From Oceanispirochaeta crateris (lineage in GTDB: Bacteria; Spirochaetota; Spirochaetia; DSM-2461): 64,000 nucleotides of DNA. The stretch is from contig NZ_CP036150.1 of assembly GCF_008329965.1 (NCBI RefSeq), forward strand, positions 62,001 to 126,000, given 5' to 3'. Both the position numbers and the translations under genes were made by a program. Positions 1 through 64,000 of this stretch are shown here, one piece after another. The notes under the pieces were generated by a model, which saw only the letters and a list, made by a program, of their open reading frames with translations, was not told the DNA's origin and did not search any database. Within the stretch, counting starts at the first letter, position 1. Each line of letters starts with the position of its first letter.

Positions 1-2180
1 TCAAAGACGAACCCGGGGGGATTCTCAAGAGGAAGCATCCGGTGATTGTCCCGGGAGAAATTCTCTGGGATGGGAAAACTTCAGATGGAACATGGGCGGC
101 CGATGGGACGTATTCTTTGACTGTCAATGTCAATGATTATAAGGGAAATACCGGTTTTTTCGGCCCTGTAAGGATCATTGTTGATAACACTGCACCCTAT
201 GCCCAGCTCTACTTTCCCTATTCCATATTCTCTCCCAACGGAGATGGCAGTCAGGATTCTCTGGATATACATCAGCAAGAGGCCAGTGCTGAGGCTCTTT
301 GGGTCGGTACAATTAAGGATAGTAACAACGAGCTGGTCCGGACATTCCGATGGAGTGGGGTTCCAGCTCTTTTTTCATGGAATGGCAAGACAGAAAATGA
401 TGAACTGAGCCCTGAAGGTTCGTACTCATACACTCTGGAATCTATAGATGAGGGCGGCAATAGTTTCCGTTTGGGCTATGATCAGATTGTCATCGACAAC
501 ACCGCTTATCCTGTTCAGATGAGACTTTTGAGCGCTGATCAGTTCAGCCCTAACGATGACGGCGTCATGGATACGGTTCGTATAGAGGTAGAGGCTGCTG
601 AAAGATCCAGAATCAACTCATTGAAACTGAAGATTATTAATGCTGCTGGGGACCTGGTTAAGGAACTGAAAGAAGAGTCTCCGGGGATTTATGTCTTTGA
701 CGGTAAGAAATCTGGGAAAACTCTTCCCGAAGGGTACTATTATGCCGGTCTGGAAGTTCAGTATAATAATGGAGCCCTCCAAAAAGCCGTATCGGGAAAG
801 CTCAAACTAGATTTGACCGCACCTACTGCGGTCCTCAAAGCCTCTCTTCCCGTATTTTCTCCCAATAATGATGGCCGGAAAGACTCGGTTGAAATCTTTC
901 AAAGCAGCAGTGCTGAGACTGTCTGGACCGGACAGATCATGGCCGATAAGAGGGTGATTAGATCCTGGAAATGGAATGAACGGGTTGTTCCTGTCCTCTG
1001 GGACGGACTGGATGCCTCCGGTCTTCTTGTCGCTGATGGTCTTTACCAGTACAGGCTCAATGCCACAGATGCCGCAGGAAACTCAGCTGTCTTTCTCTCC
1101 AGTCTCTTTTCTGTAGACACAAAGGCGACTCCTGTTCAACTGACTCAATCCATCAATGTTTTCAGTCCCAATAGCGATGGTCATTCGGATGTTGTCATGT
1201 TTTATCCCAGACCCCTGGTCAAGGAGGGCATCGCCTCCTGGACCTTCTCTGTTCTTGATGAGTCTGAAACCCGGGTTTTTAAGGTCTCAGGCATGAACAG
1301 TCTTATTCCCGAGACCATTTCCTGGGATGGACGAAATACGGGGGGGGCCATCAGTGAAGGACTCTTCCGAGGAGAGTTGGAAGTTGAGTATATCAAGGGA
1401 AATTATGAGAAGAGAGGGGCCGTTCCAGCTGTCAGAATTGACCTGACCGAGCCGGATATTAACCTTTCTACATCAAAACTGCCCTTTTCTCCTGACGGAG
1501 ATGGTGAGAGTGATATTCTGACAATTCAAATAGATCCCCAGGACCCTTCGGGTATTGAGAGTTGGTCTGCAAGGATTCTTGACCCTGCAGGATCATTGTT
1601 CTTCACACTCAATCCCATGAACTTCATAAATGGTTCCTATCTTTGGAATGGAAAAGACAAGAGGGGTGAGCTGGTTCAGTCTGCCTCAGATTATATTCTG
1701 GAAGTTGAGGCCGTTGATGGAGTCGGGAATCGTAATTCTGTGAAAAAGACAATTCCCATTGATATTCTGGTTCTTAAAGACGGTGATAAGCTGAGGATTA
1801 GTATCTCAAGCATCTATTTCAAGCCATTTACAGCAGATTATCTTTCCATCGACCCGGAATTGAAGAGCCGTAATCTGAAAACTCTGGATCGTCTGGCAGA
1901 GATTCTTATGAAGTACGGCCAATACAATATTCAGCTGGAAGGGCATGCCGTCCGTATCCTGTGGAAAGATGAGAAAAAGTGGATGTCTGAGGAAGAAGAT
2001 GTCCTACTACCTCTTTCCAGGGAGAGAGCCGAAACAATCAAGTCTGCCCTTGTTCAAAGAGGTATTCAAGCCGCGCGCATGAGTAGTATGGGGTATGGAG
2101 GTTACAAACCTGTGGTTCCCCATAGTGATGAACAGAACCGATGGAAAAATAGGAGGGTGGAGTTTATCCTGATTAAGTAA
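1..2180 (+). CDS. OmpA-family protein with FlgD-like Ig repeats (5' end outside window)
   Basis: The reading frame is open from base 3, so the gene starts upstream and this is its C-terminal part. At least five repeats carry an SPN-x-DG-x-x-D signature (for example FSPNGDG, FSPNDDG, FSPNNDG, FSPNSDG), each followed by a W(N/D)G strand typical of FlgD-like Ig modules. The last 130 or so residues form an OmpA-like domain with an LSRERAETI helix and a final RRVEF strand. Such proteins are usually exported and anchored near the outer membrane or peptidoglycan; that location is inferred. The usual GHTD motif reads GHAV here, so peptidoglycan binding may be altered. A strong hairpin terminator follows. 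Confidence 0.85.
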   Translation, partial: KDEPGGILKRKHPVIVPGEILWDGKTSDGTWAADGTYSLTVNVNDYKGNTGFFGPVRIIVDNTAPYAQLYFPYSIFSPNGDGSQDSLDIHQQEASAEALWVGTIKDSNNELVRTFRWSGVPALFSWNGKTENDELSPEGSYSYTLESIDEGGNSFRLGYDQIVIDNTAYPVQMRLLSADQFSPNDDGVMDTVRIEVEAAERSRINSLKLKIINAAGDLVKELKEESPGIYVFDGKKSGKTLPEGYYYAGLEVQYNNGALQKAVSGKLKLDLTAPTAVLKASLPVFSPNNDGRKDSVEIFQSSSAETVWTGQIMADKRVIRSWKWNERVVPVLWDGLDASGLLVADGLYQYRLNATDAAGNSAVFLSSLFSVDTKATPVQLTQSINVFSPNSDGHSDVVMFYPRPLVKEGIASWTFSVLDESETRVFKVSGMNSLIPETISWDGRNTGGAISEGLFRGELEVEYIKGNYEKRGAVPAVRIDLTEPDINLSTSKLPFSPDGDGESDILTIQIDPQDPSGIESWSARILDPAGSLFFTLNPMNFINGSYLWNGKDKRGELVQSASDYILEVEAVDGVGNRNSVKKTIPIDILVLKDGDKLRISISSIYFKPFTADYLSIDPELKSRNLKTLDRLAEILMKYGQYNIQLEGHAVRILWKDEKKWMSEEEDVLLPLSRERAETIKSALVQRGIQAARMSSMGYGGYKPVVPHSDEQNRWKNRRVEFILIK

Positions 2181-2191
2181 TGTAAGGGGTC

Positions 2192-2220
2192 AAAAAGTAC
2201 CGGGGCTACCGGTACTTTTT
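2192..2220. terminator. Bidirectional intrinsic terminator
   Basis: A 12-bp perfect stem (AAAAAGTACCGG pairing with CCGGTACTTTTT) closes a 5-base loop. The A-run on one side and T-run on the other let it work on both strands. It sits between two convergent genes, and the stop codon of the minus-strand gene lies in its loop and stem. Confidence 0.9.
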
Positions 2221-3144
2221 TTTGCTCTTTTCTGCTCTCTTTAAATATCCGAACTTAAGCCGGATATACCGCTTATTCAGTGAGATTCCTGTTATCAGGG
2301 CATTCACATTGAATGATGTATCCAAATCCACCCTGAATGACAGCTTCAATGCTTGTCCCAGACCGAGTTTCATATCTGGAGCCAGGATGATACCAGTCCC
2401 TTTTTCAAGCTTGATCAGAGTGGTTTTTACTGGTTTTTCTTTCCCGGGTAGAAGGATGTATATGTCTGAAAGAGACACTTTCTTTTCCAGTGGAATTTCC
2501 CCTATGTTCACGAGGAGGGAGGCCTTTTCAAGGATCTTAAAGGAGCTGACCGGTTTTGAAATAATCCCCTTATAATCCTGTATGAACAGCTGTCCCCTCC
2601 CTGATTTCTCCCTTATATCCATTTCAATTACATTTTTCAAGGTCATGCTGTGTGTATCCGTGGAGGCAATGACTCCGGAGAACGTTCTACCCTCGGGATC
2701 AATATACCGAGCTGGCCGACCCGGACCATAAAGGCTTGTTTTTTGATTCTGCAGATCTTTACTGTCCTTCCCAAAGAGCTTTTTCATCAATCGGTCTGAG
2801 TACAGGTCCTCAGCCGGGTTTTTCTTCTTCCAAAGCGCAAGGGCGTTCAGATAGGTATTCAAATTTTTAAGGATGAGGGTCTTCCTTTTTTGATCGACTA
2901 GGAATGGGGTCAATTCATCTATAAAATCTATTTCGTTGATTGTCAGGTCATACTTTCGGATCATGTCCTCATATTCCTGCTCCCAGATCCTGTATCGTTT
3001 CTTTCTGAACAGGATATTAAATAGGATGGAGGACAGAATCATAAGGATGAAGAGACCTATGATGATGGATATCTGCAGAATGTATTCTTCTGTATTTTTC
3101 TGGAATCCCTGTGCTATGGCTTCCAGGATTGTCTGCTGTTTCAT
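2206..3144 (-). CDS. Membrane-anchored protein of unknown function
   Basis: This 312-residue protein has one clear transmembrane segment at about residues 24-46, then a basic, probably helical region to about residue 140 and a beta-rich C-terminal half ending in a lysine-rich tail. An AAGGGA ribosome site lies 7 bases before the ATG. The final strands (about residues 255-300) resemble the end of PilZ/YcgR domains, but the RxxxR and (D/N)xSxxG motifs that define c-di-GMP binding are not evident, so no function is assigned. Its stop codon falls inside the shared terminator hairpin. Confidence 0.7.
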   Translation of the reverse strand: MKQQTILEAIAQGFQKNTEEYILQISIIIGLFILMILSSILFNILFRKKRYRIWEQEYEDMIRKYDLTINEIDFIDELTPFLVDQKRKTLILKNLNTYLNALALWKKKNPAEDLYSDRLMKKLFGKDSKDLQNQKTSLYGPGRPARYIDPEGRTFSGVIASTDTHSMTLKNVIEMDIREKSGRGQLFIQDYKGIISKPVSSFKILEKASLLVNIGEIPLEKKVSLSDIYILLPGKEKPVKTTLIKLEKGTGIILAPDMKLGLGQALKLSFRVDLDTSFNVNALITGISLNKRYIRLKFGYLKRAEKSKKKYR

Positions 3145-3230
3145 TTTAAGTTCCCTTTAGAAAGAACCTTAGTCCTGTCCCAATGATCTGTCAATGAATG
3201 CCTGTAATTTGTCTTCCCTAATTGATTTTC

Positions 3231-3259
3231 TTGACAAGTAATATTCTTCCTCTCATAGT
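3231..3259 (+). promoter_or_regulatory. Promoter of the TCA-cycle operon
   Basis: A perfect TTGACA -35 box (3231-3236) is followed after 17 bases by CATAGT (3254-3259), matching four of six -10 positions. The predicted start is near 3266, about 27 bases before acnA. It is the only good promoter seen ahead of the nine-gene block that ends at 15855. Confidence 0.6.
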
Positions 3260-3276
3260 TTAAAAGAGAAGAATAT
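3241..3276. repeat. Inverted repeat around the acnA operon start site, possible operator
   Basis: ATATTCTTC (3241-3249) and GAAGAATAT (3268-3276) are perfect 9-base complements. The left arm lies between -35 and -10 and the right arm just past the predicted start. Only the right arm would be transcribed, so this fits a DNA operator better than an RNA hairpin. Confidence 0.45.
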
Positions 3277-3292
3277 CTAAAAGGAATCGGTG

Positions 3293-5938
3293 ATGTTAAA
3301 AAAAGAACTTGATTTTGCGGATAGGAAGGTCATGTATTACAGTCTGCAGGAATTTGCAAGGGAGAAGGGGTTCGATCTTGCTCCTCTTCCGGTAGCTGTG
3401 AAAATCCTGATGGAAAATATGCTGCGTCATGGAAGCAGTGATTTTGTTTCTCCCGATGATCTATCGGCTCTGTCTGAGTGGAATCAGACAAAAGGGAAAG
3501 TCGCAAAGGACATCAATTTTCATCCTGGCCGGGTGGTTATGCAGGATTTTACTGGAGTCCCCGCTGTTGTAGACCTGGCGGCCATGCGGAATGCCCTGTC
3601 TGAAAATGGGGGAGATGCCTCCAAAATCAACCCGGTAATTCCCGTAGATATGGTGGTGGATCATTCCGTCCAAGTAGATTTCAATGCCTCTCCTTCGGCC
3701 TATAAGATGAATGTGAAAAAGGAATTTGAGAGGAATAGTGAACGTTACCGCCTTCTGAACTGGGCACAAAAGGAATTCAAGAACTTCAGGGTTGTTCCCC
3801 CTGGAACAGGAATTGTACATCAGGTTAATCTGGAATATCTGGCCGATGTGGTGACCCTCAGGACTGTCGATGGTCAGGAGACGGCTTTCCCCGATACCCT
3901 GGTTGGTACAGACAGTCATACGACTATGATCGGTGGACTCTGCGTTTTAGGCTGGGGTGTGGGAGGCATAGAGGCCGAAGCGGCTCTTTTGGGACAGCCT
4001 CTGACAATGTTGATTCCCGAGGTTGTCGGTTTTAGGTTTACCGGGAAGCTGCCCGAGGGAACCACCGCTACGGATCTGGTTCTTACGGTGACCCAGATGC
4101 TGCGGGCCAGAGCTGTGGTCGGTAAATTTGTAGAGTTCTATGGTCCCGGTCTAGATCATCTCAGCCTTGCCGACAGAGCCACAATCAGCAATATGGCTCC
4201 CGAGTATGGTGCTACATGTGGCCTGTTTCCCATCGATGATGAGCTGCTCAAGTACCTGAGACTCACCGGACGGGATGAACAGAGGATACGCCTTGTGGAA
4301 GAATATGCCAAACTTCAGGGGCTTTGGAGAGATCCAAAGGTCGAACCTGAGTTTTCCGATACCCTTTCTCTGGATCTCCGGGAAGTCAAACCCAGTATGG
4401 CCGGGCCTAATAAACCTCAGAACCGGGTTGTTTTGGAAGATATTACAAGCAAGTTTGAGAAAGTTTTGAAGGCAGACTACGGTGTGAGCGATCTGGAAGC
4501 CCGGTCATCCGTGGAGGGTACAGACTACAGTCTTGGACATGGTGATGTGGCCATCGCCGCCATCACGAGCTGTACGAATACATCCAATCCCGCCATCCTT
4601 ATCGCCGCAGGACTTCTTGCTAAAAAGGCTGTTAAGGCTGGACTCAGGTCCAAGCCCTGGGTGAAGACTTCCTTTGCACCCGGTAGCCAGGTCGTTATCA
4701 GTTATCTCGAAAAAGCCGGTCTTCTTCCTTATCTGGAGAAGCTGGGATTTCATCTTGTTGGTTTCGGCTGTACCACCTGCATAGGGAACTCCGGGCCTTT
4801 GCGACCTGAAATTGAAAAGGCCATCCTTGCCAAAAAGCTGGTCACAGTCAATGTCCTTTCGGGGAACAGGAATTTCGCAGGCCGTATCCATCCCGTCTCC
4901 CAGGCCAGTTTCCTGGCATCTCCTCCCTTGGTGGTCGCCTATGCCCTGGCTGGATCTCTGCGGATTGACATCACGAGAGATGCCTTGGCTGTCAACGACC
5001 AGGGAGAGAAGGTTTACTTTAAAGACCTCTGGCCCGAAAACAGTGAGATTGAAGAGGTCATGGCGATGAGTGTCTCATCCGATCAATTCAAAGATAAATA
5101 TGCGGAAGTCTTCAAAGGAACCGCCGAGTGGGCGGAGCTTTCAGGGACCAGTGGCAGTCTTTTTGCCTGGACAGAAAACAGCAGTTACATCCGCAGGCCT
5201 CCATTCTTTGATAAATTCAATGAGGAACAGAAGTTTGTGGACATTAAGGGGGCCAGGACCCTGGCGATCCTTCCCGATGCCACAACAACGGACCATATCT
5301 CTCCAGCGGGTGTTATTCCCTTTGATGAACCAGCGGGTCAATATCTGATTAGTCAGGGTGTTTCTTCTTCAGATTTCAATTCCTTTGGAAGTCGCCGGGG
5401 AAATCACGAAGTGATGATGCGCGGCACTTTCGGAAATATCCGTTTGAAGAACAAAATGCTTAATGGTGTGGAAGGGGGATACACCCTGAACAGCCGGGGA
5501 GAACAGAGTACCATCTTTGATACTTCCATGGCCTATCAGAAAAAGGGAATCCCTTTAATCCTCTTTGCCGGCAAGGAGTACGGCGCAGGATCGTCCAGGG
5601 ACTGGGCAGCCAAGGGAACTCTCCTGTTGGGAGTCAAGGCGGTGATTGCCGAGAGCTATGAAAGGATTCATCGATCCAATCTGGTCGGCATGGGGATCCT
5701 TCCCCTGGAGTTTGAAGGAGGGGATTCGGTCGATTCACTCGGAATCAAAGGGATGGGATCTTATGATCTGCTGGGAGTGAGCCGGTTGTCGCCCAAGTGT
5801 CATCTTACTCTTGTTGTGAATGAGGGCAGACGGAGGCGTGAGTTTCAGGTCCGTGTCCGAATCGATACATCGGGGGAACTGGATTATTACAGAGCGGGAG
5901 GAATCTTAAATCTGGTGTTAAAACATATGAGTCAATAA
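3293..5938 (+). CDS. acnA: Aconitate hydratase (AcnA/IRP type)
   Basis: Interconverts citrate and isocitrate in the TCA cycle. The 881-residue length is typical of the AcnA/IRP1 family. The three [4Fe-4S] cysteines are visible: Cys427 in SCTNTSNP, and Cys493 and Cys496 in GCTTCIGNSG. The TDSHTTM motif and the C-terminal GAGSSRDWAAKG swivel-domain motif are also present. The ATG at 3293 is preferred over the GTG at 3290 because AAGGA (3281-3285) is 7 bases away from it. It is the first gene of the TCA operon; sdhA follows after 51 bases. Confidence 0.97.
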   Translation: MLKKELDFADRKVMYYSLQEFAREKGFDLAPLPVAVKILMENMLRHGSSDFVSPDDLSALSEWNQTKGKVAKDINFHPGRVVMQDFTGVPAVVDLAAMRNALSENGGDASKINPVIPVDMVVDHSVQVDFNASPSAYKMNVKKEFERNSERYRLLNWAQKEFKNFRVVPPGTGIVHQVNLEYLADVVTLRTVDGQETAFPDTLVGTDSHTTMIGGLCVLGWGVGGIEAEAALLGQPLTMLIPEVVGFRFTGKLPEGTTATDLVLTVTQMLRARAVVGKFVEFYGPGLDHLSLADRATISNMAPEYGATCGLFPIDDELLKYLRLTGRDEQRIRLVEEYAKLQGLWRDPKVEPEFSDTLSLDLREVKPSMAGPNKPQNRVVLEDITSKFEKVLKADYGVSDLEARSSVEGTDYSLGHGDVAIAAITSCTNTSNPAILIAAGLLAKKAVKAGLRSKPWVKTSFAPGSQVVISYLEKAGLLPYLEKLGFHLVGFGCTTCIGNSGPLRPEIEKAILAKKLVTVNVLSGNRNFAGRIHPVSQASFLASPPLVVAYALAGSLRIDITRDALAVNDQGEKVYFKDLWPENSEIEEVMAMSVSSDQFKDKYAEVFKGTAEWAELSGTSGSLFAWTENSSYIRRPPFFDKFNEEQKFVDIKGARTLAILPDATTTDHISPAGVIPFDEPAGQYLISQGVSSSDFNSFGSRRGNHEVMMRGTFGNIRLKNKMLNGVEGGYTLNSRGEQSTIFDTSMAYQKKGIPLILFAGKEYGAGSSRDWAAKGTLLLGVKAVIAESYERIHRSNLVGMGILPLEFEGGDSVDSLGIKGMGSYDLLGVSRLSPKCHLTLVVNEGRRRREFQVRVRIDTSGELDYYRAGGILNLVLKHMSQ

Positions 5939-5989
5939 AAGCTTATTAGACAGGGAGTCTCTGTCTCTTGAGAAAAAAGGGGAAAGTCT

Positions 5990-7717
5990 ATGGATTATGA
6001 CTATGACGTACTGATCGTTGGAGCCGGAGGAGCAGGCTTATACGCCGCGCTTGAAGCGAGTAGAACGGGTAAAACGGCTGTATTGACCAAAGTTTATCCT
6101 CAGCGGAGTCATACGGGAGCCGCTCAGGGTGGTATAGGAGCCGCCTTGGGGAATGTGGAAGAAGATAAACCCGAATGGCATGCCTTTGATACGGTTAAGG
6201 GGGGTGACTATCTTGTCGATCAGAATGCGGCGGTGATTCTGGCGGAAGATGCGGTTCGGGCCGTGTATGATCTTGAGAATAGAGGGCTTCCTTTTTCACG
6301 GACTCCTGAAGGCAAAATCGACCAGCGGCGCTTTGGCGGGCATACCCGTAATTTCGGTGAAGGTCCTGTTCGAAGAGCCTGCTATGCCGCCGACCGGACG
6401 GGGCATATGATCCTGCAGACCCTATATCAGCAGTGCATCAAGAGTGATGTAGCCTTTTATGATGAGTTTTTCGTACTGGACGTCATGCTTGATGGAGACA
6501 CTCCCTCGGGGCTGATCGTCTTTGAATTGGCTACGGGGCAGATCCATATGTTCAAGGCCAAGGTTATTCTTTTCGCTACTGGCGGTTTTGGGCGCATGTT
6601 CAAGATCACTTCCAATGCCTATTCCAACACCGGTGACGGACCGGCCATTCTAGCCCGGAATGGAATCCCCCTTATGGATATGGAGTTCTTTCAGATACAT
6701 CCCACGGGCATCAGAGACATGGGCATCCTGATCACAGAGGGTGTTCGCGGCGAGGGGGGCATCCTCTACAATTCAGAGGGTGAAGCCTTTATGAAACGCT
6801 ATGCTCCCACCATGCTGGACTTGGCCCCCAGGGACATGATCAGCCGGGCTATCATGACTGAAATCTTTGAGGGCCGTGGCATTAGAGGCACTAGGAAAAT
6901 AGATGATTATGTTTACCTGGATGCCAGTCATCTGGGGCGGGCCAAGGTTGAAGAAAAAATCCCCGATATTGCCGATTTTTGTAGGACCTATTTAGATGTT
7001 GATCCTGCCGAAGCACCCATGCCGGTTCAGCCCACGGCGCACTATGCCATGGGAGGCATTCCCACCAATGTGAACGGTCAGGTTTGGACCGGGGAAAAAG
7101 TCTATCCCGGTTTGTACGCTGCCGGTGAATGTGCCTGTGTTTCTGTCCATGGAGCCAATCGGCTGGGAACGAACTCTCTTGTCGATCTGGTGGTCTTCGG
7201 GCGCAGAGCCGGACAGCATATTGCAGAATATGTCAGGAATGCTCCCCAAGGGCGGGTTGATAAGGATCGGGCCCGATGGTGGAAGGACCGGATTGCCCGG
7301 CTCAAATCGGCCAAGGGTAGCCATCCCGGTGAAATCTTCGATTCCATGCAGGAAACGATGATGGAAAAGGTAGGCGTTTACAGGACCGGCAGTGAAATGG
7401 AAAAAGCTGTTTCATCTCTTCAGAAACTCCGGCTGGACTATGAGCATGTTTCGGTTCATGCCGGCGCAGAAAATTTTAATGCCGAAGTACAGACAGTCCT
7501 CGAGCTGGGGAATCTCCTGGATCTTGCCCTTCATACGGCTGCTTCAGCCCTGAACAGGCAGGAGAGCCGGGGAGCTCATACCCGGGACGACTTTCCTGAT
7601 AGAAATGACGGGGACTGGCTGAAGCACAGCTTGAGTACCCTCAAAGACAATCAGATAAGCTTTCAATATAGGGATGTGGATGTACATAAGTGGGAACCGA
7701 AGCCCAGGGTCTATTAA
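5990..7717 (+). CDS. sdhA: Succinate dehydrogenase flavoprotein subunit
   Basis: Oxidises succinate to fumarate, or the reverse. The 575-residue protein has the FAD dinucleotide motif [11 protein letters not shown] near the N terminus. His41 in [10 protein letters not shown] is in the place of the covalent FAD histidine of SdhA/FrdA. The substrate-side [10 protein letters not shown] motif and a C-terminal helical domain are also present. An AAAGGGGAAAG ribosome site precedes the ATG. sdhB follows after 24 bases. No membrane-anchor gene (sdhC, sdhD or cytochrome b558 type) is found on either side, which is unusual for this cluster. Confidence 0.96.
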
Positions 7718-7741
7718 TCCAGAAATTATGGGAGAGAAATA

Positions 7742-8458
7742 ATGCAGATTGAATTGAAAATTTTCAGATACAACCCACAGACCGATAAGGAATCCCGTTT
7801 TGATACCTATAAGGTGGATGTTGACCCCAGCGACAGGGTTCTGGACTCACTGATGCATGTGTACAGGAACGAAGACGGATCTCTTGCCTTCCGCAAGAGC
7901 TGTGCCCATGGCGTCTGCGGCTCCGATGCCATGAGGATCAATGGCAAGGAGAGACTGGCCTGTAAGACCCTCATCAAAGATGTGACCCAGAGCGAGGGGG
8001 ATACTATCCTCATCGAACCTCTGAGGCATCTGCCTGTTCAAAAGGACCTCATGGTCGATCAGAGTGAATTCCTATCCCGGTTTAAAAAAGTGTCTCCCTT
8101 TCTAATTCCCGAAGAAAAACCACCGGAAAATGGTGAGTATATACAGAGCCAGCTGCAGAGGGATGCCATCGATGACGCTACCAAGTGCATCAACTGCGGA
8201 GCCTGTTATTCCGCCTGCCCCGTGTTGGACACAAATCCGGATTTTCTGGGTCCCGCCGCTCTGGTACATGCCTCTCGCTTTATTTTTGACAGTCGGGATC
8301 AGGGCTTGGATGCCAGGATTGCCATCCTGGATCAGCCCAATGGCATCTGGGCCTGCGATAACCATTTTGAGTGCACCAAGGTCTGTCCCCGGGGGATAAA
8401 AATCACCAAATTGATTAATTTGACTAAGAGGGAAATCAAGAAAAGAAAGGGAGAATAG
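7742..8458 (+). CDS. sdhB: Succinate dehydrogenase iron-sulfur subunit
   Basis: Electron-transfer subunit partnered with SdhA. The 238 residues hold the [2Fe-2S] motif CAHGVCGSD followed by a later Cys, then CINCGACYSACP and CDNHFECTKVCP for the [4Fe-4S] and [3Fe-4S] clusters. Length matches the family. A GGGAGAG ribosome site precedes the start. sucC begins 7 bases after the stop, so there is no room for sdhC/D. Electrons must leave through an anchor encoded elsewhere or through a soluble partner; which one cannot be told from here. Confidence 0.96.
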   Translation: MQIELKIFRYNPQTDKESRFDTYKVDVDPSDRVLDSLMHVYRNEDGSLAFRKSCAHGVCGSDAMRINGKERLACKTLIKDVTQSEGDTILIEPLRHLPVQKDLMVDQSEFLSRFKKVSPFLIPEEKPPENGEYIQSQLQRDAIDDATKCINCGACYSACPVLDTNPDFLGPAALVHASRFIFDSRDQGLDARIAILDQPNGIWACDNHFECTKVCPRGIKITKLINLTKREIKKRKGE

Positions 8459-8464
8459 GGGTCT

Positions 8465-9613
8465 ATGAATATACATGAATATCAGGCTAAAGAGTTGTTT
8501 GCATCCTATGGCATTCCCATCAAGGCCTTTCGCCTCGTGACAGAACCGGGACAACTGGCCCAGGCTGCACAGGAGTTGGGAGGAGAAACCATCGTCAAGG
8601 CTCAGGTTCTCACAGGAGGACGGGGAAAAGCGGGGGGGGTGAAATACGCCAAAACAGCGGAAGAGGCGGTCAAGTATGGGCAGGACATCCTGAATCTGAC
8701 AATCAAGGGATTTCCCGTGGAGAAGATTATTCTCACAGAAGCCGCTGATATAAAGAAGGAGTTTTATGCGGGGTTTATCACCAACCGCGGGACCAGGGCT
8801 GTCACCCTTATGCTGAGTAAGGCCGGTGGGATGGACATCGAAGATTTAGCCGTCAATTCTCCCGAAGAGATCCTCAAAATCGATTTTTTTGCCCGAACCG
8901 GCCCCGATGAAGATCTTTATGAGGCGGCGCTGAAAGACATTTTCAGAACCCAGACCCATATCGCCCAAGCCAGGGATATTCTGGATAAGCTGTACAGGCT
9001 CTTCCTGGAAAAAGACTGCAGTCTGACAGAAATCAACCCCCTGTCTATTGTGGACGACGATACACTGGTGGCAATCGATGCCAAAATGAGTTTTGATGAC
9101 AATGCCCTGTTCCGACATCCGGAGATTCAGGCCTTGGAGAATCCAGAAGAATCCAGTCAGGATGAAAAAGATGCACGGGAAGCAGGGCTTAGTTTTGTCA
9201 GCCTCGATGGTGATATCGGTTGCATCGTCAACGGGGCTGGCCTGGCCATGGCCACCTTAGACCTCATCAAATTGGCCGGAGGCGAACCGGCAAATTTCCT
9301 GGATGTGGGGGGAAGCTCCAATCCTAACAAGGTGGTCTCCGCCTTGAAAATCATCATAAGCAATCCCAATGTGAAAGCCATTCTGATCAATATTTTCGGA
9401 GGAATCACCCGATGTGACGACATAGCCAAGGGCCTTTTGATGGCCCGGGAGCAGATCCAACTGGATCTTCCTCTGGTGATACGGCTGGTGGGTACCAATC
9501 AGGATGAAGGACGGGCTCTATTAGAGAAAGCAGGTCTTCAGGCCTTTGACGGATTGAGTGAGTCGGTGGAAAAAGTTGTGGCTCTAGCTACTTCTGAGGG
9601 AGGACGTCAATGA
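8465..9613 (+). CDS. sucC: Succinyl-CoA synthetase beta subunit
   Basis: Forms succinate and a nucleoside triphosphate from succinyl-CoA with SucD. The 382 residues begin with the typical [12 protein letters not shown] and contain the ATP-grasp [10 protein letters not shown] loop and the [11 protein letters not shown] motif near the end. The stop codon overlaps the sucD start (ATGA), which implies translational coupling. Confidence 0.96.
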
Positions 9614-10488
9614 GCATACTCATAGATGAGAATACAAAAGTCATCGTTCAGGGGATCACCGGAAGAGATGGTTCTTTTCACACAAAGACCATGGTGGCCG
9701 ACGGAACCAAGATTGTCGCCGGAGTGACTCCCGGCAAGGGGGGGCAGGACATGGAAGGCATCCCTGTGTATGACTCTGTTGAGGAATGTCTGAAAGACAA
9801 GAAAGTCGATGCCTCCGTGGTTTTCGTTCCCGCTCCCTTTGCGGCCGCTGCAGCCAGAGAGGCTATCGATGCCAGAATTCCCCTGGTGGTGTGCATTACC
9901 GAGGGTGTGCCTGTACAGGAAATGACAGACCTTTATCATAGGGCCCGTGCAAAAGGAAGCGTTCTGATAGGGCCTAATTGTCCGGGGCTCATCTCTCCGG
10001 ATAAATGCAAGATAGGGATCATGCCCAAACGGATTCATAAGGCAGGAGGGGTCGGTGTCATTTCCAGATCCGGAACACTCACATACGAGGTTGTCAACGA
10101 ACTCACTCTGGCGGGGCTGGGGCAGTCCACCTGTATCGGCATTGGAGGAGATCCCATCGTCGGAACCGGATTTTTAGACCTGTTGGAGAGGTTTGAAGCT
10201 GATCCTGAAACCACGGCGGTGGTTCTTATTGGAGAGATCGGCGGGGAGGCGGAAGAAGAGGCTGCTTGCTATATCCAAGACCATATGAAGAAGCCCGTTG
10301 TCGCTTTTATTTCGGGACGGTCTGCTCCCAAAGGGAAAAGAATGGGGCATGCGGGAGCCATTATTTCTGGGGGAAAAGGAACGGCCGAGGCAAAAGTCGC
10401 AGCCTTTGAAGCAGCCGGTGTGGATGTGGCTGATAAACCCGATGAAATCCCCGGGTTGCTGCTAAAAAAACTAAAGAGAAAAAAATAA
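9610..10488 (+). CDS. sucD: Succinyl-CoA synthetase alpha subunit
   Basis: CoA-binding and phosphohistidine subunit of succinyl-CoA synthetase. It has the N-terminal [13 protein letters not shown] CoA loop and the GPNCPG motif. His247 in [14 protein letters not shown] is in the place of the phosphorylated histidine. The length of 292 residues is normal. It overlaps sucC by 4 bases and precedes sucA by 15 bases. Confidence 0.96.
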
Positions 10489-10503
10489 ACGGGAAGGTAT
10501 CAT

Positions 10504-13254
10504 ATGGTTGAAAAGGGCATTTCCATAGAGAATCTGGCCTACCTTGAGACCCTGTTGGAAGATGGAGCTCTCTCTCCCAGTTGGCGGGAGGAACTGGAAG
10601 GTCCTTCTCCAGGATCTCCTCTTCTTCCAGATGCCGGAGCGGACAAGCAAAGTCGTCTCAATGCCCTGATCTGGGCCTATCGGGATGGCGGATACCTCCA
10701 TGGCCGTCTCAATCCTTTGGGGCATTATATGACCAAAGAGATGAAGTATATTTATCTGACCATGAAAGGCGGGGTGGAGTCTCTAAAACCTGAACAGTTC
10801 GGCTTTGATGAGTCAGACATGGAGAAGCCTTTCAGACCGGGACGGTTTTTCAAAGAAGAGTCCCTTCCTCTCAGGGATATCATCAAAAGGCTCGATGATG
10901 TGTACTGCGGAACCCTGGGGGCCGAAATCCTTCATATTCAGAACGTTTCCATGCGAAACTGGCTTATCAGCAACATGGAACAGCCTGATAAATCAGTCAG
11001 GATCGATGCGGCCCTGCAGCAGGGAATTCAAAAAGATCTCATTCGGGCCGAAGAATTTGAGAAATTTATCAATACCCGTTTTGTGGGACAGAAACGATTT
11101 TCTTTGGAGGGGGGTGAGGTCGTTATTCCTGCCCTTAAATATCTGTTTAAGAAATCAATACAACTGGGCATCCGTGAAACTGTTATCGGAATGGCTCATC
11201 GGGGCAGGTTGAATGTACTTGTCAATGCCATCAGCAAACCCGCTGCAGAAATCTTTGCCATGTTTCAAAATAATTACCAGCCCTATGTCTATGGTGGTAG
11301 CGGAGATGTGAAATATCACATGGGGCAGAGCTGTGACTTTAGCGATGAAGAGGGCCGCAACCTCCATATTTCTCTCGTTTCCAACCCCAGTCATCTGGAA
11401 GCGGTCAACCCCGTCGTGGAAGGAAAAACACGGGGCATTCAGCGGAGGAGGAAAGACAGCAACCGCAAAAAAGTCATACCCATTTTGATCCATGGAGATG
11501 CCGCATTCTCGGGTCAGGGAATTGTTTATGAAACTCTTAATCTGTCTCAGCTCAAGGGCTACAGGACGGGAGGAACCATCCATATCATCATCAACAATCA
11601 GATAGGATTTACAACTGCCTCCAGAGACTCACGGTCTACCTATTTCGCCACGGATGTCGCAAAATCTTTGCCCATTCCCATTTTTCATGCCAATGGGGAT
11701 GAACCCGAATCTGTGATCAAAGCCATGGACCTGGCCGTCCGCTGGCGGCATAAATTCGGCTATGATGTTGTTGTAGACATCATCTGTTACCGCAGGCTTG
11801 GTCATAATGAGGCAGATGAACCGTCCTTCACTCACCCTATCATGTACCAGTTGATCAGAAAGCATCAGTCTGTGATGACCCTTTACGGCAGGGAGCTGGA
11901 AGAAAAGGGAATCCTCTCGCAAATTGATCAAGAGGCTTTCAAGCTTTCCTATATCACCGAAATGACTGCCGATTTTGAGGAAGCAAAAGCGTATGGGGAT
12001 CATCAGTGGAACAATGCCTTCCAAAAGGGTGAATGGAAAGGCATGACTTTCAAGTATTCCTTTGATTTTCCCGATACGGGGGTCTCTCCGGAACGGCTTC
12101 GTGCCATCGGGGAAGTCCTGACAATGATCCCAGAGGGTTTTGTCGCACATTCCAAACTGCAGCGTTTTGTAGAAAACAGACGGAAGGCTCTGGATGATAA
12201 AAAGGGCATTGACTGGGCTTTTGCAGAATCCATGGCTTTTGGAAGCCTCCTCACCGAGGGGTACCATGTCCGGCTGTCCGGTGAGGATTGCGGAAGAGGC
12301 ACTTTCTCTCAGCGTCATGCAAAATGGTGGGATGTTTCGGTTGAAAATCCCCAGTCTTATATTCCCTTGAATCATTTGGAAGATATATCACCCGTTCCCA
12401 GGAGAATCTTCTCAGTATATGACAGTCCTCTTTCAGAGTTTTCTGTCTTAGGATTTGAGTACGGTTACTCCCTGGCAATGCCCCGGGTTCTGGTGCTCTG
12501 GGAAGCTCAGTTTGGCGATTTTGCCAATGGAGCCCAGACCATTATCGATCAATTCATCTGCTCTGGGGAACAGAAATGGTTCCGTTCCAGCGGACTGGTC
12601 CTCCTCCTTCCCCATGGGTATGAGGGACAGGGGCCGGAGCATTCCAACGCCTACCTGGAGCGGTATCTCAGCCTCTGCGCCGAAGACAATATGCAGGTTT
12701 GCAATCTTACAACGCCGGCACAGTACTTTCATGTCCTAAGAAAACAGATGACTCAGCCTTTTAGAAAACCTCTCATTTTGATGACTCCCAAGAGTCTCCT
12801 CAGGCATAAGAGGGCTGTTTCTGATCTTCAGGATCTGGAAGAGGGCCGGTTTCAGACTGTTCTGAAGGATGATCCGAAATACAGAAAAGCCGAGATCATT
12901 CTTTTATGCTCTGGGAAGGTTTATTACGACCTCATTGAGAGACGGGACCAGCTGGGAACTGACAGATGCGCCATTTTGAGGCTGGAGCAGATTTACCCCT
13001 TTCCGGAGGACCGTCTCAAAGAGATTTTGAAATCTTATCCCTGGGTCAGACAGCTCCGCTGGGTTCAGGAAGAACCCCGTAACAAGGGAGCTTGGTCATT
13101 CCTTCAGGAACGGCTCAGCCGTCTGGGAGAAAAAAGATGGTCTTATGTGGGACGCCCGGCTTCGGCAAGTTCTTCTGCGGGAGCTCATGTGAAAGATATG
13201 GATGAATTGGAAGAATTCCTCCTAGAAGCGTTTGATGAGGTGAATGATAAATGA
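10504..13254 (+). CDS. sucA: 2-oxoglutarate dehydrogenase E1 component
   Basis: Thiamine diphosphate enzyme that decarboxylates 2-oxoglutarate and transfers the succinyl group to the E2 lipoyl arm. The 916 residues match full-length E1o. They include the N-terminal [15 protein letters not shown] helix used in complex assembly, [25 protein letters not shown] (ThDP/Mg binding), [19 protein letters not shown], and a transketolase-like C-terminal half with [14 protein letters not shown]. It overlaps sucB by 4 bases. An E3 (lpd) gene is not in the window. Confidence 0.97.
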
Positions 13255-14438
13255 TTGAACTTAGAATTCCCGAAATGGGAGAATCTGTTACTGGTGGTAT
13301 CCTAGCGGCCTGGCTCAAGCAGGATGGTGATTTTGTGGCTGTTGGTGAAGAAGTGTTGGAACTGGAAACTGACAAGGCTACCCTGGCAGTCCCTTCTCCC
13401 GCCGCTGGCGCTCTGAAAATTCTCATCAGGGAAGATTCAGAAGTAGAGATTGGGCAGCTTGTGGCAGAGGTCGATACCCAGGCAGTAGGCGAGAGTCCTA
13501 AACCCCTGATCGATAAAGAGAACATACCCGCAGAAGATCACTACTCTCCCTCTGTCCGTCATGCCCTCCAAACCTATGGTTTAAAATCCATAGAGATGCC
13601 GGGGAGTGGTAAAAAAGGACACCTCACCAAAGAAGATGTTCTGGACTATGTCCAAAAGCAGGGGATCAAGGCTGTTCCTCTAAGCGGTTCAAGCACAGAG
13701 ACTCCTGTCGAAACTCCCGCAGTGACTCCTGCAGAAACTCAAGAGTTCCGCCGTGTAAAAATGAGCCGTATCCGACAGAAAATTGCGGCCAACCTGGTTC
13801 AGTCCAAACAGCAGTCGGCCCACCTGACAACCTTCAATGAGGTGGATATGTCTGAGATCATGGAGATCCGGACTCTTTACAAGGATGATTTTTTTAAGAG
13901 TAAGGCGGTCAAGCTGGGATTCATGAGTTTCTTTGTCAAAGCCGTTTGTGCCGCTTTAGCAGAGTATCCCCAGCTCAATGCAGTCATAGAGGGAGAAGAC
14001 CTTCTTTATCGGAACCATCTAAATATCAGCATCGCTGTCTCTACAGAAAAGGGACTGATTACTCCAGTGTTAAAGAGGGCAGAGACCCTGTCTTTTGCTC
14101 AGATTGAGTCACAGATCATATCCTTTTCTAAGAGGGCTGCAGAGCGTAAACTCCTGCCCGATGAACTTTCAGGGGGTACTTTCACGATTACCAATGGAGG
14201 AATCTTCGGTAGTCTTTTATCCACACCCATTCCCTCTCCGGGACAGTCGGGAATCCTTGGAATGCATTCCATCGTGAAAAAACCAGTTGTTCGTAATGAT
14301 GAAATTGTTATCCGTCCCATGATGTACCTGGCTTTGACCTATGATCATAGAATTATCGATGGCAGAGAAGCCGTCAGTTTTTTAAATATCCTTAAGAAGG
14401 ATCTCGAAGATCCCAGGAGGATTCTTATCGATTTGTAA
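13251..14438 (+). CDS. sucB: Dihydrolipoyl succinyltransferase (E2 of 2-oxoglutarate dehydrogenase)
   Basis: Acyltransferase core of the 2-oxoglutarate dehydrogenase complex. Domain order in the 395 residues is a lipoyl domain (Lys42 in [12 protein letters not shown]), a Thr/Pro-rich linker, a peripheral-subunit-binding domain ([13 protein letters not shown] to KEDVLDYV, about residues 98-135), a second linker with repeated [11 protein letters not shown], and the catalytic domain ending in [12 protein letters not shown] with the active-site His and Asp. The ATG overlaps the sucA stop. Confidence 0.96.
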
Positions 14439-14498
14439 TACCCAGAGGTTTTTCCTGAAAACGGGAAAACAATGACACAAGCCATAAGGAGTATGATG

Positions 14499-15641
14499 AT
14501 GTCAGAAGAGATGATTCACAAGGGTCTGGAAGGTGTTTTGGTGACTAAAACCAGTATTTGTAAGGTCAATGGTGAAGAAGGCAAGTTGTATTATTACGGC
14601 TATCCTATCGATGTTCTGGAAAAGTATTCCAGCTTTGAAGAAACATCCTATCTTCTTCTTTACAGCCACCTGCCCAATAAGGAGGAACTGGCAGATTTTA
14701 CGACCAAGATGAGATTGGCCCGTCAAATTAGCAATCCCATCTTGGAAATGATTAAGACTTTCCCCCGGGATTCTCATCCCATGGAATTGCTTCAGTCATC
14801 CATTAATTTTCTCAGTGGGTATGTGGATCATAAAATTGAACATTCAGCCTATTGTAACTGCCGGCAGACACTGCATCAGATTGCCCAGTTGCCCACAATC
14901 ATAGCGGCGTTTTACAGGATCAAAAATGGTCTGGAATATGTCCCTCCACGGGATGACCTGAATCATGGTGCCAATTTTCTGTACATGCTCCGGGGAGTTG
15001 TTCCGGATAAAGAGGAGGGGGATATCATGGACAAATGCCTCATCCTCCATGCAGAACATGGACTCAATGCCTCCACGTTTACGGCAAGAGTGGTCGCTTC
15101 TTCTCTGTCCACCTGTTATTGCAGTATCTCGGCGGCTATTGGTTCCCTCTACGGCTCCCTTCACGGTGGAGCCAATGAGAAGGTTGTGAATATGCTCAAG
15201 GAGATCGATTCTGTTCAGGATGTGAGACCATTCCTGGAGGAAGCAGCCCGGACAAAGAGGAAAATCATGGGCATGGGTCACCGAGTCTACAAGGCTATGG
15301 ATCCCCGGGCTGTCCTGATGGAAGGGTACCTGAAGACCCTATCAACGAAAAAAGGTAATTCTGTGAACTACAATCTCCTCAAAGAAATTCAAAAGGTGTT
15401 CAGAGAAATGATGGATGAAAAGGATAAGGCCATCTATCCCAACGTCGATTTCTTTTCTGGGGCCGTGTATGAACTCTTGGGTATACCACCAACCCTGTTT
15501 ACCCCAATTTTTGCCATGGCCAGGGCACCGGGTTGGCTGTCTCATATTCTGGAACAAAGACAGGATAATAGAATCTTCAGGCCTAAGGCCCTATTTGACG
15601 GTCCCTTGGACCGGGAATATCTTCCCCTGGAAGCCCGTTGA
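14499..15641 (+). CDS. gltA: Citrate synthase
   Basis: Condenses oxaloacetate and acetyl-CoA. Three ATG codons in a row follow an AAGGAG site at 14486-14491; the third (14499) has the best spacing (7 bases) and gives 380 residues starting MSEEMIHKGLEGV. An upstream ATG at 14472 has no good ribosome site. Active-site motifs are EHGLNASTF, GSLHGGAN and GMGHRVYK (His and Arg), and PNVDFFSGAVYELLG (Asp). It closes the enzyme part of the TCA operon. The exact family member (type II GltA or Bacillus CitZ-like) is not resolved; the length favours the shorter class. Confidence 0.95.
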   Translation: MSEEMIHKGLEGVLVTKTSICKVNGEEGKLYYYGYPIDVLEKYSSFEETSYLLLYSHLPNKEELADFTTKMRLARQISNPILEMIKTFPRDSHPMELLQSSINFLSGYVDHKIEHSAYCNCRQTLHQIAQLPTIIAAFYRIKNGLEYVPPRDDLNHGANFLYMLRGVVPDKEEGDIMDKCLILHAEHGLNASTFTARVVASSLSTCYCSISAAIGSLYGSLHGGANEKVVNMLKEIDSVQDVRPFLEEAARTKRKIMGMGHRVYKAMDPRAVLMEGYLKTLSTKKGNSVNYNLLKEIQKVFREMMDEKDKAIYPNVDFFSGAVYELLGIPPTLFTPIFAMARAPGWLSHILEQRQDNRIFRPKALFDGPLDREYLPLEAR

Positions 15642-15687
15642 ACCTTAGGAATCCTGAGTCTGTGCAATTGATAAAAAGGAGTTTGCA

Positions 15688-15855
15688 ATGATATGGGTCT
15701 GTAATGCCTGCGGCTATATATATGATCCTTCAGAGGGAGATCCCGATCAAGATATTCCCGAAGGCGTTCCCTTTGAAGAGCTTCCAGATGACTGGGTCTG
15801 CCCCGTCTGTGGAGCCCCTAAAACCGAGTTTTCACCAGAATCATCGGAGTCATAA
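15688..15855 (+). CDS. Rubredoxin
   Basis: A 55-residue one-iron electron carrier. The two knuckles are [11 protein letters not shown] at the N terminus and [13 protein letters not shown] near the C terminus, with the iron bound by four Cys. An AAAAGGA site lies 7 bases before the ATG. It follows citrate synthase by 46 bases on the same strand and is probably the last gene of the TCA operon. Rubredoxins usually serve oxygen or superoxide reductases in anaerobes; no such partner is adjacent, so its role here is open. Confidence 0.93.
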
Positions 15856-15883
15856 GCCCCGAGGATTCCTCATGGAGAGTTCT

Positions 15884-16774
15884 CTATTCTTTTGACTTGA
15901 TTTCCTGCCGGGCGATGATGCCCATCACCTGGTAAACCAGCCTTGCCGTTGTGAATTCGCTAATAAGAGAGCCTTTTAGAGGAGCCAGTTCCACCACGTC
16001 AAATCCGATGATTTTGTGCTTCCGGGCAATGGATTCAATCAGGTTCAGGGTCTGGTACCACCCCAGTCCTCCCGGTTCAGGGGTTCCTGTTCCGGGAATG
16101 ATAGAAGGGTCGAGTCCATCCACATCAATTGTCAGATAGATCTCTTCGGGAAAGTCTTCGGGCAGGTTGAGCTCATTCACGGGAGTGCCAGAACAGAGTT
16201 CAAGCGCATCTTTGCCGGGGATTTTCCGGTCTTCTCTCAGTTGTATCTCTTCGGGAGACAGACTTCGAATACCCAATTGATAAATGGGAAAGTCCAGATC
16301 CAGAGCCCGCTTCATAACACAGGCATGGCTAAAGGGACTGCCTTGATAGCTGTTCCTCAGGTCTGCGTGAGCATCAATCTGGACAATTCCGGGAATCTTT
16401 GTCCTGTAATGGCGGCTCAAAGCCATGAAGACTCCCGTGCTGACCGTGTGTTCCCCACCGAGAACCACGGGAATTCTGCCCTGAAGGAGAATCTTCTCCG
16501 TGGCTACGGCAATCCGTCCCAGTACTTTTTGGATGGGTCCCCGGCAGTTTACAGGCGGGAGAGTCTTCAGGCCCGACTCTCCCGGACAGCTCATGCCGTC
16601 AAATACCTCTAGATTCTCACTGGCCTTCAGTATGGCCGAAGGTCCCATACGGGTCCCCACGCCATAGCTTACTGACCGTTCGAGAGGAACCGGAAGTATT
16701 TGAAACAGAGCGCTGTCGTCACCATTTGGGTATTCGGAAATCAGAAAGGGAGGATACTTTTTAACCCAATTCAT
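15884..16774 (-). CDS. speB: Agmatinase (arginase/agmatinase family)
   Basis: Hydrolyses agmatine to putrescine and urea. The 296 residues hold the binuclear manganese motifs GGEHT, DAHADLR, SHACVM and DVDGLDPSIIPGTG. Arginase itself is possible from motifs alone, but the arginine decarboxylase in the same operon makes agmatine the likely substrate. The ATG overlaps the upstream gene's stop by one base (TGATG). It is the last gene of the polyamine operon and converges on the rubredoxin gene. Confidence 0.9.
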   Translation of the reverse strand: MNWVKKYPPFLISEYPNGDDSALFQILPVPLERSVSYGVGTRMGPSAILKASENLEVFDGMSCPGESGLKTLPPVNCRGPIQKVLGRIAVATEKILLQGRIPVVLGGEHTVSTGVFMALSRHYRTKIPGIVQIDAHADLRNSYQGSPFSHACVMKRALDLDFPIYQLGIRSLSPEEIQLREDRKIPGKDALELCSGTPVNELNLPEDFPEEIYLTIDVDGLDPSIIPGTGTPEPGGLGWYQTLNLIESIARKHKIIGFDVVELAPLKGSLISEFTTARLVYQVMGIIARQEIKSKE

Positions 16775-17931
16775 CAGCCTAACCGTCCTTTAAAATCGTC
16801 ATATCCAAAACGCCTGATCACCCTGGTCTGTCGGGTTTCCGGATTATACAGGGCAATGGAAGGGAGGGGGACGCCGTTGAAGGTCGTCGTCTTCACCATT
16901 GTATAATGGGACATATCGTCAAATACCAGGCGGTCCCCCGGAAGGAGGGCCTTTTCGAAGGAGTAGATGCCAGCACTGTCTCCGGCCAGACAGCTCCGTC
17001 CTCCCAGTGAGGCATCCCAGGCCTTTTCTCCCGGGTTTCCTGCTCCCCATATTTCGGGACGGTAGGGCATTTCAATCACATCAGGCATATGGCAGGATAC
17101 GGAGGCATCCATAATCACGGCGGGTATTTCGTTTTTTACAACATCAAGTACGGTTGTCACGAGAACCCCCGTGTGGATGGCAATGGCTTCCCCGGGTTCC
17201 AGGATGACTTCCACCCCGTATTTCTGGCGGAAATCCCGGATGATACGGATGAGTCCTTCTCTGTCATATCCGGGTTTGCTAATGTGATGGCCTCCACCGA
17301 AGTTGACCCATTTCATCTGTTTGATCCAGGGACCAAACTGGTCTTCAATGGCTTTGAGGGTCCTTTTCAGGGGGGCTAGATCCTGTTCACAGAGGTTGTG
17401 AAAGTGAAATCCAGAGATACCTTCCAGATCTTCTGGTCTGAATTCATCCTTTATAATGCCCAGACGACTACCCGGGGAAGAGGGATCATACAGTGGGACT
17501 TCGGCCTCACTCTGTCTCGGATTCAGTCTCAGGCCGAAGGATGTTTTATCCCTCAGTGGCAAACAGATTTCCTTGTATTTGTTCCATTGATGAAAGGAAT
17601 TGAAGATCACATGATCTGAGAGGCCTAAAACTTCATGAAGGTCCCCATCTGTGTATCCAGGTGAATAGGTATGCACCTGACCTCCAAATTCTTCACGTCC
17701 CAGCCGAGCCTCATGAGGACCACTGGCACAGATGCCCGGGAGGTATTCTTTTATCAGAGGAAAAAGGGGCCAGCAGGCAAAGGCTTTCAGCGCCAGTAAG
17801 ACGGTGCAGCCCGCTCTGTCCTGTACTTCTTTTAAGAGGCTGAGGTTCCGGCGCAGAGCCCCTTCATCGATGACAAAGCAGGGAGTTGGAAGATCTGCGG
17901 GGTTAAATCCTATAAATTGATTTTGGTCCAT
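16774..17931 (-). CDS. nspC: Carboxynorspermidine/carboxyspermidine decarboxylase
   Basis: PLP enzyme of the alanine-racemase-like fold III that decarboxylates carboxyspermidine to spermidine. The 385 residues show the PLP lysine in LLALKAFA near residue 48, GFHFHNLCEQ, NFGGGHHI, LEPGEA, and the C-terminal SCHMPD and CLAGD motifs that separate this family from diaminopimelate decarboxylase. It overlaps the upstream dehydrogenase gene by 22 bases. The product is assigned as spermidine because putrescine is the amine made in this operon. Confidence 0.92.
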   Translation of the reverse strand: MDQNQFIGFNPADLPTPCFVIDEGALRRNLSLLKEVQDRAGCTVLLALKAFACWPLFPLIKEYLPGICASGPHEARLGREEFGGQVHTYSPGYTDGDLHEVLGLSDHVIFNSFHQWNKYKEICLPLRDKTSFGLRLNPRQSEAEVPLYDPSSPGSRLGIIKDEFRPEDLEGISGFHFHNLCEQDLAPLKRTLKAIEDQFGPWIKQMKWVNFGGGHHISKPGYDREGLIRIIRDFRQKYGVEVILEPGEAIAIHTGVLVTTVLDVVKNEIPAVIMDASVSCHMPDVIEMPYRPEIWGAGNPGEKAWDASLGGRSCLAGDSAGIYSFEKALLPGDRLVFDDMSHYTMVKTTTFNGVPLPSIALYNPETRQTRVIRRFGYDDFKGRLG

Positions 17932-19094
17932 GGAAGTCCATATCTATTGAGGTCGTTCATAAATGGGTCGGGATTCATCTGTTCAATATTGAACACTCCC
18001 GGACGCATCCATTCTCCTGTCATCATCATCTTGGCACCAATCATGGCGGGTACTCCCGTTGTGTAGCTGATGGCCTGACTCTGAACTTCTTTGTAACACT
18101 CCTGATGGTCACAGATATTGTAGATGTAGATTTTCTTTTCCTTCCCTTTATGGACTCCCTTGATAATGTTGCCTATGCAGGTCTTTCCCTGTGTGAGGGG
18201 CCCGAGGCTGGAAGGTTCCGGGAGGACCGCCTTGAGGAACTGCAGGGGGACAATTTCTTTGCCCTTGTATAGGATCGGTTCTATCCCTGTCATCCCCACA
18301 TTTTGAAGAACTTCCAAATGGTTCAGGTAATTTTTTGAAAAACTCATCCAGAACTGGGCTTTTTTGAGTGTGGGGAAGTTTTTGGTCAGCGATTCCAGCT
18401 CTTCATGATACATGCGGTAAATATTATACGTCCCTACTGATTCAGGACAATCATAACTCCTGGATACGGACATGGGAGGGGTTTCTTTGAAGCTTCCCTC
18501 TTCCCAATGACGGCAGGGAGCCGTTACTTCCCGGATATTGATCTCAGGGTTGAAATTGGTAGCAAAGGGCTGTCCATGATCTCCTCCGTTCACATCAATG
18601 ATATCCAGTTCATGAATCTCATCAAACTCATGTTTGGCTGCATAGGCCGTATACACATTGGTAACACCGGGATCGAAACCGCTCCCAAGGAGGGCCATGA
18701 GGCCAGCCTTTTTGAACCGGGCCTTGTAGTCCCACTGCCACTTGTATTCAAATTTGGCCGTCTCCCTAGGTTCATAATTGGCCGTATCCAGATAGTGGGT
18801 TCCCGTGGCAAGGCAGGCATCCATGATGGTCAGATCCTGGTAGGGCAGGGCTACATTTATAACCATGAAAGGTTTTTCTTTTTCAAGAAACCGTATCAGT
18901 TCCGGGACATTCTCAGCGTCTACAGAGGCCGTTCTCACAGCTCTCTTTATTTGAGACGCAATGGCCTTGCATTTAGACTCTGTGCGGCTAGCCAGGACTA
19001 TCTCTTCAAATATATCTGACAGCTGGGCACATTTATGAGCCACAACACCACCCACGCCGCCGGCTCCAATTATGATGACTTTACCTTTTTTCAT
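17910..19094 (-). CDS. Carboxynorspermidine/carboxyspermidine dehydrogenase (saccharopine dehydrogenase-like)
   Basis: Condenses putrescine with aspartate beta-semialdehyde and reduces the Schiff base to carboxyspermidine. The 394-residue protein starts with a Rossmann motif, VIIIGAGGVGGVVAHK, followed by ASRTESK as expected for an NADP-type site, and keeps the saccharopine-dehydrogenase C-terminal fold (GMTGIEPILYKG region). The ATG at 19094 is preferred to a TTG at 19109 because a GAGG site lies 7 bases upstream and the TTG would overlap speA. Its position before nspC supports the assignment over lysine metabolism. Confidence 0.9.
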   Translation of the reverse strand: MKKGKVIIIGAGGVGGVVAHKCAQLSDIFEEIVLASRTESKCKAIASQIKRAVRTASVDAENVPELIRFLEKEKPFMVINVALPYQDLTIMDACLATGTHYLDTANYEPRETAKFEYKWQWDYKARFKKAGLMALLGSGFDPGVTNVYTAYAAKHEFDEIHELDIIDVNGGDHGQPFATNFNPEINIREVTAPCRHWEEGSFKETPPMSVSRSYDCPESVGTYNIYRMYHEELESLTKNFPTLKKAQFWMSFSKNYLNHLEVLQNVGMTGIEPILYKGKEIVPLQFLKAVLPEPSSLGPLTQGKTCIGNIIKGVHKGKEKKIYIYNICDHQECYKEVQSQAISYTTGVPAMIGAKMMMTGEWMRPGVFNIEQMNPDPFMNDLNRYGLPWTKINL

Positions 19095-19098
19095 TCCT

Positions 19099-21018
19099 TT
19101 ACCTCTCAAAGTATGTGTAGCCTCTCAGGCTCTCTTCATAGCTGTCCACGATGCGACGGCGGTCCTTTGCTGTTATTTTCCCTGTGCGGACGGCTTCTTC
19201 AGCCTTCTGACGGAAAAGTTCCTGCAGTTGTCTGGGATCGTATTCCACATAGGAGAGTACATCGGCAATGGAATCTCCTTCCAGTTCTCTTACAATATCA
19301 AATTCTCCCTCCTCCTTGATCCTTATGGAGACAACATTCGTATCTCCCAGCAGATTATGAAGATCTCCCAGGGTTTCCTGATAGGCCCCCACAAGGAAAG
19401 CTCCCATGAAATATTCTTCATTTTGCAGGAGTTCATGTACAGAAAGGGTCTTTTTTTCATCATGTATATCGGTGAACCTGTCAATTTTACCGTCACAGTC
19501 ACAGGTTATATCCGCCAAAATACACTCCCTGGAGGGTTTTTCATTGAGCCGGTGAATGGGCATGATAGGGAATATCTGATCGATGGCCCAGGCATCGGGG
19601 AGGGACTGAAAAACACTGAAGTTCCCATAGTATATGTCGGAAAGAGCATTGTCCAAACCTTCCAAATCGGGTGGAATCCTCTTTATTTTCTTCATCAGGA
19701 GTGATACATCCTTCAGGATTTTCAGAAAGATAGATTCTGCTAGACTGAGGTCTCTCAGGTTGATCTGTCCATGACGGAAGAGCTGACGAATTTCATCTCT
19801 GTAATACACCGCGTCATTGCAGCTTTCCTGAATATTGCGAATTTTCATGACATTTCTGACATCAAATAGATTCTGTATCAGCTCATGTGAATCCTCAGGC
19901 AAGGTCTCCGGAAGAGCATGGGTATCGAAGCGGGTCGTATCGAGGATGTTAAAAAGAAGAATGGAATAGTAGGCTACCACGGATCGCCCCGATTCTGTTG
20001 TCAGTACAGGATGGGGAATCTTGTGTTCATCCAGGGTCGCCATAACCACTTCAATGATGTCTGCGGTATATTCATCCAGGGTATAGTTGCGGCTGTGAAC
20101 ATAATTGGTTTGTGACCCGTCGTAGTCGACAGCTAGACCACCGCCAAGATCAAGATGTTCCAGAGGAGCTCCTTCCCTGTAGATGTCCGTATAGTAGCGG
20201 CAGGCTTCGGTGATGGCCCTTCGGATGTCCCTGATATTGGGTATCTGGCTACCCAGATGGTAATGAACAAGTTTCAGGCAGTCCAGCATCTCCTGTTTTT
20301 TGAGTTCATCGATCACTTCGATGATCTGGGTCGTGTTCAGGCCGAAAATGCTTCTGTCTCCGCCGGACTCTGTCCAATGACCTCCCGCCTGGCTGGATAG
20401 CTTCAAACGAACACCCAAAAGAGGTTTAACATCCAGTGCTTTGGACCGTTTGATGATCAGATCCAGTTCTCCGGGCATTTCTATGACAAAAAAGCATTGA
20501 TATCCCATTTTAATGGCATTCAGTCCCAAATCAATGAATTCTTCATCTTTGTATCCATTGCAGATCAAAAGGGTCTCTGTGTTTTTTATCATTCCCAGGG
20601 CGGAAATGAGTTCGGCTTTACTGCCGGCTTCCAGTCCGTGATTATAGCGTTCACCAAAACGGGTCACTTCTTCAATGACCTGCTGTTGCTGGTTCACCTT
20701 GATGGGGAATACTCCTTTGTAACTGCCCTGATAAGCGAATTTCTTGATATTGCTTCTAAAGCTCTCGTTCAACCGGGTTATCTGACTATCCAGGAGATTT
20801 TCAATCCTCAAAAGAACAGGCATTGTCATACCCCGGTCCTCTATTCCTTTGATGACATCCATCAGGTTTACTGAGACTGTTTTACCATTGACAGGTGCAG
20901 AAATTGTCACCTCTCCCGTATCTGATATATGGAAATACCCATTTCCCCAGTCTTTGATGCCATAGAGTTCTGCACTCTTTTCTACAGACCATCTGTTGAG
21001 AATATCTTCATTTTTCAT
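19099..21018 (-). CDS. speA: Biosynthetic arginine decarboxylase
   Basis: PLP enzyme making agmatine from arginine, the entry step of the operon. The 639 residues fit the SpeA family: GVFPIKVNQQQQVIEEV carries the PLP lysine, LLGVRLKLSSQAGGHW and HLGGGLAVDYDGS follow, and the C-terminal region ends in a helical domain. A GGAGG site lies 11 bases before the ATG. It is the first gene of a four-gene minus-strand operon; the next gene begins 4 bases past its stop. Confidence 0.95.
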   Translation of the reverse strand: MKNEDILNRWSVEKSAELYGIKDWGNGYFHISDTGEVTISAPVNGKTVSVNLMDVIKGIEDRGMTMPVLLRIENLLDSQITRLNESFRSNIKKFAYQGSYKGVFPIKVNQQQQVIEEVTRFGERYNHGLEAGSKAELISALGMIKNTETLLICNGYKDEEFIDLGLNAIKMGYQCFFVIEMPGELDLIIKRSKALDVKPLLGVRLKLSSQAGGHWTESGGDRSIFGLNTTQIIEVIDELKKQEMLDCLKLVHYHLGSQIPNIRDIRRAITEACRYYTDIYREGAPLEHLDLGGGLAVDYDGSQTNYVHSRNYTLDEYTADIIEVVMATLDEHKIPHPVLTTESGRSVVAYYSILLFNILDTTRFDTHALPETLPEDSHELIQNLFDVRNVMKIRNIQESCNDAVYYRDEIRQLFRHGQINLRDLSLAESIFLKILKDVSLLMKKIKRIPPDLEGLDNALSDIYYGNFSVFQSLPDAWAIDQIFPIMPIHRLNEKPSRECILADITCDCDGKIDRFTDIHDEKKTLSVHELLQNEEYFMGAFLVGAYQETLGDLHNLLGDTNVVSIRIKEEGEFDIVRELEGDSIADVLSYVEYDPRQLQELFRQKAEEAVRTGKITAKDRRRIVDSYEESLRGYTYFER

Positions 21019-21567
21019 TCTTAAAATAACCTCCTCAAAAGGAAAATACCGAATCCTTTAAAAAGGAAGTATTCCTTGCGGGTAAGGATAATACCTCTTG
21101 GTATATCCAGTACAAATCTAATTCCTGTTGTATACACGGTATCATGAAAATCTGAAAGTCTCTTCCTCTCTTTTTTTAGATATTTTTTGAATAATAAAGA
21201 CTATTATTTATAAATCGGTATTCAATATAGAAAAATGGATTTTAGAACCTGGATTCTGCTCTTTCAGGGATCTAATAGGACTCTTTTCGTTTCAGCTTCG
21301 AACGGGACAAGTTCCAGACTTTTTGTAATGAGTTTCGGTGTGAGCCGTGACATCCATTCCCGGGAGGCTTATGAAGCCAAATAAAACGACTGCGAGAGGA
21401 ATTTCTCTAGAAATTAGGCTCTCTTTAACTATACATTTCCTGATTCTAATGGTACTTTTCTTTTCAATTGTACTTTGATCCGCCTCTAATCGATGTTTTA
21501 GATAAAATCAATCTATATATAAAAATGACTGATGATTGCCGGCTTCTTGTGCGGCAAGGAGAAATAA
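21019..21567. other. Divergent intergenic region, about 550 bp
   Basis: This AT-rich stretch lies between speA (minus) and the helicase gene (plus). It holds a candidate speA promoter and an imperfect hairpin at 21068-21094 (GTATT-CCTT paired with AAGG-AT-AATAC). An AAGGAG site lies at the right end for the helicase. Between about 21240 and 21480 I see no open frame with a ribosome site, no tRNA fold and no repeat; a small RNA cannot be excluded. Confidence 0.5.
21088..21115 (-). promoter_or_regulatory. Candidate promoter of the polyamine operon
   Basis: On the minus strand TTGTAC (21115-21110) and TATTAT (21093-21088) are 16 bases apart. The -10 box matches five of six consensus positions. 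The predicted start is about 60 bases upstream of speA, inside the nearby imperfect hairpin, which could therefore be an operator. Confidence 0.4.
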
Positions 21568-23114
21568 ATGAAATTTGAACAACTAGAACTCTCTCCCCAG
21601 ATCCTCAAGGGTCTTGAGGTAAGGGGGTATACAAAAACAACACCCATCCAGGCACAGGCTATCCCGGCCATCCTTGACGGACGCGACCTCCTGGGGGGGC
21701 CCAAACAGGTACGGGAAAAACCGCTGCCTTTGCTCTACCGATTCTACAGCGCCTGTCAAAAACTGAAGCAAGCGATTCCGGAGAGCCGCGGGCTCTGGTT
21801 CTGGCTCCTACCAGAGAATTGGCAGAACAGGTGGGAGAGAGCTTCATCAGCTACGGTCAGTTTCTGGAATTGAGGGTCACCACACTCTATGGGGGAGCCA
21901 AAATGGGTTCTCAGGAAACAAGTCTGAAGCGGGGGACTGATATCGTCATCGCCACACCGGGACGCCTTAAAGACCATCTGGAGCAAAAAAATATTGACCT
22001 CTCGAAAATAGAAATACTCGTTCTGGATGAGGCTGACCGCATGCTGGATATGGGGTTTATCAATGATATTAAATCCATTATCGGCGTGATCCCCAAGACC
22101 ACACAAAATTTGTTATTCTCGGCCACATACGGCAATGATATTGAACAGCTTGCCAAGGTCTTACTTAAAAATCCCGTGTCGGTAGAGGTCAGTAAAAGGA
22201 ATACTGCTGCCGCCGAAGTCTCTCAAATACTCCATTTTGTAGACAAGAAAGACCGCTTTGATCTTCTGGCCCATCTCATTACAGAAGGGCAGTGGTACCA
22301 GGTCCTTGTTTTTGTTAAAACGAAACACAGCGCCGACAGGGTCGCCTCTCAGCTGAATAAAGTTGGCATTCCCTCAGAAGCCATTCATGGAGATAAACGC
22401 CAGGGAGCCCGATCCAGAGCCTTGAAGAATTTTATCAAGGGAGACCTACAGGCGCTTGTTGCCACTGATGTGGCTGCCAGGGGAATTGATTTGAAAGATC
22501 TCAGCCATGTGGTAAATTTTGAATTGCCACAGATTCCCGAAGACTACATCCACCGTATCGGACGGACCGGACGGGCCGGAAAGAAGGGGGTCGCCATCTC
22601 TTTGGTCTCTTTTTCAGAAAAGAATCAGCTCCTGAAGATTGAAAAAATTCTGAAGGCCAAGATTCCTCAGGTCGTTGTCAAGGGGTTTGAACCCAAGCAT
22701 GATATCAATAAGGTCTTGAAAAAGAACCGAGACAGCTCTCTTCCCGCGTCTCAGTCAAAGGATTCGGGAGAACGGCGCTTTAAGAAGTCCAGCAAGGAAA
22801 AACCTGCTTCCAGGTTTTCAAAAACAGGGGAAAAGAAAGCCTCGGGAAAGCGGACAGTCCGGAATGAGAACTCCAGAAAACCGGAATCCCGCCGAGGCAA
22901 AGCGGCTGACACCAGGCCATCCGCCTCTGCGCCCAACAAGGCAGGTGATCCTAGGAAGTGGGACTCCAGAAAAGGCCGGGGAGCCGAAGGTCGATCATCC
23001 AGCACCCGTGCCCGGGGGGAAGACAGAAGAGGCGCTTCGGGAAGGTCCGAAAAACCCGCTTTGGGCGGAAGAAAACGGAAATCCTCATCCAGAACCAAAC
23101 GTACCCGTCTATAA
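21568..23114 (+). CDS. DEAD-box RNA helicase, RhlE-like, with a one-base frameshift
   Basis: ATP-dependent RNA helicase. The N-terminal part (21568-21692) encodes the Q motif (TKTTPIQAQAIPAIL). At the G7 run 21693-21699 the frame breaks just before Walker A; reading one base back gives LLGGAQTGTGKTAAF and continues through APTRELAEQ, TPGRLKDHL, LDEADRMLDMGF, FSATY, VATDVAARGID and HRIGRTGRAG to the stop at 23114. The whole would be about 515 residues with a long basic Ser/Arg/Lys-rich tail. Cause may be a sequencing undercall (G8 expected), a real mutation or -1 ribosomal slippage on the G7 heptamer. An AAGGAG site lies 8 bases before the ATG. Confidence 0.88.
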
Positions 23115-23158
23115 TCCCGTCTTTAAGTCAGCAGACACTATCAATAACAATGATCACA

Positions 23159-23182
23159 GACCGGGAGTCTAAACTCCCGGTC
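23159..23182. terminator. Hairpin between convergent genes
   Basis: GACCGGGAGT and ACTCCCGGTC form a 10-bp perfect stem with a 4-base loop, between the helicase stop and the convergent RND gene. There is no long T-run on either side, so it is a weaker intrinsic terminator or an mRNA 3'-end stabiliser. Confidence 0.7.
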
Positions 23183-23199
23183 AGATAATTAAATGAAGA

Positions 23200-26100
23200 T
23201 TATCCTTGAACTTCGATGTCTACTTTCTTTCTCATTCGCCGGGGCATCTTTACCTTTCGGTGGCTGTTCAGAAGGCTGTACATTACGGGAGTTACAAAGA
23301 GGGTTATCAGGGTGCTCACCGCCAGGCCCCCCACAATGGTTTGACCTAAGGGGCGGATGAATTCTGTTCCCTCTCCTGGGAAGAATCCCATGGGAACCAT
23401 ACCCAGGATGGTGGTGAGGCTAGTCATCAAGATTGGTCTGAGACGGCTTTGACCCGCATTTAGAACGGCTTCTGTCACATCGGCTCCTCTGTGACGGAGA
23501 AGATTCGTGTAGTCCACCAGCACAATGCCGTTATTCACGACAATTCCGGCCAGGACGACAATCCCTACTGCAGAGATGATGCTGAAGGCTTCTCCTGTAA
23601 TCTTGTATACCAGAACGACTCCGATGAGTAGTAGCGGAATTGAGAAGAATATGATTAGCGGGTCTACAAGAGATTCAAAGAGGCTGGCCATTACGGCAAA
23701 AACCATGATGACTGCCACAATGATGATCACCATAAGGGGAGAACTGAAACGTTCGATCTCTTTGGCCTCGCCTCCGTAGGATATTCTAACTCCTTCAGGA
23801 ACTATATAGGCCGTTTCCAGAAGATTCTCGATGAGAGGCTGGATGGCGGTGACAGCCACACCCTCCGCCAGTCCTGCCGTAACATGGAGTACTCTCGTTT
23901 CATTTTCACGGTTGATACTCTTGGGGCCGATAGTCTCCACAAGACGGGCTACATTTGTTAGAGATATCCGCTGACCTGAAGCACCTCGGATATATTGTGA
24001 CTCCAGATCGCTCAGGGAGCTTCTGTTTTCAGAATTCAATTGCACCAGAACATCCATCTCTGTTCCGTTTTTCCAAAAGGTTGTAGGAGTCTGCCCATCC
24101 ACAAGGTTCTTGATTGTAGAGGCTACCGTGCTGCTGTCCAAGCCCAGAGCGGATGCTCTGTCCGTATCGATGAGTATCCGGTATTCCGGTCCCCCGTCTT
24201 CCATGGATGAGATAGGATCTTCTACCTGAGGGAGATTCTCCTTGAGAAGGTCCCTGATCTCCAGAGCTGTCTTGCTGGCAAGATCCAGGTCGTTTGAATA
24301 TATCTCAATATCCACGGCAGAACTGGTCCGCATCCAGCGTCCGGCCGAGAAGGCAAAAGTGGCTTCTGGAAATTGGTTTAGATAGGGTCTTATCTTATTC
24401 TGAATATCACTGGGTGTATCTATCTGATGACCCACTGGAGGCAGGGTTATTTCGATTGAACCCGTGTAGCTATTGCTTCCACCGCCCCCTGATGATCCTA
24501 TATTGAGGATGAGGTTTTCATACCCTTCAACCTCATCTTCCACGATCTGTCTCATCTCTTGAATGAACAATTCAGTCCGTTCCAGTGAGGTCCCCACGGG
24601 CATAGTTAGACTGATTCTGACGCTGTCATCCGTTCGGGGACGGGGCTGTAGATTCATTCCCAGAGTTCCGAAAAGCTGGAAGGAAATCACCATGATGACC
24701 AGTACAAGGGTCAATATGAGGGCTTTATTGCCCAGGGCAAAAACGAGGGCTCTGCGGTATCCCTTCTCTATCGCCACAAGGAACTTTTCGAGTTTGTTGT
24801 CCAGGAGAATCAGGACTCTGTTTTTAAGTGGTTTCTGTACTCTCGAATCGAGTTTGAGGTAATGACTGCTCAAGGCTGGAACCAGGGTGAGGGCCGTAAC
24901 AAGTGAAATGATCAATGAGAGAACAACTGTAAAAATCATGTCTTCAAACATCTGTCCCATCATCTCCAGGTTATCCTTCCAAATGATCAGAGGGATGAAT
25001 ACGCAGAGGGTCGTCATGGTGGAGGCGACGATGGCTGTGACCATTTCTCGGGAGCCCAGAATCGCGGACGGTTCCAATTTGGCTCCCCTCTCACGGTAAT
25101 GATAAATGTTTTCCAGAATGACTATGGAGTTATCCACAATCATACCCAGTCCAAGGATGAGTCCTGTGAGGCTGATCATGTTTAGAGTGAGATCAAAAAA
25201 ATACATCCCCATCATCGTAATCAGTAGGGCGATCGGAATAGACAGACCAATTATGAGAGTACTCTTGATATTTCTGAGAAAGAAGAAAAGGACAAGCATA
25301 GCCAGTATAGCCCCCTGCAGGGCAGCCTTATAAACCTGGCCAAGAGTATTGCGGATCATAGTGGTATTATCATAGAGAATAGAGAGCGATATACCTTCTG
25401 GAAGCTCTTGGTTGATCTCTGGTAGAGCATTGATTATGGTATCTGCAACCTGAACAACATTACTGCCTGACTCATTCTGAATCGACAGTGATATGGAGGG
25501 GCTACCGTTTACATAGACGATGGAGCTGACATCTTGATTGGCCTCGTAGACATCGGCAATGTCTTCGAGACGGACAACCCTGGAACGGTTTATTGAACTT
25601 GTGGTTTCATCTGAGTTCAGTGTGGCAATGACTGTACGTCTTATATCCTCAAGGACCTTGAATTTTTCATCAACCCGGAGGGTGTATTCCAACCCGTCCT
25701 TGCTGACAGATCCTGCACCGGATTGAATGTTCCGGGCAGATAGAGCCGAAGACAGTTGTGATAGTGTCAGGTTATAAGCCTCTAGACGGCTCTGGGAAAC
25801 ATCTACTTTGATGATCTTGGTGTTTCCACCCCGTACATCCGCCGAGGAAACGCCTTCCAGACGCTCTAAAAGGGGCTGAACCGTATCCTCTGCCAGAGTT
25901 TTCAGCTTATCTGGCGTTTCTTCTCCCTGAACGATGAGGGTCATAATCGCCCGGTTGGCAAGGTTGAATTTGAAGATGGCCGGTGATCCGGCATCATCGG
26001 GAAGAGACCGTGACACTCGTTCAAGGGAGTCTCTTACATCGTTTGTAGCATCATCCAGGTCCGTGCTGTAATCAAATTCCATGGAGATCCGGCTGTTGCC

Positions 26101-26358
26101 TTCGCTCGATGTTGAGTTCAGACTAATGAGCCCTGTGACATTAGATAGTTGCTTTTCCAGCAGCCGGGTGACGCTTTCTTCCACTTCCAGGGGGCCCGCA
26201 CCACTGAAACTGGTAGACACGGAGATATAGGGAGGACTCACCGACGGGTAGAGATCCACCGCAAGGTCGGGAACCATAAAGGCCGCCAGACCGGTTAACA
26301 GTGCCGTGAGGATCAGAATGGTTACGGGTCTTTTTACAGAGAGTTCTGTTATATTCAT
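23200..26358 (-). CDS. RND-family efflux transporter (HAE-1 type)
   Basis: Inner-membrane pump of a tripartite exporter. The 1052 residues start with the typical ITELSVKRPVTIL helix, show two large periplasmic loops and a repeated six-helix pattern, and carry the transmembrane motifs GMIVDNSIVILEN and GIVVNNGIVLVDY. In AcrB the equivalent positions are Asp407-Asp408 and Lys940; here only the first Asp is kept and the Lys site is Asn, as in the VDN/VNN subgroup. Substrate unknown. The ATG overlaps the adaptor gene's stop (ATGA). Confidence 0.93.
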   Translation of the reverse strand: MNITELSVKRPVTILILTALLTGLAAFMVPDLAVDLYPSVSPPYISVSTSFSGAGPLEVEESVTRLLEKQLSNVTGLISLNSTSSEGNSRISMEFDYSTDLDDATNDVRDSLERVSRSLPDDAGSPAIFKFNLANRAIMTLIVQGEETPDKLKTLAEDTVQPLLERLEGVSSADVRGGNTKIIKVDVSQSRLEAYNLTLSQLSSALSARNIQSGAGSVSKDGLEYTLRVDEKFKVLEDIRRTVIATLNSDETTSSINRSRVVRLEDIADVYEANQDVSSIVYVNGSPSISLSIQNESGSNVVQVADTIINALPEINQELPEGISLSILYDNTTMIRNTLGQVYKAALQGAILAMLVLFFFLRNIKSTLIIGLSIPIALLITMMGMYFFDLTLNMISLTGLILGLGMIVDNSIVILENIYHYRERGAKLEPSAILGSREMVTAIVASTMTTLCVFIPLIIWKDNLEMMGQMFEDMIFTVVLSLIISLVTALTLVPALSSHYLKLDSRVQKPLKNRVLILLDNKLEKFLVAIEKGYRRALVFALGNKALILTLVLVIMVISFQLFGTLGMNLQPRPRTDDSVRISLTMPVGTSLERTELFIQEMRQIVEDEVEGYENLILNIGSSGGGGSNSYTGSIEITLPPVGHQIDTPSDIQNKIRPYLNQFPEATFAFSAGRWMRTSSAVDIEIYSNDLDLASKTALEIRDLLKENLPQVEDPISSMEDGGPEYRILIDTDRASALGLDSSTVASTIKNLVDGQTPTTFWKNGTEMDVLVQLNSENRSSLSDLESQYIRGASGQRISLTNVARLVETIGPKSINRENETRVLHVTAGLAEGVAVTAIQPLIENLLETAYIVPEGVRISYGGEAKEIERFSSPLMVIIIVAVIMVFAVMASLFESLVDPLIIFFSIPLLLIGVVLVYKITGEAFSIISAVGIVVLAGIVVNNGIVLVDYTNLLRHRGADVTEAVLNAGQSRLRPILMTSLTTILGMVPMGFFPGEGTEFIRPLGQTIVGGLAVSTLITLFVTPVMYSLLNSHRKVKMPRRMRKKVDIEVQG

Positions 26359-27362
26359 AGATTGACCTCAACCTGTCTGACCGGGGTTCCTTCTGTGAGT
26401 TTATTCAGTCCCTGGACGATGACTCTGTCTCCTACATTTAGGCCTTTGATAATCTCAATTTGCTCATCCGAGATCAGACCCATTTCGACGATCCGGCGTT
26501 GTGCCAGGTCATTTTCATCCATGACATACACCATGGATTCTCCGTAGTAGGACAGAACGGCTTGAGCCGGTACGGCGATCGTATCCTTGCTTTCTCTGGT
26601 AATGAGTTTCATTGTTGCAAACATCCCCGGACGGATGCGTTTATCTTTTCTGGTGAGTACCAGTTTGACAGACAGGGTTCTGGTGTTCACATCCATCACA
26701 GGGTTAATCTCGGATATTCTGGCCTGGAATACTTCATCCGGGAAGGCATCGAAGCTGACATCTGCGGAGAGCCCCTCTTTTAAGGCCGAAATAAAACGTT
26801 CGGGTATATAGGTCAGGATGACCAGATCCTCCAGGTCGCCTATGGTCGCGATGGGAGTGGATGTACTTACCTTTGCTCCCACTTGTAATGGAAGGCTAAT
26901 GACCGTTCCGGAAATGGTGGATCTCACAGCACTGATGCTGTAGTTCTGACCGGGTAAGGAGGGGTCCACCGAGGCGATGAGTTCGCCTTTTTGTATGGTA
27001 TCTCCCAGGCTGATCATGGACGAGACCAACTTGCCGTTTGTATCGGAATAAATTTCAACGGTTGTCTCTACAGTGACATCGCCATTGACCTTAATATATT
27101 GACTTACATCTGTTTTTTGAACCGTATAGGTTTCTACGGCAATGGAGTTTCTGGTGGAGCTTCCTTGCCGAGGGCTCTGTCCATCCCCGCCTGCTGCAGG
27201 AGTCTGGGGACGGCTGGAAGAAGTGGCTCCGGGAGGAGCTCCTCGACCGGCTTCCTGATCGTCGGCCTTTAGGTTCAGGCTGATCATGACGGTAATTCCT
27301 CCGGCAATTAGCAGTAACAATATAATTTGAATAATTCTGTCAGTGATATTCTTTGCAGTCAT
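26355..27362 (-). CDS. RND efflux periplasmic adaptor (membrane fusion protein)
   Basis: Links the RND pump to an outer-membrane channel. The 335 residues have an N-terminal membrane segment (about 10-30), a low-complexity Gly/Pro/Ser linker (about 36-75), then split lipoyl-like halves (EIYSDTNGKLVSSMISLGDTI and STISGTVISLPLQVGAKV) with almost no coiled-coil hairpin between them, followed by the beta-barrel and membrane-proximal domains. The short hairpin is common in spirochaetal and Firmicute-like adaptors. No TolC-type gene is adjacent. It is first in a two-gene operon. Confidence 0.9.
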   Translation of the reverse strand: MTAKNITDRIIQIILLLLIAGGITVMISLNLKADDQEAGRGAPPGATSSSRPQTPAAGGDGQSPRQGSSTRNSIAVETYTVQKTDVSQYIKVNGDVTVETTVEIYSDTNGKLVSSMISLGDTIQKGELIASVDPSLPGQNYSISAVRSTISGTVISLPLQVGAKVSTSTPIATIGDLEDLVILTYIPERFISALKEGLSADVSFDAFPDEVFQARISEINPVMDVNTRTLSVKLVLTRKDKRIRPGMFATMKLITRESKDTIAVPAQAVLSYYGESMVYVMDENDLAQRRIVEMGLISDEQIEIIKGLNVGDRVIVQGLNKLTEGTPVRQVEVNL

Positions 27363-27416
27363 TTATGTCCTCTCAATATCTTATTGGAATCCTGAGTAAG
27401 CTTATAATTTACTTTG

Positions 27417-27429
27417 ATTATATCGATAT
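27417..27429 (-). promoter_or_regulatory. Candidate -10 region of the efflux operon with a palindrome
   Basis: A perfect TATAAT (minus strand, 27422-27417) lies about 55 bases upstream of the adaptor ATG. The 10-bp palindrome ATATCGATAT (27420-27429) overlaps it and could bind a regulator. The matching -35 box is poor (TTACGT, 16 bases upstream). Confidence 0.35.
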
Positions 27430-27524
27430 TCCGATGGAACGTAAGTCATTAGGGCTATTATGAGTATCGAAATTAGATTATTTTTTTGGGGTGTTTTGAC
27501 TATTTAAGTGTATTGGTATACACC

Positions 27525-28679
27525 ATGTCTATGAATGCAAAGTTTTTGGGCCACAGTGCCAACGATCTTTTCTGGTTTATCCTTCCCTTAGTTCTGCCTG
27601 CCCTTCTTGTCAGATATGAATTGAATTTTTCTCAGGCAGGAGGAATCCTGACGATGTACCTTGCGGTTCTGGCACTGTTTTCTTTTGTGGTAGGTAAACT
27701 GTCTGATAGGATTTCCAGAAAAAAAATCCTAGGCTATGGATTTATTTTGGCATCCCTGGGTTTGGCTTCTTCCGGGTTTGCCCCTTCTTTGACCCTTTTT
27801 TTAGTGTTCATCTCCATCACTGCCGTCGGGGTCAGTACATTCCATCCTGTCATGTATGCTGTTATTGATGATCACTATCCCAACAACAAGGGACAGGTCA
27901 TGGGTCTTTATGAAGGATTCGGAACAGGAGCCATTTTACTCATGTTTCTCGTCAATGGTTTTTTATTGAATAAAATCGGAGTGCGGGGAATCCTTGTTCT
28001 CACAGCGATACCGGCTATGATTGTTGGTCTTCAATATCTCTTGGGAACATCCATTCCTGAAAAAATAAAGGACCAGGAGCAAAAAGGGGCTAAATCCACC
28101 AGGGGCAGTGTCTTCGGATTCTCAATCCTCTTACTCAGCGTCATCTTTCGTGTCTTTAGTGTCACGGCAGTTCTTAATTTTCTTCCCACAATCTTTGTCA
28201 GTTTCCTGGGCTACCAAGGCGATCGCGCCTCATATGTTACGGCCTTTTATTTCGCTGGAGGGCTCGCCGGTTCTCTTATCGCCGGCAGAATTTCGGATAA
28301 ATTCAACTCATTTATCATTCTGATTACAGGAACAATCTTAATCATTCCTTCCCTTCTCTTTTTCTCAATGGAGCTACCAGGTTGGTTTTATTTTGTTCCC
28401 GTCAGCCTCTTCGGATGTTTCGCTTCCGCATGTATCATCAATCAGAATCTCCTGATTGGGCGTATGGGGAAATCTTTGGGGAAGGGAGAAGTCTTTGGGA
28501 TTCTTATGGGCGCCATGACCATTACATCTTCCCTGAGTCCTGCACTCTTTGGGCTTCTAATTGACCATATAGGATATTCTACAGCCCTGATTCTCTTTCT
28601 CATACCTTTGATAATCAGCTCTTTTCTCCTCATTTTTTTAAAATCCTTTACTGCGGCAAAGACAGAAGTGGCCCTTTGA
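27525..28679 (+). CDS. Major facilitator superfamily transporter
   Basis: Twelve hydrophobic segments in about 384 residues, with the MFS loop 2-3 signature GKLSDRISRKKILG and its weaker repeat GRISDKFNSF in the second half. The layout resembles the fosmidomycin-resistance (Fsr-like) branch; substrate is unknown. ATG codons at 27525 and 27531 are both possible and no clear ribosome site precedes either. TTGACT (27496-27501) and TATACA (27517-27522) suggest a promoter so close that the message could be leaderless. The gene is divergent from the efflux operon. Confidence 0.85.
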   Translation: MSMNAKFLGHSANDLFWFILPLVLPALLVRYELNFSQAGGILTMYLAVLALFSFVVGKLSDRISRKKILGYGFILASLGLASSGFAPSLTLFLVFISITAVGVSTFHPVMYAVIDDHYPNNKGQVMGLYEGFGTGAILLMFLVNGFLLNKIGVRGILVLTAIPAMIVGLQYLLGTSIPEKIKDQEQKGAKSTRGSVFGFSILLLSVIFRVFSVTAVLNFLPTIFVSFLGYQGDRASYVTAFYFAGGLAGSLIAGRISDKFNSFIILITGTILIIPSLLFFSMELPGWFYFVPVSLFGCFASACIINQNLLIGRMGKSLGKGEVFGILMGAMTITSSLSPALFGLLIDHIGYSTALILFLIPLIISSFLLIFLKSFTAAKTEVAL

Positions 28680-28729
28680 ATTATAATAGAAAACAGTTGT
28701 TTTAGTTTTACATTGAAAGGAGTTCCCAT

Positions 28730-29569
28730 ATGAAAAAAATAGTTCTACCATTTCTGCTGATACTGATGTTAATGTTCGGTTCCTGCCTTACTCTTCCTGA
28801 GGGAAGTGATTTTTCACTGGGCGATAAATTAGGGGATTCAATAGCTTCTTCTCTGGGATTGAATGATCTGGCAGTGGAAATGCAGGCTCTCCAATTCTAT
28901 GCTTTGTATTTTTCATATGCATTCTATGGGGGATACAGTTACGAAACAGGTTTTGCAGAGGGACAGGGACTCCGCTGGAGGTATACCACTAAAGGAGATG
29001 ACGGAAGTCTGAACAGTACCGAATATGAACGGGTCTTTTTGAAGGATCTGGGTGACAACAGTTCCTGGTGGCGTCTGGAGGTTGAGGCTCAAGAAGACAC
29101 AATGGTATATGAGTATCTTGTGAATGCAGAATCGGAATTTCTTAAGATTCGGTTTAAAGATCCAGAAACAGGTGAAATTGTGGAGTACATCCCCGAAGTA
29201 GAGGATGAGATGGCAGAAGATGAAGAGATGACTCTTTCTGATGAAGAGTATCCCGAGGAAGTTGAAGGGGATATTTCTGAGGAAGAGTATGAGAGCTATA
29301 ATAATTATGAATACATACAGGTCAGCAAAGGCGAAGAAAAAATAACCGTACCCGCTGGAACTTTCAAGGCGGAACATATGGTTTCAGAAGTGAAGGATGA
29401 CACGGATAAGGAACATCCCATAGACCTTCAATCTGACTGGTGGATTGCCGAAACTGTACCGGGAGGTGTTGTTAAGTACATCTGGAAGGACAATACAAGA
29501 GACGATGAAATGAACAGCGTCTTGGTTGATATCCTGGATGGACAAACAACAAGGATGAATTCTTATTAA
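28730..29569 (+). CDS. Predicted lipoprotein, function unknown
   Basis: 279 residues with a Lys-rich start, a hydrophobic core and a lipobox ending MFGSC at about residue 19, as in spirochaetal lipoproteins. The mature part has a strongly acidic stretch (about residues 145-190, many Glu, Asp and Tyr) and then a beta-rich domain with the phrase VPAGTFKAEHM, which recurs in periplasmic DUF3108-like or lipid-handling proteins; that link is weak. An AAGGAG site precedes the ATG. No family is assigned. Confidence 0.75.
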   Translation: MKKIVLPFLLILMLMFGSCLTLPEGSDFSLGDKLGDSIASSLGLNDLAVEMQALQFYALYFSYAFYGGYSYETGFAEGQGLRWRYTTKGDDGSLNSTEYERVFLKDLGDNSSWWRLEVEAQEDTMVYEYLVNAESEFLKIRFKDPETGEIVEYIPEVEDEMAEDEEMTLSDEEYPEEVEGDISEEEYESYNNYEYIQVSKGEEKITVPAGTFKAEHMVSEVKDDTDKEHPIDLQSDWWIAETVPGGVVKYIWKDNTRDDEMNSVLVDILDGQTTRMNSY

Positions 29570-29625
29570 TTTTTGACAGGACTCCTTTGGGAAGAAGGAG
29601 GGACACAGTATCTTTGGGAGTTTAA

Positions 29626-29832
29626 ATGGACAGTGGCCGGTGGGTTGTGATCATCTCATTTTTTCTTGGGATAGGGGGACTTCTGATCGGTCTGGGAGTC
29701 ATCAGCTTCCCCTGGAAAGAGACTATCAGTAAAGAGCATCGGGAGAAAGAACTGAAAAAAGTGGTTAAAACGAGCCTCCTGTTACTCCTTTTGGGAGCGG
29801 TACGATTGGTGGCCATGATCTATAATTACTAA
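29626..29832 (+). CDS. Small two-helix membrane protein
   Basis: 68 residues with two hydrophobic segments (about 6-27 and 49-66) joined by a charged loop, KETISKEHREKELKK. A GGGAG site lies upstream of the ATG. It follows the lipoprotein gene on the same strand and ends at a terminator, so it is likely expressed, but no family is recognised. Confidence 0.6.
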   Translation: MDSGRWVVIISFFLGIGGLLIGLGVISFPWKETISKEHREKELKKVVKTSLLLLLLGAVRLVAMIYNY

Positions 29833-29867
29833 AAGAGGGCCTTCTCATTGCTAGAAGGCTCTCTTTT
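29831..29867 (+). terminator. Intrinsic terminator after the small membrane protein gene
   Basis: AAAAGAGGGCCTTCT and AGAAGGCTCTCTTTT pair with a single G-T wobble around a 7-base loop, ending in a T-run. It separates the lipoprotein block from the hemolysin III-like gene. Confidence 0.85.
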
Positions 29868-29952
29868 GCAAATTCAGTACATTTTCACTATGCCTGCGAT
29901 ACTGTACAAGCCCAGACGCCTTTCTATAAAATGCACGTATCGGAGGATTCCT

Positions 29953-30630
29953 ATGTCTTTTTTTTCCACTTGGCTTGAGACTCACATTACTCTTCATTCA
30001 AATGATTCCCCTCAGGAAGAGCGGATGAACGGTATTACGCATGCCTTGGGAGCCTTGCTCTCCCTGATCGGTCTTGTTGCCTTGCAGCTCCGGATCATCC
30101 CATCCGGGAACAGAGCTGCCATAATCGGTACAGCTATATTCGGCATATCCATGATTCTGACCTACACCTCATCCTCTGTTTATCACTTTGTAAAACCATC
30201 CAATCTTAAGAGGTTTTTGAGGATTCTTGACCATGTGAATATTTACATTCTCATCGCTGGAACCTATACCCCTTTCTGCCTGGTTCTGCCTCCGGAGAGA
30301 GGACTTCCTCTTTTGTATACTGTCTGGTCTATCGTTGTTCTGGGCACAGTCTTCAAACTTGTATTCTGGTCCAAGGTCAAACCGCTTCATACCATCATCT
30401 ATCTGCTCATGGGCTGGCTGATCGTGTTTTATGTTAAGGATCTTAAACAGGTTCTGCCTTCTCAGGTGGGTGCCTGGATTCTGGGTGGTGGACTGTCCTA
30501 TACGGTCGGAACCCTGTTTTATGCCGCAAAAAAAATGCCCTATTATCATGCCGTCTGGCACCTGTTTGTTGTGGCGGGAAGTGCTTTTTTTTATGGCGGA
30601 GTCTATATTTACGCCATTCCACTGATGTAA
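29953..30630 (+). CDS. Hemolysin III / PAQR-like membrane protein
   Basis: Seven hydrophobic segments in 225 residues with the family's conserved points: EERMNGITHALGA, SSVYH, LDHVNIYILIAGTYTPF and HAVWHLFVVAG, whose His and Asp residues are the proposed metal site. The ATG at 29953 is chosen because GGAGG lies 6 bases upstream; an upstream in-frame start at 29848 falls inside the preceding terminator. Bacterial members are often called hemolysins, but a role in membrane lipid homeostasis is equally likely. The SDR gene begins 12 bases later. Confidence 0.9.
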   Translation: MSFFSTWLETHITLHSNDSPQEERMNGITHALGALLSLIGLVALQLRIIPSGNRAAIIGTAIFGISMILTYTSSSVYHFVKPSNLKRFLRILDHVNIYILIAGTYTPFCLVLPPERGLPLLYTVWSIVVLGTVFKLVFWSKVKPLHTIIYLLMGWLIVFYVKDLKQVLPSQVGAWILGGGLSYTVGTLFYAAKKMPYYHAVWHLFVVAGSAFFYGGVYIYAIPLM

Positions 30631-30642
30631 AGGGAGTCTATA

Positions 30643-31371
30643 ATGGATAAGCAAGATCTTACAGGAAAAAATATATTGATCACCGGGGCTTCCCGGGGCA
30701 TCGGGCGTTTCGTCGCGGTCACCCTGGCTTCGGAAGGAGCCTTTGTTCTTCTCACTGGCCGGAACAGTTCCTCTCTGGAGGAGACCGCCTCTATTATCCG
30801 GTCTGCAGGAGGGAATGCTCTCTGTTTAACTGCGGATTTTTCAAATCAAGATGCCGTCTTTCAGTTGGCCTCTGAGGTCAAGCGTCACATCTCTATCCTG
30901 GATGTGCTGATTAACAATGCTGGTCAGGCCCTGTCTGCTCCGGTGGGAGACACTACTACAGAGGATTGGGACAGGATCATGACGGTCAATGCCAGGAGTC
31001 CCTATTTTCTGAGTCAGCAACTGCTCCCTCTGATGACCGGTTCTTCTTTGAAGACCATTGTGAATATTGCATCCGTGGTGTCCACTCAGGGCTATCCTCT
31101 CCAGTCTGCCTACAGCGCCAGTAAACATGCTCTCATCGGCTTTAGTAAGTCCATGGCCCGGGAGCTTCAGGATCAGGGGTTCCGTGTTCATGTGATCAGT
31201 CCCGGAGGAGTCGCCACCGATATGGTTACTCGTGTCAGACCCGATATAAACCAGGAAGAGTTGATTCAGCCCGACGAGATCGCCCAGTGGATTCTCTTCC
31301 TTCTCAACCACCGGGGACAAGGCATGGTCGATCATATTCAGATCAGAAGGGAATCAAAGCTGCCCTGGTAG
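30643..31371 (+). CDS. Short-chain dehydrogenase/reductase
   Basis: 242-residue classical SDR with TGASRGIGR (cofactor), NNAG, the catalytic Ser plus Tyr-x-x-x-Lys (SAYSASKHALIG) and SPGGVATDM. Arg-Asn after the second strand (TGRNSSS) suggests NADP(H). It resembles FabG but lies outside any fatty-acid cluster, so its substrate is unknown. It is probably co-transcribed with the hemolysin III-like gene. Confidence 0.9.
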   Translation: MDKQDLTGKNILITGASRGIGRFVAVTLASEGAFVLLTGRNSSSLEETASIIRSAGGNALCLTADFSNQDAVFQLASEVKRHISILDVLINNAGQALSAPVGDTTTEDWDRIMTVNARSPYFLSQQLLPLMTGSSLKTIVNIASVVSTQGYPLQSAYSASKHALIGFSKSMARELQDQGFRVHVISPGGVATDMVTRVRPDINQEELIQPDEIAQWILFLLNHRGQGMVDHIQIRRESKLPW

Positions 31372-31426
31372 GGTTTTCAGAGTTGTCGCGTTGGACTGAT
31401 CAACGGACGGTTGTTTTTTATTTACA

Positions 31427-31455
31427 TTGCGCTTCCGAATTTCCCATATTAGAAT
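31427..31455 (+). promoter_or_regulatory. Candidate promoter of the ferredoxin-AOR-ADH operon
   Basis: TTGCGC (31427-31432) and TAGAAT (31450-31455) are exactly 17 bases apart. The -10 box matches five of six positions. The predicted start is about 33 bases before the ferredoxin GTG. Confidence 0.5.
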
Positions 31456-31494
31456 AAACAGGTCCTCAGTTTAGTAAAAACACAGGAGGTTCAT

Positions 31495-31920
31495 GTGGCT
31501 CACCATATTGTATCCGGTTGTATTGGCTGTGGTGCCTGTAAGAGGATTTGTCCGACTCAGGCAATTTCAGGAGAGATGAAAACCATTCATATTATTGACA
31601 GCAAGCTCTGCATTGACTGTGGTTCCTGCGGACGGGTTTGTCCCAAGAATGCGGTGAGAACGGAACAGGGAGACATTGTTTTCAGGCTCAAGAGGGCCGA
31701 TTGGCTCCAGCCGCAAATCAGCCAAGAGCGCTGCTATGCCTGTGAAAACTGTGTTGTTGCCTGCCCTGTGGGTGCCTTGGCCATGAAGGATGAGACACTG
31801 CCTTTAACAGAAAATTATGCGGTTTTGGCTTCTCCAGAAACTTGTATCTCCTGTGGCTGGTGCTTCGATAATTGTCAGTTTGCTGCCATCACCATGGAGG
31901 TTCCCCATGCGAGTCATTAA
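31495..31920 (+). CDS. Polyferredoxin with four [4Fe-4S] motifs
   Basis: 141 residues containing four CxxCxxCxxxC motifs (CIGCGACKRIC, CIDCGSCGRVC, CYACENCVVAC, CISCGWCFDNC), enough for four [4Fe-4S] clusters. The start is GTG at 31495: AGGAGG lies 5 bases upstream, and the overlapping ATG at 31493 is in another, soon closed frame. The 3' end overlaps the AOR gene by 14 bases, so it is very likely the electron acceptor of that oxidoreductase. Confidence 0.93.
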   Translation: MAHHIVSGCIGCGACKRICPTQAISGEMKTIHIIDSKLCIDCGSCGRVCPKNAVRTEQGDIVFRLKRADWLQPQISQERCYACENCVVACPVGALAMKDETLPLTENYAVLASPETCISCGWCFDNCQFAAITMEVPHASH

Positions 31921-34249
31921 GGGGACATCCAACCGTTACCTGGACATTGATCTAACCACGGAAACCTGGTCTGTTTATACGGTGACCACAGAAGATCTGA
32001 CATCTTATCTGGGAGGGAAGGGGCTGGCTCTTAAAATCTTTTATGACCGGTTTGCTAAAGAAGAGTTGGCAGGAATCGATCCTTTCGGCCCCGAAAATAT
32101 AATCATCTTTTCCATGGGAGTCATGCTTTCATCCGGAGCGTCTTGTACGGGGCGTTTTGAAGTGCTGACAAAATCTCCTCAGACCGGTTTAATCGTGGGG
32201 TCCTCCTGCGGAGGATACTTCGGAGAGGCCTGCAAAACTGCCGGATGGGACGGTGTCATTATTTCCGGTAGGGCAGAGGGGCCACTTTGTCTGAGGATTG
32301 CCAAAGATGGTGTTCAATTCGAACCGGCCCATCATCTGTGGGGTCAGGGGACTCATGAAGTTCAAGAGTCATTGGAGCTGACACCCAAGGAGGGAGCCGC
32401 CGTCATCGGTCCCGCCGGTGAAAACCGGGTTCTATATGCCAACATTTGTTCTGGACATCGTTTTGCCGGGCGGGGTGGCATCGGGGCCGTCATGGGAGCC
32501 AAGAATCTCAAGGCCATTGTTGCCCGGGGCAAAGAAGTCAAGTATGAGCCGGTTCTTCAGAAACAGTTTTCAGACACAGTCCGCAAAGCCAAAAAATATA
32601 TATTGCGGAATCAAATGAGTCATAGAATGAGACTCTACGGAACCAATGCCAATACCCGGCCTGGCATTCAGCATGGGTTTTCTCCCGTTCGGAACTTCAG
32701 AGACCGTTTTCATCCCGATACAGAACAAATCAGCGGAGAAGCTATGGCGGAAAAATACACAACCCGCCACTCCACCTGCCGTCACTGTTCCATCCTTTGC
32801 GGCCATAAGGGACATTATCCCGATGGTGTCTTCAGGCAGATTCCCGAATATGAAACAGCAGGAATGTTCGGCAGTAATATCCATAATTTTGACAGTGATC
32901 TTATTGGCCGGTGGAATGAGGTTCTGAATGAACTGGGAATGGATACCATTTCGGCTGGGGGGACCATAGCCTGGGCCATGGAAGCAGGAGAAAAGGGACT
33001 CAGAGAGACGGAACTCCAGTTTGGCAGGACCGACAATATCGAGGCGGTATTGCGCCAAATCGCCTCGGGGAAAGGAGCCGAGGCCGAACTGGCCAAGGGG
33101 TCTAAAATTCTGAGTGAGCAGTACGGCGGCCAGGAATTTGCCATTCATGTGAAAGGCATTGAGATTGCGGCCTATGATCCCAGAGCCGCCTGGGGGCAGG
33201 GGCTGAGCTATGCCGTGCATAACAAAGGCGGTTGTCATTTGGGGTCTTACCTGATTGGACTGGAGCAGCTCATGGGCTATATGCCTCCCCATACAACACT
33301 TGGAAAAGCAGACTGGGTTATTTTCATGGAAGACATATACAGTGGGGTCAACTCTCTGCAGCTCTGTCAGTTCACGATTTACGGAATCCTCACCGAACCG
33401 GTCATCCCCAAGTATCTTCCTCGATTCCTTTTGAAAATCGCTACCATCACCCTGCCGAAAATAGCCATGTCACTCATGAACTGGAGTCTTCTAAGTCGTT
33501 TCTTCTGGTCCATCACCGGCATCAGGATGAATAAGTGGCAATTCCTAAAGGCAGGTGAGCGGATCAATAAACTGGAACGCTGGATGGATGTTCAAATGGG
33601 GCTGAAGGCCGCTGATGATACTCTGCCTGCCAGGTTTCTAAAGGAAAAAGAAACGGCCTATACCGGTAAGAATACGGTGGTCCCTATTGAAAAAATGGTG
33701 ACTCAGTACCATAGAAAACGTGGATATGATTCCACGGGAGGACCCAGTGATGGTGATCTTCAGAAAATTATGGATACTTCCCGCGGGAAAAGCCGCAGCA
33801 TAACAGTCCGCCCTTCGGGGCGCTTCTTTAAGACATTGTATTGCCGAATCGTTCTGGCAGTACTGGGCTGGTTCATTCCTGCTGTTGCCTGCCGGAAAAA
33901 ATCGGTTCAAGAAGAGGTCGTCACTTTCCCCGAAGGATTTTCCTTCAGTTTAGGAGTCTGGCCCTGCGGACCCTCTGTAACATTCCGCCGTAGAGGCAGG
34001 GGCCTTAAAAAGTCGGGGAAAACAGAAAGGGTGGATATGAGAGTCAGTTTAAAAAGTATAGAAGCTGCCTGGCTTCTCTTTTCCTTTCAGGAAAGTACCT
34101 GTCAGAGCGAGGCAAACGGGCGCTTGAGCGTAGAGGGAGAACTGCCCCATACCTGTACGTTTATCCGCTTTATGGATAAGGTCGAAATTCTCCTTTTGCC
34201 CCGTTTTATCGCCGAAAAAGCCGTTAAGAAGTGGGTGCCAGTCAAATGA
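31907..34249 (+). CDS. aor: Aldehyde:ferredoxin oxidoreductase (tungsten), with C-terminal extension
   Basis: Tungstopterin enzyme oxidising aldehydes to acids with reduction of ferredoxin. The ATG at 31907 has GGAGG 6 bases upstream. Of 780 residues the first 620 or so match the family: N-terminal GGKGLALKIFYD, GRGGIGAVMGAKNLKAI, the cluster ligands Cys291, Cys294, Cys298 and Cys487 (CRHCSILC and NSLQLC), and YDPRAAWGQGLSYA near the cofactor. The normal end (RKRGYDSTGGPSD) is followed by about 155 more residues with a hydrophobic patch and a region resembling an SCP-2 fold (GRLSVEGEL). The stop overlaps the ADH start (ATGA). Confidence 0.93.
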   Translation: MRVIKGTSNRYLDIDLTTETWSVYTVTTEDLTSYLGGKGLALKIFYDRFAKEELAGIDPFGPENIIIFSMGVMLSSGASCTGRFEVLTKSPQTGLIVGSSCGGYFGEACKTAGWDGVIISGRAEGPLCLRIAKDGVQFEPAHHLWGQGTHEVQESLELTPKEGAAVIGPAGENRVLYANICSGHRFAGRGGIGAVMGAKNLKAIVARGKEVKYEPVLQKQFSDTVRKAKKYILRNQMSHRMRLYGTNANTRPGIQHGFSPVRNFRDRFHPDTEQISGEAMAEKYTTRHSTCRHCSILCGHKGHYPDGVFRQIPEYETAGMFGSNIHNFDSDLIGRWNEVLNELGMDTISAGGTIAWAMEAGEKGLRETELQFGRTDNIEAVLRQIASGKGAEAELAKGSKILSEQYGGQEFAIHVKGIEIAAYDPRAAWGQGLSYAVHNKGGCHLGSYLIGLEQLMGYMPPHTTLGKADWVIFMEDIYSGVNSLQLCQFTIYGILTEPVIPKYLPRFLLKIATITLPKIAMSLMNWSLLSRFFWSITGIRMNKWQFLKAGERINKLERWMDVQMGLKAADDTLPARFLKEKETAYTGKNTVVPIEKMVTQYHRKRGYDSTGGPSDGDLQKIMDTSRGKSRSITVRPSGRFFKTLYCRIVLAVLGWFIPAVACRKKSVQEEVVTFPEGFSFSLGVWPCGPSVTFRRRGRGLKKSGKTERVDMRVSLKSIEAAWLLFSFQESTCQSEANGRLSVEGELPHTCTFIRFMDKVEILLLPRFIAEKAVKKWVPVK

Positions 34250-35916
34250 ATAAAACAGATGAAAAATATTTTAAACCGGCGGGAACCATCCTGTATGGCA
34301 GGGGTATGATCGCACAGCTTGCCTCCGAATTGGCTCTTCTGAACGTTGCCTGTCCCACTGTTCTCACAGAAGTGTCTCTCATGAAGAAGGCCCTCCGGGC
34401 CGCCCGTCAATTGGCTCCCGGTTTTGTTCAGTCTCTGGAGCTGACCTCGGCGTCTCCCAGTGAAAAATCCGATTTTCTGATCCTCGCAGGCGGGAGGGAT
34501 TTGGTCATGAAATATGCCTCAGATCCCCGTTCCAAGGCAATCATTCCCTTAAGTCCCTCTCATTTAGCCGAAATGGACAGTGCTGTTACCGATTATGGAG
34601 TTGATTTTCTGGTCATAGACCACCTTTTTATTCGCGAAGGGTCAGTGGTCGATAATTTTTTCAGAACCTACGCCTCGGCTGTTACATCTGGAGTAGCCCG
34701 CATGCCAGGTCCCTTGAATCTGCCTCGGGCCTTCTCCTACAGCTGCCGTACCAGGCTCTACAGCGGTCATGAATCCCTGGAAAATCTTCCCCGTATCCTC
34801 CGGGATAGAGGAGTGTTCCGGCCGCTGATTCTCACAGATAAGGGGATCGTTGCTGCCGGTCTTTTGAACATGGTCATCGAGGTTCTGGGTTCCATCGAAT
34901 ATGAGTTGTTCGATGACATTCCCGCCGATTCCAGTTCCCGTGTGGTCAATGATATCTCTTCCTTGCATACCCGGCAGAACAGAGATGGCCTTATTGCATT
35001 GGGGGGAGGGTCGGTTTTAGATACGGGGAAGGGGGTGTACCTGAATGTGTCCCTGGGAGCAGACGACTTGAGTGAATGGGCCGGATCCGGCCGGATTCCC
35101 CGTTTAGAGACTCCGTTTTTTACCATACCAACCACTTCCGGGACAGGTTCGGAAGTAACAAAAGTGGCTGTCATAGCCGATGATGTGCTGGAGCGGAAAA
35201 TCCTCTATGTTTCTACCAATCTGCAGCCGGATTTCGCCATTCTGGATAGCCGGCTCACGACCTCCTTACCTTCTTTTCTGACATCCATTACTGGTATGGA
35301 TGCCCTGTCCCATGCGGTGGAAGCCTTTACCTGTCTTGGGAAAAATCCTCTGAGTGATCAAATGGCCTGGACCGCCATTGAGTTGATCCGGGATCATCTT
35401 ATCCCCGGGGTGGATGATCCTCAGAATCGGGAACACAGGCTGCAGCTGGCCATTGCATCATCCTTGGCAGGGCAGGCCTTTTCCAACTCCATGGTGGGGA
35501 TGGTTCATTCCATTGGCCACTCCGTGGGGGCTTTGTGTCATGTTCCCCACGGAAGCTGTATGTCTATCCTGTTGCCCTATGCTCTGGAATATAATTTTAC
35601 GCCTATAGAACCACTTCTCTCGGATCTCCTGGGAGCATTGGCAGATCCTGATATCCTCGAAAATACAGCGGCGGAGGATAGGGCGGAGATGACGATTCAG
35701 ATTATCAGAACCATGAATCATATCCTCCGGGAAAAAACAGGAGGTCGTCATCCGGAACGATTCAGTCATCTCCTGAACAGGGAGGGAGTCCCCCTTGTTT
35801 CAAAAGAGCAGTTCCCTCGGATTGCTCTGACCACCATGGGGGATGCATCCATCGTTTATAATCCGGTCGATCTGGGATATGAAGAGATTCTGAAGGTCTT
35901 AGAGGAGAGTTACTGA
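34246..35916 (+). CDS. Iron-containing alcohol dehydrogenase with duplicated N-terminal segment
   Basis: 556 residues, against about 380-400 for the family. Residues from about 165 form a complete Fe-ADH: IALGGGSVLDTGKG, PTTSGTGSEVT, DALSHAVEAF and MVHSIGHSVGALCHVPHG, containing the metal-binding Asp/His set. The first 160 residues look like a second, partial copy of the ADH N-terminal domain, with a YGRGMIAQLASEL start similar to the internal YSGHESLENLPRIL. Coupling to the AOR gene suggests interconversion of the aldehyde and alcohol. The last 18 bases overlap the convergent MOSC gene. Confidence 0.9.
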   Translation: MNKTDEKYFKPAGTILYGRGMIAQLASELALLNVACPTVLTEVSLMKKALRAARQLAPGFVQSLELTSASPSEKSDFLILAGGRDLVMKYASDPRSKAIIPLSPSHLAEMDSAVTDYGVDFLVIDHLFIREGSVVDNFFRTYASAVTSGVARMPGPLNLPRAFSYSCRTRLYSGHESLENLPRILRDRGVFRPLILTDKGIVAAGLLNMVIEVLGSIEYELFDDIPADSSSRVVNDISSLHTRQNRDGLIALGGGSVLDTGKGVYLNVSLGADDLSEWAGSGRIPRLETPFFTIPTTSGTGSEVTKVAVIADDVLERKILYVSTNLQPDFAILDSRLTTSLPSFLTSITGMDALSHAVEAFTCLGKNPLSDQMAWTAIELIRDHLIPGVDDPQNREHRLQLAIASSLAGQAFSNSMVGMVHSIGHSVGALCHVPHGSCMSILLPYALEYNFTPIEPLLSDLLGALADPDILENTAAEDRAEMTIQIIRTMNHILREKTGGRHPERFSHLLNREGVPLVSKEQFPRIALTTMGDASIVYNPVDLGYEEILKVLEESY

Positions 35917-36330
35917 GTCGTCCTTTTTGATGATTCCAGATTCCTGAACAGTCATAAAACGAGCCGTTTTTGTCAGGGAACAGGATGATTTGCTCTTGAC
36001 AATTTCGCAGTCCGGCCAGCATTTTTTACCGCAGGAGGCTACCCTTAAAAGGGCATGGCCGACACGAATTTTTGCATCTTTTTTCAAGTCTTCAAGATTT
36101 AATCCCTCTATCTGCAGGGTCTCATTAAAGCGGCTGAAGCAGAGGCCGTTTCGGCTGTCGCCATCCACTTCAATTCTGTCTTCTCTGCGAAGGAGGCAAA
36201 CCTGTCTAGGGCCTGGACCCGAATTGACATCCCCTTCCAGACCAAAATCGGCCTTGAAAAAACCTTCTTGAATTTCTTCTCTTTGTTCCTGTTTGCTTTT
36301 TTTTATATAGATACCGGATACGGTTGCCAT
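35899..36330 (-). CDS. MOSC-domain protein
   Basis: 143-residue single-domain MOSC protein with the family Cys in SCGKKCWPDC and a degenerate version of the usual GDAH segment (GLEGDVNSGPGPRQVCLL). MOSC domains carry sulfur or bind molybdopterin cofactors. It is separated from mog by 166 bases that contain a good -10 (TATAAT, 36378-36373), so it may have its own promoter. A GGAGG site precedes the ATG. It overlaps the end of the convergent ADH gene. Confidence 0.85.
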   Translation of the reverse strand: MATVSGIYIKKSKQEQREEIQEGFFKADFGLEGDVNSGPGPRQVCLLRREDRIEVDGDSRNGLCFSRFNETLQIEGLNLEDLKKDAKIRVGHALLRVASCGKKCWPDCEIVKSKSSCSLTKTARFMTVQESGIIKKDDSVTLL

Positions 36331-36496
36331 GGGAGGCCTCCTGATGTGTTATAGATTTAGATTCCCGTGAAAATTATACCCGAAATCTTCATCTGTCATA
36401 GGATATATTCCTAAATTATGAATATTTCTGAAGGGGTCATGTATTTTAGACAGTCTATCCACCAAGAAGACAGAAGCTTCATCCCTTCCAATTTAT

Positions 36497-36964
36497 TCAA
36501 TGACCTTCTCCCCTGAACATTTTTCCACTGTGATCCATGATCGGGATAAGGACTCTGGTACAGAGCCTGACGGCTTTGACTGAGCCGGGGAAATTCACGA
36601 CAATCGTCTGATTTTTAAGACCCGCATACCCTCTGGAAAGCATGGCTTGAGGGGTCTCCTTGTAGGATTCAAAACGGAGAATTTCGGCGATTCCCGGTAG
36701 TTCTGAATCACAAAACTCACGGCTAACATCGGGAGTCACATCCCGGGGGGATATGCCGGTACCACCCGTGGTGAGGATATAATCATCTCCCAGATTCTCA
36801 TCCAGTGCCTTGCGGATGGCCACGGCCTCATCAGGAACGATGACTCTGTTTATCCGACATTCCGGGTAGGCTTCCAGGAGGATCGATTCTATGACGGCTC
36901 CCGAGAGGTCTTCGTACTCACCACGGCTGGCCCTATCACTAGCGGTAATAACAGTCACTGTCAC
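36497..36964 (-). CDS. mog: Molybdopterin adenylyltransferase (Mog/MoaB family)
   Basis: Activates molybdopterin as the adenylate before metal insertion. The 155 residues have the motifs ITASDRASRGEYEDLSG, TTGGTGISPRDVTPD and NFPGSVKAV of the MogA/MoaB family. It overlaps the second MOSC gene by 26 bases. MoeA, which uses the product, is encoded upstream in the same operon. Confidence 0.92.
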   Translation of the reverse strand: MTVTVITASDRASRGEYEDLSGAVIESILLEAYPECRINRVIVPDEAVAIRKALDENLGDDYILTTGGTGISPRDVTPDVSREFCDSELPGIAEILRFESYKETPQAMLSRGYAGLKNQTIVVNFPGSVKAVRLCTRVLIPIMDHSGKMFRGEGH

Positions 36965-37382
36965 GGTTGATCATTCCTCCCTTGAGAACTTTGACAAAGA
37001 TTCCCTTGCGGGGCATCACACAGTCTCCTACTATTTGAAAGACGGCGCATCCGTGATGGCACTCCTTGCCTATCTGTGTTACTTCTACCTCACACTCTCC
37101 CAATTGCAGGCGAGTGCCTATGGGGAGCAGACTCAGGTCTATGCCTTCGGTGGTTAAATTTTCGGCAAAATCTCCAAATCCAAGTTCAATACCCTTTCCC
37201 TGCATGGTCTGAACATCTTCATTGGCCAACATGGAAATTTGTCTGTGCCAGTTCCCGGCGTGGGCGTCACCCACAATCCCGTGGTCCACCTTCAGCTCCA
37301 TGCTTTCCACCGGATGCTTCTGTTCTCCCTTCTTTTCAGAGATATTCAGAGAGAGTATTTTAAAGTGTTTTTCAGTATTCAT
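36939..37382 (-). CDS. MOSC-domain protein
   Basis: 147 residues with a better preserved MOSC core than the downstream copy: VDHGIVGDAHAGNWHRQISML, FAENLTTEGIDL, LQLGECEVEVTQIGKECHHGCAV. This small type is often found next to mog and moaC and is thought to help in cofactor sulfur or metal handling; the exact role is not known. It follows moaC by 49 bases and overlaps mog. Confidence 0.9.
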   Translation of the reverse strand: MNTEKHFKILSLNISEKKGEQKHPVESMELKVDHGIVGDAHAGNWHRQISMLANEDVQTMQGKGIELGFGDFAENLTTEGIDLSLLPIGTRLQLGECEVEVTQIGKECHHGCAVFQIVGDCVMPRKGIFVKVLKGGMINRDSDCYYR

Positions 37383-37431
37383 ATTGATTCCTTCGAGCTT
37401 GCAGAGCAGTCATCCTAACCATTTGGCGTTA

Positions 37432-37881
37432 TTATCTGTGAGATTTCGTCTTTTCAAGGAGCTGTATGTCTCCAATCATCATCTTCTTGTCTACGGCCTT
37501 GCACATGTCGTAAACAGTGAGTGCCGCTACAGATACTGCTGTGAGGGCTTCCATTTCGATTCCCGTTTTATCGGTACAAACCGTTTTGGCAGTTATCCTG
37601 ACCCCATCTTCTTCTATTTGTAGTTCTAAAACGACCTGATCCATGGAAATATTATGACACAAAGGAATGAGGGACGACGTCTGTTTGGCAGCGATGACGC
37701 CGGCAATGTTGGCCGTTGTCAGGACATCGCCTTTTTGTATCTGATTGTCCTGAATGAGGGCCATTGTCTCGGGGGCACAAAATATCTTAGCTGTTGCCGT
37801 CGCGGTTCTGTGAATGACAGGCTTGGCAGAAACATCGACCATTCTGGCCTGACCATTGTCATCAATATGGGAGAGTTTCAT
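37432..37881 (-). CDS. moaC: Cyclic pyranopterin monophosphate synthase
   Basis: Converts the MoaA product to cPMP, the first stable molybdopterin precursor. The 149 residues contain GDVLTTANIAGVIAAKQT, LIPLCHN, TDKTGIEMEALTAVSVA and MCKAVDK, which hold the active-site Lys, His and Asp. It lies 3 bases after moaA. Confidence 0.95.
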   Translation of the reverse strand: MKLSHIDDNGQARMVDVSAKPVIHRTATATAKIFCAPETMALIQDNQIQKGDVLTTANIAGVIAAKQTSSLIPLCHNISMDQVVLELQIEEDGVRITAKTVCTDKTGIEMEALTAVSVAALTVYDMCKAVDKKMMIGDIQLLEKTKSHR

Positions 37882-37884
37882 TTG

Positions 37885-38688
37885 TTATCCTCCAATCTCC
37901 ACCATGTTTCTGGTGGAACAGCTGCTACCGCAGCGGGGTTTATTTTGTATGGCTTCTACAAGAGAAGACCTGATGTTGTTTGCGTTTAGGACTATTTCCT
38001 GATCTGAGTGGAGGCAGGGTTTGATCCGTCCGCTGGATAGTAATCTTATCCGGTTGCACTGTTCGCAGGGAGGAGGACGTTGGTAGATGATTTCTTCGTT
38101 TTGAAACTTATCTTCCTTCAGGGAGTACTCTCTGATTTTCTGCAATTCAATGCCTTTTTCTGAGCAGTAGGCCTTCATTTGATCCATTTCGGTTTGAGTG
38201 GTCTCTGATGAGATAACCATATTCAGCTTAACGGGGAAACCAACAGCGAGGGCCGCCTCGATACCCTTGATGACTCTGGAAATATCTCCTCCCCGAGTCA
38301 AATGAGCATAACGATGGGGGTCCAGTGTATCCAGTGATATATTAAGGCTGGACAGTCCCGCCTTCTTCAGGTCCGGGGCATACTGTTCCAGAAAATGACC
38401 ATTTGTTGTCATGCCCAGCAGTTTGAGTCCTTCTATTTCCGATAGCATGGATACCAGCTGAATGATCCCCTTTCGGACAAGGGGTTCTCCCCCTGTGAGA
38501 CGGATCTTGGTGATTCCCAGAGAGACCGCTTCACGGGCAACGGCTGCGATTTCTTCAAAGCTCATACAATCCTGGTGGTCTTTTTTTTCAATCCCCACTT
38601 CGGGCATGCAGTAGAGGCAGCGTAGATTGCAGCGGTCTGTCACGGATATGCGCAGATAGGTGATGTCTCTTTTATAGGAATCTAGCAT
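37885..38688 (-). CDS. moaA: GTP 3',8-cyclase, compact MoaA
   Basis: Radical-SAM enzyme of cofactor synthesis. The N-terminal CNLRCLYC cluster motif, GGEP-type LTGGEPLVRKG, the C-terminal CEQCN...PC motif (CX2CX13C) for the second cluster, and the final Gly-Gly are all present. Length is 267 residues against about 330 for most MoaA; the missing 50 or so residues lie between LNMVIS and the second cluster. The ATG at 38688 is preferred over a TTG at 38718. It overlaps moeA by 17 bases. Confidence 0.9.
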   Translation of the reverse strand: MLDSYKRDITYLRISVTDRCNLRCLYCMPEVGIEKKDHQDCMSFEEIAAVAREAVSLGITKIRLTGGEPLVRKGIIQLVSMLSEIEGLKLLGMTTNGHFLEQYAPDLKKAGLSSLNISLDTLDPHRYAHLTRGGDISRVIKGIEAALAVGFPVKLNMVISSETTQTEMDQMKAYCSEKGIELQKIREYSLKEDKFQNEEIIYQRPPPCEQCNRIRLLSSGRIKPCLHSDQEIVLNANNIRSSLVEAIQNKPRCGSSCSTRNMVEIGG

Positions 38689-39838
38689 GAACGATTGACC
38701 CTTCCTTGACTTCTTCAATTCCCTGATTCACGATTATCAGTCCCACCGCATCACCCATGGCATTGAGGTGAGATGATCCGCGATAGTCTAAGGGGTAGAT
38801 CTTTTCATCTCTGAATTGGACAGGAAGGAATTCCGAACGGTCCCAGTTTTTACGCTTGATGGTTTTCCCCAGGATGCCTCTCAAGATCTCCGGTTTGTAT
38901 TCCAGTCCGCAAAATTTGTAAATCAGGTGTTTTACGAAGACCTCGAAGAGGATGTACGTCGACACTGGATTTCCCGGCAGACCAAAGACAAAGCATGACT
39001 CATTGCGGCCGAACCAGAGGGGTTTTCCAGGCTTGATCGCCGCTTTATGAAAACTCTTTTTAACGCCCAATTTTTCAAGTGTCCCCGGTACAAAATCAAA
39101 TTCACCCATGGAGACCCCACCGGATAAAATAAGGATATCATTTTCGGATACTGCTTTCTCAATGGTTTTGAACAGACTCTGCTCGTCGTCGGGAATGATG
39201 CCATAGTAGCGGGCCGGGCAGCCTGCTTCCTTTGCCTGAGCCATGAGTTGCGGGCCATTGCTGTTGAAAATCTCCCCATCCTCGAGGATTTCTCCTGGTT
39301 CTTTGAGTTCTGAACCTGTGGTGACAATTCCAATGCGGGGCGGGAGGGAGACTAGAACCTCTTTCAGTCCCAGGGAGGCCATAATTCCTAAATCCGCCGG
39401 AGATATCCGCCGGGGGGAGAGTATTTTTTCACCGGTCTTATGGTTCTCGCCCTTGAAAATAATATTTCCAAGGGGTTCCTGTTCTACCAGGAAAATCTTG
39501 TTGTGTTCACGCCGGGTATATTCTATGCGGATGATTTTGCCGCATTCCTCTGGGATCTTCGCTCCTGTCATAATGGCCGTGCAAAATCCGGGTTTCAGTG
39601 GCTGTCTAGCTACATCCCCTGCAGCTACTGTTTCTGTCACAACCCAGGGACCCTTTTCATCACCGGTGCAAATCGCCCAACCATCCATGGCTGCCTTGTC
39701 AAATGGTGGAGAATCTATGGTGGATACCACTGGTTCGCAAAGAAATCCACCCAGAGAATCACTCAAGGGGAGAACCTTCTTCTGTATCCGTACACTTTGA
39801 GAGTCCAAAATAGAAAATATGTCTTTTATACTCAGCAT
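38672..39838 (-). CDS. moeA: Molybdopterin molybdenumtransferase
   Basis: Inserts molybdate or tungstate into adenylylated molybdopterin. The 388 residues include DKAAMDGWAI, TGAKIPEECGKIIRIE, GIVTTGSELKEPGE, LSGGVSMGEFDFVP and FGLPGNPVSTYILFE. In an operon with tungstate-type uptake and facing an AOR gene, it may handle tungsten; that is inference. It follows the end of the tupC coding region by 25 bases. Confidence 0.95.
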   Translation of the reverse strand: MLSIKDIFSILDSQSVRIQKKVLPLSDSLGGFLCEPVVSTIDSPPFDKAAMDGWAICTGDEKGPWVVTETVAAGDVARQPLKPGFCTAIMTGAKIPEECGKIIRIEYTRREHNKIFLVEQEPLGNIIFKGENHKTGEKILSPRRISPADLGIMASLGLKEVLVSLPPRIGIVTTGSELKEPGEILEDGEIFNSNGPQLMAQAKEAGCPARYYGIIPDDEQSLFKTIEKAVSENDILILSGGVSMGEFDFVPGTLEKLGVKKSFHKAAIKPGKPLWFGRNESCFVFGLPGNPVSTYILFEVFVKHLIYKFCGLEYKPEILRGILGKTIKRKNWDRSEFLPVQFRDEKIYPLDYRGSSHLNAMGDAVGLIIVNQGIEEVKEGSIVHARFL

Positions 39839-39863
39839 TTATTTCATCCTTAAATAAGGGATA

Positions 39864-40849
39864 TTAGTATAATTTCAAAGAGGATGGATTGAACAGAATA
39901 TTCACTTCATCACCGACATTCAAGTTTAGCAAGGTCAAGGCCGTACTGCTAGTTCTTGCCTTCAGGGTTATCCCGGAATCCAGGGTTAGAGTAAACCATC
40001 CTTCCTTGTAGGGAACCATGGATACCAGTGTTCCTTTGATCTGATTACTCGTATCGTTTTCATTCGATTCTCTGGTCAGGGAGATGCTCTCGGGGGGATT
40101 ACCAGGGTTGTGTAGTTTCCCTCATGGGAAGGACAGCGGAAGCAGAAGTCTCCGGTTTTGAAGTCGGAATGCAAACCATCTTGAAAGCTGTATTCTCCCT
40201 TGAAGATATTTTCATCATGACAGACGGGAGAACCCTGATACATATCGATAAGAACATCTGAAGTCCTGTAGGCAAAACCTTTGTGATGAGAGCATAAAAT
40301 GATGGTGATGCCTTCTTCTTTCAGGGAGAGAATCAATTTTTCCAGCTCCCCCGACGTCTTACTATCGATGTTACCATCGGGTTCGTCCAGGAGCAGCACA
40401 TCGGGAGAAGCCATCAGAGCCCTGGCTATGGCCACCCGTTTCATCTCTCCTCCCGATAGGTTTCGGGCTTTTCGTTTTTCAAAACCCTCCAGACCGACGA
40501 GGGCCAGTTTTTCCCTGACAAGATCTTCTCCATTCTCTGTTTGAATGTTTAAAAATCGTAGTGGACTCATCAGGTTCTGATGGACAGAACTATGAAAGAG
40601 ATAGGGTTCCTGCTGTACCAGCACAGCTCTCAACCCTTCATCATGAATGATCTCACCCTTTTGAGGCTTCATAAGGCCCGCCAAAATTTTGAGAAGAGTC
40701 GTCTTACCCGACCCGTTATGGCCTCTGATGGTGGTAACCAATCCTTTACTGATTGTCAGTTCTGGAATGTCCAGAGCTTTTTTCTGACTTCCTGCTGTTT
40801 GAGGATAGGAATATTCCAAGTTTTTGATGTTATAGAGGATCTTATTCAT
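39864..40849 (-). CDS. tupC: Tungstate/molybdate ABC transporter ATPase, frameshifted before its TOBE domain
   Basis: ATP-binding subunit of the oxyanion importer. The uninterrupted part (40849 to 40076) has Walker A GHNGSGKTTLL, signature LSGGEMKRVAIARAL and Walker B VLLLDEPDGNID. The frame then ends early, but one base back at the C6 run (G6 at 40092-40097 on the plus strand) reading continues as VIPPESISLTRE and a TOBE domain (NQIKGTLVSMV, LKARTSSTAL, GDEVNILFN) to a TAA at 39864. The whole would be about 328 residues, as expected for ModC/TupC proteins with a metal-sensing C terminus. The slip may be a sequencing undercall, a mutation or programmed. Confidence 0.88.
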
Positions 40850-41519
40850 TGCGAACTGCCAGATGGATGAGGAAATTCAGGGTAAAGGCGATGATCATGA
40901 GAATTATTCCCAAAGCCAGCCCCAGTTCAAATTCCCCTTTGCTTGTTTGTAGGGATATGGTGGTTGTGATTGTCCTGGTGTACCAGCGGATATTGCCGCC
41001 GAGCATCATGGACACTCCTACCTCTCCAATGGCTCTGCCGAAACCGGCGAGCACCGCCGAAAGGATGGGACCCTTCATTTCGCTGACCATCATGGAGGTG
41101 TAGTGAATGCCATTGGCTCCAAGAGTCTGGAGAGTCTCTGGCAGGCGGGGGTCCATATTTGAGACACTTCCATAAACCATGGAGGTCACAATGGGCAGAA
41201 CCAAAATCACCTGACCCAGTATGATCGCAGCGGGTGTAAAAAGCATACCCATAGATCCAAAGGGGCCGGATCGGCTGATAAGAGAGTAGATGAGCAGGCC
41301 AACAACCACTGTGGGCAGAGCCATCAGGCTGTTGACGATCACAAGGATCAGCTTCCGTCCGGGAAAAGACTTCAGTTTGAGAAGAAATCCCAGAGGAATC
41401 CCAATAACAGAAGCTAATGCGATGGAAGAAGCCGAAAAACGCAAAGATCTGAGGCAGATGGAAAACAATTCACTGTCTCCCGATAATATCAGTTTGACCG
41501 CTTCTCCCAGGGCAGACAT
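40842..41519 (-). CDS. tupB: Tungstate/molybdate ABC transporter permease
   Basis: 225-residue permease with five to six membrane segments and the EAA-type loop (LPETLQTLGANGIHY to GRAIGEVGVSMMLGG) that contacts the ATPase. The family resemblance is to TupB rather than ModB. It starts directly after tupA and overlaps tupC by 8 bases. Confidence 0.92.
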   Translation of the reverse strand: MSALGEAVKLILSGDSELFSICLRSLRFSASSIALASVIGIPLGFLLKLKSFPGRKLILVIVNSLMALPTVVVGLLIYSLISRSGPFGSMGMLFTPAAIILGQVILVLPIVTSMVYGSVSNMDPRLPETLQTLGANGIHYTSMMVSEMKGPILSAVLAGFGRAIGEVGVSMMLGGNIRWYTRTITTTISLQTSKGEFELGLALGIILMIIAFTLNFLIHLAVRNE

Positions 41520-42350
41520 TTATTTTAAAGCGTCCGCATAGAAGAGGGGTTCACCATTCTTCTTAAATTCTCTGATAATGGACTGGCCTTCGGGTCCTGT
41601 GAGGAAGGTGATGAAGGACATGGCACCTTCGTAGTCTACATGTTCATGAAGGTCAGGGTTTACGGCAATCACACCGTAGGGGTTAAAAAGGACGGGGTCT
41701 CCCTCTACCAGGACTGATAAATCCAGGTTGTCCTTCATTGCCAGCCAGGTGCCTCTGTCGGTCAGGGTATATCCCTGAATCTCATTGGTCATTGTTAGTA
41801 CAGATCCCATGCCCTGTCCGGTTTCCTTATACCAGGTTCCGGAGGGGGTCATACCTGCTGTATTCCAGAGACTGAGCTCCTTGGTATGAGTTCCTGAATC
41901 GTCTCCTCTGGATAAAAAGTCCTGTTGAGCCGCTGCAATGGCACTGAGGGCTTCGGCAGCACTGGTCATGCCTTTGATCCCTGCAGGATCAGAATCGGGT
42001 CCCAGTATAACAAAGTCGTTATGCATTACATCCCTTCGATTCACACCGTAACCGGCTTCAACAAAGGCGTCTTCCTTACTGCGGGCATGGACAAGAATGA
42101 CATCCACGTCACCATTTTCTCCGTGGGCTATAGCCTTGCCTGTTCCAACGGCGATAACATCTACCTGAATATTGGTCTTTTCCTTGAATGCAGGAAGAAG
42201 TTCAGCCAGGAGGCCGGTGTTTTCCGTACTGGTTGTTGTTGCCAGTTTGATGTGGGTTGATTCTTCGTACTGACCTTCGGCGCTCAGTCCAGCAGTCAGG
42301 GTGAAACATAGAGCCAGCAGAAGAGCAGGCATTTTCCATTTAGTTGACAT
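41520..42350 (-). CDS. tupA: Tungstate/molybdate-binding periplasmic protein
   Basis: Solute-binding protein of the importer. The 276 residues start with a cleavable signal peptide (MPALLLALCFTLTAGLSA). TupA hallmarks are LATTTSTENTGLL at the mature N terminus and LSRGDDSGTHTKE in the middle, the segments that bind the oxyanion. The ATG at 42350 follows GGAGATATTT; longer in-frame extensions upstream would run through the leader structure and lack a ribosome site. First gene of the operon. Confidence 0.93.
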   Translation of the reverse strand: MSTKWKMPALLLALCFTLTAGLSAEGQYEESTHIKLATTTSTENTGLLAELLPAFKEKTNIQVDVIAVGTGKAIAHGENGDVDVILVHARSKEDAFVEAGYGVNRRDVMHNDFVILGPDSDPAGIKGMTSAAEALSAIAAAQQDFLSRGDDSGTHTKELSLWNTAGMTPSGTWYKETGQGMGSVLTMTNEIQGYTLTDRGTWLAMKDNLDLSVLVEGDPVLFNPYGVIAVNPDLHEHVDYEGAMSFITFLTGPEGQSIIREFKKNGEPLFYADALK

Positions 42351-42463
42351 AAATATCTCCAATAAGTTGCTTCGTTTTGTTTCTTGCTGCACTGCTGACA
42401 GGCACCAAATATACAAAACTGAAGGGTATTGAAGGCAGGAGAGATCAATTTCAAGGGTCTCCC

Positions 42464-42622
42464 AATCTTCAATTGAATGAATCTTTGAGTGATCCTGAAG
42501 GTACGATGATGTTCTCCGCCTTTCCACAATGGGAGGCTCGTCAGTTTCCAGACAAACCCAAACGGCTTTGGTCCCTTGTCGCTCTGGGTCGGTTTAGGGA
42601 TTTCGGCTCGGCGTTGAAGATT
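42464..42622 (-). promoter_or_regulatory. Putative Moco/Tuco riboswitch in the tup-moe-moa leader
   Basis: On the minus strand a 9-base 5' arm (AATCTTCAA, 42622-42614) pairs perfectly with a 3' arm (TTGAAGATT, 42472-42464), closing a domain of about 160 bases. Inside are a CCAAA-GCCG-UUUGG hairpin, a UCCCU/AGGGA pair, and GCCTCCC (42537-42531) followed by GGAAAGGC (42525-42518), a nested hairpin like the core I recall from the Escherichia coli moaA Moco RNA. A possible GGAGA/UCUCC stem follows and may be the expression platform. The match is from memory and by eye. Confidence 0.55.
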
Positions 42623-42635
42623 TGTAACATGAATT

Positions 42636-42664
42636 TTTATGGATAACAACATAAAATAATCCAA
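42636..42664 (-). promoter_or_regulatory. Promoter of the tup-moe-moa operon
   Basis: On the minus strand TTGGAT (42664-42659) and CATAAA (42641-42636) are 17 bases apart. The predicted start falls only about 6-8 bases before the first arm of the leader structure, which is where a riboswitch transcript should begin. Confidence 0.55.
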
Positions 42665-42713
42665 ATTTAGTACGGATTCTTTAGGTTTACTAAAATTTTG
42701 TTTACCTATAACT

Positions 42714-42727
42714 GTCCAATTTTGGAC
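42714..42727. repeat. Palindrome between the tup and V-ATPase operons
   Basis: GTCCAATTTTGGAC is a perfect inverted repeat of two 6-base arms with a TT spacer. It lies about 50 bases upstream of the tup promoter and about 155 bases upstream of the V-ATPase promoter, so it could be an operator for either. Confidence 0.35.
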
Positions 42728-42756
42728 TAAAAATATTTTTGAAAGTATTTTTTAAA

Positions 42757-42777
42757 TATATACAGTATATGTATATA
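42757..42777. repeat. AT-rich inverted repeat upstream of the V-ATPase operon
   Basis: TATATAC (42757-42763) and GTATATA (42771-42777) flank a 7-base spacer. AT richness makes chance occurrence quite likely, but its place in a divergent regulatory region keeps it of interest. Confidence 0.3.
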
Positions 42778-42882
42778 GTCAGTGTAAAAAGTCTTCTGAT
42801 TTATAAGGAATTCTTTCAGTAATGAATGAACTCTTCCCTCAAAAATAAATCGATAAATTTTCATCTTTTAATAAAAAAATAT

Positions 42883-42911
42883 TTGCCTTCCGGGCTTCAA
42901 GCAATTAGTAT
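42883..42911 (+). promoter_or_regulatory. Candidate promoter of the V-ATPase operon
   Basis: TTGCCT (42883-42888) and TAGTAT (42906-42911) are 17 bases apart, each matching four of six consensus positions. The predicted start near 42918 leaves a 22-base leader with an AGGTGA ribosome site. Confidence 0.4.
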
Positions 42912-42939
42912 GAGGTGTGGGTTAGGCAGGTGAATCATT

Positions 42940-43269
42940 ATGAATGAAATTGTGAACCAGGTGTTTGAAACCGAGGCTCAGGCTAGAAAACTTCTTGACG
43001 ATACCAGAGCCGAGATACAGTCACTTCAGCAGGCGTCGGACAAAGAAATTGAAGAGATTAATAGGCGGGCCAAAGAGCAGGCTTCCAAGGTCCTTCAAAA
43101 CATCATTGAAGAGACACGCCGTCAAGTGGAAGATGATCATAAAAAATTTCTAGCCGATGCAGAACTGGATGACAAAAATTATTTTATTGAAAAAAATCAA
43201 AGAATATCAGACGTCGTCAATGGGATTGTCGATTATATCTCCACCCCCGAATATCTGCGGGAAGAATGA
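42940..43269 (+). CDS. V-type ATPase subunit G/H-like coiled-coil protein
   Basis: 109 residues, nearly all charged amphipathic helix (about residues 8-85), as in the peripheral-stalk subunit that pairs with subunit E. Sequence alone gives little more; the assignment rests on coiled-coil character and first place in the V-ATPase operon. The stop overlaps the next gene's first possible ATG. Confidence 0.75.
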   Translation: MNEIVNQVFETEAQARKLLDDTRAEIQSLQQASDKEIEEINRRAKEQASKVLQNIIEETRRQVEDDHKKFLADAELDDKNYFIEKNQRISDVVNGIVDYISTPEYLREE

Positions 43270-43271
43270 TT

Positions 43272-44339
43272 ATGCCCCGTCCCATAAAACGCTATGCTTT
43301 TATCAATGCCAAGTTAAAAACCAGATTGAGTCTTGTTCTGGGAGAAGATTTCTTTGACGGACTCATGAAGAGTCAGAATATTGGTGAAGCCATGCTCCTC
43401 CTCAAGGAAACCTCTTTTGCCCAGGTCGAAGCCGTTTATTCTCAGACAGGCGATTTGAAAATGAGTGAATTGGAGCTGATGAGATCGGAAATAAACCTAT
43501 ACCGGGAGATCCACCATTTAGTAGATAGGGATTTGCAGGAATTTGTAAATGCTCTTGTGATGCAATACGAGGTTGAAAACTTTAAAAATATCATGAGGCT
43601 TTGGTTTGACCGATGGATTAGGAATCGGGATATTTCCACCTCTACGGGGTATATCCTCAGGGAAGCTCTTCTAATACCCTACGATAAGGATGCCGTCATC
43701 GCCTCCGGTGAAGATTTAAGCCTTTTTGACTCTTTGAAAAACACGCCATTTCTCAAAATCATAAAAAAAAATATTGATGAAATCAGAAATTCTCAGTCTT
43801 TGTTTTCTCTTGAGTCAGATCTGGATATGCTGTTTTATGAAAACCTGATCGACCAGTGCAGAACTCTAACAGACCGTGATAGTTCTATTGTTATGAGGCT
43901 TGTGGGGGTGGAAATAGACCTTGAAAACATGACACGCTTGATCCGATTCAAGCTCTTTTATCATTTTACTCCCCAGCAGATGCAAAATTATATTATTTCC
44001 GGGGGGCACAGACTCAAACCGGACACTCTATTGAACCTTTATACCAGCTCAAATGATTCTGAATTGCTTCCTGCACTGCTCGGTGCCGGGTATGAGGGAG
44101 TTTCTGCCCTTACAAATCAGTCCCAGACTGATATATACAAGCGGATGGAGCTGATGGAGTCCATCCTTGAGGAAATTCTGAAAAGAGAGGTGAAAAAACT
44201 TCTTTTGGGAGATCCTTTTTCAATCGGAATTATGATGAGTTATTTCATTATAAAAAAACATGATATTCACCGGCTTGTTTCCATACTCAATGGTATAAAT
44301 TATGGGCTGCCGGAAGACAGGATGAAAAGCGGATTATGA
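43272..44339 (+). CDS. ntpC: V-type ATPase subunit C (d-type socket)
   Basis: Connects the central stalk to the membrane ring. About 355 residues, all helical, starting RPIKRYAFINAKLKTRLS, which is the family's usual opening, with LIRFKLFYHFTPQQM later. ATG codons at 43266 and 43272 are both possible; GGGAAG spacing favours 43272. The stop overlaps the subunit I start. Confidence 0.85.
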   Translation: MPRPIKRYAFINAKLKTRLSLVLGEDFFDGLMKSQNIGEAMLLLKETSFAQVEAVYSQTGDLKMSELELMRSEINLYREIHHLVDRDLQEFVNALVMQYEVENFKNIMRLWFDRWIRNRDISTSTGYILREALLIPYDKDAVIASGEDLSLFDSLKNTPFLKIIKKNIDEIRNSQSLFSLESDLDMLFYENLIDQCRTLTDRDSSIVMRLVGVEIDLENMTRLIRFKLFYHFTPQQMQNYIISGGHRLKPDTLLNLYTSSNDSELLPALLGAGYEGVSALTNQSQTDIYKRMELMESILEEILKREVKKLLLGDPFSIGIMMSYFIIKKHDIHRLVSILNGINYGLPEDRMKSGL

Positions 44340-46399
44340 TGTTTACTTCCAATATGACCTATTTAACTGCGGTTGTACTCAAAAAAGATGCGGATGCTGT
44401 CACGAAAGAACTGCTCAAACAGGGGGTTCTCGATTTTGTCAGGGTCAGTGAGTTGAGTGGAGGATCAGATTCACGTTTGAAGTCGGTCCAAGTCGCTGTT
44501 TCAACAGCCAGGATTACTGAAAATCGGAGACGAATCGAAATGATCATGGGAGCCGGTAGAGCGGGATTCAGGAAAGACTCCTCTGCATCCATAGATGACC
44601 TCAAACCCCTTAATCTGGATGACATTGAAAAGAAACTGGGTGAGATTGCAACGGCTTCCCAGAAAATCAGAGAACAACAGAGGACTGTTCAGCAGGAAAT
44701 CCATAAGTATGAAGATATGATCCGTCAGCTATCCCTCTATGGGAGCAGTGAGTCCATCAGTGCCCAGGGACTCCGTAAATCATCGGAATACTCTTTTCTT
44801 ACAATAAAAACCGGTACCATGCGTAGCGATGCTGTTTCTACATTTGAGCAAAAACTGAAGGCCTATCCCTCTGTTTCTCTCATTACTGGGACGCAGCAGG
44901 ACCGGACCTCCATGCTGGTTATTTCTTTGAGAAAAGACGGGAAACAGGTCCAATATCTTCTTGATGCCGCCGCCTGGATGGATAGTGAAATTCCCATAGC
45001 CTCAAATTCCCAACAGAATATCAAGGAAGAAGCGCTCAAGGATATGCAGAATCAGATAGCTCTCCTGAAAGAGCAGCAAGCCTCTTTAGGGCGCCAGTAT
45101 GAAACTTTTATTGATGACAGGCGGGAGTGGTTTCAGTCGAATTGGTCCCTGTTGACGGTGAATGAACTGTTTTACCGTATTCAATCCTATTTTTCGGCGA
45201 CAGACCGTACAATGCTGTTTTCTGGATGGCTTCCCTCAGAGCTGAAATCATCATTGGAGTCCGGGTTATACAAGGCTGCAGGGGAGCGATGTTTTTTGGA
45301 ATGGCATGATCCTGTGGACATAACAGAAGACACAAAAGGGCGGGTAGCCGTCCCGGTTCAGTTGAAGAACCCCGGATTCTTGAAGCCTTTTGAGATGCTT
45401 GTGGAAAATTTTTCACTCCCCGAATACGGAACAATAGACCCAACGCCCTTTGTCGCTGTTTTTTATCTGATGATGTTCGGTCTCATGTTTGGAGATGCCG
45501 GCCATGGCCTGGTCCTGGTCATCCTTGGATTCATTGGTAAATTTGTCTTCAAGAAATCAAGAGAGTCTTCTCTCAAGCTGTCCAGCCTTATCCTATACTG
45601 CGGTTTGTCGGCCATTGTGACTGGTGTTCTTTTTGGCTCCTATTTTGGGCATCCCCTCTTTCCTCCTTTGTGGTTTAATTATCACGCCATCATTGCGGGT
45701 CATTCCAGTGAAAATCCAGGTATCAAAAGCATTTACGACATCCTTCTGATCACAATCTATTTTGGTATTGCCGTTTTAGGGACAGGTCTTATTTTAAACT
45801 GGGTCAACCTTCTTAGAAAGAAGAATTGGATGAAGCTCGTCTTTGATAAGGCGGGACTGTTGGGCGGCTGGATGTATTCTACCGGTATATACACAGGTTT
45901 TTACTTTGCAGAACATCAGTATAAGACCCTTCCCGGTCAGGCTGTCCTTCTCGCTGGTTTTGGAATCCCGGCTCTGATACTGCTCTTTAAGGAGCCTGTT
46001 TTCTTGATCCTATCAAAGAAGTCCGGGGTAGAGACAGATAAAATATCTCTCTCATTTTTACTCAACATGCTGATGGAATGGATTGTTGAGCTTTTGGAGG
46101 TCTTTTCAGGCTATCTGGCAAACACGCTCTCCTTTATGAGGGTGGCCGGGCTCGGTATTGCCCATGTCAGTCTGATGATCGCTTTTTTTCAAATGGCGCA
46201 GATGGCAGGCGGTGCTGGAGGGGAATACTCCCTCTGGTCCTATCTGATCCTCTTTGTGGGGAATGTTCTTGTCATTGCTCTTGAGGGACTTTCCGCAGGT
46301 ATCCAATCGCTGCGTCTTAATTATTATGAATTCTTTTCAAAGTATTTTACAGGTTCCGGCAGGGCCTATAGTCCTGTCACCATTAACAAACGTTTCTAG
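44336..46399 (+). CDS. ntpI: V-type ATPase subunit I (a-type stator)
   Basis: Membrane stator subunit that forms the ion half-channels. 687 residues: a long cytoplasmic N-terminal part with coiled coils (about residues 85-130 and 225-265), then seven or eight membrane segments from about residue 375 (FYLMMFGLMFGDAGHGLVLV). The segment ANTLSFMRVAGLGIAHVSL carries the essential Arg of the channel. Overlaps ntpC by 4 bases. Confidence 0.95.
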   Translation: MMFTSNMTYLTAVVLKKDADAVTKELLKQGVLDFVRVSELSGGSDSRLKSVQVAVSTARITENRRRIEMIMGAGRAGFRKDSSASIDDLKPLNLDDIEKKLGEIATASQKIREQQRTVQQEIHKYEDMIRQLSLYGSSESISAQGLRKSSEYSFLTIKTGTMRSDAVSTFEQKLKAYPSVSLITGTQQDRTSMLVISLRKDGKQVQYLLDAAAWMDSEIPIASNSQQNIKEEALKDMQNQIALLKEQQASLGRQYETFIDDRREWFQSNWSLLTVNELFYRIQSYFSATDRTMLFSGWLPSELKSSLESGLYKAAGERCFLEWHDPVDITEDTKGRVAVPVQLKNPGFLKPFEMLVENFSLPEYGTIDPTPFVAVFYLMMFGLMFGDAGHGLVLVILGFIGKFVFKKSRESSLKLSSLILYCGLSAIVTGVLFGSYFGHPLFPPLWFNYHAIIAGHSSENPGIKSIYDILLITIYFGIAVLGTGLILNWVNLLRKKNWMKLVFDKAGLLGGWMYSTGIYTGFYFAEHQYKTLPGQAVLLAGFGIPALILLFKEPVFLILSKKSGVETDKISLSFLLNMLMEWIVELLEVFSGYLANTLSFMRVAGLGIAHVSLMIAFFQMAQMAGGAGGEYSLWSYLILFVGNVLVIALEGLSAGIQSLRLNYYEFFSKYFTGSGRAYSPVTINKRF

Positions 46400-46410
46400 G
46401 AGGATATTCA

Positions 46411-46770
46411 ATGGATGTAAAGAAGAAGTTCAAACAACAGGTTTCAATGAGAATGATGTTTATGCTGGTTATCATGGGCATTCTGTTTTTGCTTTCAGTC
46501 AGTGGTGTCTTTGCTCAGTCTGGAGAGAGCACAACGGTTGTTACCGTCTCTCCCGATGTGCAGAAATTCGGGCTGATTGCCGCGGCTATCGCTTTCGGCA
46601 TGGGAGCTATTGGAGCGGGAATCGCCATCAGTAATGTGGGAGCCGCAGCCATGGGAGCCATCGGCGAGAAACCGGAAATTGCGGGTCAGGCCCTTATTTT
46701 TATAGCCCTGGCAGAAGGACTTGTTGTTTTTGGGTTTATTACGGCCTTGATGATCCTGGGAAAAGTTTAA
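46411..46770 (+). CDS. ntpK: V-type ATPase subunit K (c-ring) with signal-like N terminus
   Basis: Rotor ring subunit. 119 residues: a hydrophobic leader ending VSGVFAQS (about residues 14-37), then one two-helix hairpin, AAAIAFGMGAIGAGIAI and IFIALAEGLVVFGFITALMIL, with the ion-binding Glu102. A single hairpin with a leader is the Thermus type, not the doubled Enterococcus type. No Gln is seen in the first helix, and Gly follows the Glu, so proton rather than sodium binding is somewhat favoured. Confidence 0.93.
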   Translation: MDVKKKFKQQVSMRMMFMLVIMGILFLLSVSGVFAQSGESTTVVTVSPDVQKFGLIAAAIAFGMGAIGAGIAISNVGAAAMGAIGEKPEIAGQALIFIALAEGLVVFGFITALMILGKV

Positions 46771-46785
46771 GAGCCAGGAATACTC

Positions 46786-47091
46786 ATGAAGTACTATATC
46801 ATTGGAGATGAAGATACTGTTCTCGGTTTTGAAATGGTTGGCGTAAGAGGCAGGACTGCTACAAATGAAAATGAAGCGGCCCTGGCTTTTTCAGAGGCTT
46901 TGGAAGACAGAGACATCGGTATCATCATAATCAGCGAAGCCATTGCAGATCTCATACGCCATCAGGTTGATCAGTATATGTTTACCATGCAGTTTCCTCT
47001 CATCGTCGAAATTCCAGACAGGAATGGCAGGATGGAAGGAAAACCCGGATTGAGGGAAATGGTGAATGCTGCCATTGGAATTAAAATATGA
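46786..47091 (+). CDS. ntpF: V-type ATPase subunit F
   Basis: Central-stalk subunit. 101 residues with the Rossmann-like pattern YYIIGDEDTVLGFEMVGV and IGIIIISEAIADLIR, and FPLIVEIPD near the end, all standard for the family. Its stop overlaps the ntpE start. Confidence 0.93.
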   Translation: MKYYIIGDEDTVLGFEMVGVRGRTATNENEAALAFSEALEDRDIGIIIISEAIADLIRHQVDQYMFTMQFPLIVEIPDRNGRMEGKPGLREMVNAAIGIKI

Positions 47092-47738
47092 ATGATACCT
47101 TACCCGAATTATTAAGCGGCATCAGCTCAGAGGCCCGCATTGAATCAGAACAGCTTAAAAATGAAGCCCTAAAAAATCAGGAACAAAAACTGGCTTCGGC
47201 AAAGATGCTCGAAAGCCGCCTCATAGAAGAATCAAAGTTGAAAGGAAAGAAGCAGGCTCAGCAGATCCTCAAGGCCGCCGAATCCACCCGGTCTGTGGAG
47301 CTGCGGAGGATAAACTTTAAAAGAGAAGAACGTCTGTATGCTCAGATTCTCAAGGAAGTACGGCAGCGATTCCGGGAACATTCGGAGTCTCCAGCGTATG
47401 CAGATCTCCTTGTCGGGTGGATCTCCGAAGCTGCCATCGGCCTTGGTTCACAGTCTGTGGTTATTCATGCTTCCCCGGGGACTCTCTCTCTTCTGACGTC
47501 AACGCTGTTGAAGAAGGCCGAACAGGTTGTGGAAGATCAGATCGGGAAAAAAGTCACTCTCTCATGTGCTCCTTTTGATGAGCCTGATGAGCATTCTTTT
47601 AAACACAGCGATGACTGCGGCGTCATATTAAAAGATCAGACCGGTCGGCTTATTTATGATAATCGTCTAGAGGCCAGGCTTCAAAGATATGATCGACAAA
47701 TCCGGGGAATGATCGCCCGTGAATTTCTGCAGGAATAG
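47088..47738 (+). CDS. ntpE: V-type ATPase subunit E
   Basis: Peripheral-stalk subunit. 216 residues: a long N-terminal helix rich in Lys, Glu and Gln (about 10-90) and a C-terminal globular domain with SDDCGVILKDQTGRLIYDN close to the typical GG(v)-x-(v)...(i)-x-x-DN-(t/r) ending. It sits between ntpF and ntpA in a tightly packed operon. Confidence 0.92.
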   Translation: MNDTLPELLSGISSEARIESEQLKNEALKNQEQKLASAKMLESRLIEESKLKGKKQAQQILKAAESTRSVELRRINFKREERLYAQILKEVRQRFREHSESPAYADLLVGWISEAAIGLGSQSVVIHASPGTLSLLTSTLLKKAEQVVEDQIGKKVTLSCAPFDEPDEHSFKHSDDCGVILKDQTGRLIYDNRLEARLQRYDRQIRGMIAREFLQE

Positions 47739-47746
47739 GAAGACAA

Positions 47747-49522
47747 ATGACTGAAAGGATTATTGGTACAGTGAAACGGGTCAATGGGCCTGTCATTGAA
47801 GCGAAGGGCATCAGTGACGCCATCATGCTTGAAATGGTCTATGTCGGAGAGGCACGGATCGTCGGTGAAGTCAGTAAGCTCATTGGATCTAATGCCGTTA
47901 TTCAGGTGTATGAAGACACAACCGGACTGGCGCCGGGAGACAATATTTACGGATCGGGACTACCCTTGAGTGCAGAACTAGGACCGGGACTTATCGGGAC
48001 CATTTATGATGGAATCCAACGGCCTCTGGAAGCCATTTACAAGGTCTCAAAAGAATACATCAAGCGCGGTATCAGTGTTCCATCCCTTGACAGAGAAAAG
48101 CTCTGGCCTTTTCAACCTTCCGCTGAATTAAGCAAGGGCAGCCTGTTAGAAGAGGGAATGTCTTTGGGAACTGTTCAGGAAACAGAAAGGATAACACAGA
48201 AAATCCTCATTCCTCCGGGAGATTCCGGTCGTCTTCAATGGCTCATAGAACCGGGGAATTATACGGTGGATACGGTCATCGCCAGGATCATGACCGATGC
48301 AGGGGAAAAAGAGCTGACCATGTTTCATAAATGGTCTATCAGAAAACCCAGACCCATAGCCGAGAGGCTTCCCCTTCTTCTGCCGCTTATAACCGGACAA
48401 AGGATTATTGATACTCTTTTTCCCCTGGCAAAAGGGGGGACAGTGGCCATCCCAGGAGGGTTCGGTACAGGGAAAACCATGACACAGCATGCCATCGCCA
48501 AATGGTGTGATGCCGATATCATTGTGTATATAGGCTGCGGGGAGAGGGGCAATGAGATGACTGATGTCCTCACCGAGTTCCCCAAGCTGGTGGACCCAAA
48601 AACCGGACAGAGCTTGATGAACCGGACTATTCTCATCGCCAATACGTCCAATATGCCCGTGTCTGCCAGGGAGGCCAGTATTTATACAGGTGTTACAATT
48701 GCCGAGTATTACCGGGACCAGGGCTATCATGTGGCTATCATGGCAGACTCCACTTCCCGTTGGGCAGAGGCCTTGAGAGAACTCTCCGGGCGAATGGAAG
48801 AAATGCCCGCAGAAGAGGGGTTCCCCGCCTACTTGCCCACAAGAATCGCCGAATTTTATGAAAGGGCAGGGTATATGAAAACCCTAGGAGGAGATATCGG
48901 TTCGGTTTCAATCATCGGGGCAGTCTCACCACCGGGTGGTGACTTTTCAGAACCGGTGACACAGCATACAAAAAGATTTGTCCGCTGCTTTTGGGGGCTG
49001 GACCGCCAGCTTGCCAATGCACGTCATTATCCGGCCATTTCCTGGCTTGAAAGCTACAGCGAATATCTGGATGACATCATTCCCTGGTGGGAAGAGCGGG
49101 TTGGACCTCAATGGGCTGATGACCGGCGTGAAATGATGGAGCTTCTGCAAAAAGAAGTGCGCCTCCTTCAGGTGGTTAAACTTGTTGGTCCCGATGCTCT
49201 GCCGGATACCCAGCGCTTTGTCATTGAGGTCTGCTCTGTCTTTAAAAATGCCTTTTTGCAGCAAAATGCATTTGATGTGATCGATAGATACTCTACGGCG
49301 GAAAAACAGATGCGCATGCTTTCTCTTATTCTCCTTTACTGGCACAGGGGCAGCGATGCCATAAAGAGGGGAGTCACCATCGTTAAACTGAAGCGTTTGA
49401 AGGCCCTGCAGGATGTGATTAAGATGAAATTTACCATAGAAAATGAAAGCCTCGAAAAATTCGACCGCCTTGAAGCAAAACTTGAACGGGGACTCGACCA
49501 GCTGGGGGCCTTATATGATTGA
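47747..49522 (+). CDS. ntpA: V-type ATPase catalytic subunit A
   Basis: Catalytic subunit. 591 residues with the N-terminal beta barrel, the A-type insertion (non-homologous region, about 115-185), Walker A GGFGTGKT at about residues 236-244, the GERGNEM segment with the catalytic Glu, and MADSTSRWAEALRE. The Walker A is GGFGTGKT rather than the more usual GPFGSGKT. The stop overlaps the ntpB start. Confidence 0.97.
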   Translation: MTERIIGTVKRVNGPVIEAKGISDAIMLEMVYVGEARIVGEVSKLIGSNAVIQVYEDTTGLAPGDNIYGSGLPLSAELGPGLIGTIYDGIQRPLEAIYKVSKEYIKRGISVPSLDREKLWPFQPSAELSKGSLLEEGMSLGTVQETERITQKILIPPGDSGRLQWLIEPGNYTVDTVIARIMTDAGEKELTMFHKWSIRKPRPIAERLPLLLPLITGQRIIDTLFPLAKGGTVAIPGGFGTGKTMTQHAIAKWCDADIIVYIGCGERGNEMTDVLTEFPKLVDPKTGQSLMNRTILIANTSNMPVSAREASIYTGVTIAEYYRDQGYHVAIMADSTSRWAEALRELSGRMEEMPAEEGFPAYLPTRIAEFYERAGYMKTLGGDIGSVSIIGAVSPPGGDFSEPVTQHTKRFVRCFWGLDRQLANARHYPAISWLESYSEYLDDIIPWWEERVGPQWADDRREMMELLQKEVRLLQVVKLVGPDALPDTQRFVIEVCSVFKNAFLQQNAFDVIDRYSTAEKQMRMLSLILLYWHRGSDAIKRGVTIVKLKRLKALQDVIKMKFTIENESLEKFDRLEAKLERGLDQLGALYD

Positions 49523-50948
49523 TAGGAATGTACCGCTTCAGGAGCGGCTGAGAACCGGCCGGGAATATGTGGGAATCCATAAACTGGACGGACCGCTTTT
49601 GTTTATCAAGAACACCCATGCCGTGGGATACCGGGAACTTGTGGAATGTATTGATTCGACGGGGACATTGCGTCTGGGACAAGTTCTGGATACCTCGGAG
49701 GATGTGGTGGTTGTTCAGGTCTTTTCGGGAACTTCCGGGATGAATCTGCCCCAGACCCGGGTGCGGTTTCTGGGAAAGCCCCATACCTTAAATGTCACAA
49801 AATCCATGCTGGGCCGGGTTTTTAATGGTCTTGGCAAAGCAGTGGACGGAGGTTCGGAACCGGTGGGGGACCAACAACTAGATGTGAACGGTCAACCCGT
49901 TAATCCCACCGCCCGGGAGTATCCCAAGGACTTTATTCAAACGGGAATCTCTGTTATTGATGGCATGAATACCCTCATCAGGGGGCAAAAACTTCCCATC
50001 TTTTCCGGGAATGGTCTTCCTCATAACGTACTCGCCGCCCAGATTGCCCGGCAGGCCAGAATCAAGGGACAGGACAGTGAATTTGCGGTTGTCTTTGCCG
50101 CCATGGGAGTCAAACACGATGTAGCTCGCTATTTTATTGACTCCTTTGAGGCCTCCGGAGTCCTTGATAATGTGGCTCTCTTTCTGTCTCTGGCCGATGA
50201 CCCTTCCATTGAACGGCTGAGCACTCCCAGAAGTGCCCTGACACTGGCGGAACATCTGGCTTTCAATGAAGGACTCCACGTGCTAGTCATCATGACCGAT
50301 ATGTCCAACTACTGCGAGTCCCTGAGGGAAATCTCCACTCTAAGGGGTGAAATCCCCTCGAGAAAAGGCTATCCGGGTTACCTGTATTCTGACCTTGCAG
50401 AATTATATGAACGTTCTGGAATGCTCAAGGGCTTTAAAGGCTCCATCACTCAGGTTCCCATATTGACTATGCCCAATGATGACATCTCCCATCCCATTCC
50501 GGACCTTTCAGGGTATATCACCGAAGGGCAGATTGTCTTTGAACGGGAGATGAACGGACGAGGAATCTATCCGCCTGTGGCCGGTCTTCCCTCCCTGTCC
50601 CGTCTGATGAAAGACGGGATTGGTGAGGGCATGACAAGAAAGGATCATCCCCATCTGGCCAGTCAGCTGTTTGCGGCCTACAGCTATGTGAAGGACGTTA
50701 GAAACCTGGCCTCTGTAATCGGTGAGGAGGAGCTGACTCCCTTGGATCATCAATACATGGAGTTCGGAGAGAATTTTGAAAAGAATTTTGTCTCTCAGGG
50801 GAAGGATGAAAACCGAAGCATTGAGGAGACTCTGGACCGGGGATGGGAGGCTTTGAGTCTTCTTCCTTCGGAAGAACTGCACAGAGTGACCGAAGAGGAG
50901 CTTGAAACCTATTATAGGCGTATAAGCGATAGAAGGGATCATGAATAG
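49515..50948 (+). CDS. ntpB: V-type ATPase regulatory subunit B
   Basis: Non-catalytic nucleotide-binding subunit. The ATG at 49515 overlaps the ntpA stop by 8 bases and has GGGGG 6 bases upstream; it gives 477 residues. Family motifs are LGRVFNGLGKAVDGG, GISVIDGMNTLIRGQKLPIFSG in place of a Walker A loop, and YPGYLYSDLAELYERSG. Confidence 0.96.
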   Translation: MIDRNVPLQERLRTGREYVGIHKLDGPLLFIKNTHAVGYRELVECIDSTGTLRLGQVLDTSEDVVVVQVFSGTSGMNLPQTRVRFLGKPHTLNVTKSMLGRVFNGLGKAVDGGSEPVGDQQLDVNGQPVNPTAREYPKDFIQTGISVIDGMNTLIRGQKLPIFSGNGLPHNVLAAQIARQARIKGQDSEFAVVFAAMGVKHDVARYFIDSFEASGVLDNVALFLSLADDPSIERLSTPRSALTLAEHLAFNEGLHVLVIMTDMSNYCESLREISTLRGEIPSRKGYPGYLYSDLAELYERSGMLKGFKGSITQVPILTMPNDDISHPIPDLSGYITEGQIVFEREMNGRGIYPPVAGLPSLSRLMKDGIGEGMTRKDHPHLASQLFAAYSYVKDVRNLASVIGEEELTPLDHQYMEFGENFEKNFVSQGKDENRSIEETLDRGWEALSLLPSEELHRVTEEELETYYRRISDRRDHE

Positions 50949-50957
50949 AGGCTGTGC

Positions 50958-51584
50958 ATGCGTCAGAATGTAGCACCTACAAAGACCAATTTACTCAGCC
51001 TCAAGAGTGAGCTCAAGTTTGCTCGTCTCGGATATGAGCTGCTGGATCAGAAACGGAATATCCTGGTCATAGAATTGTTGAACCTGGTCGATCAGGCCGT
51101 TGATTCCCAGGATCGTGTTGATCGTGCCTTGAGTGTCGCCTATGAATCCCTGGAAGCCGCGGCCCTGGCAGTCGGTAAAAGGAAGGTTCTCACCATCTCC
51201 AGTGCTGTCAATATTGAAACGAAGGTGGATATTTCTAGAAGGAAAATTATGGGCGTTTCTCTGCCCGTGGTAGATACCTCTTTTGTGGAACATGGCCCCT
51301 ATTATTCTCCCATGGGGACGAGCTATTGGATCGATTCCAGCCTTCAGGAGTTTAAGAAAGCCTTGGAATTGATGGGCAGGCTGGCCGAACTTAAAATCTC
51401 GATCATCCGCTTGGCCAATGAGGTTCGAAAGACAATCAGGAAGGTCAACGCCCTGGATAAGATTGCCATTCCCGAACTGACCGAGAGCGTGGCTTTTATT
51501 CAGGAGCGCTTGGAAGAAAATGAACGGGATATGCTGATATTGATGAAAATGGTGAAACAAAGACTTGAAAACAGAAAGGAATGA
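50958..51584 (+). CDS. ntpD: V-type ATPase subunit D
   Basis: Central rotor shaft. 208 residues forming two long helices, starting with the family's PTKTNLLSLKSELKFARLGYELLDQKRNIL pattern (residues 7-36), with a helical return ending KMVKQRLENRKE. Last gene of the V-ATPase operon; the ribosome site is weak and coupling to ntpB is likely. Confidence 0.94.
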   Translation: MRQNVAPTKTNLLSLKSELKFARLGYELLDQKRNILVIELLNLVDQAVDSQDRVDRALSVAYESLEAAALAVGKRKVLTISSAVNIETKVDISRRKIMGVSLPVVDTSFVEHGPYYSPMGTSYWIDSSLQEFKKALELMGRLAELKISIIRLANEVRKTIRKVNALDKIAIPELTESVAFIQERLEENERDMLILMKMVKQRLENRKE

Positions 51585-51613
51585 TCTAACATTTAAGTAT
51601 AAGGAAGTGAGTC

Positions 51614-52102
51614 ATGGCCGGTCCTATTGAAAAAATGATGGTCTATCTGGACGGAACCGAAGAGTCAATCGTTGCCGCGGAGTATGCTGTTTGTCTTGCA
51701 AAAGGCTGTGGAGCATCTCTCACGGCTCTCTATGTTGTGAATACACGAGCTCTAAATGATTTGGTCCGGTCCCGCATATTCATTGAATCTGAAGAGAGAG
51801 AGTACAAGAGTGATCTTGAAGAAGATGCTCAAAGGTATTTAAACCACGTCCAGGATCTGGCCCGGAAAAAAGGCCTGGCAATTCAGACAATCAAGTCAAG
51901 CGGGGCGATTAATACAGAAATAAAGCATAAGGTGGAAGAACTCGATATTGATTTGCTACTTATTGGTGAACTCTCACGCATACAGAGTCGTAGAGATGAG
52001 TTCTATAACGAAGTGGAGCGGGCCATGCGCAGTGTGTCCTGTTCTGTTATGATTGTTAAAAATGAAGACAGAGTGTGGTCTTTGTATGAATCTTTGGTGT
52101 AA
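51614..52102 (+). CDS. Universal stress protein family
   Basis: 162 residues of the UspA fold: N-terminal strand MMVYLDGTEESIVAAEYAV, SLTALYVVN, and a C-terminal LLLIGELSR...SCSVMIV. The usual ATP-binding Gly-x-x-Gly-x9-Gly(S/T) is not intact (GELSRIQSRRDEF region), so it may not bind ATP. It starts 29 bases after ntpD and 10 bases before the EIIA gene. Confidence 0.85.
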   Translation: MAGPIEKMMVYLDGTEESIVAAEYAVCLAKGCGASLTALYVVNTRALNDLVRSRIFIESEEREYKSDLEEDAQRYLNHVQDLARKKGLAIQTIKSSGAINTEIKHKVEELDIDLLLIGELSRIQSRRDEFYNEVERAMRSVSCSVMIVKNEDRVWSLYESLV

Positions 52103-52112
52103 GGAATAACTC

Positions 52113-52559
52113 ATGGCAATACTTGATTTGATAACAGAAGATTGTGTTAAAGTCCCGCTTACAGGTACTACAAAGAAGGTTGTTTTAAGAGAAATGCTGG
52201 AGCATTTGGAAAATGCCGGAAAGATAAATGATGTGGAAACCATTTATACGGCTCTCTTGCTGAGAGAGGATCAGGGGAGTACAGGATTGGGAGCAGGCAT
52301 CGCCGTTCCCCATGCCAAGACAGAGGCCGTTAAGGATCTTGTTCTGGGTGTTGGTATCAGTCCAGCCGGAATTGATTTCGACGCCGTTGATGGCCAACCT
52401 TCTAAGATCTTTTTCCTCGTTCTTGCTCCTCCCGAGCAATCGGGAAAACATTTACAGGTTCTCTCTGAGATAGCCCGGATCTCTCAATCAGCAGCCTTTT
52501 TGAGGGTTTTGATCTCTTCTCAGACCGCCGCAGAAGTGGTTGAAATGTTCCGGGAATAA
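52113..52559 (+). CDS. PTS EIIA component, fructose/nitrogen type (PtsN-like)
   Basis: 148 residues with the EIIA-Fru/Ntr fold and the phosphorylatable His67 in GIAVPHAKTEAV. No EIIB/C sugar permease domains are near, so it is more likely a regulatory, PtsN-like protein than a sugar transporter part. A long T-run (52611-52621) downstream has no GC-rich hairpin. Confidence 0.9.
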   Translation: MAILDLITEDCVKVPLTGTTKKVVLREMLEHLENAGKINDVETIYTALLLREDQGSTGLGAGIAVPHAKTEAVKDLVLGVGISPAGIDFDAVDGQPSKIFFLVLAPPEQSGKHLQVLSEIARISQSAAFLRVLISSQTAAEVVEMFRE

Positions 52560-52643
52560 GGAGCAGCCCAATCTTGTTCCGCTTGTTATGAATTGAAATA
52601 AAGATATCGCTTTTTTTTTTCAAACCGGATACTCTTGACTATC

Positions 52644-53828
52644 ATGAAAAGCATTGAACAAATCAACGAAAAAATCTCTTCCGGTAAGGCCGTTGTTCTT
52701 ACGGCGGAAGAGATCATCGATTATGTAGATGAAAAAGGTTTGGAGCAGGCTGCCAAAGAGGTCGATGTGGTCACCACCGCGACCTTCGGCCCCATGTGTT
52801 CCTCTGGCTGTTTTATAAATCTCGGTCATAGTAAACCCAAGATGCGGATTACCGAAGCCTGGCTGGATGATGTCAGTGCCTATGCGGGCGTAGCCGCGGT
52901 GGATCTTTTTTTAGGTGCCACTCAGCTGCAGGCCAATGACCCGGCCAACAGGGATTATCCAGGAGACTTCCGTTTTGGCGGGGGGCATGTCATGGAAAAG
53001 CTGGTAGCCGGTGAGGAAGTTCAGCTCTTTGCCTTGTCTTATGGGACCGATGAATATCCTCTGAAAGAACTGCGCACAACGCTTACGATCAATGACCTGA
53101 ACCAGTGTATTATGGTGAATCCCCGCAACTGCTATCAGAACTACAATGTGGCGGTAAATACCTCTGATAAACCCATCCATACCTATCTGGGATACCTCAA
53201 ACCTCATATGAAAAACTGTGGATATTCTTCTGCGGGGCAGTTGTCCCCTTTGCTGAATGATCCCTTCTACAGGACCATTGGTGTGGGGACCAGAGTTTGG
53301 CTGGCAGGAGCTCAGGGGCATGTCTATTCCGAAGGAACTCAGCATTCTCCTACATGTGAGAGAGGCCTTTTGGGTGTTCCCTCAGAAGGTGCGGGAACCC
53401 TGGCTCTCACGGGGGATATGAAAAAAATGCTTCCCGAGTTTGTGCGTGGGGTGAGCCTCAAGGGATATGGTATTTCCCTTTCTGTGGGAGTCGGAATCCC
53501 TATTCCCATTCTGGATGAGCAGATGTTGTTGCAAACGACTATAAGAGACAGGGATATTATGGCTCAGGTGATTGATTATGCCTCTGATTATCCCCAGAGA
53601 AACGGACGGGTTCTGGGTTCTGTCAGTTATGAAGAACTCAAGTCGGGGAGCATCTCCCTTGATGGTCAAAAAATTGAGGCCGGGGGCTTGTCTTCCTACA
53701 GCAAAGCCAGAAAAATCGCGGCTCTCCTGCAGGATGAAATCAAGACAGGACGGTTCCTTTTGACTCAGCCCATTGCTCCGCTTCCAGTGGAACAATCTAT
53801 GAAACCCTTGAAGGAGTCCTCGCTATGA
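52644..53828 (+). CDS. Homocysteine biosynthesis protein, DUF39/HcyBio family
   Basis: 394 residues of the COG1900 family, with the conserved early Cys region TTATFGPMCSSGCFINLGHSKP, PRNCYQNYNVAVN and ERGLLGVPSEGAGTLALTGD. Work on Methanosarcina (MA1821) and Desulfovibrio linked this family, with a NIL-domain ferredoxin, to making homocysteine from aspartate semialdehyde and sulfide. The ferredoxin gene overlaps its stop. The ATG at 52644 is used; the ribosome site ahead of it is weak. Confidence 0.92.
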   Translation: MKSIEQINEKISSGKAVVLTAEEIIDYVDEKGLEQAAKEVDVVTTATFGPMCSSGCFINLGHSKPKMRITEAWLDDVSAYAGVAAVDLFLGATQLQANDPANRDYPGDFRFGGGHVMEKLVAGEEVQLFALSYGTDEYPLKELRTTLTINDLNQCIMVNPRNCYQNYNVAVNTSDKPIHTYLGYLKPHMKNCGYSSAGQLSPLLNDPFYRTIGVGTRVWLAGAQGHVYSEGTQHSPTCERGLLGVPSEGAGTLALTGDMKKMLPEFVRGVSLKGYGISLSVGVGIPIPILDEQMLLQTTIRDRDIMAQVIDYASDYPQRNGRVLGSVSYEELKSGSISLDGQKIEAGGLSSYSKARKIAALLQDEIKTGRFLLTQPIAPLPVEQSMKPLKESSL

Positions 53829-54247
53829 GTGATGAAATCCAGACTAAAAAGCTCATGCTCTATTTTCCGGAATGCGAGACAGAAAAGCCCATTGTCTATC
53901 ATCTGGTGAAGGACTATGACCTGATTATCAATATATTCCGAGCCAGAGTCACACCGGAAGATGAGGGTTATCTGGTGCTGGATGTCACAGGCACAGAAGA
54001 ACATATCCTCCAGGGTTCCGAGTATATCCGTTCCCTGGGAATCAGGATCGATGGGGTCAACAAGGGATTGATATGGGATAAGGACAAATGCGCTCAGTGC
54101 GGGTGTTGTGTCCCCCATTGTCCAACCAATGCCCTGTCTATTCCCGATCGCAGAACCATGGAGATCGTCTTCAATACAGAGGAGTGCATTGAATGCCTCA
54201 GCTGCATCAAAGTCTGTCCCTTCGGGGCTGTCTCATCCCTGTTTTGA
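53825..54247 (+). CDS. NIL-domain ferredoxin
   Basis: 140 residues: an N-terminal NIL domain (about 8-75, LMLYFPECETEKPIVYHLV) and two [4Fe-4S] motifs, CAQCGCCVPHC and CIECLSCIKVC. This is the MA1822-type partner of DUF39 and presumably feeds electrons to sulfur insertion. It overlaps the DUF39 gene by 4 bases and the next gene by up to 55. Confidence 0.93.
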   Translation: MSDEIQTKKLMLYFPECETEKPIVYHLVKDYDLIINIFRARVTPEDEGYLVLDVTGTEEHILQGSEYIRSLGIRIDGVNKGLIWDKDKCAQCGCCVPHCPTNALSIPDRRTMEIVFNTEECIECLSCIKVCPFGAVSSLF

Positions 54248-55011
54248 CTTCTTTTGAAAGAAGGGAATCTCGGGAGTTCCACTTTAAGGATGCTCACTTT
54301 CATATCAGGACCAATGCCTGGGAGGCTGTGACCAATCGCATCATGGCCGAGCGCTTGAATCTTGAAGCCTTTATCAAAGACCATCCGGAATTTCAGAAAA
54401 CACTAAAACCCATCGATCTTGCTTTGGCAGATTCTCTTTTACCGGAAACGGTTAAACGGATGCAGCAGGCCTCCCGTCTCACTGGACTGGGACCCATGGC
54501 CTCAGTGGCCGGAACCATGGCCCAGCTGGCCGTGGAAGCCTCCCGGGAGGCAGGTTCTCCCGAGTCCCTTGTGGAAAACGGAGGTGATATTTATCTTGAA
54601 AGTGTGACACCATTGGTTTTGGGACTCTATGCGGGCCCTCTGTCTCCTTTTCAGAATCTGGCGTTAAAGATCCTTCCCGAACAGACACCCTTGGCGGTTT
54701 GCACCTCCTCAGGCCGTATGGGGCATTCCCTCAGCTTCGGTGACTGTGATCTGGTCACGGTGTTTGCAAAAGAGGGTGCTCTGGCTGATGCGGCGGCGAC
54801 TCTGGGCGGCAATCTGGTAAAGGAAGACGGAGATATTGAACCGGCCCTGAACCGGCTTCTCTCAATCAATGGTGTTTTGGGAGCGATTATCATCCGGGAC
54901 AAACGATTCGGTACGGTAGGGGAGCTGCCCGAGTTGATCAAATCTCTCGATCCGGACCTGCAGGCCAAGGTTTCCAGAGATGATGAGTCAAACTTCCAGA
55001 ATTCCTATTGA
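54193..55011 (+). CDS. UPF0280 (ApbE-like) family protein
   Basis: COG2122 member of about 255-272 residues, with GPMASVAGTMAQLAVE, VENGGDIYLES and VCTSSGRMGHSLSFGD. The start is uncertain: ATG at 54193 has a GAGGAG site 9 bases upstream but reads across the ferredoxin's Cys motif, while TTG at 54244 overlaps the ferredoxin stop and matches the family's N terminus better. The same three-gene set (DUF39, NIL-ferredoxin, COG2122) recurs in methanogens and sulfate reducers. COG2122 is suspected to help in homocysteine formation; its reaction is unknown. Confidence 0.88.
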   Translation: MPQLHQSLSLRGCLIPVLTSFERRESREFHFKDAHFHIRTNAWEAVTNRIMAERLNLEAFIKDHPEFQKTLKPIDLALADSLLPETVKRMQQASRLTGLGPMASVAGTMAQLAVEASREAGSPESLVENGGDIYLESVTPLVLGLYAGPLSPFQNLALKILPEQTPLAVCTSSGRMGHSLSFGDCDLVTVFAKEGALADAAATLGGNLVKEDGDIEPALNRLLSINGVLGAIIIRDKRFGTVGELPELIKSLDPDLQAKVSRDDESNFQNSY

Positions 55012-55200
55012 TGACTAAGGGTCTGGGGAAGTCTTCTTCTCTTATAATTTGCTAAATACCATATCGGGGCTTAGAATAAACATTATAATTTAAAAAATAA
55101 AACAAAAAGAAATTGTGCCAGATGCAAAAGAAATCATCATAGAAGCAAATTGGTTTCATTCTGTTAGAATCACATTCCTTCTTGTTAACAGGGGAACAAG
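55012..55200. other. Intergenic region before the sensor gene
   Basis: AT-rich, with a GGGGAA ribosome site next to the ATG at 55201. I see no good terminator after the UPF0280 gene and no convincing promoter, although transcription of the next gene must begin here or read through. Confidence 0.4.
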
Positions 55201-56700
55201 ATGTTTATGAGTCTTTTAAAAAAAATCCACCTGAACAATATGAATATCCGGATCATTCTTATTCTTATCATAGCCTTGGGAATCATTTTGCGCTTAATCA
55301 GTTCTGTTCTCATCATGTCGCGCTCTGTGAATGACTATAAATTATCCAAATATATATATCTGATGAATGATGTCAGCGATGATTTGTTTACGGCTGTTAC
55401 CAATTATGGTTTTGAAAGGGGCCGTGTTAATGTTCTGCTCAACGATGCCGGTCATTCCGAAGGAATGGAATTTAACAAAACATTTGTCATTGAGAGACGG
55501 CGGGATGGTGATGCAGCTCTCTTATCAGCCCTGTCAAAGCTTTCTGCCGAAACTGAGACGGAATTAAATCTTAGCAGGGACAGGATTGAACAAATAAGAG
55601 CCGAAATTGCAATTTTAAGAGACCTAAGCTCACAAGAATTTACTCTACCAATGGAATCTAGGAATCCTCAGCTGTCTGAAATCTGGTTTGCCAAAATGAC
55701 AGAATATATTGAGAGCATTGAGTCTTTACTCATCCTTGTCTCCCAGGATATCAGTAATTCAGATGGGTTGATAAGCCGGTATTCATCCCTTAAACATAAA
55801 GCCATGGCTCTCAGAAATATTGCAGGACCGGAAATCTCAATTCTGACTGCCACCATGGTGTCCGGTAAACCTCTGAAAGATAAATTCTCTGCTAAAATCA
55901 GTAAGCATATTATCATCAACGATGAAATCTTTAAGGATTTGAATTTTTTGAGCGGACCTCTTAAAGGAAGTCCTGTCTACTCATCACTAATGGAACTCAG
56001 GGAATCCTACTATGATGAATATGTGAAGCACAGAGACCTTCTTTATCCTCACGCAATTGCGGGAGGGCCCTATCCTTACACATCGCAGGAATATTTGGGG
56101 TATGGAGAAAGGTTCATCAACTCTATAGGTAGTTTTATGGAAACCCTAGTCCGACAGGACAGGGAGTATACCATCCTTAGACTGGAAGAAAGCAGAAAGG
56201 CAATTTTCAATCATGTTGTATTCCTTTCTGCATCCTTACTTTTATTCCTCTTTGTTTTGTTCTTACTCATTAACCGTATTCTTAATCCATTGGTAAGGCT
56301 GACAGATAATATTGTATTACTGGGAAAGGGGAATACAGATGTTACAATTCCGCAGCTTACTTCCAAAAATGAAATTGGAAATATGGCAAGAGGCATGGCA
56401 GTCTTCAGAGATACTCTCATCACACTCGATAATAAAATGATTGAACTGGAGAAGGTTTCCAATGAGAGAGCCCAGTTGATTGCCGATCTTAAGAAAACAC
56501 TCAATGAGGTGAAGAGTCTAAGAGCGATCATTCCCATCTGCTCCTATTGCAAGAATATTAGAAATGATCAGGGGTATTACGAGGAAATAGAATCTTATTT
56601 TTCAAAGAACTCAGATGCTGACTTTAGCCATACAATCTGTCCAGACTGTATGGAGAAGCATTTCCCCGGAATGTCAGCTGGTACGAAAAAAGATTTGTAA
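55201..56700 (+). CDS. Membrane sensor with HAMP domain and C-terminal Cys4 motif
   Basis: 499 residues: a membrane helix at about 19-40, a helical extracytoplasmic domain to about 335, a second helix at about 338-360, a HAMP domain (NRILNPLVRLTDNIVLLGKG), a short coiled coil, and a C-terminal module with Cys447-x-x-Cys450 and Cys480-x-x-Cys483 (CSYCKNIRNDQGYYEEIESYF, then SHTICPDC). This last motif usually sits after PAS or response-regulator domains as a linker or small output. No kinase, GGDEF or methyl-accepting domain follows, so output is unknown. Confidence 0.85.
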   Translation: MFMSLLKKIHLNNMNIRIILILIIALGIILRLISSVLIMSRSVNDYKLSKYIYLMNDVSDDLFTAVTNYGFERGRVNVLLNDAGHSEGMEFNKTFVIERRRDGDAALLSALSKLSAETETELNLSRDRIEQIRAEIAILRDLSSQEFTLPMESRNPQLSEIWFAKMTEYIESIESLLILVSQDISNSDGLISRYSSLKHKAMALRNIAGPEISILTATMVSGKPLKDKFSAKISKHIIINDEIFKDLNFLSGPLKGSPVYSSLMELRESYYDEYVKHRDLLYPHAIAGGPYPYTSQEYLGYGERFINSIGSFMETLVRQDREYTILRLEESRKAIFNHVVFLSASLLLFLFVLFLLINRILNPLVRLTDNIVLLGKGNTDVTIPQLTSKNEIGNMARGMAVFRDTLITLDNKMIELEKVSNERAQLIADLKKTLNEVKSLRAIIPICSYCKNIRNDQGYYEEIESYFSKNSDADFSHTICPDCMEKHFPGMSAGTKKDL

Positions 56701-56875
56701 TCTTATATATTTTTAAAAGAACCCTCCTTTTTCATGGCTGTGGACCTCAGGTATCTGGATTATTCTCTTCCTGGAGGATTTAATTACTACAAAATTAGTA
56801 ATATAAGTTGAAGTCTGATTTTTTTTCTTCATAATTAAAGTAAATATTGTGAATACACATCATAAGGAGTCGTGT

Positions 56876-57652
56876 ATGAAGATTAATAAGACTTTTCTAA
56901 TTATATCCGGTTTTTTAATGACCTTGTCAGTATCTGCTTTTACACAAAATGGAGAAACGATTGTCACTGAAGATGTAAAATATACTGTTGGAGGCATGGA
57001 TTTCCAGGGATATCTGGCCTATGACAGTGCTGTCAAAGGAACTCGTCCAGGCATAATTGTTGTCCATGAGTGGACCGGTTTGAATGACTACGCAAAGTTC
57101 AGAGCCCGTGAATTAGCAAAGCAGGGGTATGTTGCCTTTGCTGCAGACATGTATGGCGGTGGGAAGGAAGTTCCCGTTTCTGAAGCCAGATCGATGTCTG
57201 GGAAAGTAGGATCTGATTTTCCTCTGATCAAGGAAAGATTTACAGCTGCCCTCGATGTATTGGAAAGTAACGCCATGGTGGATAATACTAAAGTTGCCGC
57301 AATCGGTTACTGTTTCGGTGGAGGGATTGTCCTGAATGCTGCCAGAATGGGGGTTGAATTACAAGGCATTGCCAGTTTTCATGCCAGTATAAACACCGGT
57401 TTGGATGCGGGCAAAGGTGATGTTAAAACCCCACTCTTAGTCTTACAGGGAGCCGGTGATCCTGCGGCGCCTCCTCAAAAACAGGAAGCCTTCCGTAAAG
57501 AAATGAACTCTGCCGGTGCCAATTATGAGTATGTCATCTATCCTGATGTCAATGCCCATAATTTCACAAATCCCGAAGGAAGTAGTTATTACCCCGAAGA
57601 AGCCGAAGACGCCTGGGGTAAAATGCTTGATTTCTTTCAGGAAATCTTTTAA
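56876..57652 (+). CDS. Dienelactone hydrolase family protein, exported
   Basis: 258-residue alpha/beta hydrolase with an N-terminal signal peptide (TFLIISGFLMTLSVSAF). Nucleophile Cys146 is in GYCFGG, the acid is the Asp in GAGDPAAPP, and the His is in NAHNF, the classic Cys-Asp-His triad. The ATG at 56876 has an AAGGAG site. Its natural substrate is unknown. A strong terminator follows. Confidence 0.92.
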   Translation: MKINKTFLIISGFLMTLSVSAFTQNGETIVTEDVKYTVGGMDFQGYLAYDSAVKGTRPGIIVVHEWTGLNDYAKFRARELAKQGYVAFAADMYGGGKEVPVSEARSMSGKVGSDFPLIKERFTAALDVLESNAMVDNTKVAAIGYCFGGGIVLNAARMGVELQGIASFHASINTGLDAGKGDVKTPLLVLQGAGDPAAPPQKQEAFRKEMNSAGANYEYVIYPDVNAHNFTNPEGSSYYPEEAEDAWGKMLDFFQEIF

Positions 57653-57680
57653 GTTTTAAGTCTCTTATGTTGTTTTTTTA

Positions 57681-57719
57681 CTGCCCCTCAACCTGCCATA
57701 GGATGAGGGGCAGTTTTTT
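57681..57719 (+). terminator. Intrinsic terminator after the dienelactone hydrolase gene
   Basis: CTGCCCCTCA (57681-57690) and TGAGGGGCAG (57704-57713) form a 10-bp stem with a 13-base loop and a T6 run. It also separates this gene from the convergent hsp20 genes. Confidence 0.92.
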
Positions 57720-57722
57720 GTT

Positions 57723-58088
57723 TTAGAGGGCTTTTACTTTTATTTTTCTGGGTTTCTCTGACTCCTTAATGTAAAGGGTTAGTGTGAGAATCCCTTTCTC
57801 CATTCGAGCTTCAATCCTCTCCCTGTCAATGGTATCGTCAATGGTGTATTCCTGATGGAAATCACCCTCAGGAATTTCCTTAACCCGATACCTTCCCTGG
57901 AGTGATTTGGCCTTTTTTGATCCATGAAGAATCAACAGGTTTCCATCAATTTTGACCTCCAGTTCGTCTTTGGAAACACCGGGCATTTCCATTGTGAGTA
58001 CCACTTTTGAATCTTCTCTGTATATATTGCAGGGAGCGCAAAAAGTCCTTCTTTTTTCCATTGTTTGTACATCAGCCATAACATCCAC
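57723..58088 (-). CDS. Small heat-shock protein (Hsp20/alpha-crystallin)
   Basis: 121 residues: an alpha-crystallin domain with VVLTMEMPGVSKDELEVKID, the EIPEGDFHQEY strand and ARMEKGILTLTL, and only a short C-terminal tail. It lies 3 bases after the other Hsp20 gene and was probably copied from it, although the two now differ much. ATP-independent holdase role by family. Confidence 0.92.
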   Translation of the reverse strand: MDVMADVQTMEKRRTFCAPCNIYREDSKVVLTMEMPGVSKDELEVKIDGNLLILHGSKKAKSLQGRYRVKEIPEGDFHQEYTIDDTIDRERIEARMEKGILTLTLYIKESEKPRKIKVKAL

Positions 58089-58091
58089 CTC

Positions 58092-58550
58092 CTAATGAAC
58101 CTGAACAGAAATCTGCTTGGGTTTTGCTTCTTCTTTTTTAGGTAGATTTACCTTCAAAATACCCTCTTCCAGGTGAGCCTCTACGGCACTGGAATCAATA
58201 TCCGCAGGAAGGGAAAGAGTCCTCTGAAAACCTCCGGACCATGTTTCTCTCTTAAAGTACTTGCCTTTCTTACCGTCAAAAAGCTCTTTCTTTTCACCCT
58301 TGATTGTGAGGGTATTGGCCGTGATGGATACATCAATTTCATTTTCATCCATTCCTGGTAATTCGCAGATGATAGTGAGTGATTCATCTGTTTCTACGAC
58401 ATCGATAGCCGGAGAAACATTGCGGTCAAACAATCCGGTTGTAGAAGGAGCATTCGTCACTTTGAACAAGTTGTTAATCTCTTCCTGCAGGCTGGATAGA
58501 TCTGCCCAAGGATCATAAATATCTTTGTCTTTCCACTTAACTAATGACAT
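58092..58550 (-). CDS. Small heat-shock protein (Hsp20/alpha-crystallin)
   Basis: 152 residues starting MSLVKWKDKDIYDPW, as is common in bacterial Hsp20, with LTIICELPGMDENEIDVSI, RETWSGGFQRTLSLP and EAHLEEGILKVNLPKKE. The C-terminal tail contains KQISVQV in place of the usual I-x-I anchor. The ATG at 58550 follows a GGAGG site. First gene of a two-gene operon with a sigma-54-type promoter about 36-52 bases upstream. Confidence 0.94.
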   Translation of the reverse strand: MSLVKWKDKDIYDPWADLSSLQEEINNLFKVTNAPSTTGLFDRNVSPAIDVVETDESLTIICELPGMDENEIDVSITANTLTIKGEKKELFDGKKGKYFKRETWSGGFQRTLSLPADIDSSAVEAHLEEGILKVNLPKKEEAKPKQISVQVH

Positions 58551-58585
58551 AATCGTACCTCCCGAATTAGTTTCTAATAACAATT

Positions 58586-58602
58586 ATGCATAGACTGTGC
58601 CA
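58586..58602 (-). promoter_or_regulatory. Sigma-54 (RpoN)-type promoter of the hsp20 operon
   Basis: On the minus strand TGGCAC (58602-58597) and ATGCA (58591-58587) place GG and GC exactly as in the -24/-12 consensus TGGCACG-N4-TTGCW. The predicted start near 58576 leaves a leader of about 25 bases holding the GGAGG site. RpoN and its activator are not in the window. Confidence 0.65.
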
Positions 58603-59016
58603 ATTCGTGATATCGTTAATGTAATATTTTAACTGTATTGTATATAAGGAAATATAGCTTTTTTAATTTTCTGTTACTTTTCTCCATCCTGGATCGAAGG
58701 ATACAATTGATACACTATCAGAGTGACTGACTTTAGGAATATGTCAATATGACTCAAGGTGTAAATTCAATGAAGTAGAACCGTGTCATAAGGAAACGTA
58801 TGTCTATGGATACACCTTTTCGCTGTTCTATAACCCTTAAATTCTGCCTCTTATGGCTCTATCAGACAGAGAATTTACGTCCTCAGGATTGGGAAACCTT
58901 CTCTGATTCTGGAGGAAAAAATACTAACCCTTAACAAATCATTTCATTACGATCCTCTAATAGAAACAGAAGAACATTATTAAAAATGAAAAATTGTTGT
59001 TTATGAGGAGAATCAA
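58603..59016. other. Region between hsp20 and alkaline phosphatase genes
   Basis: About 410 bases. Its left part lies upstream of the sigma-54-type site and may hold enhancer sites. A possible 44-codon frame lies at 58800-58934. A GAGGAG ribosome site precedes the phosphatase. No clear Pho box or terminator was found. Confidence 0.4.
58800..58934 (+). CDS. Possible small ORF, 44 residues
   Basis: ATG with an AAGGA site 5 bases upstream, then a frame reading MSMDTPFRCSITLKFCLLWL and a polar tail to TAA. No relatives are recognised and the composition is unremarkable. It may be a leader peptide of the downstream phosphatase gene or chance. Confidence 0.2.
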   Translation: MSMDTPFRCSITLKFCLLWLYQTENLRPQDWETFSDSGGKNTNP

Positions 59017-60489
59017 ATGAAAAAGAATCTTACATTATTTTTAGTCCTTGTTTTCACCACGGGATTATTTGCCACCGGTCAGTCCGACTCCGTTGTAAAG
59101 GGACAGGATTTGAGTCTACAGAAAGCTAAGTACATGTTTCTATTCATCGGAGACGGTATGGCCATGCCCCAGATTACGGCCACCGAAGCCTATTTAAGTG
59201 CCAACAGGGCCTCTGCTCCTGGCGTGGAAAAGCTTGCCTTTACACAGTTTCCGGCTCAAGGACTCACTACCACTTATGACGCGGGATCTTTTATTACAGA
59301 CTCCGCTTCTGCAGGGACGGCCATCGCAACAGGCAGCAAGACTCTTTCGGGAGTGATCAATATGGACGAGACAAGAACCAAAGAACTGAAGACTATTGCA
59401 GAGTATGCTAAAGAATCAGGACGTAAAGTCGGCATTATCTCCAGCGTCAATCTTGATCATGCAACACCTGCCTGCTTTTATGCCAAGGAAGAAAGCAGAA
59501 ACAATTACTTCAACATTAACATGCAGTTGGCTCATAGTAATTTTGACTATTTTGCCGGTGGTATGGTCAGGGTCGATAAGACTCCTGAAGGGCAGAAATC
59601 AGCTCATGATCTCATGCAGGATAATGGCTGGCTCATGGCGTCCAACCGGGATGAGCTGAATGCCCTTGTTCCCAGTGATAAACAGGTTTATGCCTACTAC
59701 AACAGCAGTTTTACACGGAACTCTCTAGATTATGCCATCGACATGGAACCCGAGGATATCAGCCTTGCTGAATATACTGCTAAGGGGATTGAACTCCTTT
59801 CTGCAAATGAAGAAGGATTCTTCATGATGGTCGAAGGTGGGAAGATTGACTGGGCCTGTCATGCCAATGATGCTGCCGCTTCCATCCATAATACCATAGC
59901 CTTTGACAATGCCGTTAAAGAAGCCATCAAATTTTACCAGGCTCATCCTGAAGAGACCGTCATCATTGTAACTGGAGATCATGAGACAGGGGGACTGACC
60001 CTCGGTTTTGCTGGAACAAAATATGATTCCGCCTTTGCAGAAATTGACAAACAGCTAATGTCTTATGAAGCCTTTGACCACTATATCCTCACTCCCTATA
60101 AAGAATCTCATAAAGAGGGAGGAGAACTGGCTGATATTCTTCCTGAAATTGAGAAAAACTTCGGGTTGAGCGATCTTACAGATTATGAACTTGAAATGCT
60201 TGTTTCGGCCTTTTACAGAAGCATGGGAAGTGAGGTTAATGAGTCATCCAAGACCCAGGATTACCTCCTTTACGGTGGCTATGAGCCCCTTACAATGACA
60301 ATCACACATCTTCTGAATCAGAGAGCCGGTCTTGCCTGGACATCCTACTCCCACACTGGTGTTCCAGTACAAACTTTTGCCCTCGGTGCGGGTGAAGAGC
60401 TTTTCAACGGTTACTACGATAATACAGATATCTTCAAAAAGATGTATCAACTTCTGTTTCCTGAAATCACCGTAGCTTTGGCTCAATAA
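59017..60489 (+). CDS. Alkaline phosphatase (PhoA family)
   Basis: Exported phosphomonoesterase of 490 residues. A signal peptide (NLTLFLVLVFTTGLFA) precedes metal and catalytic motifs: FLFIGDGMAMPQ (Asp ligand), FITDSASAGTA with nucleophile Ser96, LDHATPA, MVEGGKIDWACHANDAA, VTGDHETGG and YSHTGVPV. The Arg of the classic D-S-A-R/A site varies in this family. A GAGGAG site precedes the start. A hairpin follows the stop. Confidence 0.94.
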   Translation: MKKNLTLFLVLVFTTGLFATGQSDSVVKGQDLSLQKAKYMFLFIGDGMAMPQITATEAYLSANRASAPGVEKLAFTQFPAQGLTTTYDAGSFITDSASAGTAIATGSKTLSGVINMDETRTKELKTIAEYAKESGRKVGIISSVNLDHATPACFYAKEESRNNYFNINMQLAHSNFDYFAGGMVRVDKTPEGQKSAHDLMQDNGWLMASNRDELNALVPSDKQVYAYYNSSFTRNSLDYAIDMEPEDISLAEYTAKGIELLSANEEGFFMMVEGGKIDWACHANDAAASIHNTIAFDNAVKEAIKFYQAHPEETVIIVTGDHETGGLTLGFAGTKYDSAFAEIDKQLMSYEAFDHYILTPYKESHKEGGELADILPEIEKNFGLSDLTDYELEMLVSAFYRSMGSEVNESSKTQDYLLYGGYEPLTMTITHLLNQRAGLAWTSYSHTGVPVQTFALGAGEELFNGYYDNTDIFKKMYQLLFPEITVALAQ

Positions 60490-60502
60490 TATCATATCAT
60501 CA

Positions 60503-60529
60503 GGGGAGGGAAATTCCCTCCCCGTCGTT
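60503..60529 (+). terminator. Intrinsic terminator after the phosphatase gene
   Basis: GGGGAGGGA and TCCCTCCCC form a 9-bp GC-rich stem with a 3-base loop, followed by GTCGTTTT. The T-run is short, so some read-through into the next gene is possible. Confidence 0.75.
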
Positions 60530-60547
60530 TTAGAAAAGAGGTTTCCC

Positions 60548-61696
60548 ATGTTGATAGCCGAGAAAAGCGGTGTTAAAGATAAATTTTTTGTCCTCCTTGT
60601 TTGTTTACTGACCTTCGTTCTCTTTTTAATTCCCACAGGGTTTGAAAACAGGCTGCAAAAAGATGTCATTAGAGCCAGAGCCTTGATCACTGCTGTTGAT
60701 AACAGTGAGCTGGAACAGTATGGCATCGTTAAAACAGGTAATCAGGGAGTGGAAATTGAGATTTTAAATGGTCCCTTTAAAGGTCTCGTCACAGAATCTA
60801 ATAATATGCTTATGGGTAAACTCGAACTGGATAAGATGTTTTCCATAGGGGATGTTGCTCTCGTCGTCATCAACATGAAAGAGAACGGAGAATTTGTCTA
60901 CGCCAATGTCATTGATCATTACCGCATACGGATAGAACTGGTTCTTCTATTGCTATTTTCGGGGCTTCTGGTCCTCTTCGCCGGCTGGACAGGTGCAAAA
61001 GCACTTCTGTCGTTTATATTTACAGGAGCCTGTATCTGGAAAATCCTGCTTCCAGGTTTTCTCAATGGATGGAATCCTATCCTTCTTTCATTACTGATCA
61101 TCTCTGTATTGTCTGGAGTTATTATTTTTCTGGTAGGTGGTGTTACCAAACGCGGGCTTGTCGCCTTTCTCGGCACAATTTCCGGGATTGGAATTACAGC
61201 GGTCATCTCCATACTCTTTGGTGGTCTTTTTCATATCCATGGTGCTATTAGACCTTTCTCGGAGACTCTGCTCTATTCCGGGTATGCCCATCTGGATTTG
61301 AGTGCCATTTTTATATCCGGAATATTCCTTGCCTCCTCTGGTGCTGTCATGGATATCGGCATGGATATTTCTGCCTCCATGAGCGAGATTGTTCATAAAA
61401 AACCTGATATCCACTCCAGTGAGTTGATCCTTTCTGGAATAAAAGTCGGCCGGGCGGTGGTCGGTACGATGACAACCACTCTGTTACTGGCCTATTCAGG
61501 AAGTTATTCGGCAGTTCTCATGGTCATGATGGCGCAAGGAACTCCTATGTTTAATATTTTGAATCTTAGTTACATCAGTGCAGAGATTCTACACACTCTT
61601 GTCGGGAGTTTCGGTCTGGTGTTGACGGCTCCTCTAACCGCTTTGATCGCTGGGTTTATATATAAGAAAACAGAAGATTCATCCCTTTCCTCCTGA
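60548..61696 (+). CDS. YibE/F family membrane protein
   Basis: 382 residues: a first membrane helix at about 13-30, an extracytoplasmic beta-rich domain (about 38-120), then seven membrane segments from about residue 125. The conserved YibE/F stretch is SSGAVMDIGMDISASMSEI, and GTMTTTLLLAYSGS follows. Function is unsettled; members are described as possible transporters or putative enzymes. An AGAGG site precedes the ATG. Confidence 0.9.
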   Translation: MLIAEKSGVKDKFFVLLVCLLTFVLFLIPTGFENRLQKDVIRARALITAVDNSELEQYGIVKTGNQGVEIEILNGPFKGLVTESNNMLMGKLELDKMFSIGDVALVVINMKENGEFVYANVIDHYRIRIELVLLLLFSGLLVLFAGWTGAKALLSFIFTGACIWKILLPGFLNGWNPILLSLLIISVLSGVIIFLVGGVTKRGLVAFLGTISGIGITAVISILFGGLFHIHGAIRPFSETLLYSGYAHLDLSAIFISGIFLASSGAVMDIGMDISASMSEIVHKKPDIHSSELILSGIKVGRAVVGTMTTTLLLAYSGSYSAVLMVMMAQGTPMFNILNLSYISAEILHTLVGSFGLVLTAPLTALIAGFIYKKTEDSSLSS

Positions 61697-61776
61697 CCCT
61701 AAGCGTTCATGGATAGATTTCATCTACTCGCATCCCGGTAAAGCTTTTACAAACATTATTCTTCATTCTTAAAAAT

Positions 61777-61809
61777 TGACTATAGTCATTAATTTATTGA
61801 CTGCAGTCA
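61777..61809. promoter_or_regulatory. Twin 12-bp palindromic operators upstream of etfB
   Basis: TGACTATAGTCA (61777-61788) and TGACTGCAGTCA (61798-61809) are both perfect palindromes with identical flanks (AT before, TT after). Their centres are 21 bp apart, two helical turns. The second overlaps the candidate -35 box. The form fits a dimeric repressor of the FadR/LldR (GntR) kind, but the family is inferred. Confidence 0.65.
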
Positions 61810-61825
61810 TTCTTGGGGTCATACT
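61797..61825 (+). promoter_or_regulatory. Promoter of the etf-dehydrogenase operon
   Basis: TTGACT (61797-61802) and CATACT (61820-61825) are 17 bases apart. The -35 box lies inside the second palindrome, so a bound repressor would block polymerase. The predicted start is near 61832, about 49 bases ahead of the etfB ATG. Confidence 0.6.
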
Positions 61826-61880
61826 AATCTCCAGCCAGGGTTCAATTATCCCTGTAATGACTACGGAGGATATTATTGAA

Positions 61881-62678
61881 ATGAGAATCATTGTTCCCAT
61901 CAAACAGGTTCCTGAAAGCTCCAATGTGAAAATGGATGCCGAGTCAGGTACGGTTATACGTTCCGGCAGCAATGCCGTTGTGAATCCCCTGGATCTTTAT
62001 GCTTTGGAAGCCGCTTTGCAAATGCGGGAGCAACACGGTGGATCTGTTACCGCTTTGAGCATGGGACCGCCCTCGGCCATGAAAGCTCTCCGGGAAGCCC
62101 TTGCCATGGGATGTGATGACGCCTGTCTTGTGTCTGACAGAAAATTCGGAGGTTCTGATACCTGGGCTACCTCCTATATTATTTCTAGAGCCATCGCCGC
62201 CCTGGGTGACTTCGATCTGATTCTCTGCGGGGAACGGGCAACCGATGGCGATACGGCACAGGTCGGCCCCGGCATAGCCGCCTGGTTGGATCTTCCTTTG
62301 GCCAGTTATGTTTCCAAAGTTGAGTCTCTGGATGCACAGAAGGGCACTTTGCTGGTGGAACGACTGATCGAAGAGGGTTATCAGCGTTTATCCCTCTGTC
62401 TTCCGGCACTACTAACGGTTGTCAAAGAGATTGCCGAGCCTAGACTCCCGACTCTCGAAGGAAAAAAACGATCCATCAACACAGAAATCCCCATCTTAGG
62501 TTCGGAAAATATGGACCTGGAGCCTGCCTATCTTGGTCTGAGAGGCTCTCCCACTAAAGTTGTGAAAATTATGACCCCCCAGGTCACCCGGGGAGGTCGT
62601 GTTATAGAGGCCGGAGATGATACCCCCGCAGCGGTGGGGGAATTGATCAAATATCTGAAAGAAAAGGATCTTGTATGA
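61881..62678 (+). CDS. etfB: Electron transfer flavoprotein beta subunit
   Basis: 265 residues beginning MRIIVPIKQVPESSNVK, with a GGAGGA site 10 bases upstream; an in-frame start at 61776 lies in the operators and is rejected. The motif ATDGDTAQVGPGIAAWL matches the DGDTAQVGP form seen in bifurcating EtfB, where a second FAD replaces AMP, and the C-terminal part keeps the TRGGRVIEAG region. The stop overlaps the next gene's ATG (ATGA). It likely works with the fused dehydrogenase that follows. Confidence 0.94.
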   Translation: MRIIVPIKQVPESSNVKMDAESGTVIRSGSNAVVNPLDLYALEAALQMREQHGGSVTALSMGPPSAMKALREALAMGCDDACLVSDRKFGGSDTWATSYIISRAIAALGDFDLILCGERATDGDTAQVGPGIAAWLDLPLASYVSKVESLDAQKGTLLVERLIEEGYQRLSLCLPALLTVVKEIAEPRLPTLEGKKRSINTEIPILGSENMDLEPAYLGLRGSPTKVVKIMTPQVTRGGRVIEAGDDTPAAVGELIKYLKEKDLV

Positions 62679-64000
62679 GTTTTGTATGGACTATAGCCGA
62701 ACAGCACAAGGGGATATTGAAGGATGTCTCATTTGAACTTTTAGCCAGAGGACGCAGTCTGGCAGATGAGGTTGATACAAAACTGGCCTCAGTCGTGATT
62801 GGATACGGAGTCGGTCAGGAAGAGCTGTCCCGCTTGATTGCCGGGGGAGCCGACGAGGTGTACAGTGTTCAACACCCCGCATTGGAAGAGTTCAGTTGTG
62901 AATCCTACAGTGCGGTTTTGCAGAATCTGATTAAAACCTGGAATCCCAGCATCATTCTTGCCTCGGCCACAACCCAGGGACGTACTCTCATGCCCCATGT
63001 TGCTGTCAAAGTACATACAGGCCTCACTGCGGACTGTACGGAACTTGCCATAGAACCCGGGACTGACAATCTGCTACAGACCAGGCCGGCTATCGGTGGT
63101 AATATCATGGCAACCATAAAAACACCCGATCATCGACCACAAATGGCAACTATCCGCCCGAAATCCAACAAGGTTTTGAAACCCGATTCATCCAGGGTCG
63201 GACAAATTATTGAAGTCCTTGTCCTGGAGTCTCTCCTTGACTCAAGGGTTAAAATCATTGGTTATCGAGAGGGTAACACCGGGTTTGTCAACCTTGAAGA
63301 GGCCGATATCGTTGTTGCCGGAGGACGGGGGTTTAAAAAATCCGAAAACTTCAGCATGCTGGACGAAGCCGCAACACGATTGGGCGGGGTGGTTGGCGCC
63401 ACCCGTGATGCCGTCGATAGAGGCTGGATCTCCTATCCCCATCAGATTGGTTTGAGTGGTAAAACCATATCTTCCCGCTTGTATGTAGGCGCGGGAATCT
63501 CAGGTTCTATTCAGCATCTGGCGGGTATAAAAACCTGTGAAACCATCGTTTCTATAAACTCCGACCCTGAGGCAAATCTTCACAAGGTTGCTGATTTTGG
63601 TATTGTGGGCGATCTTTTTGAAGTCATGCCCGAACTGATCAGGCAGCTGGGCGGGAAATCCTCTGATCTGGATATTCCCCAGGAGAAAACGAGTTCTCAA
63701 ACTGAAAAGAAAATATTCCGCACAAGAACTTCGGCATCTCCCTATGCTCGGGTGAATAAGGCTCATGTAAAAGAACTGAAAACCATCGTCGGTCAGGGAA
63801 ATGTCATTGTGGATGAAGAGCGTCTGGAATCCTATTCTCATGATGAGACAGATGCTTCTGAATATGCTGTCATACCGGAAGTTGTGGTATTACCAAGTAC
63901 TACAGAAGAAGTGTCCAAAATCATGAAACTTGCCAACCGAGAGAATATTCCTGTCACTCCCCGGGGGGCTGGATCGGGTCTTTCGGGTGGAGCCATCCCC
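62675..64000 (+). CDS. Electron transfer flavoprotein alpha fused to GlcD/lactate dehydrogenase-type flavoprotein (3' end outside window)
   Basis: One uninterrupted frame of at least 442 residues. Residues 1 to about 328 are a complete EtfA, with the FAD site GGRGFKKSENFSML, GGVVGATRDAVDRGW, LSGKTISSRLYVGAGISG and QHLAGIK. After a polar linker (about 329-353) a second domain starts: KTIVGQGNVIVDEERLESYSHD, EVVVLPSTTEEVSKIM and VTPRGAGSGLSGG, the FAD-binding type 4 domain of GlcD/D-lactate dehydrogenases. The rest lies beyond base 64000. In Acetobacterium the equivalent LctB, LctC and LctD are separate proteins that form a lactate dehydrogenase-Etf complex. Confidence 0.92.
   Translation, partial: MSFVWTIAEQHKGILKDVSFELLARGRSLADEVDTKLASVVIGYGVGQEELSRLIAGGADEVYSVQHPALEEFSCESYSAVLQNLIKTWNPSIILASATTQGRTLMPHVAVKVHTGLTADCTELAIEPGTDNLLQTRPAIGGNIMATIKTPDHRPQMATIRPKSNKVLKPDSSRVGQIIEVLVLESLLDSRVKIIGYREGNTGFVNLEEADIVVAGGRGFKKSENFSMLDEAATRLGGVVGATRDAVDRGWISYPHQIGLSGKTISSRLYVGAGISGSIQHLAGIKTCETIVSINSDPEANLHKVADFGIVGDLFEVMPELIRQLGGKSSDLDIPQEKTSSQTEKKIFRTRTSASPYARVNKAHVKELKTIVGQGNVIVDEERLESYSHDETDASEYAVIPEVVVLPSTTEEVSKIMKLANRENIPVTPRGAGSGLSGGAIP

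Follow-up and report, generated by a model that had tools for sequence, protein, structure and literature searches.

A P3-less RF01055 leader with a predicted displaced translational platform before the tup operon of Oceanispirochaeta crateris

The window (the whole 64,000-nucleotide stretch of the Oceanispirochaeta crateris genome that was analysed) carries on its minus strand a cluster of molybdenum and tungsten genes, tupABC-moeA-moaAC-mogA, downstream of an RNA of family RF01055 (Table 1). Characterised TupA proteins prefer tungstate. In the PDB, the window TupA comes closest to 3lr1 (E 6.5e-86), a periplasmic protein annotated as tungstate-binding. The genes from tup to the MOSC proteins apparently form one transcript. 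The frame change in tupC (window 39865-40100) adjoins a CCCCCC run and may be a sequencing error or a real mutation; the C-terminal remainder, in the other frame, matches intact relatives of 325-341 amino acids. On the plus strand, two genes converge on the tup operon, one iron alcohol dehydrogenase-like and the other encoding an aldehyde:ferredoxin oxidoreductase (AOR). The initial annotation had taken this opposing AOR as a sign of tungsten; the enzyme is real by its domains, but it lies outside the control of the window RNA.

Table 1. Genes and RNA elements of the tup locus (positions in the window)
Feature	Position	Strand	Evidence
Probable promoter, TTGTTA (42649-42644) - 17 nt - TACAAA (42626-42621)	42621..42649	-	sequence and conserved spacing
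RF01055 aptamer (Moco/Tuco), without P3	42501..42625	-	51.5 bits, gathering cut-off 36
P1 5' strand, CGCC	42610..42613	-	RF01055 alignment and sequence
P1 3' strand, GGCG	42517..42520	-	RF01055 alignment and sequence
Switching strand, AAGGCGGAGA (core and P1 3' strand), can pair with element E	42513..42522	-	folding and comparison
Element E, TCTCCTGCCTTCAATA	42427..42442	-	GCCTTYAATA in 6/6 leaders
Element E 3' part, CTTCAATA, pairs with SD box	42434-42427	-	
SD box, TATTGGAG; predicted to be masked by E in the locked-aptamer state	42357..42364	-	
tupA, tungstate-binding protein, ATG start 42350	41520..42350	-	PF12849; NF041772 TupA 238.8 bits (cut-off 400, missed)
tupB, permease	40842..41519	-	NF041773 2.5e-62, under its cut-off
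tupC, ATPase; frame broken near end, rest to ~39865 in another frame	40076..40849	-	NF041774 1.1e-31
moeA	38672..39838	-	
moaA	37885..38718	-	TIGR02666 1e-75
moaC	37432..37881	-	TIGR00581 3.1e-58
MOSC-domain protein	36939..37382	-	
mogA/moaB-like	36497..36964	-	TIGR00177
Second MOSC-like protein, probably final gene of the unit	35899..36330	-	
AOR, opposing, not under the window RNA	31817..34249	+	PF01314 4.2e-103, PF02730

The RF01055 covariance model, run on the minus strand as the initial annotation had suggested, matches the leader directly before tupA at full length (model positions 1-135) and far over its cut-off (E 2.1e-9 in the 64-kb window), which bears out the proposed Moco/Tuco family and its position; this is the sole match to the family in the window. 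The 3' end of the aptamer lies about 150 bases upstream of the tupA start codon. P1, P2, P4 and P5 and the conserved junction letters are found, with mismatches in the outer pairs of P1 and the middle pairs of P2. P4 bears a GAAA loop, and the P2 receptor has one half intact (CCTAA), the other reading ACAAGG against TATGG. P3 is missing, a few bases separating P2 from P4. The GCCTCCC...GGAAAGGC core picked out earlier (42537-42518) is the conserved segment of the family, but the enclosed span of about 160 bases proposed with it does not hold: the aptamer measures 125 nt, and the switching parts reach 42350, past the region first delimited.

The window RNA resembles the RF01055 RNA of the E. 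coli moaA type in core sequence, P1, P2, P4 with its GAAA loop and P5, in preceding genes of cofactor synthesis and transport, and in its predicted repression. It differs in the lack of P3, in a P2 weakened by mismatches, in a P5 loop (CCCATTGTGG) one base shorter than the usual CCCGTGTTTGG, and in an SD box that begins 161 nt past the start of the core, whereas that of the moaA type lies inside P1; the switch of the window RNA is predicted to be carried by the separate element E. The leader is a clear new member of the RF01055 class, P3-less and with a predicted displaced translational platform. With the P3-less "Tuco" variant (Regulski et al. 2008, PMC2408646) it shares the absence of P3, which places it in the Tuco type by the 2008 criterion, and a tungstate transporter downstream; the text of that paper does not name spirochaetes, and its P3 rule fails on the larger tupABC-linked set described below.

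The 17-bp-spaced promoter of the initial annotation stands as to its letters and falls below the threshold of a sigma-70 consensus scan of the leader. Its distance to P1 is identical in four of six related leaders (window, G002a, G003 and G020), and three of the related leaders have, at the same spacing, -35-like boxes (TTGTTA, TTGTTT, TTGACC) and -10-like boxes (TAAATT, TATTAA, TAGAAA). The RNA would begin at P1 or just upstream if this promoter is used. The 9-bp closing helix AATCTTCAA/TTGAAGATT (42622-42614 with 42472-42464) also exists in the letters, and 9 bp were reached in 12 of 2000 shuffles; the best helices found when a counterpart was sought in the five related leaders have 5-6 bp and lie in unrelated places. 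As none of the five has a counterpart, this helix falls outside the conserved structure, and, since its 5' arm lies directly next to the -10 box, probably outside the transcript as well. It was rejected as the conserved P1 and, judged from the sequence comparison, is a local coincidence.

Of 395 genomes of the class, five, from two genera, contain a subtype of such leaders defined by a letters-only pattern; a sixth match has two mismatches. Six related leaders were compared (G000, the source genome, with G002, which has two, G003, G020 and G007). All six contain the GCCTTYAATA of element E, at core-to-SD distances from 48 nt (G007) to 161 nt. The 5' part of E can form 10 bp with one bulge with the switching strand, and its 3' part can form 8 bp with the SD box; these pairings overlap at CTT and are mutually exclusive. 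Across the six leaders the aptamer-E helix is paired in 95% of cells, versus 40-55% when slid, with two pairs changed on both sides (G-C to A-U), a covariation not beyond all shuffles, and with two pairs missing in G020. The E-SD helix is paired in 100% of cells, versus 36-64% when slid, and is almost invariant, so its support is conservation and not covariation.

Folding of the window leader gives the aptamer-E helix a probability of 0.85. When the stretch from P1 to the start codon is folded, the SD box is unpaired with probability 0.31 with the aptamer free versus 0.05 with it locked; this probability falls upon locking in every one of the six leaders, and the SD box is still partly paired in the free state in most of them. 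Shuffled aptamer-SD stretches reach the observed pairing of the aptamer with downstream sequence in 0-3% of cases for five leaders and 10% for the sixth. In the window leader by itself, 10% of shuffles attain the observed duplex energy for aptamer-E, and 68% do so for E-SD; as this per-leader test is weak, ensemble and comparative tests were used.

These pairings suggest that, without ligand, the switching strand pairs with E, leaving the SD box free and tupA translated. With ligand, P1 and the core would be held in the aptamer and E released, so that CTTCAATA would pair with TATTGGAG and bury the ribosome-binding site. Plentiful cofactor would then lower translation of tupA and, with it, of tupBC-moeA-moaAC-MOSC-mogA. 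The direction is modelled on the E. coli moaA RNA, which represses when Moco is present (PMC2408646); by analogy, ligand binding would repress here too. Repression of tup-moe-moa had been proposed from the outset, and the conserved two-way pairing, as computed, would accomplish it by hiding the ribosome-binding site; a translational OFF switch is the likely mechanism. In many relatives the ribosome-binding site lies within the 3' strand of the aptamer itself (GGAAAGGAG a few bases upstream of the start).

RF01055 was matched 56 times in the 61 sampled genomes, 26 of which carry it; across the class, 82 of 395 genomes do so. Among the sampled relatives, tupA is preceded by an RNA of the family lacking P3 in nine further genomes and by a P3-bearing one in seven, and such RNAs precede tupA in many other phyla too; more than half of 60 loci of TupA homologues from many phyla have one before tupA, some of the upstream stretches being too short to tell. 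No paper on the Moco riboswitches of spirochaetes, or on P3 upstream of tupA, emerged from a literature search, which does not prove that there is none.

In the 2008 paper, P3-bearing RNAs were found only with molybdenum and MPT genes and P3-less RNAs mostly with tungsten genes (PMC2408646). This rule fails for the tup-linked RNAs compared here: P3 is present in 18 of 46 classified tupA-linked RNAs across phyla (the P3 state of several long RNAs being assigned by folding and by eye), and its state changes at least seven times on the TupA tree, the P3-bearing L085 (G016) falling inside the seven-row clade of the window TupA (SH-aLRT 98, quick tree). Thus, P3 alone cannot identify the metal, and assignment of the metal from P3 was rejected. 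Within the spirochaete sample P3 occurs before tup in 7 of 17 cases versus 1 of 39 before other genes (Fisher p 0.0006, for sequences that are related), and is absent from all 15 AOR-linked RNAs and all 11 RNAs before an operon of a binding protein, a PF00174-like protein and a permease. The TTTS motif, a mark of tungstate-binding TupA, is found in 17 of 18 P3-linked and 24 of 28 P3-less TupA proteins. The chances are about even that P3, which comes and goes before orthologous tup genes, is no metal discriminator of the class, so that any metal selectivity would have to reside in another part of the aptamer, and that this spirochaete clade moved the switch from P1 to a displaced platform.

The most probable reading (about 0.7) is that the leader is a P3-less RF01055 riboswitch that senses a pyranopterin cofactor of molybdenum or, most probably, of tungsten, and lowers translation of the tupA operon. 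The aptamer might instead govern transcription elongation, through intrinsic or Rho-dependent termination. Translational and transcription-terminating platforms are both described for the class (PMC2408646), and about 160 nt from core to SD box makes a long leader, but a terminator scan of the leader found no terminator-like site, in each of the six leaders element E is an exact pairing partner of the SD box, and the 48 nt of the G007 leader are also against this view, which makes termination unlikely. That the RNA is a degenerate, non-functional remnant of the family, lying before tupA by chance, is very improbable: the core letters and element E are preserved, five genomes of two genera retain the subtype, and the promoter position is conserved. 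What speaks for decay is a score of 51.5 bits, below most relatives (mostly 55-86 bits), the weak P2 with its altered receptor half, the broken frame of tupC in the assembly, and a near relative (L084, TupA 73% identical) with no RF01055 leader before tupA.

The metal is the less certain part of the riboswitch reading. The source genome (4.01 Mb, one contig) encodes two AOR, five PF02738 (XDH-type) and two PF00384 (bis-MGD-type) enzymes, the latter two kinds usually containing molybdenum, and a search of it for the modA family gave no match. Thus, both metals may be used, with tup maybe the main oxyanion importer, and a flat claim for tungsten is weakened. That the same riboswitch senses the molybdenum cofactor, or both, while tup is simply the main importer of molybdenum and tungsten oxyanions, is possible, if rather unlikely; it is favoured by these gene counts, by P3 being uninformative, and by a riboswitch-controlled AOR elsewhere in the genome that is YdhV-like, a type reported for E. 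coli to be a molybdoenzyme carrying bis-Mo-MPT (PMC9103625). Against it are the tungstate-binding annotation of the TupA relative of known structure and the agreement of the P3-less form with the published Tuco correlation (PMC2408646). The preference of the initial annotation for Tuco over Moco therefore keeps the absence of P3 on its side, but the helix test on which it relied does not discriminate, and the XDH-type and bis-MGD-type genes weigh against it. Judged from the genes and sequences, tungsten is the likely metal.

The founding work on the class did not demonstrate direct ligand binding, the cofactor being unstable (PMC2408646); the spirochaetes add several members per genome to that class. 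RNAs with and without P3 at orthologous tup genes form natural pairs (e.g. G016 versus G007 and G020, within one genus), which make discrimination between molybdenum and tungsten directly testable with reporters.

The source genome has three RF01055 matches, all without P3. One (G000:C1:220674) precedes a ferredoxin and the YdhV-like AOR (1087.7 bits, cut-off 868) in an operon (L034:4811-9600) that also includes, by eye, TorD-, FdhD- and TatC-like genes. Another (G000:C1:2948420) precedes an operon for a binding protein of the sugar type, an exported PF00174-like protein and a double ABC permease; this operon (L033:2021-7061, G000:C1:2948420-2953460), whose binding protein is an SBP_bac_8 member and whose permease is of the MalF/MalG type, is found downstream of P3-less RF01055 RNAs in some ten genomes of spirochaetes. 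The PF00174-like protein has no cysteine common to ten homologues and thus no conserved cysteine ligand of the sulfite-oxidase kind; the operon possibly serves uptake of a molybdenum or tungsten compound or of a pterin.

Other genes and arrangements are associated with the family in relatives. The second subtype copy of G002 (L035:265-388, G002:C146, minus strand) lies, by eye, before a metal-free aldehyde dehydrogenase-like gene, and an RF01055 RNA is likewise upstream of an Aldedh gene at G026:C1:6328; an RNA so placed could exchange a cofactor-free enzyme for the tungsten or molybdenum one when cofactor is short. A P3-bearing RNA precedes a transporter of the FecCD/Peripla_BP_2 type (L039:6308-9935, G004:C1:214307), which may be a siderophore-type transporter that imports molybdate. 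Tandem RF01055 aptamers precede tupA at L091:993-1270 and L092:1186-1464, and the tandem of L124 consists of one P3-bearing and one P3-less RNA.
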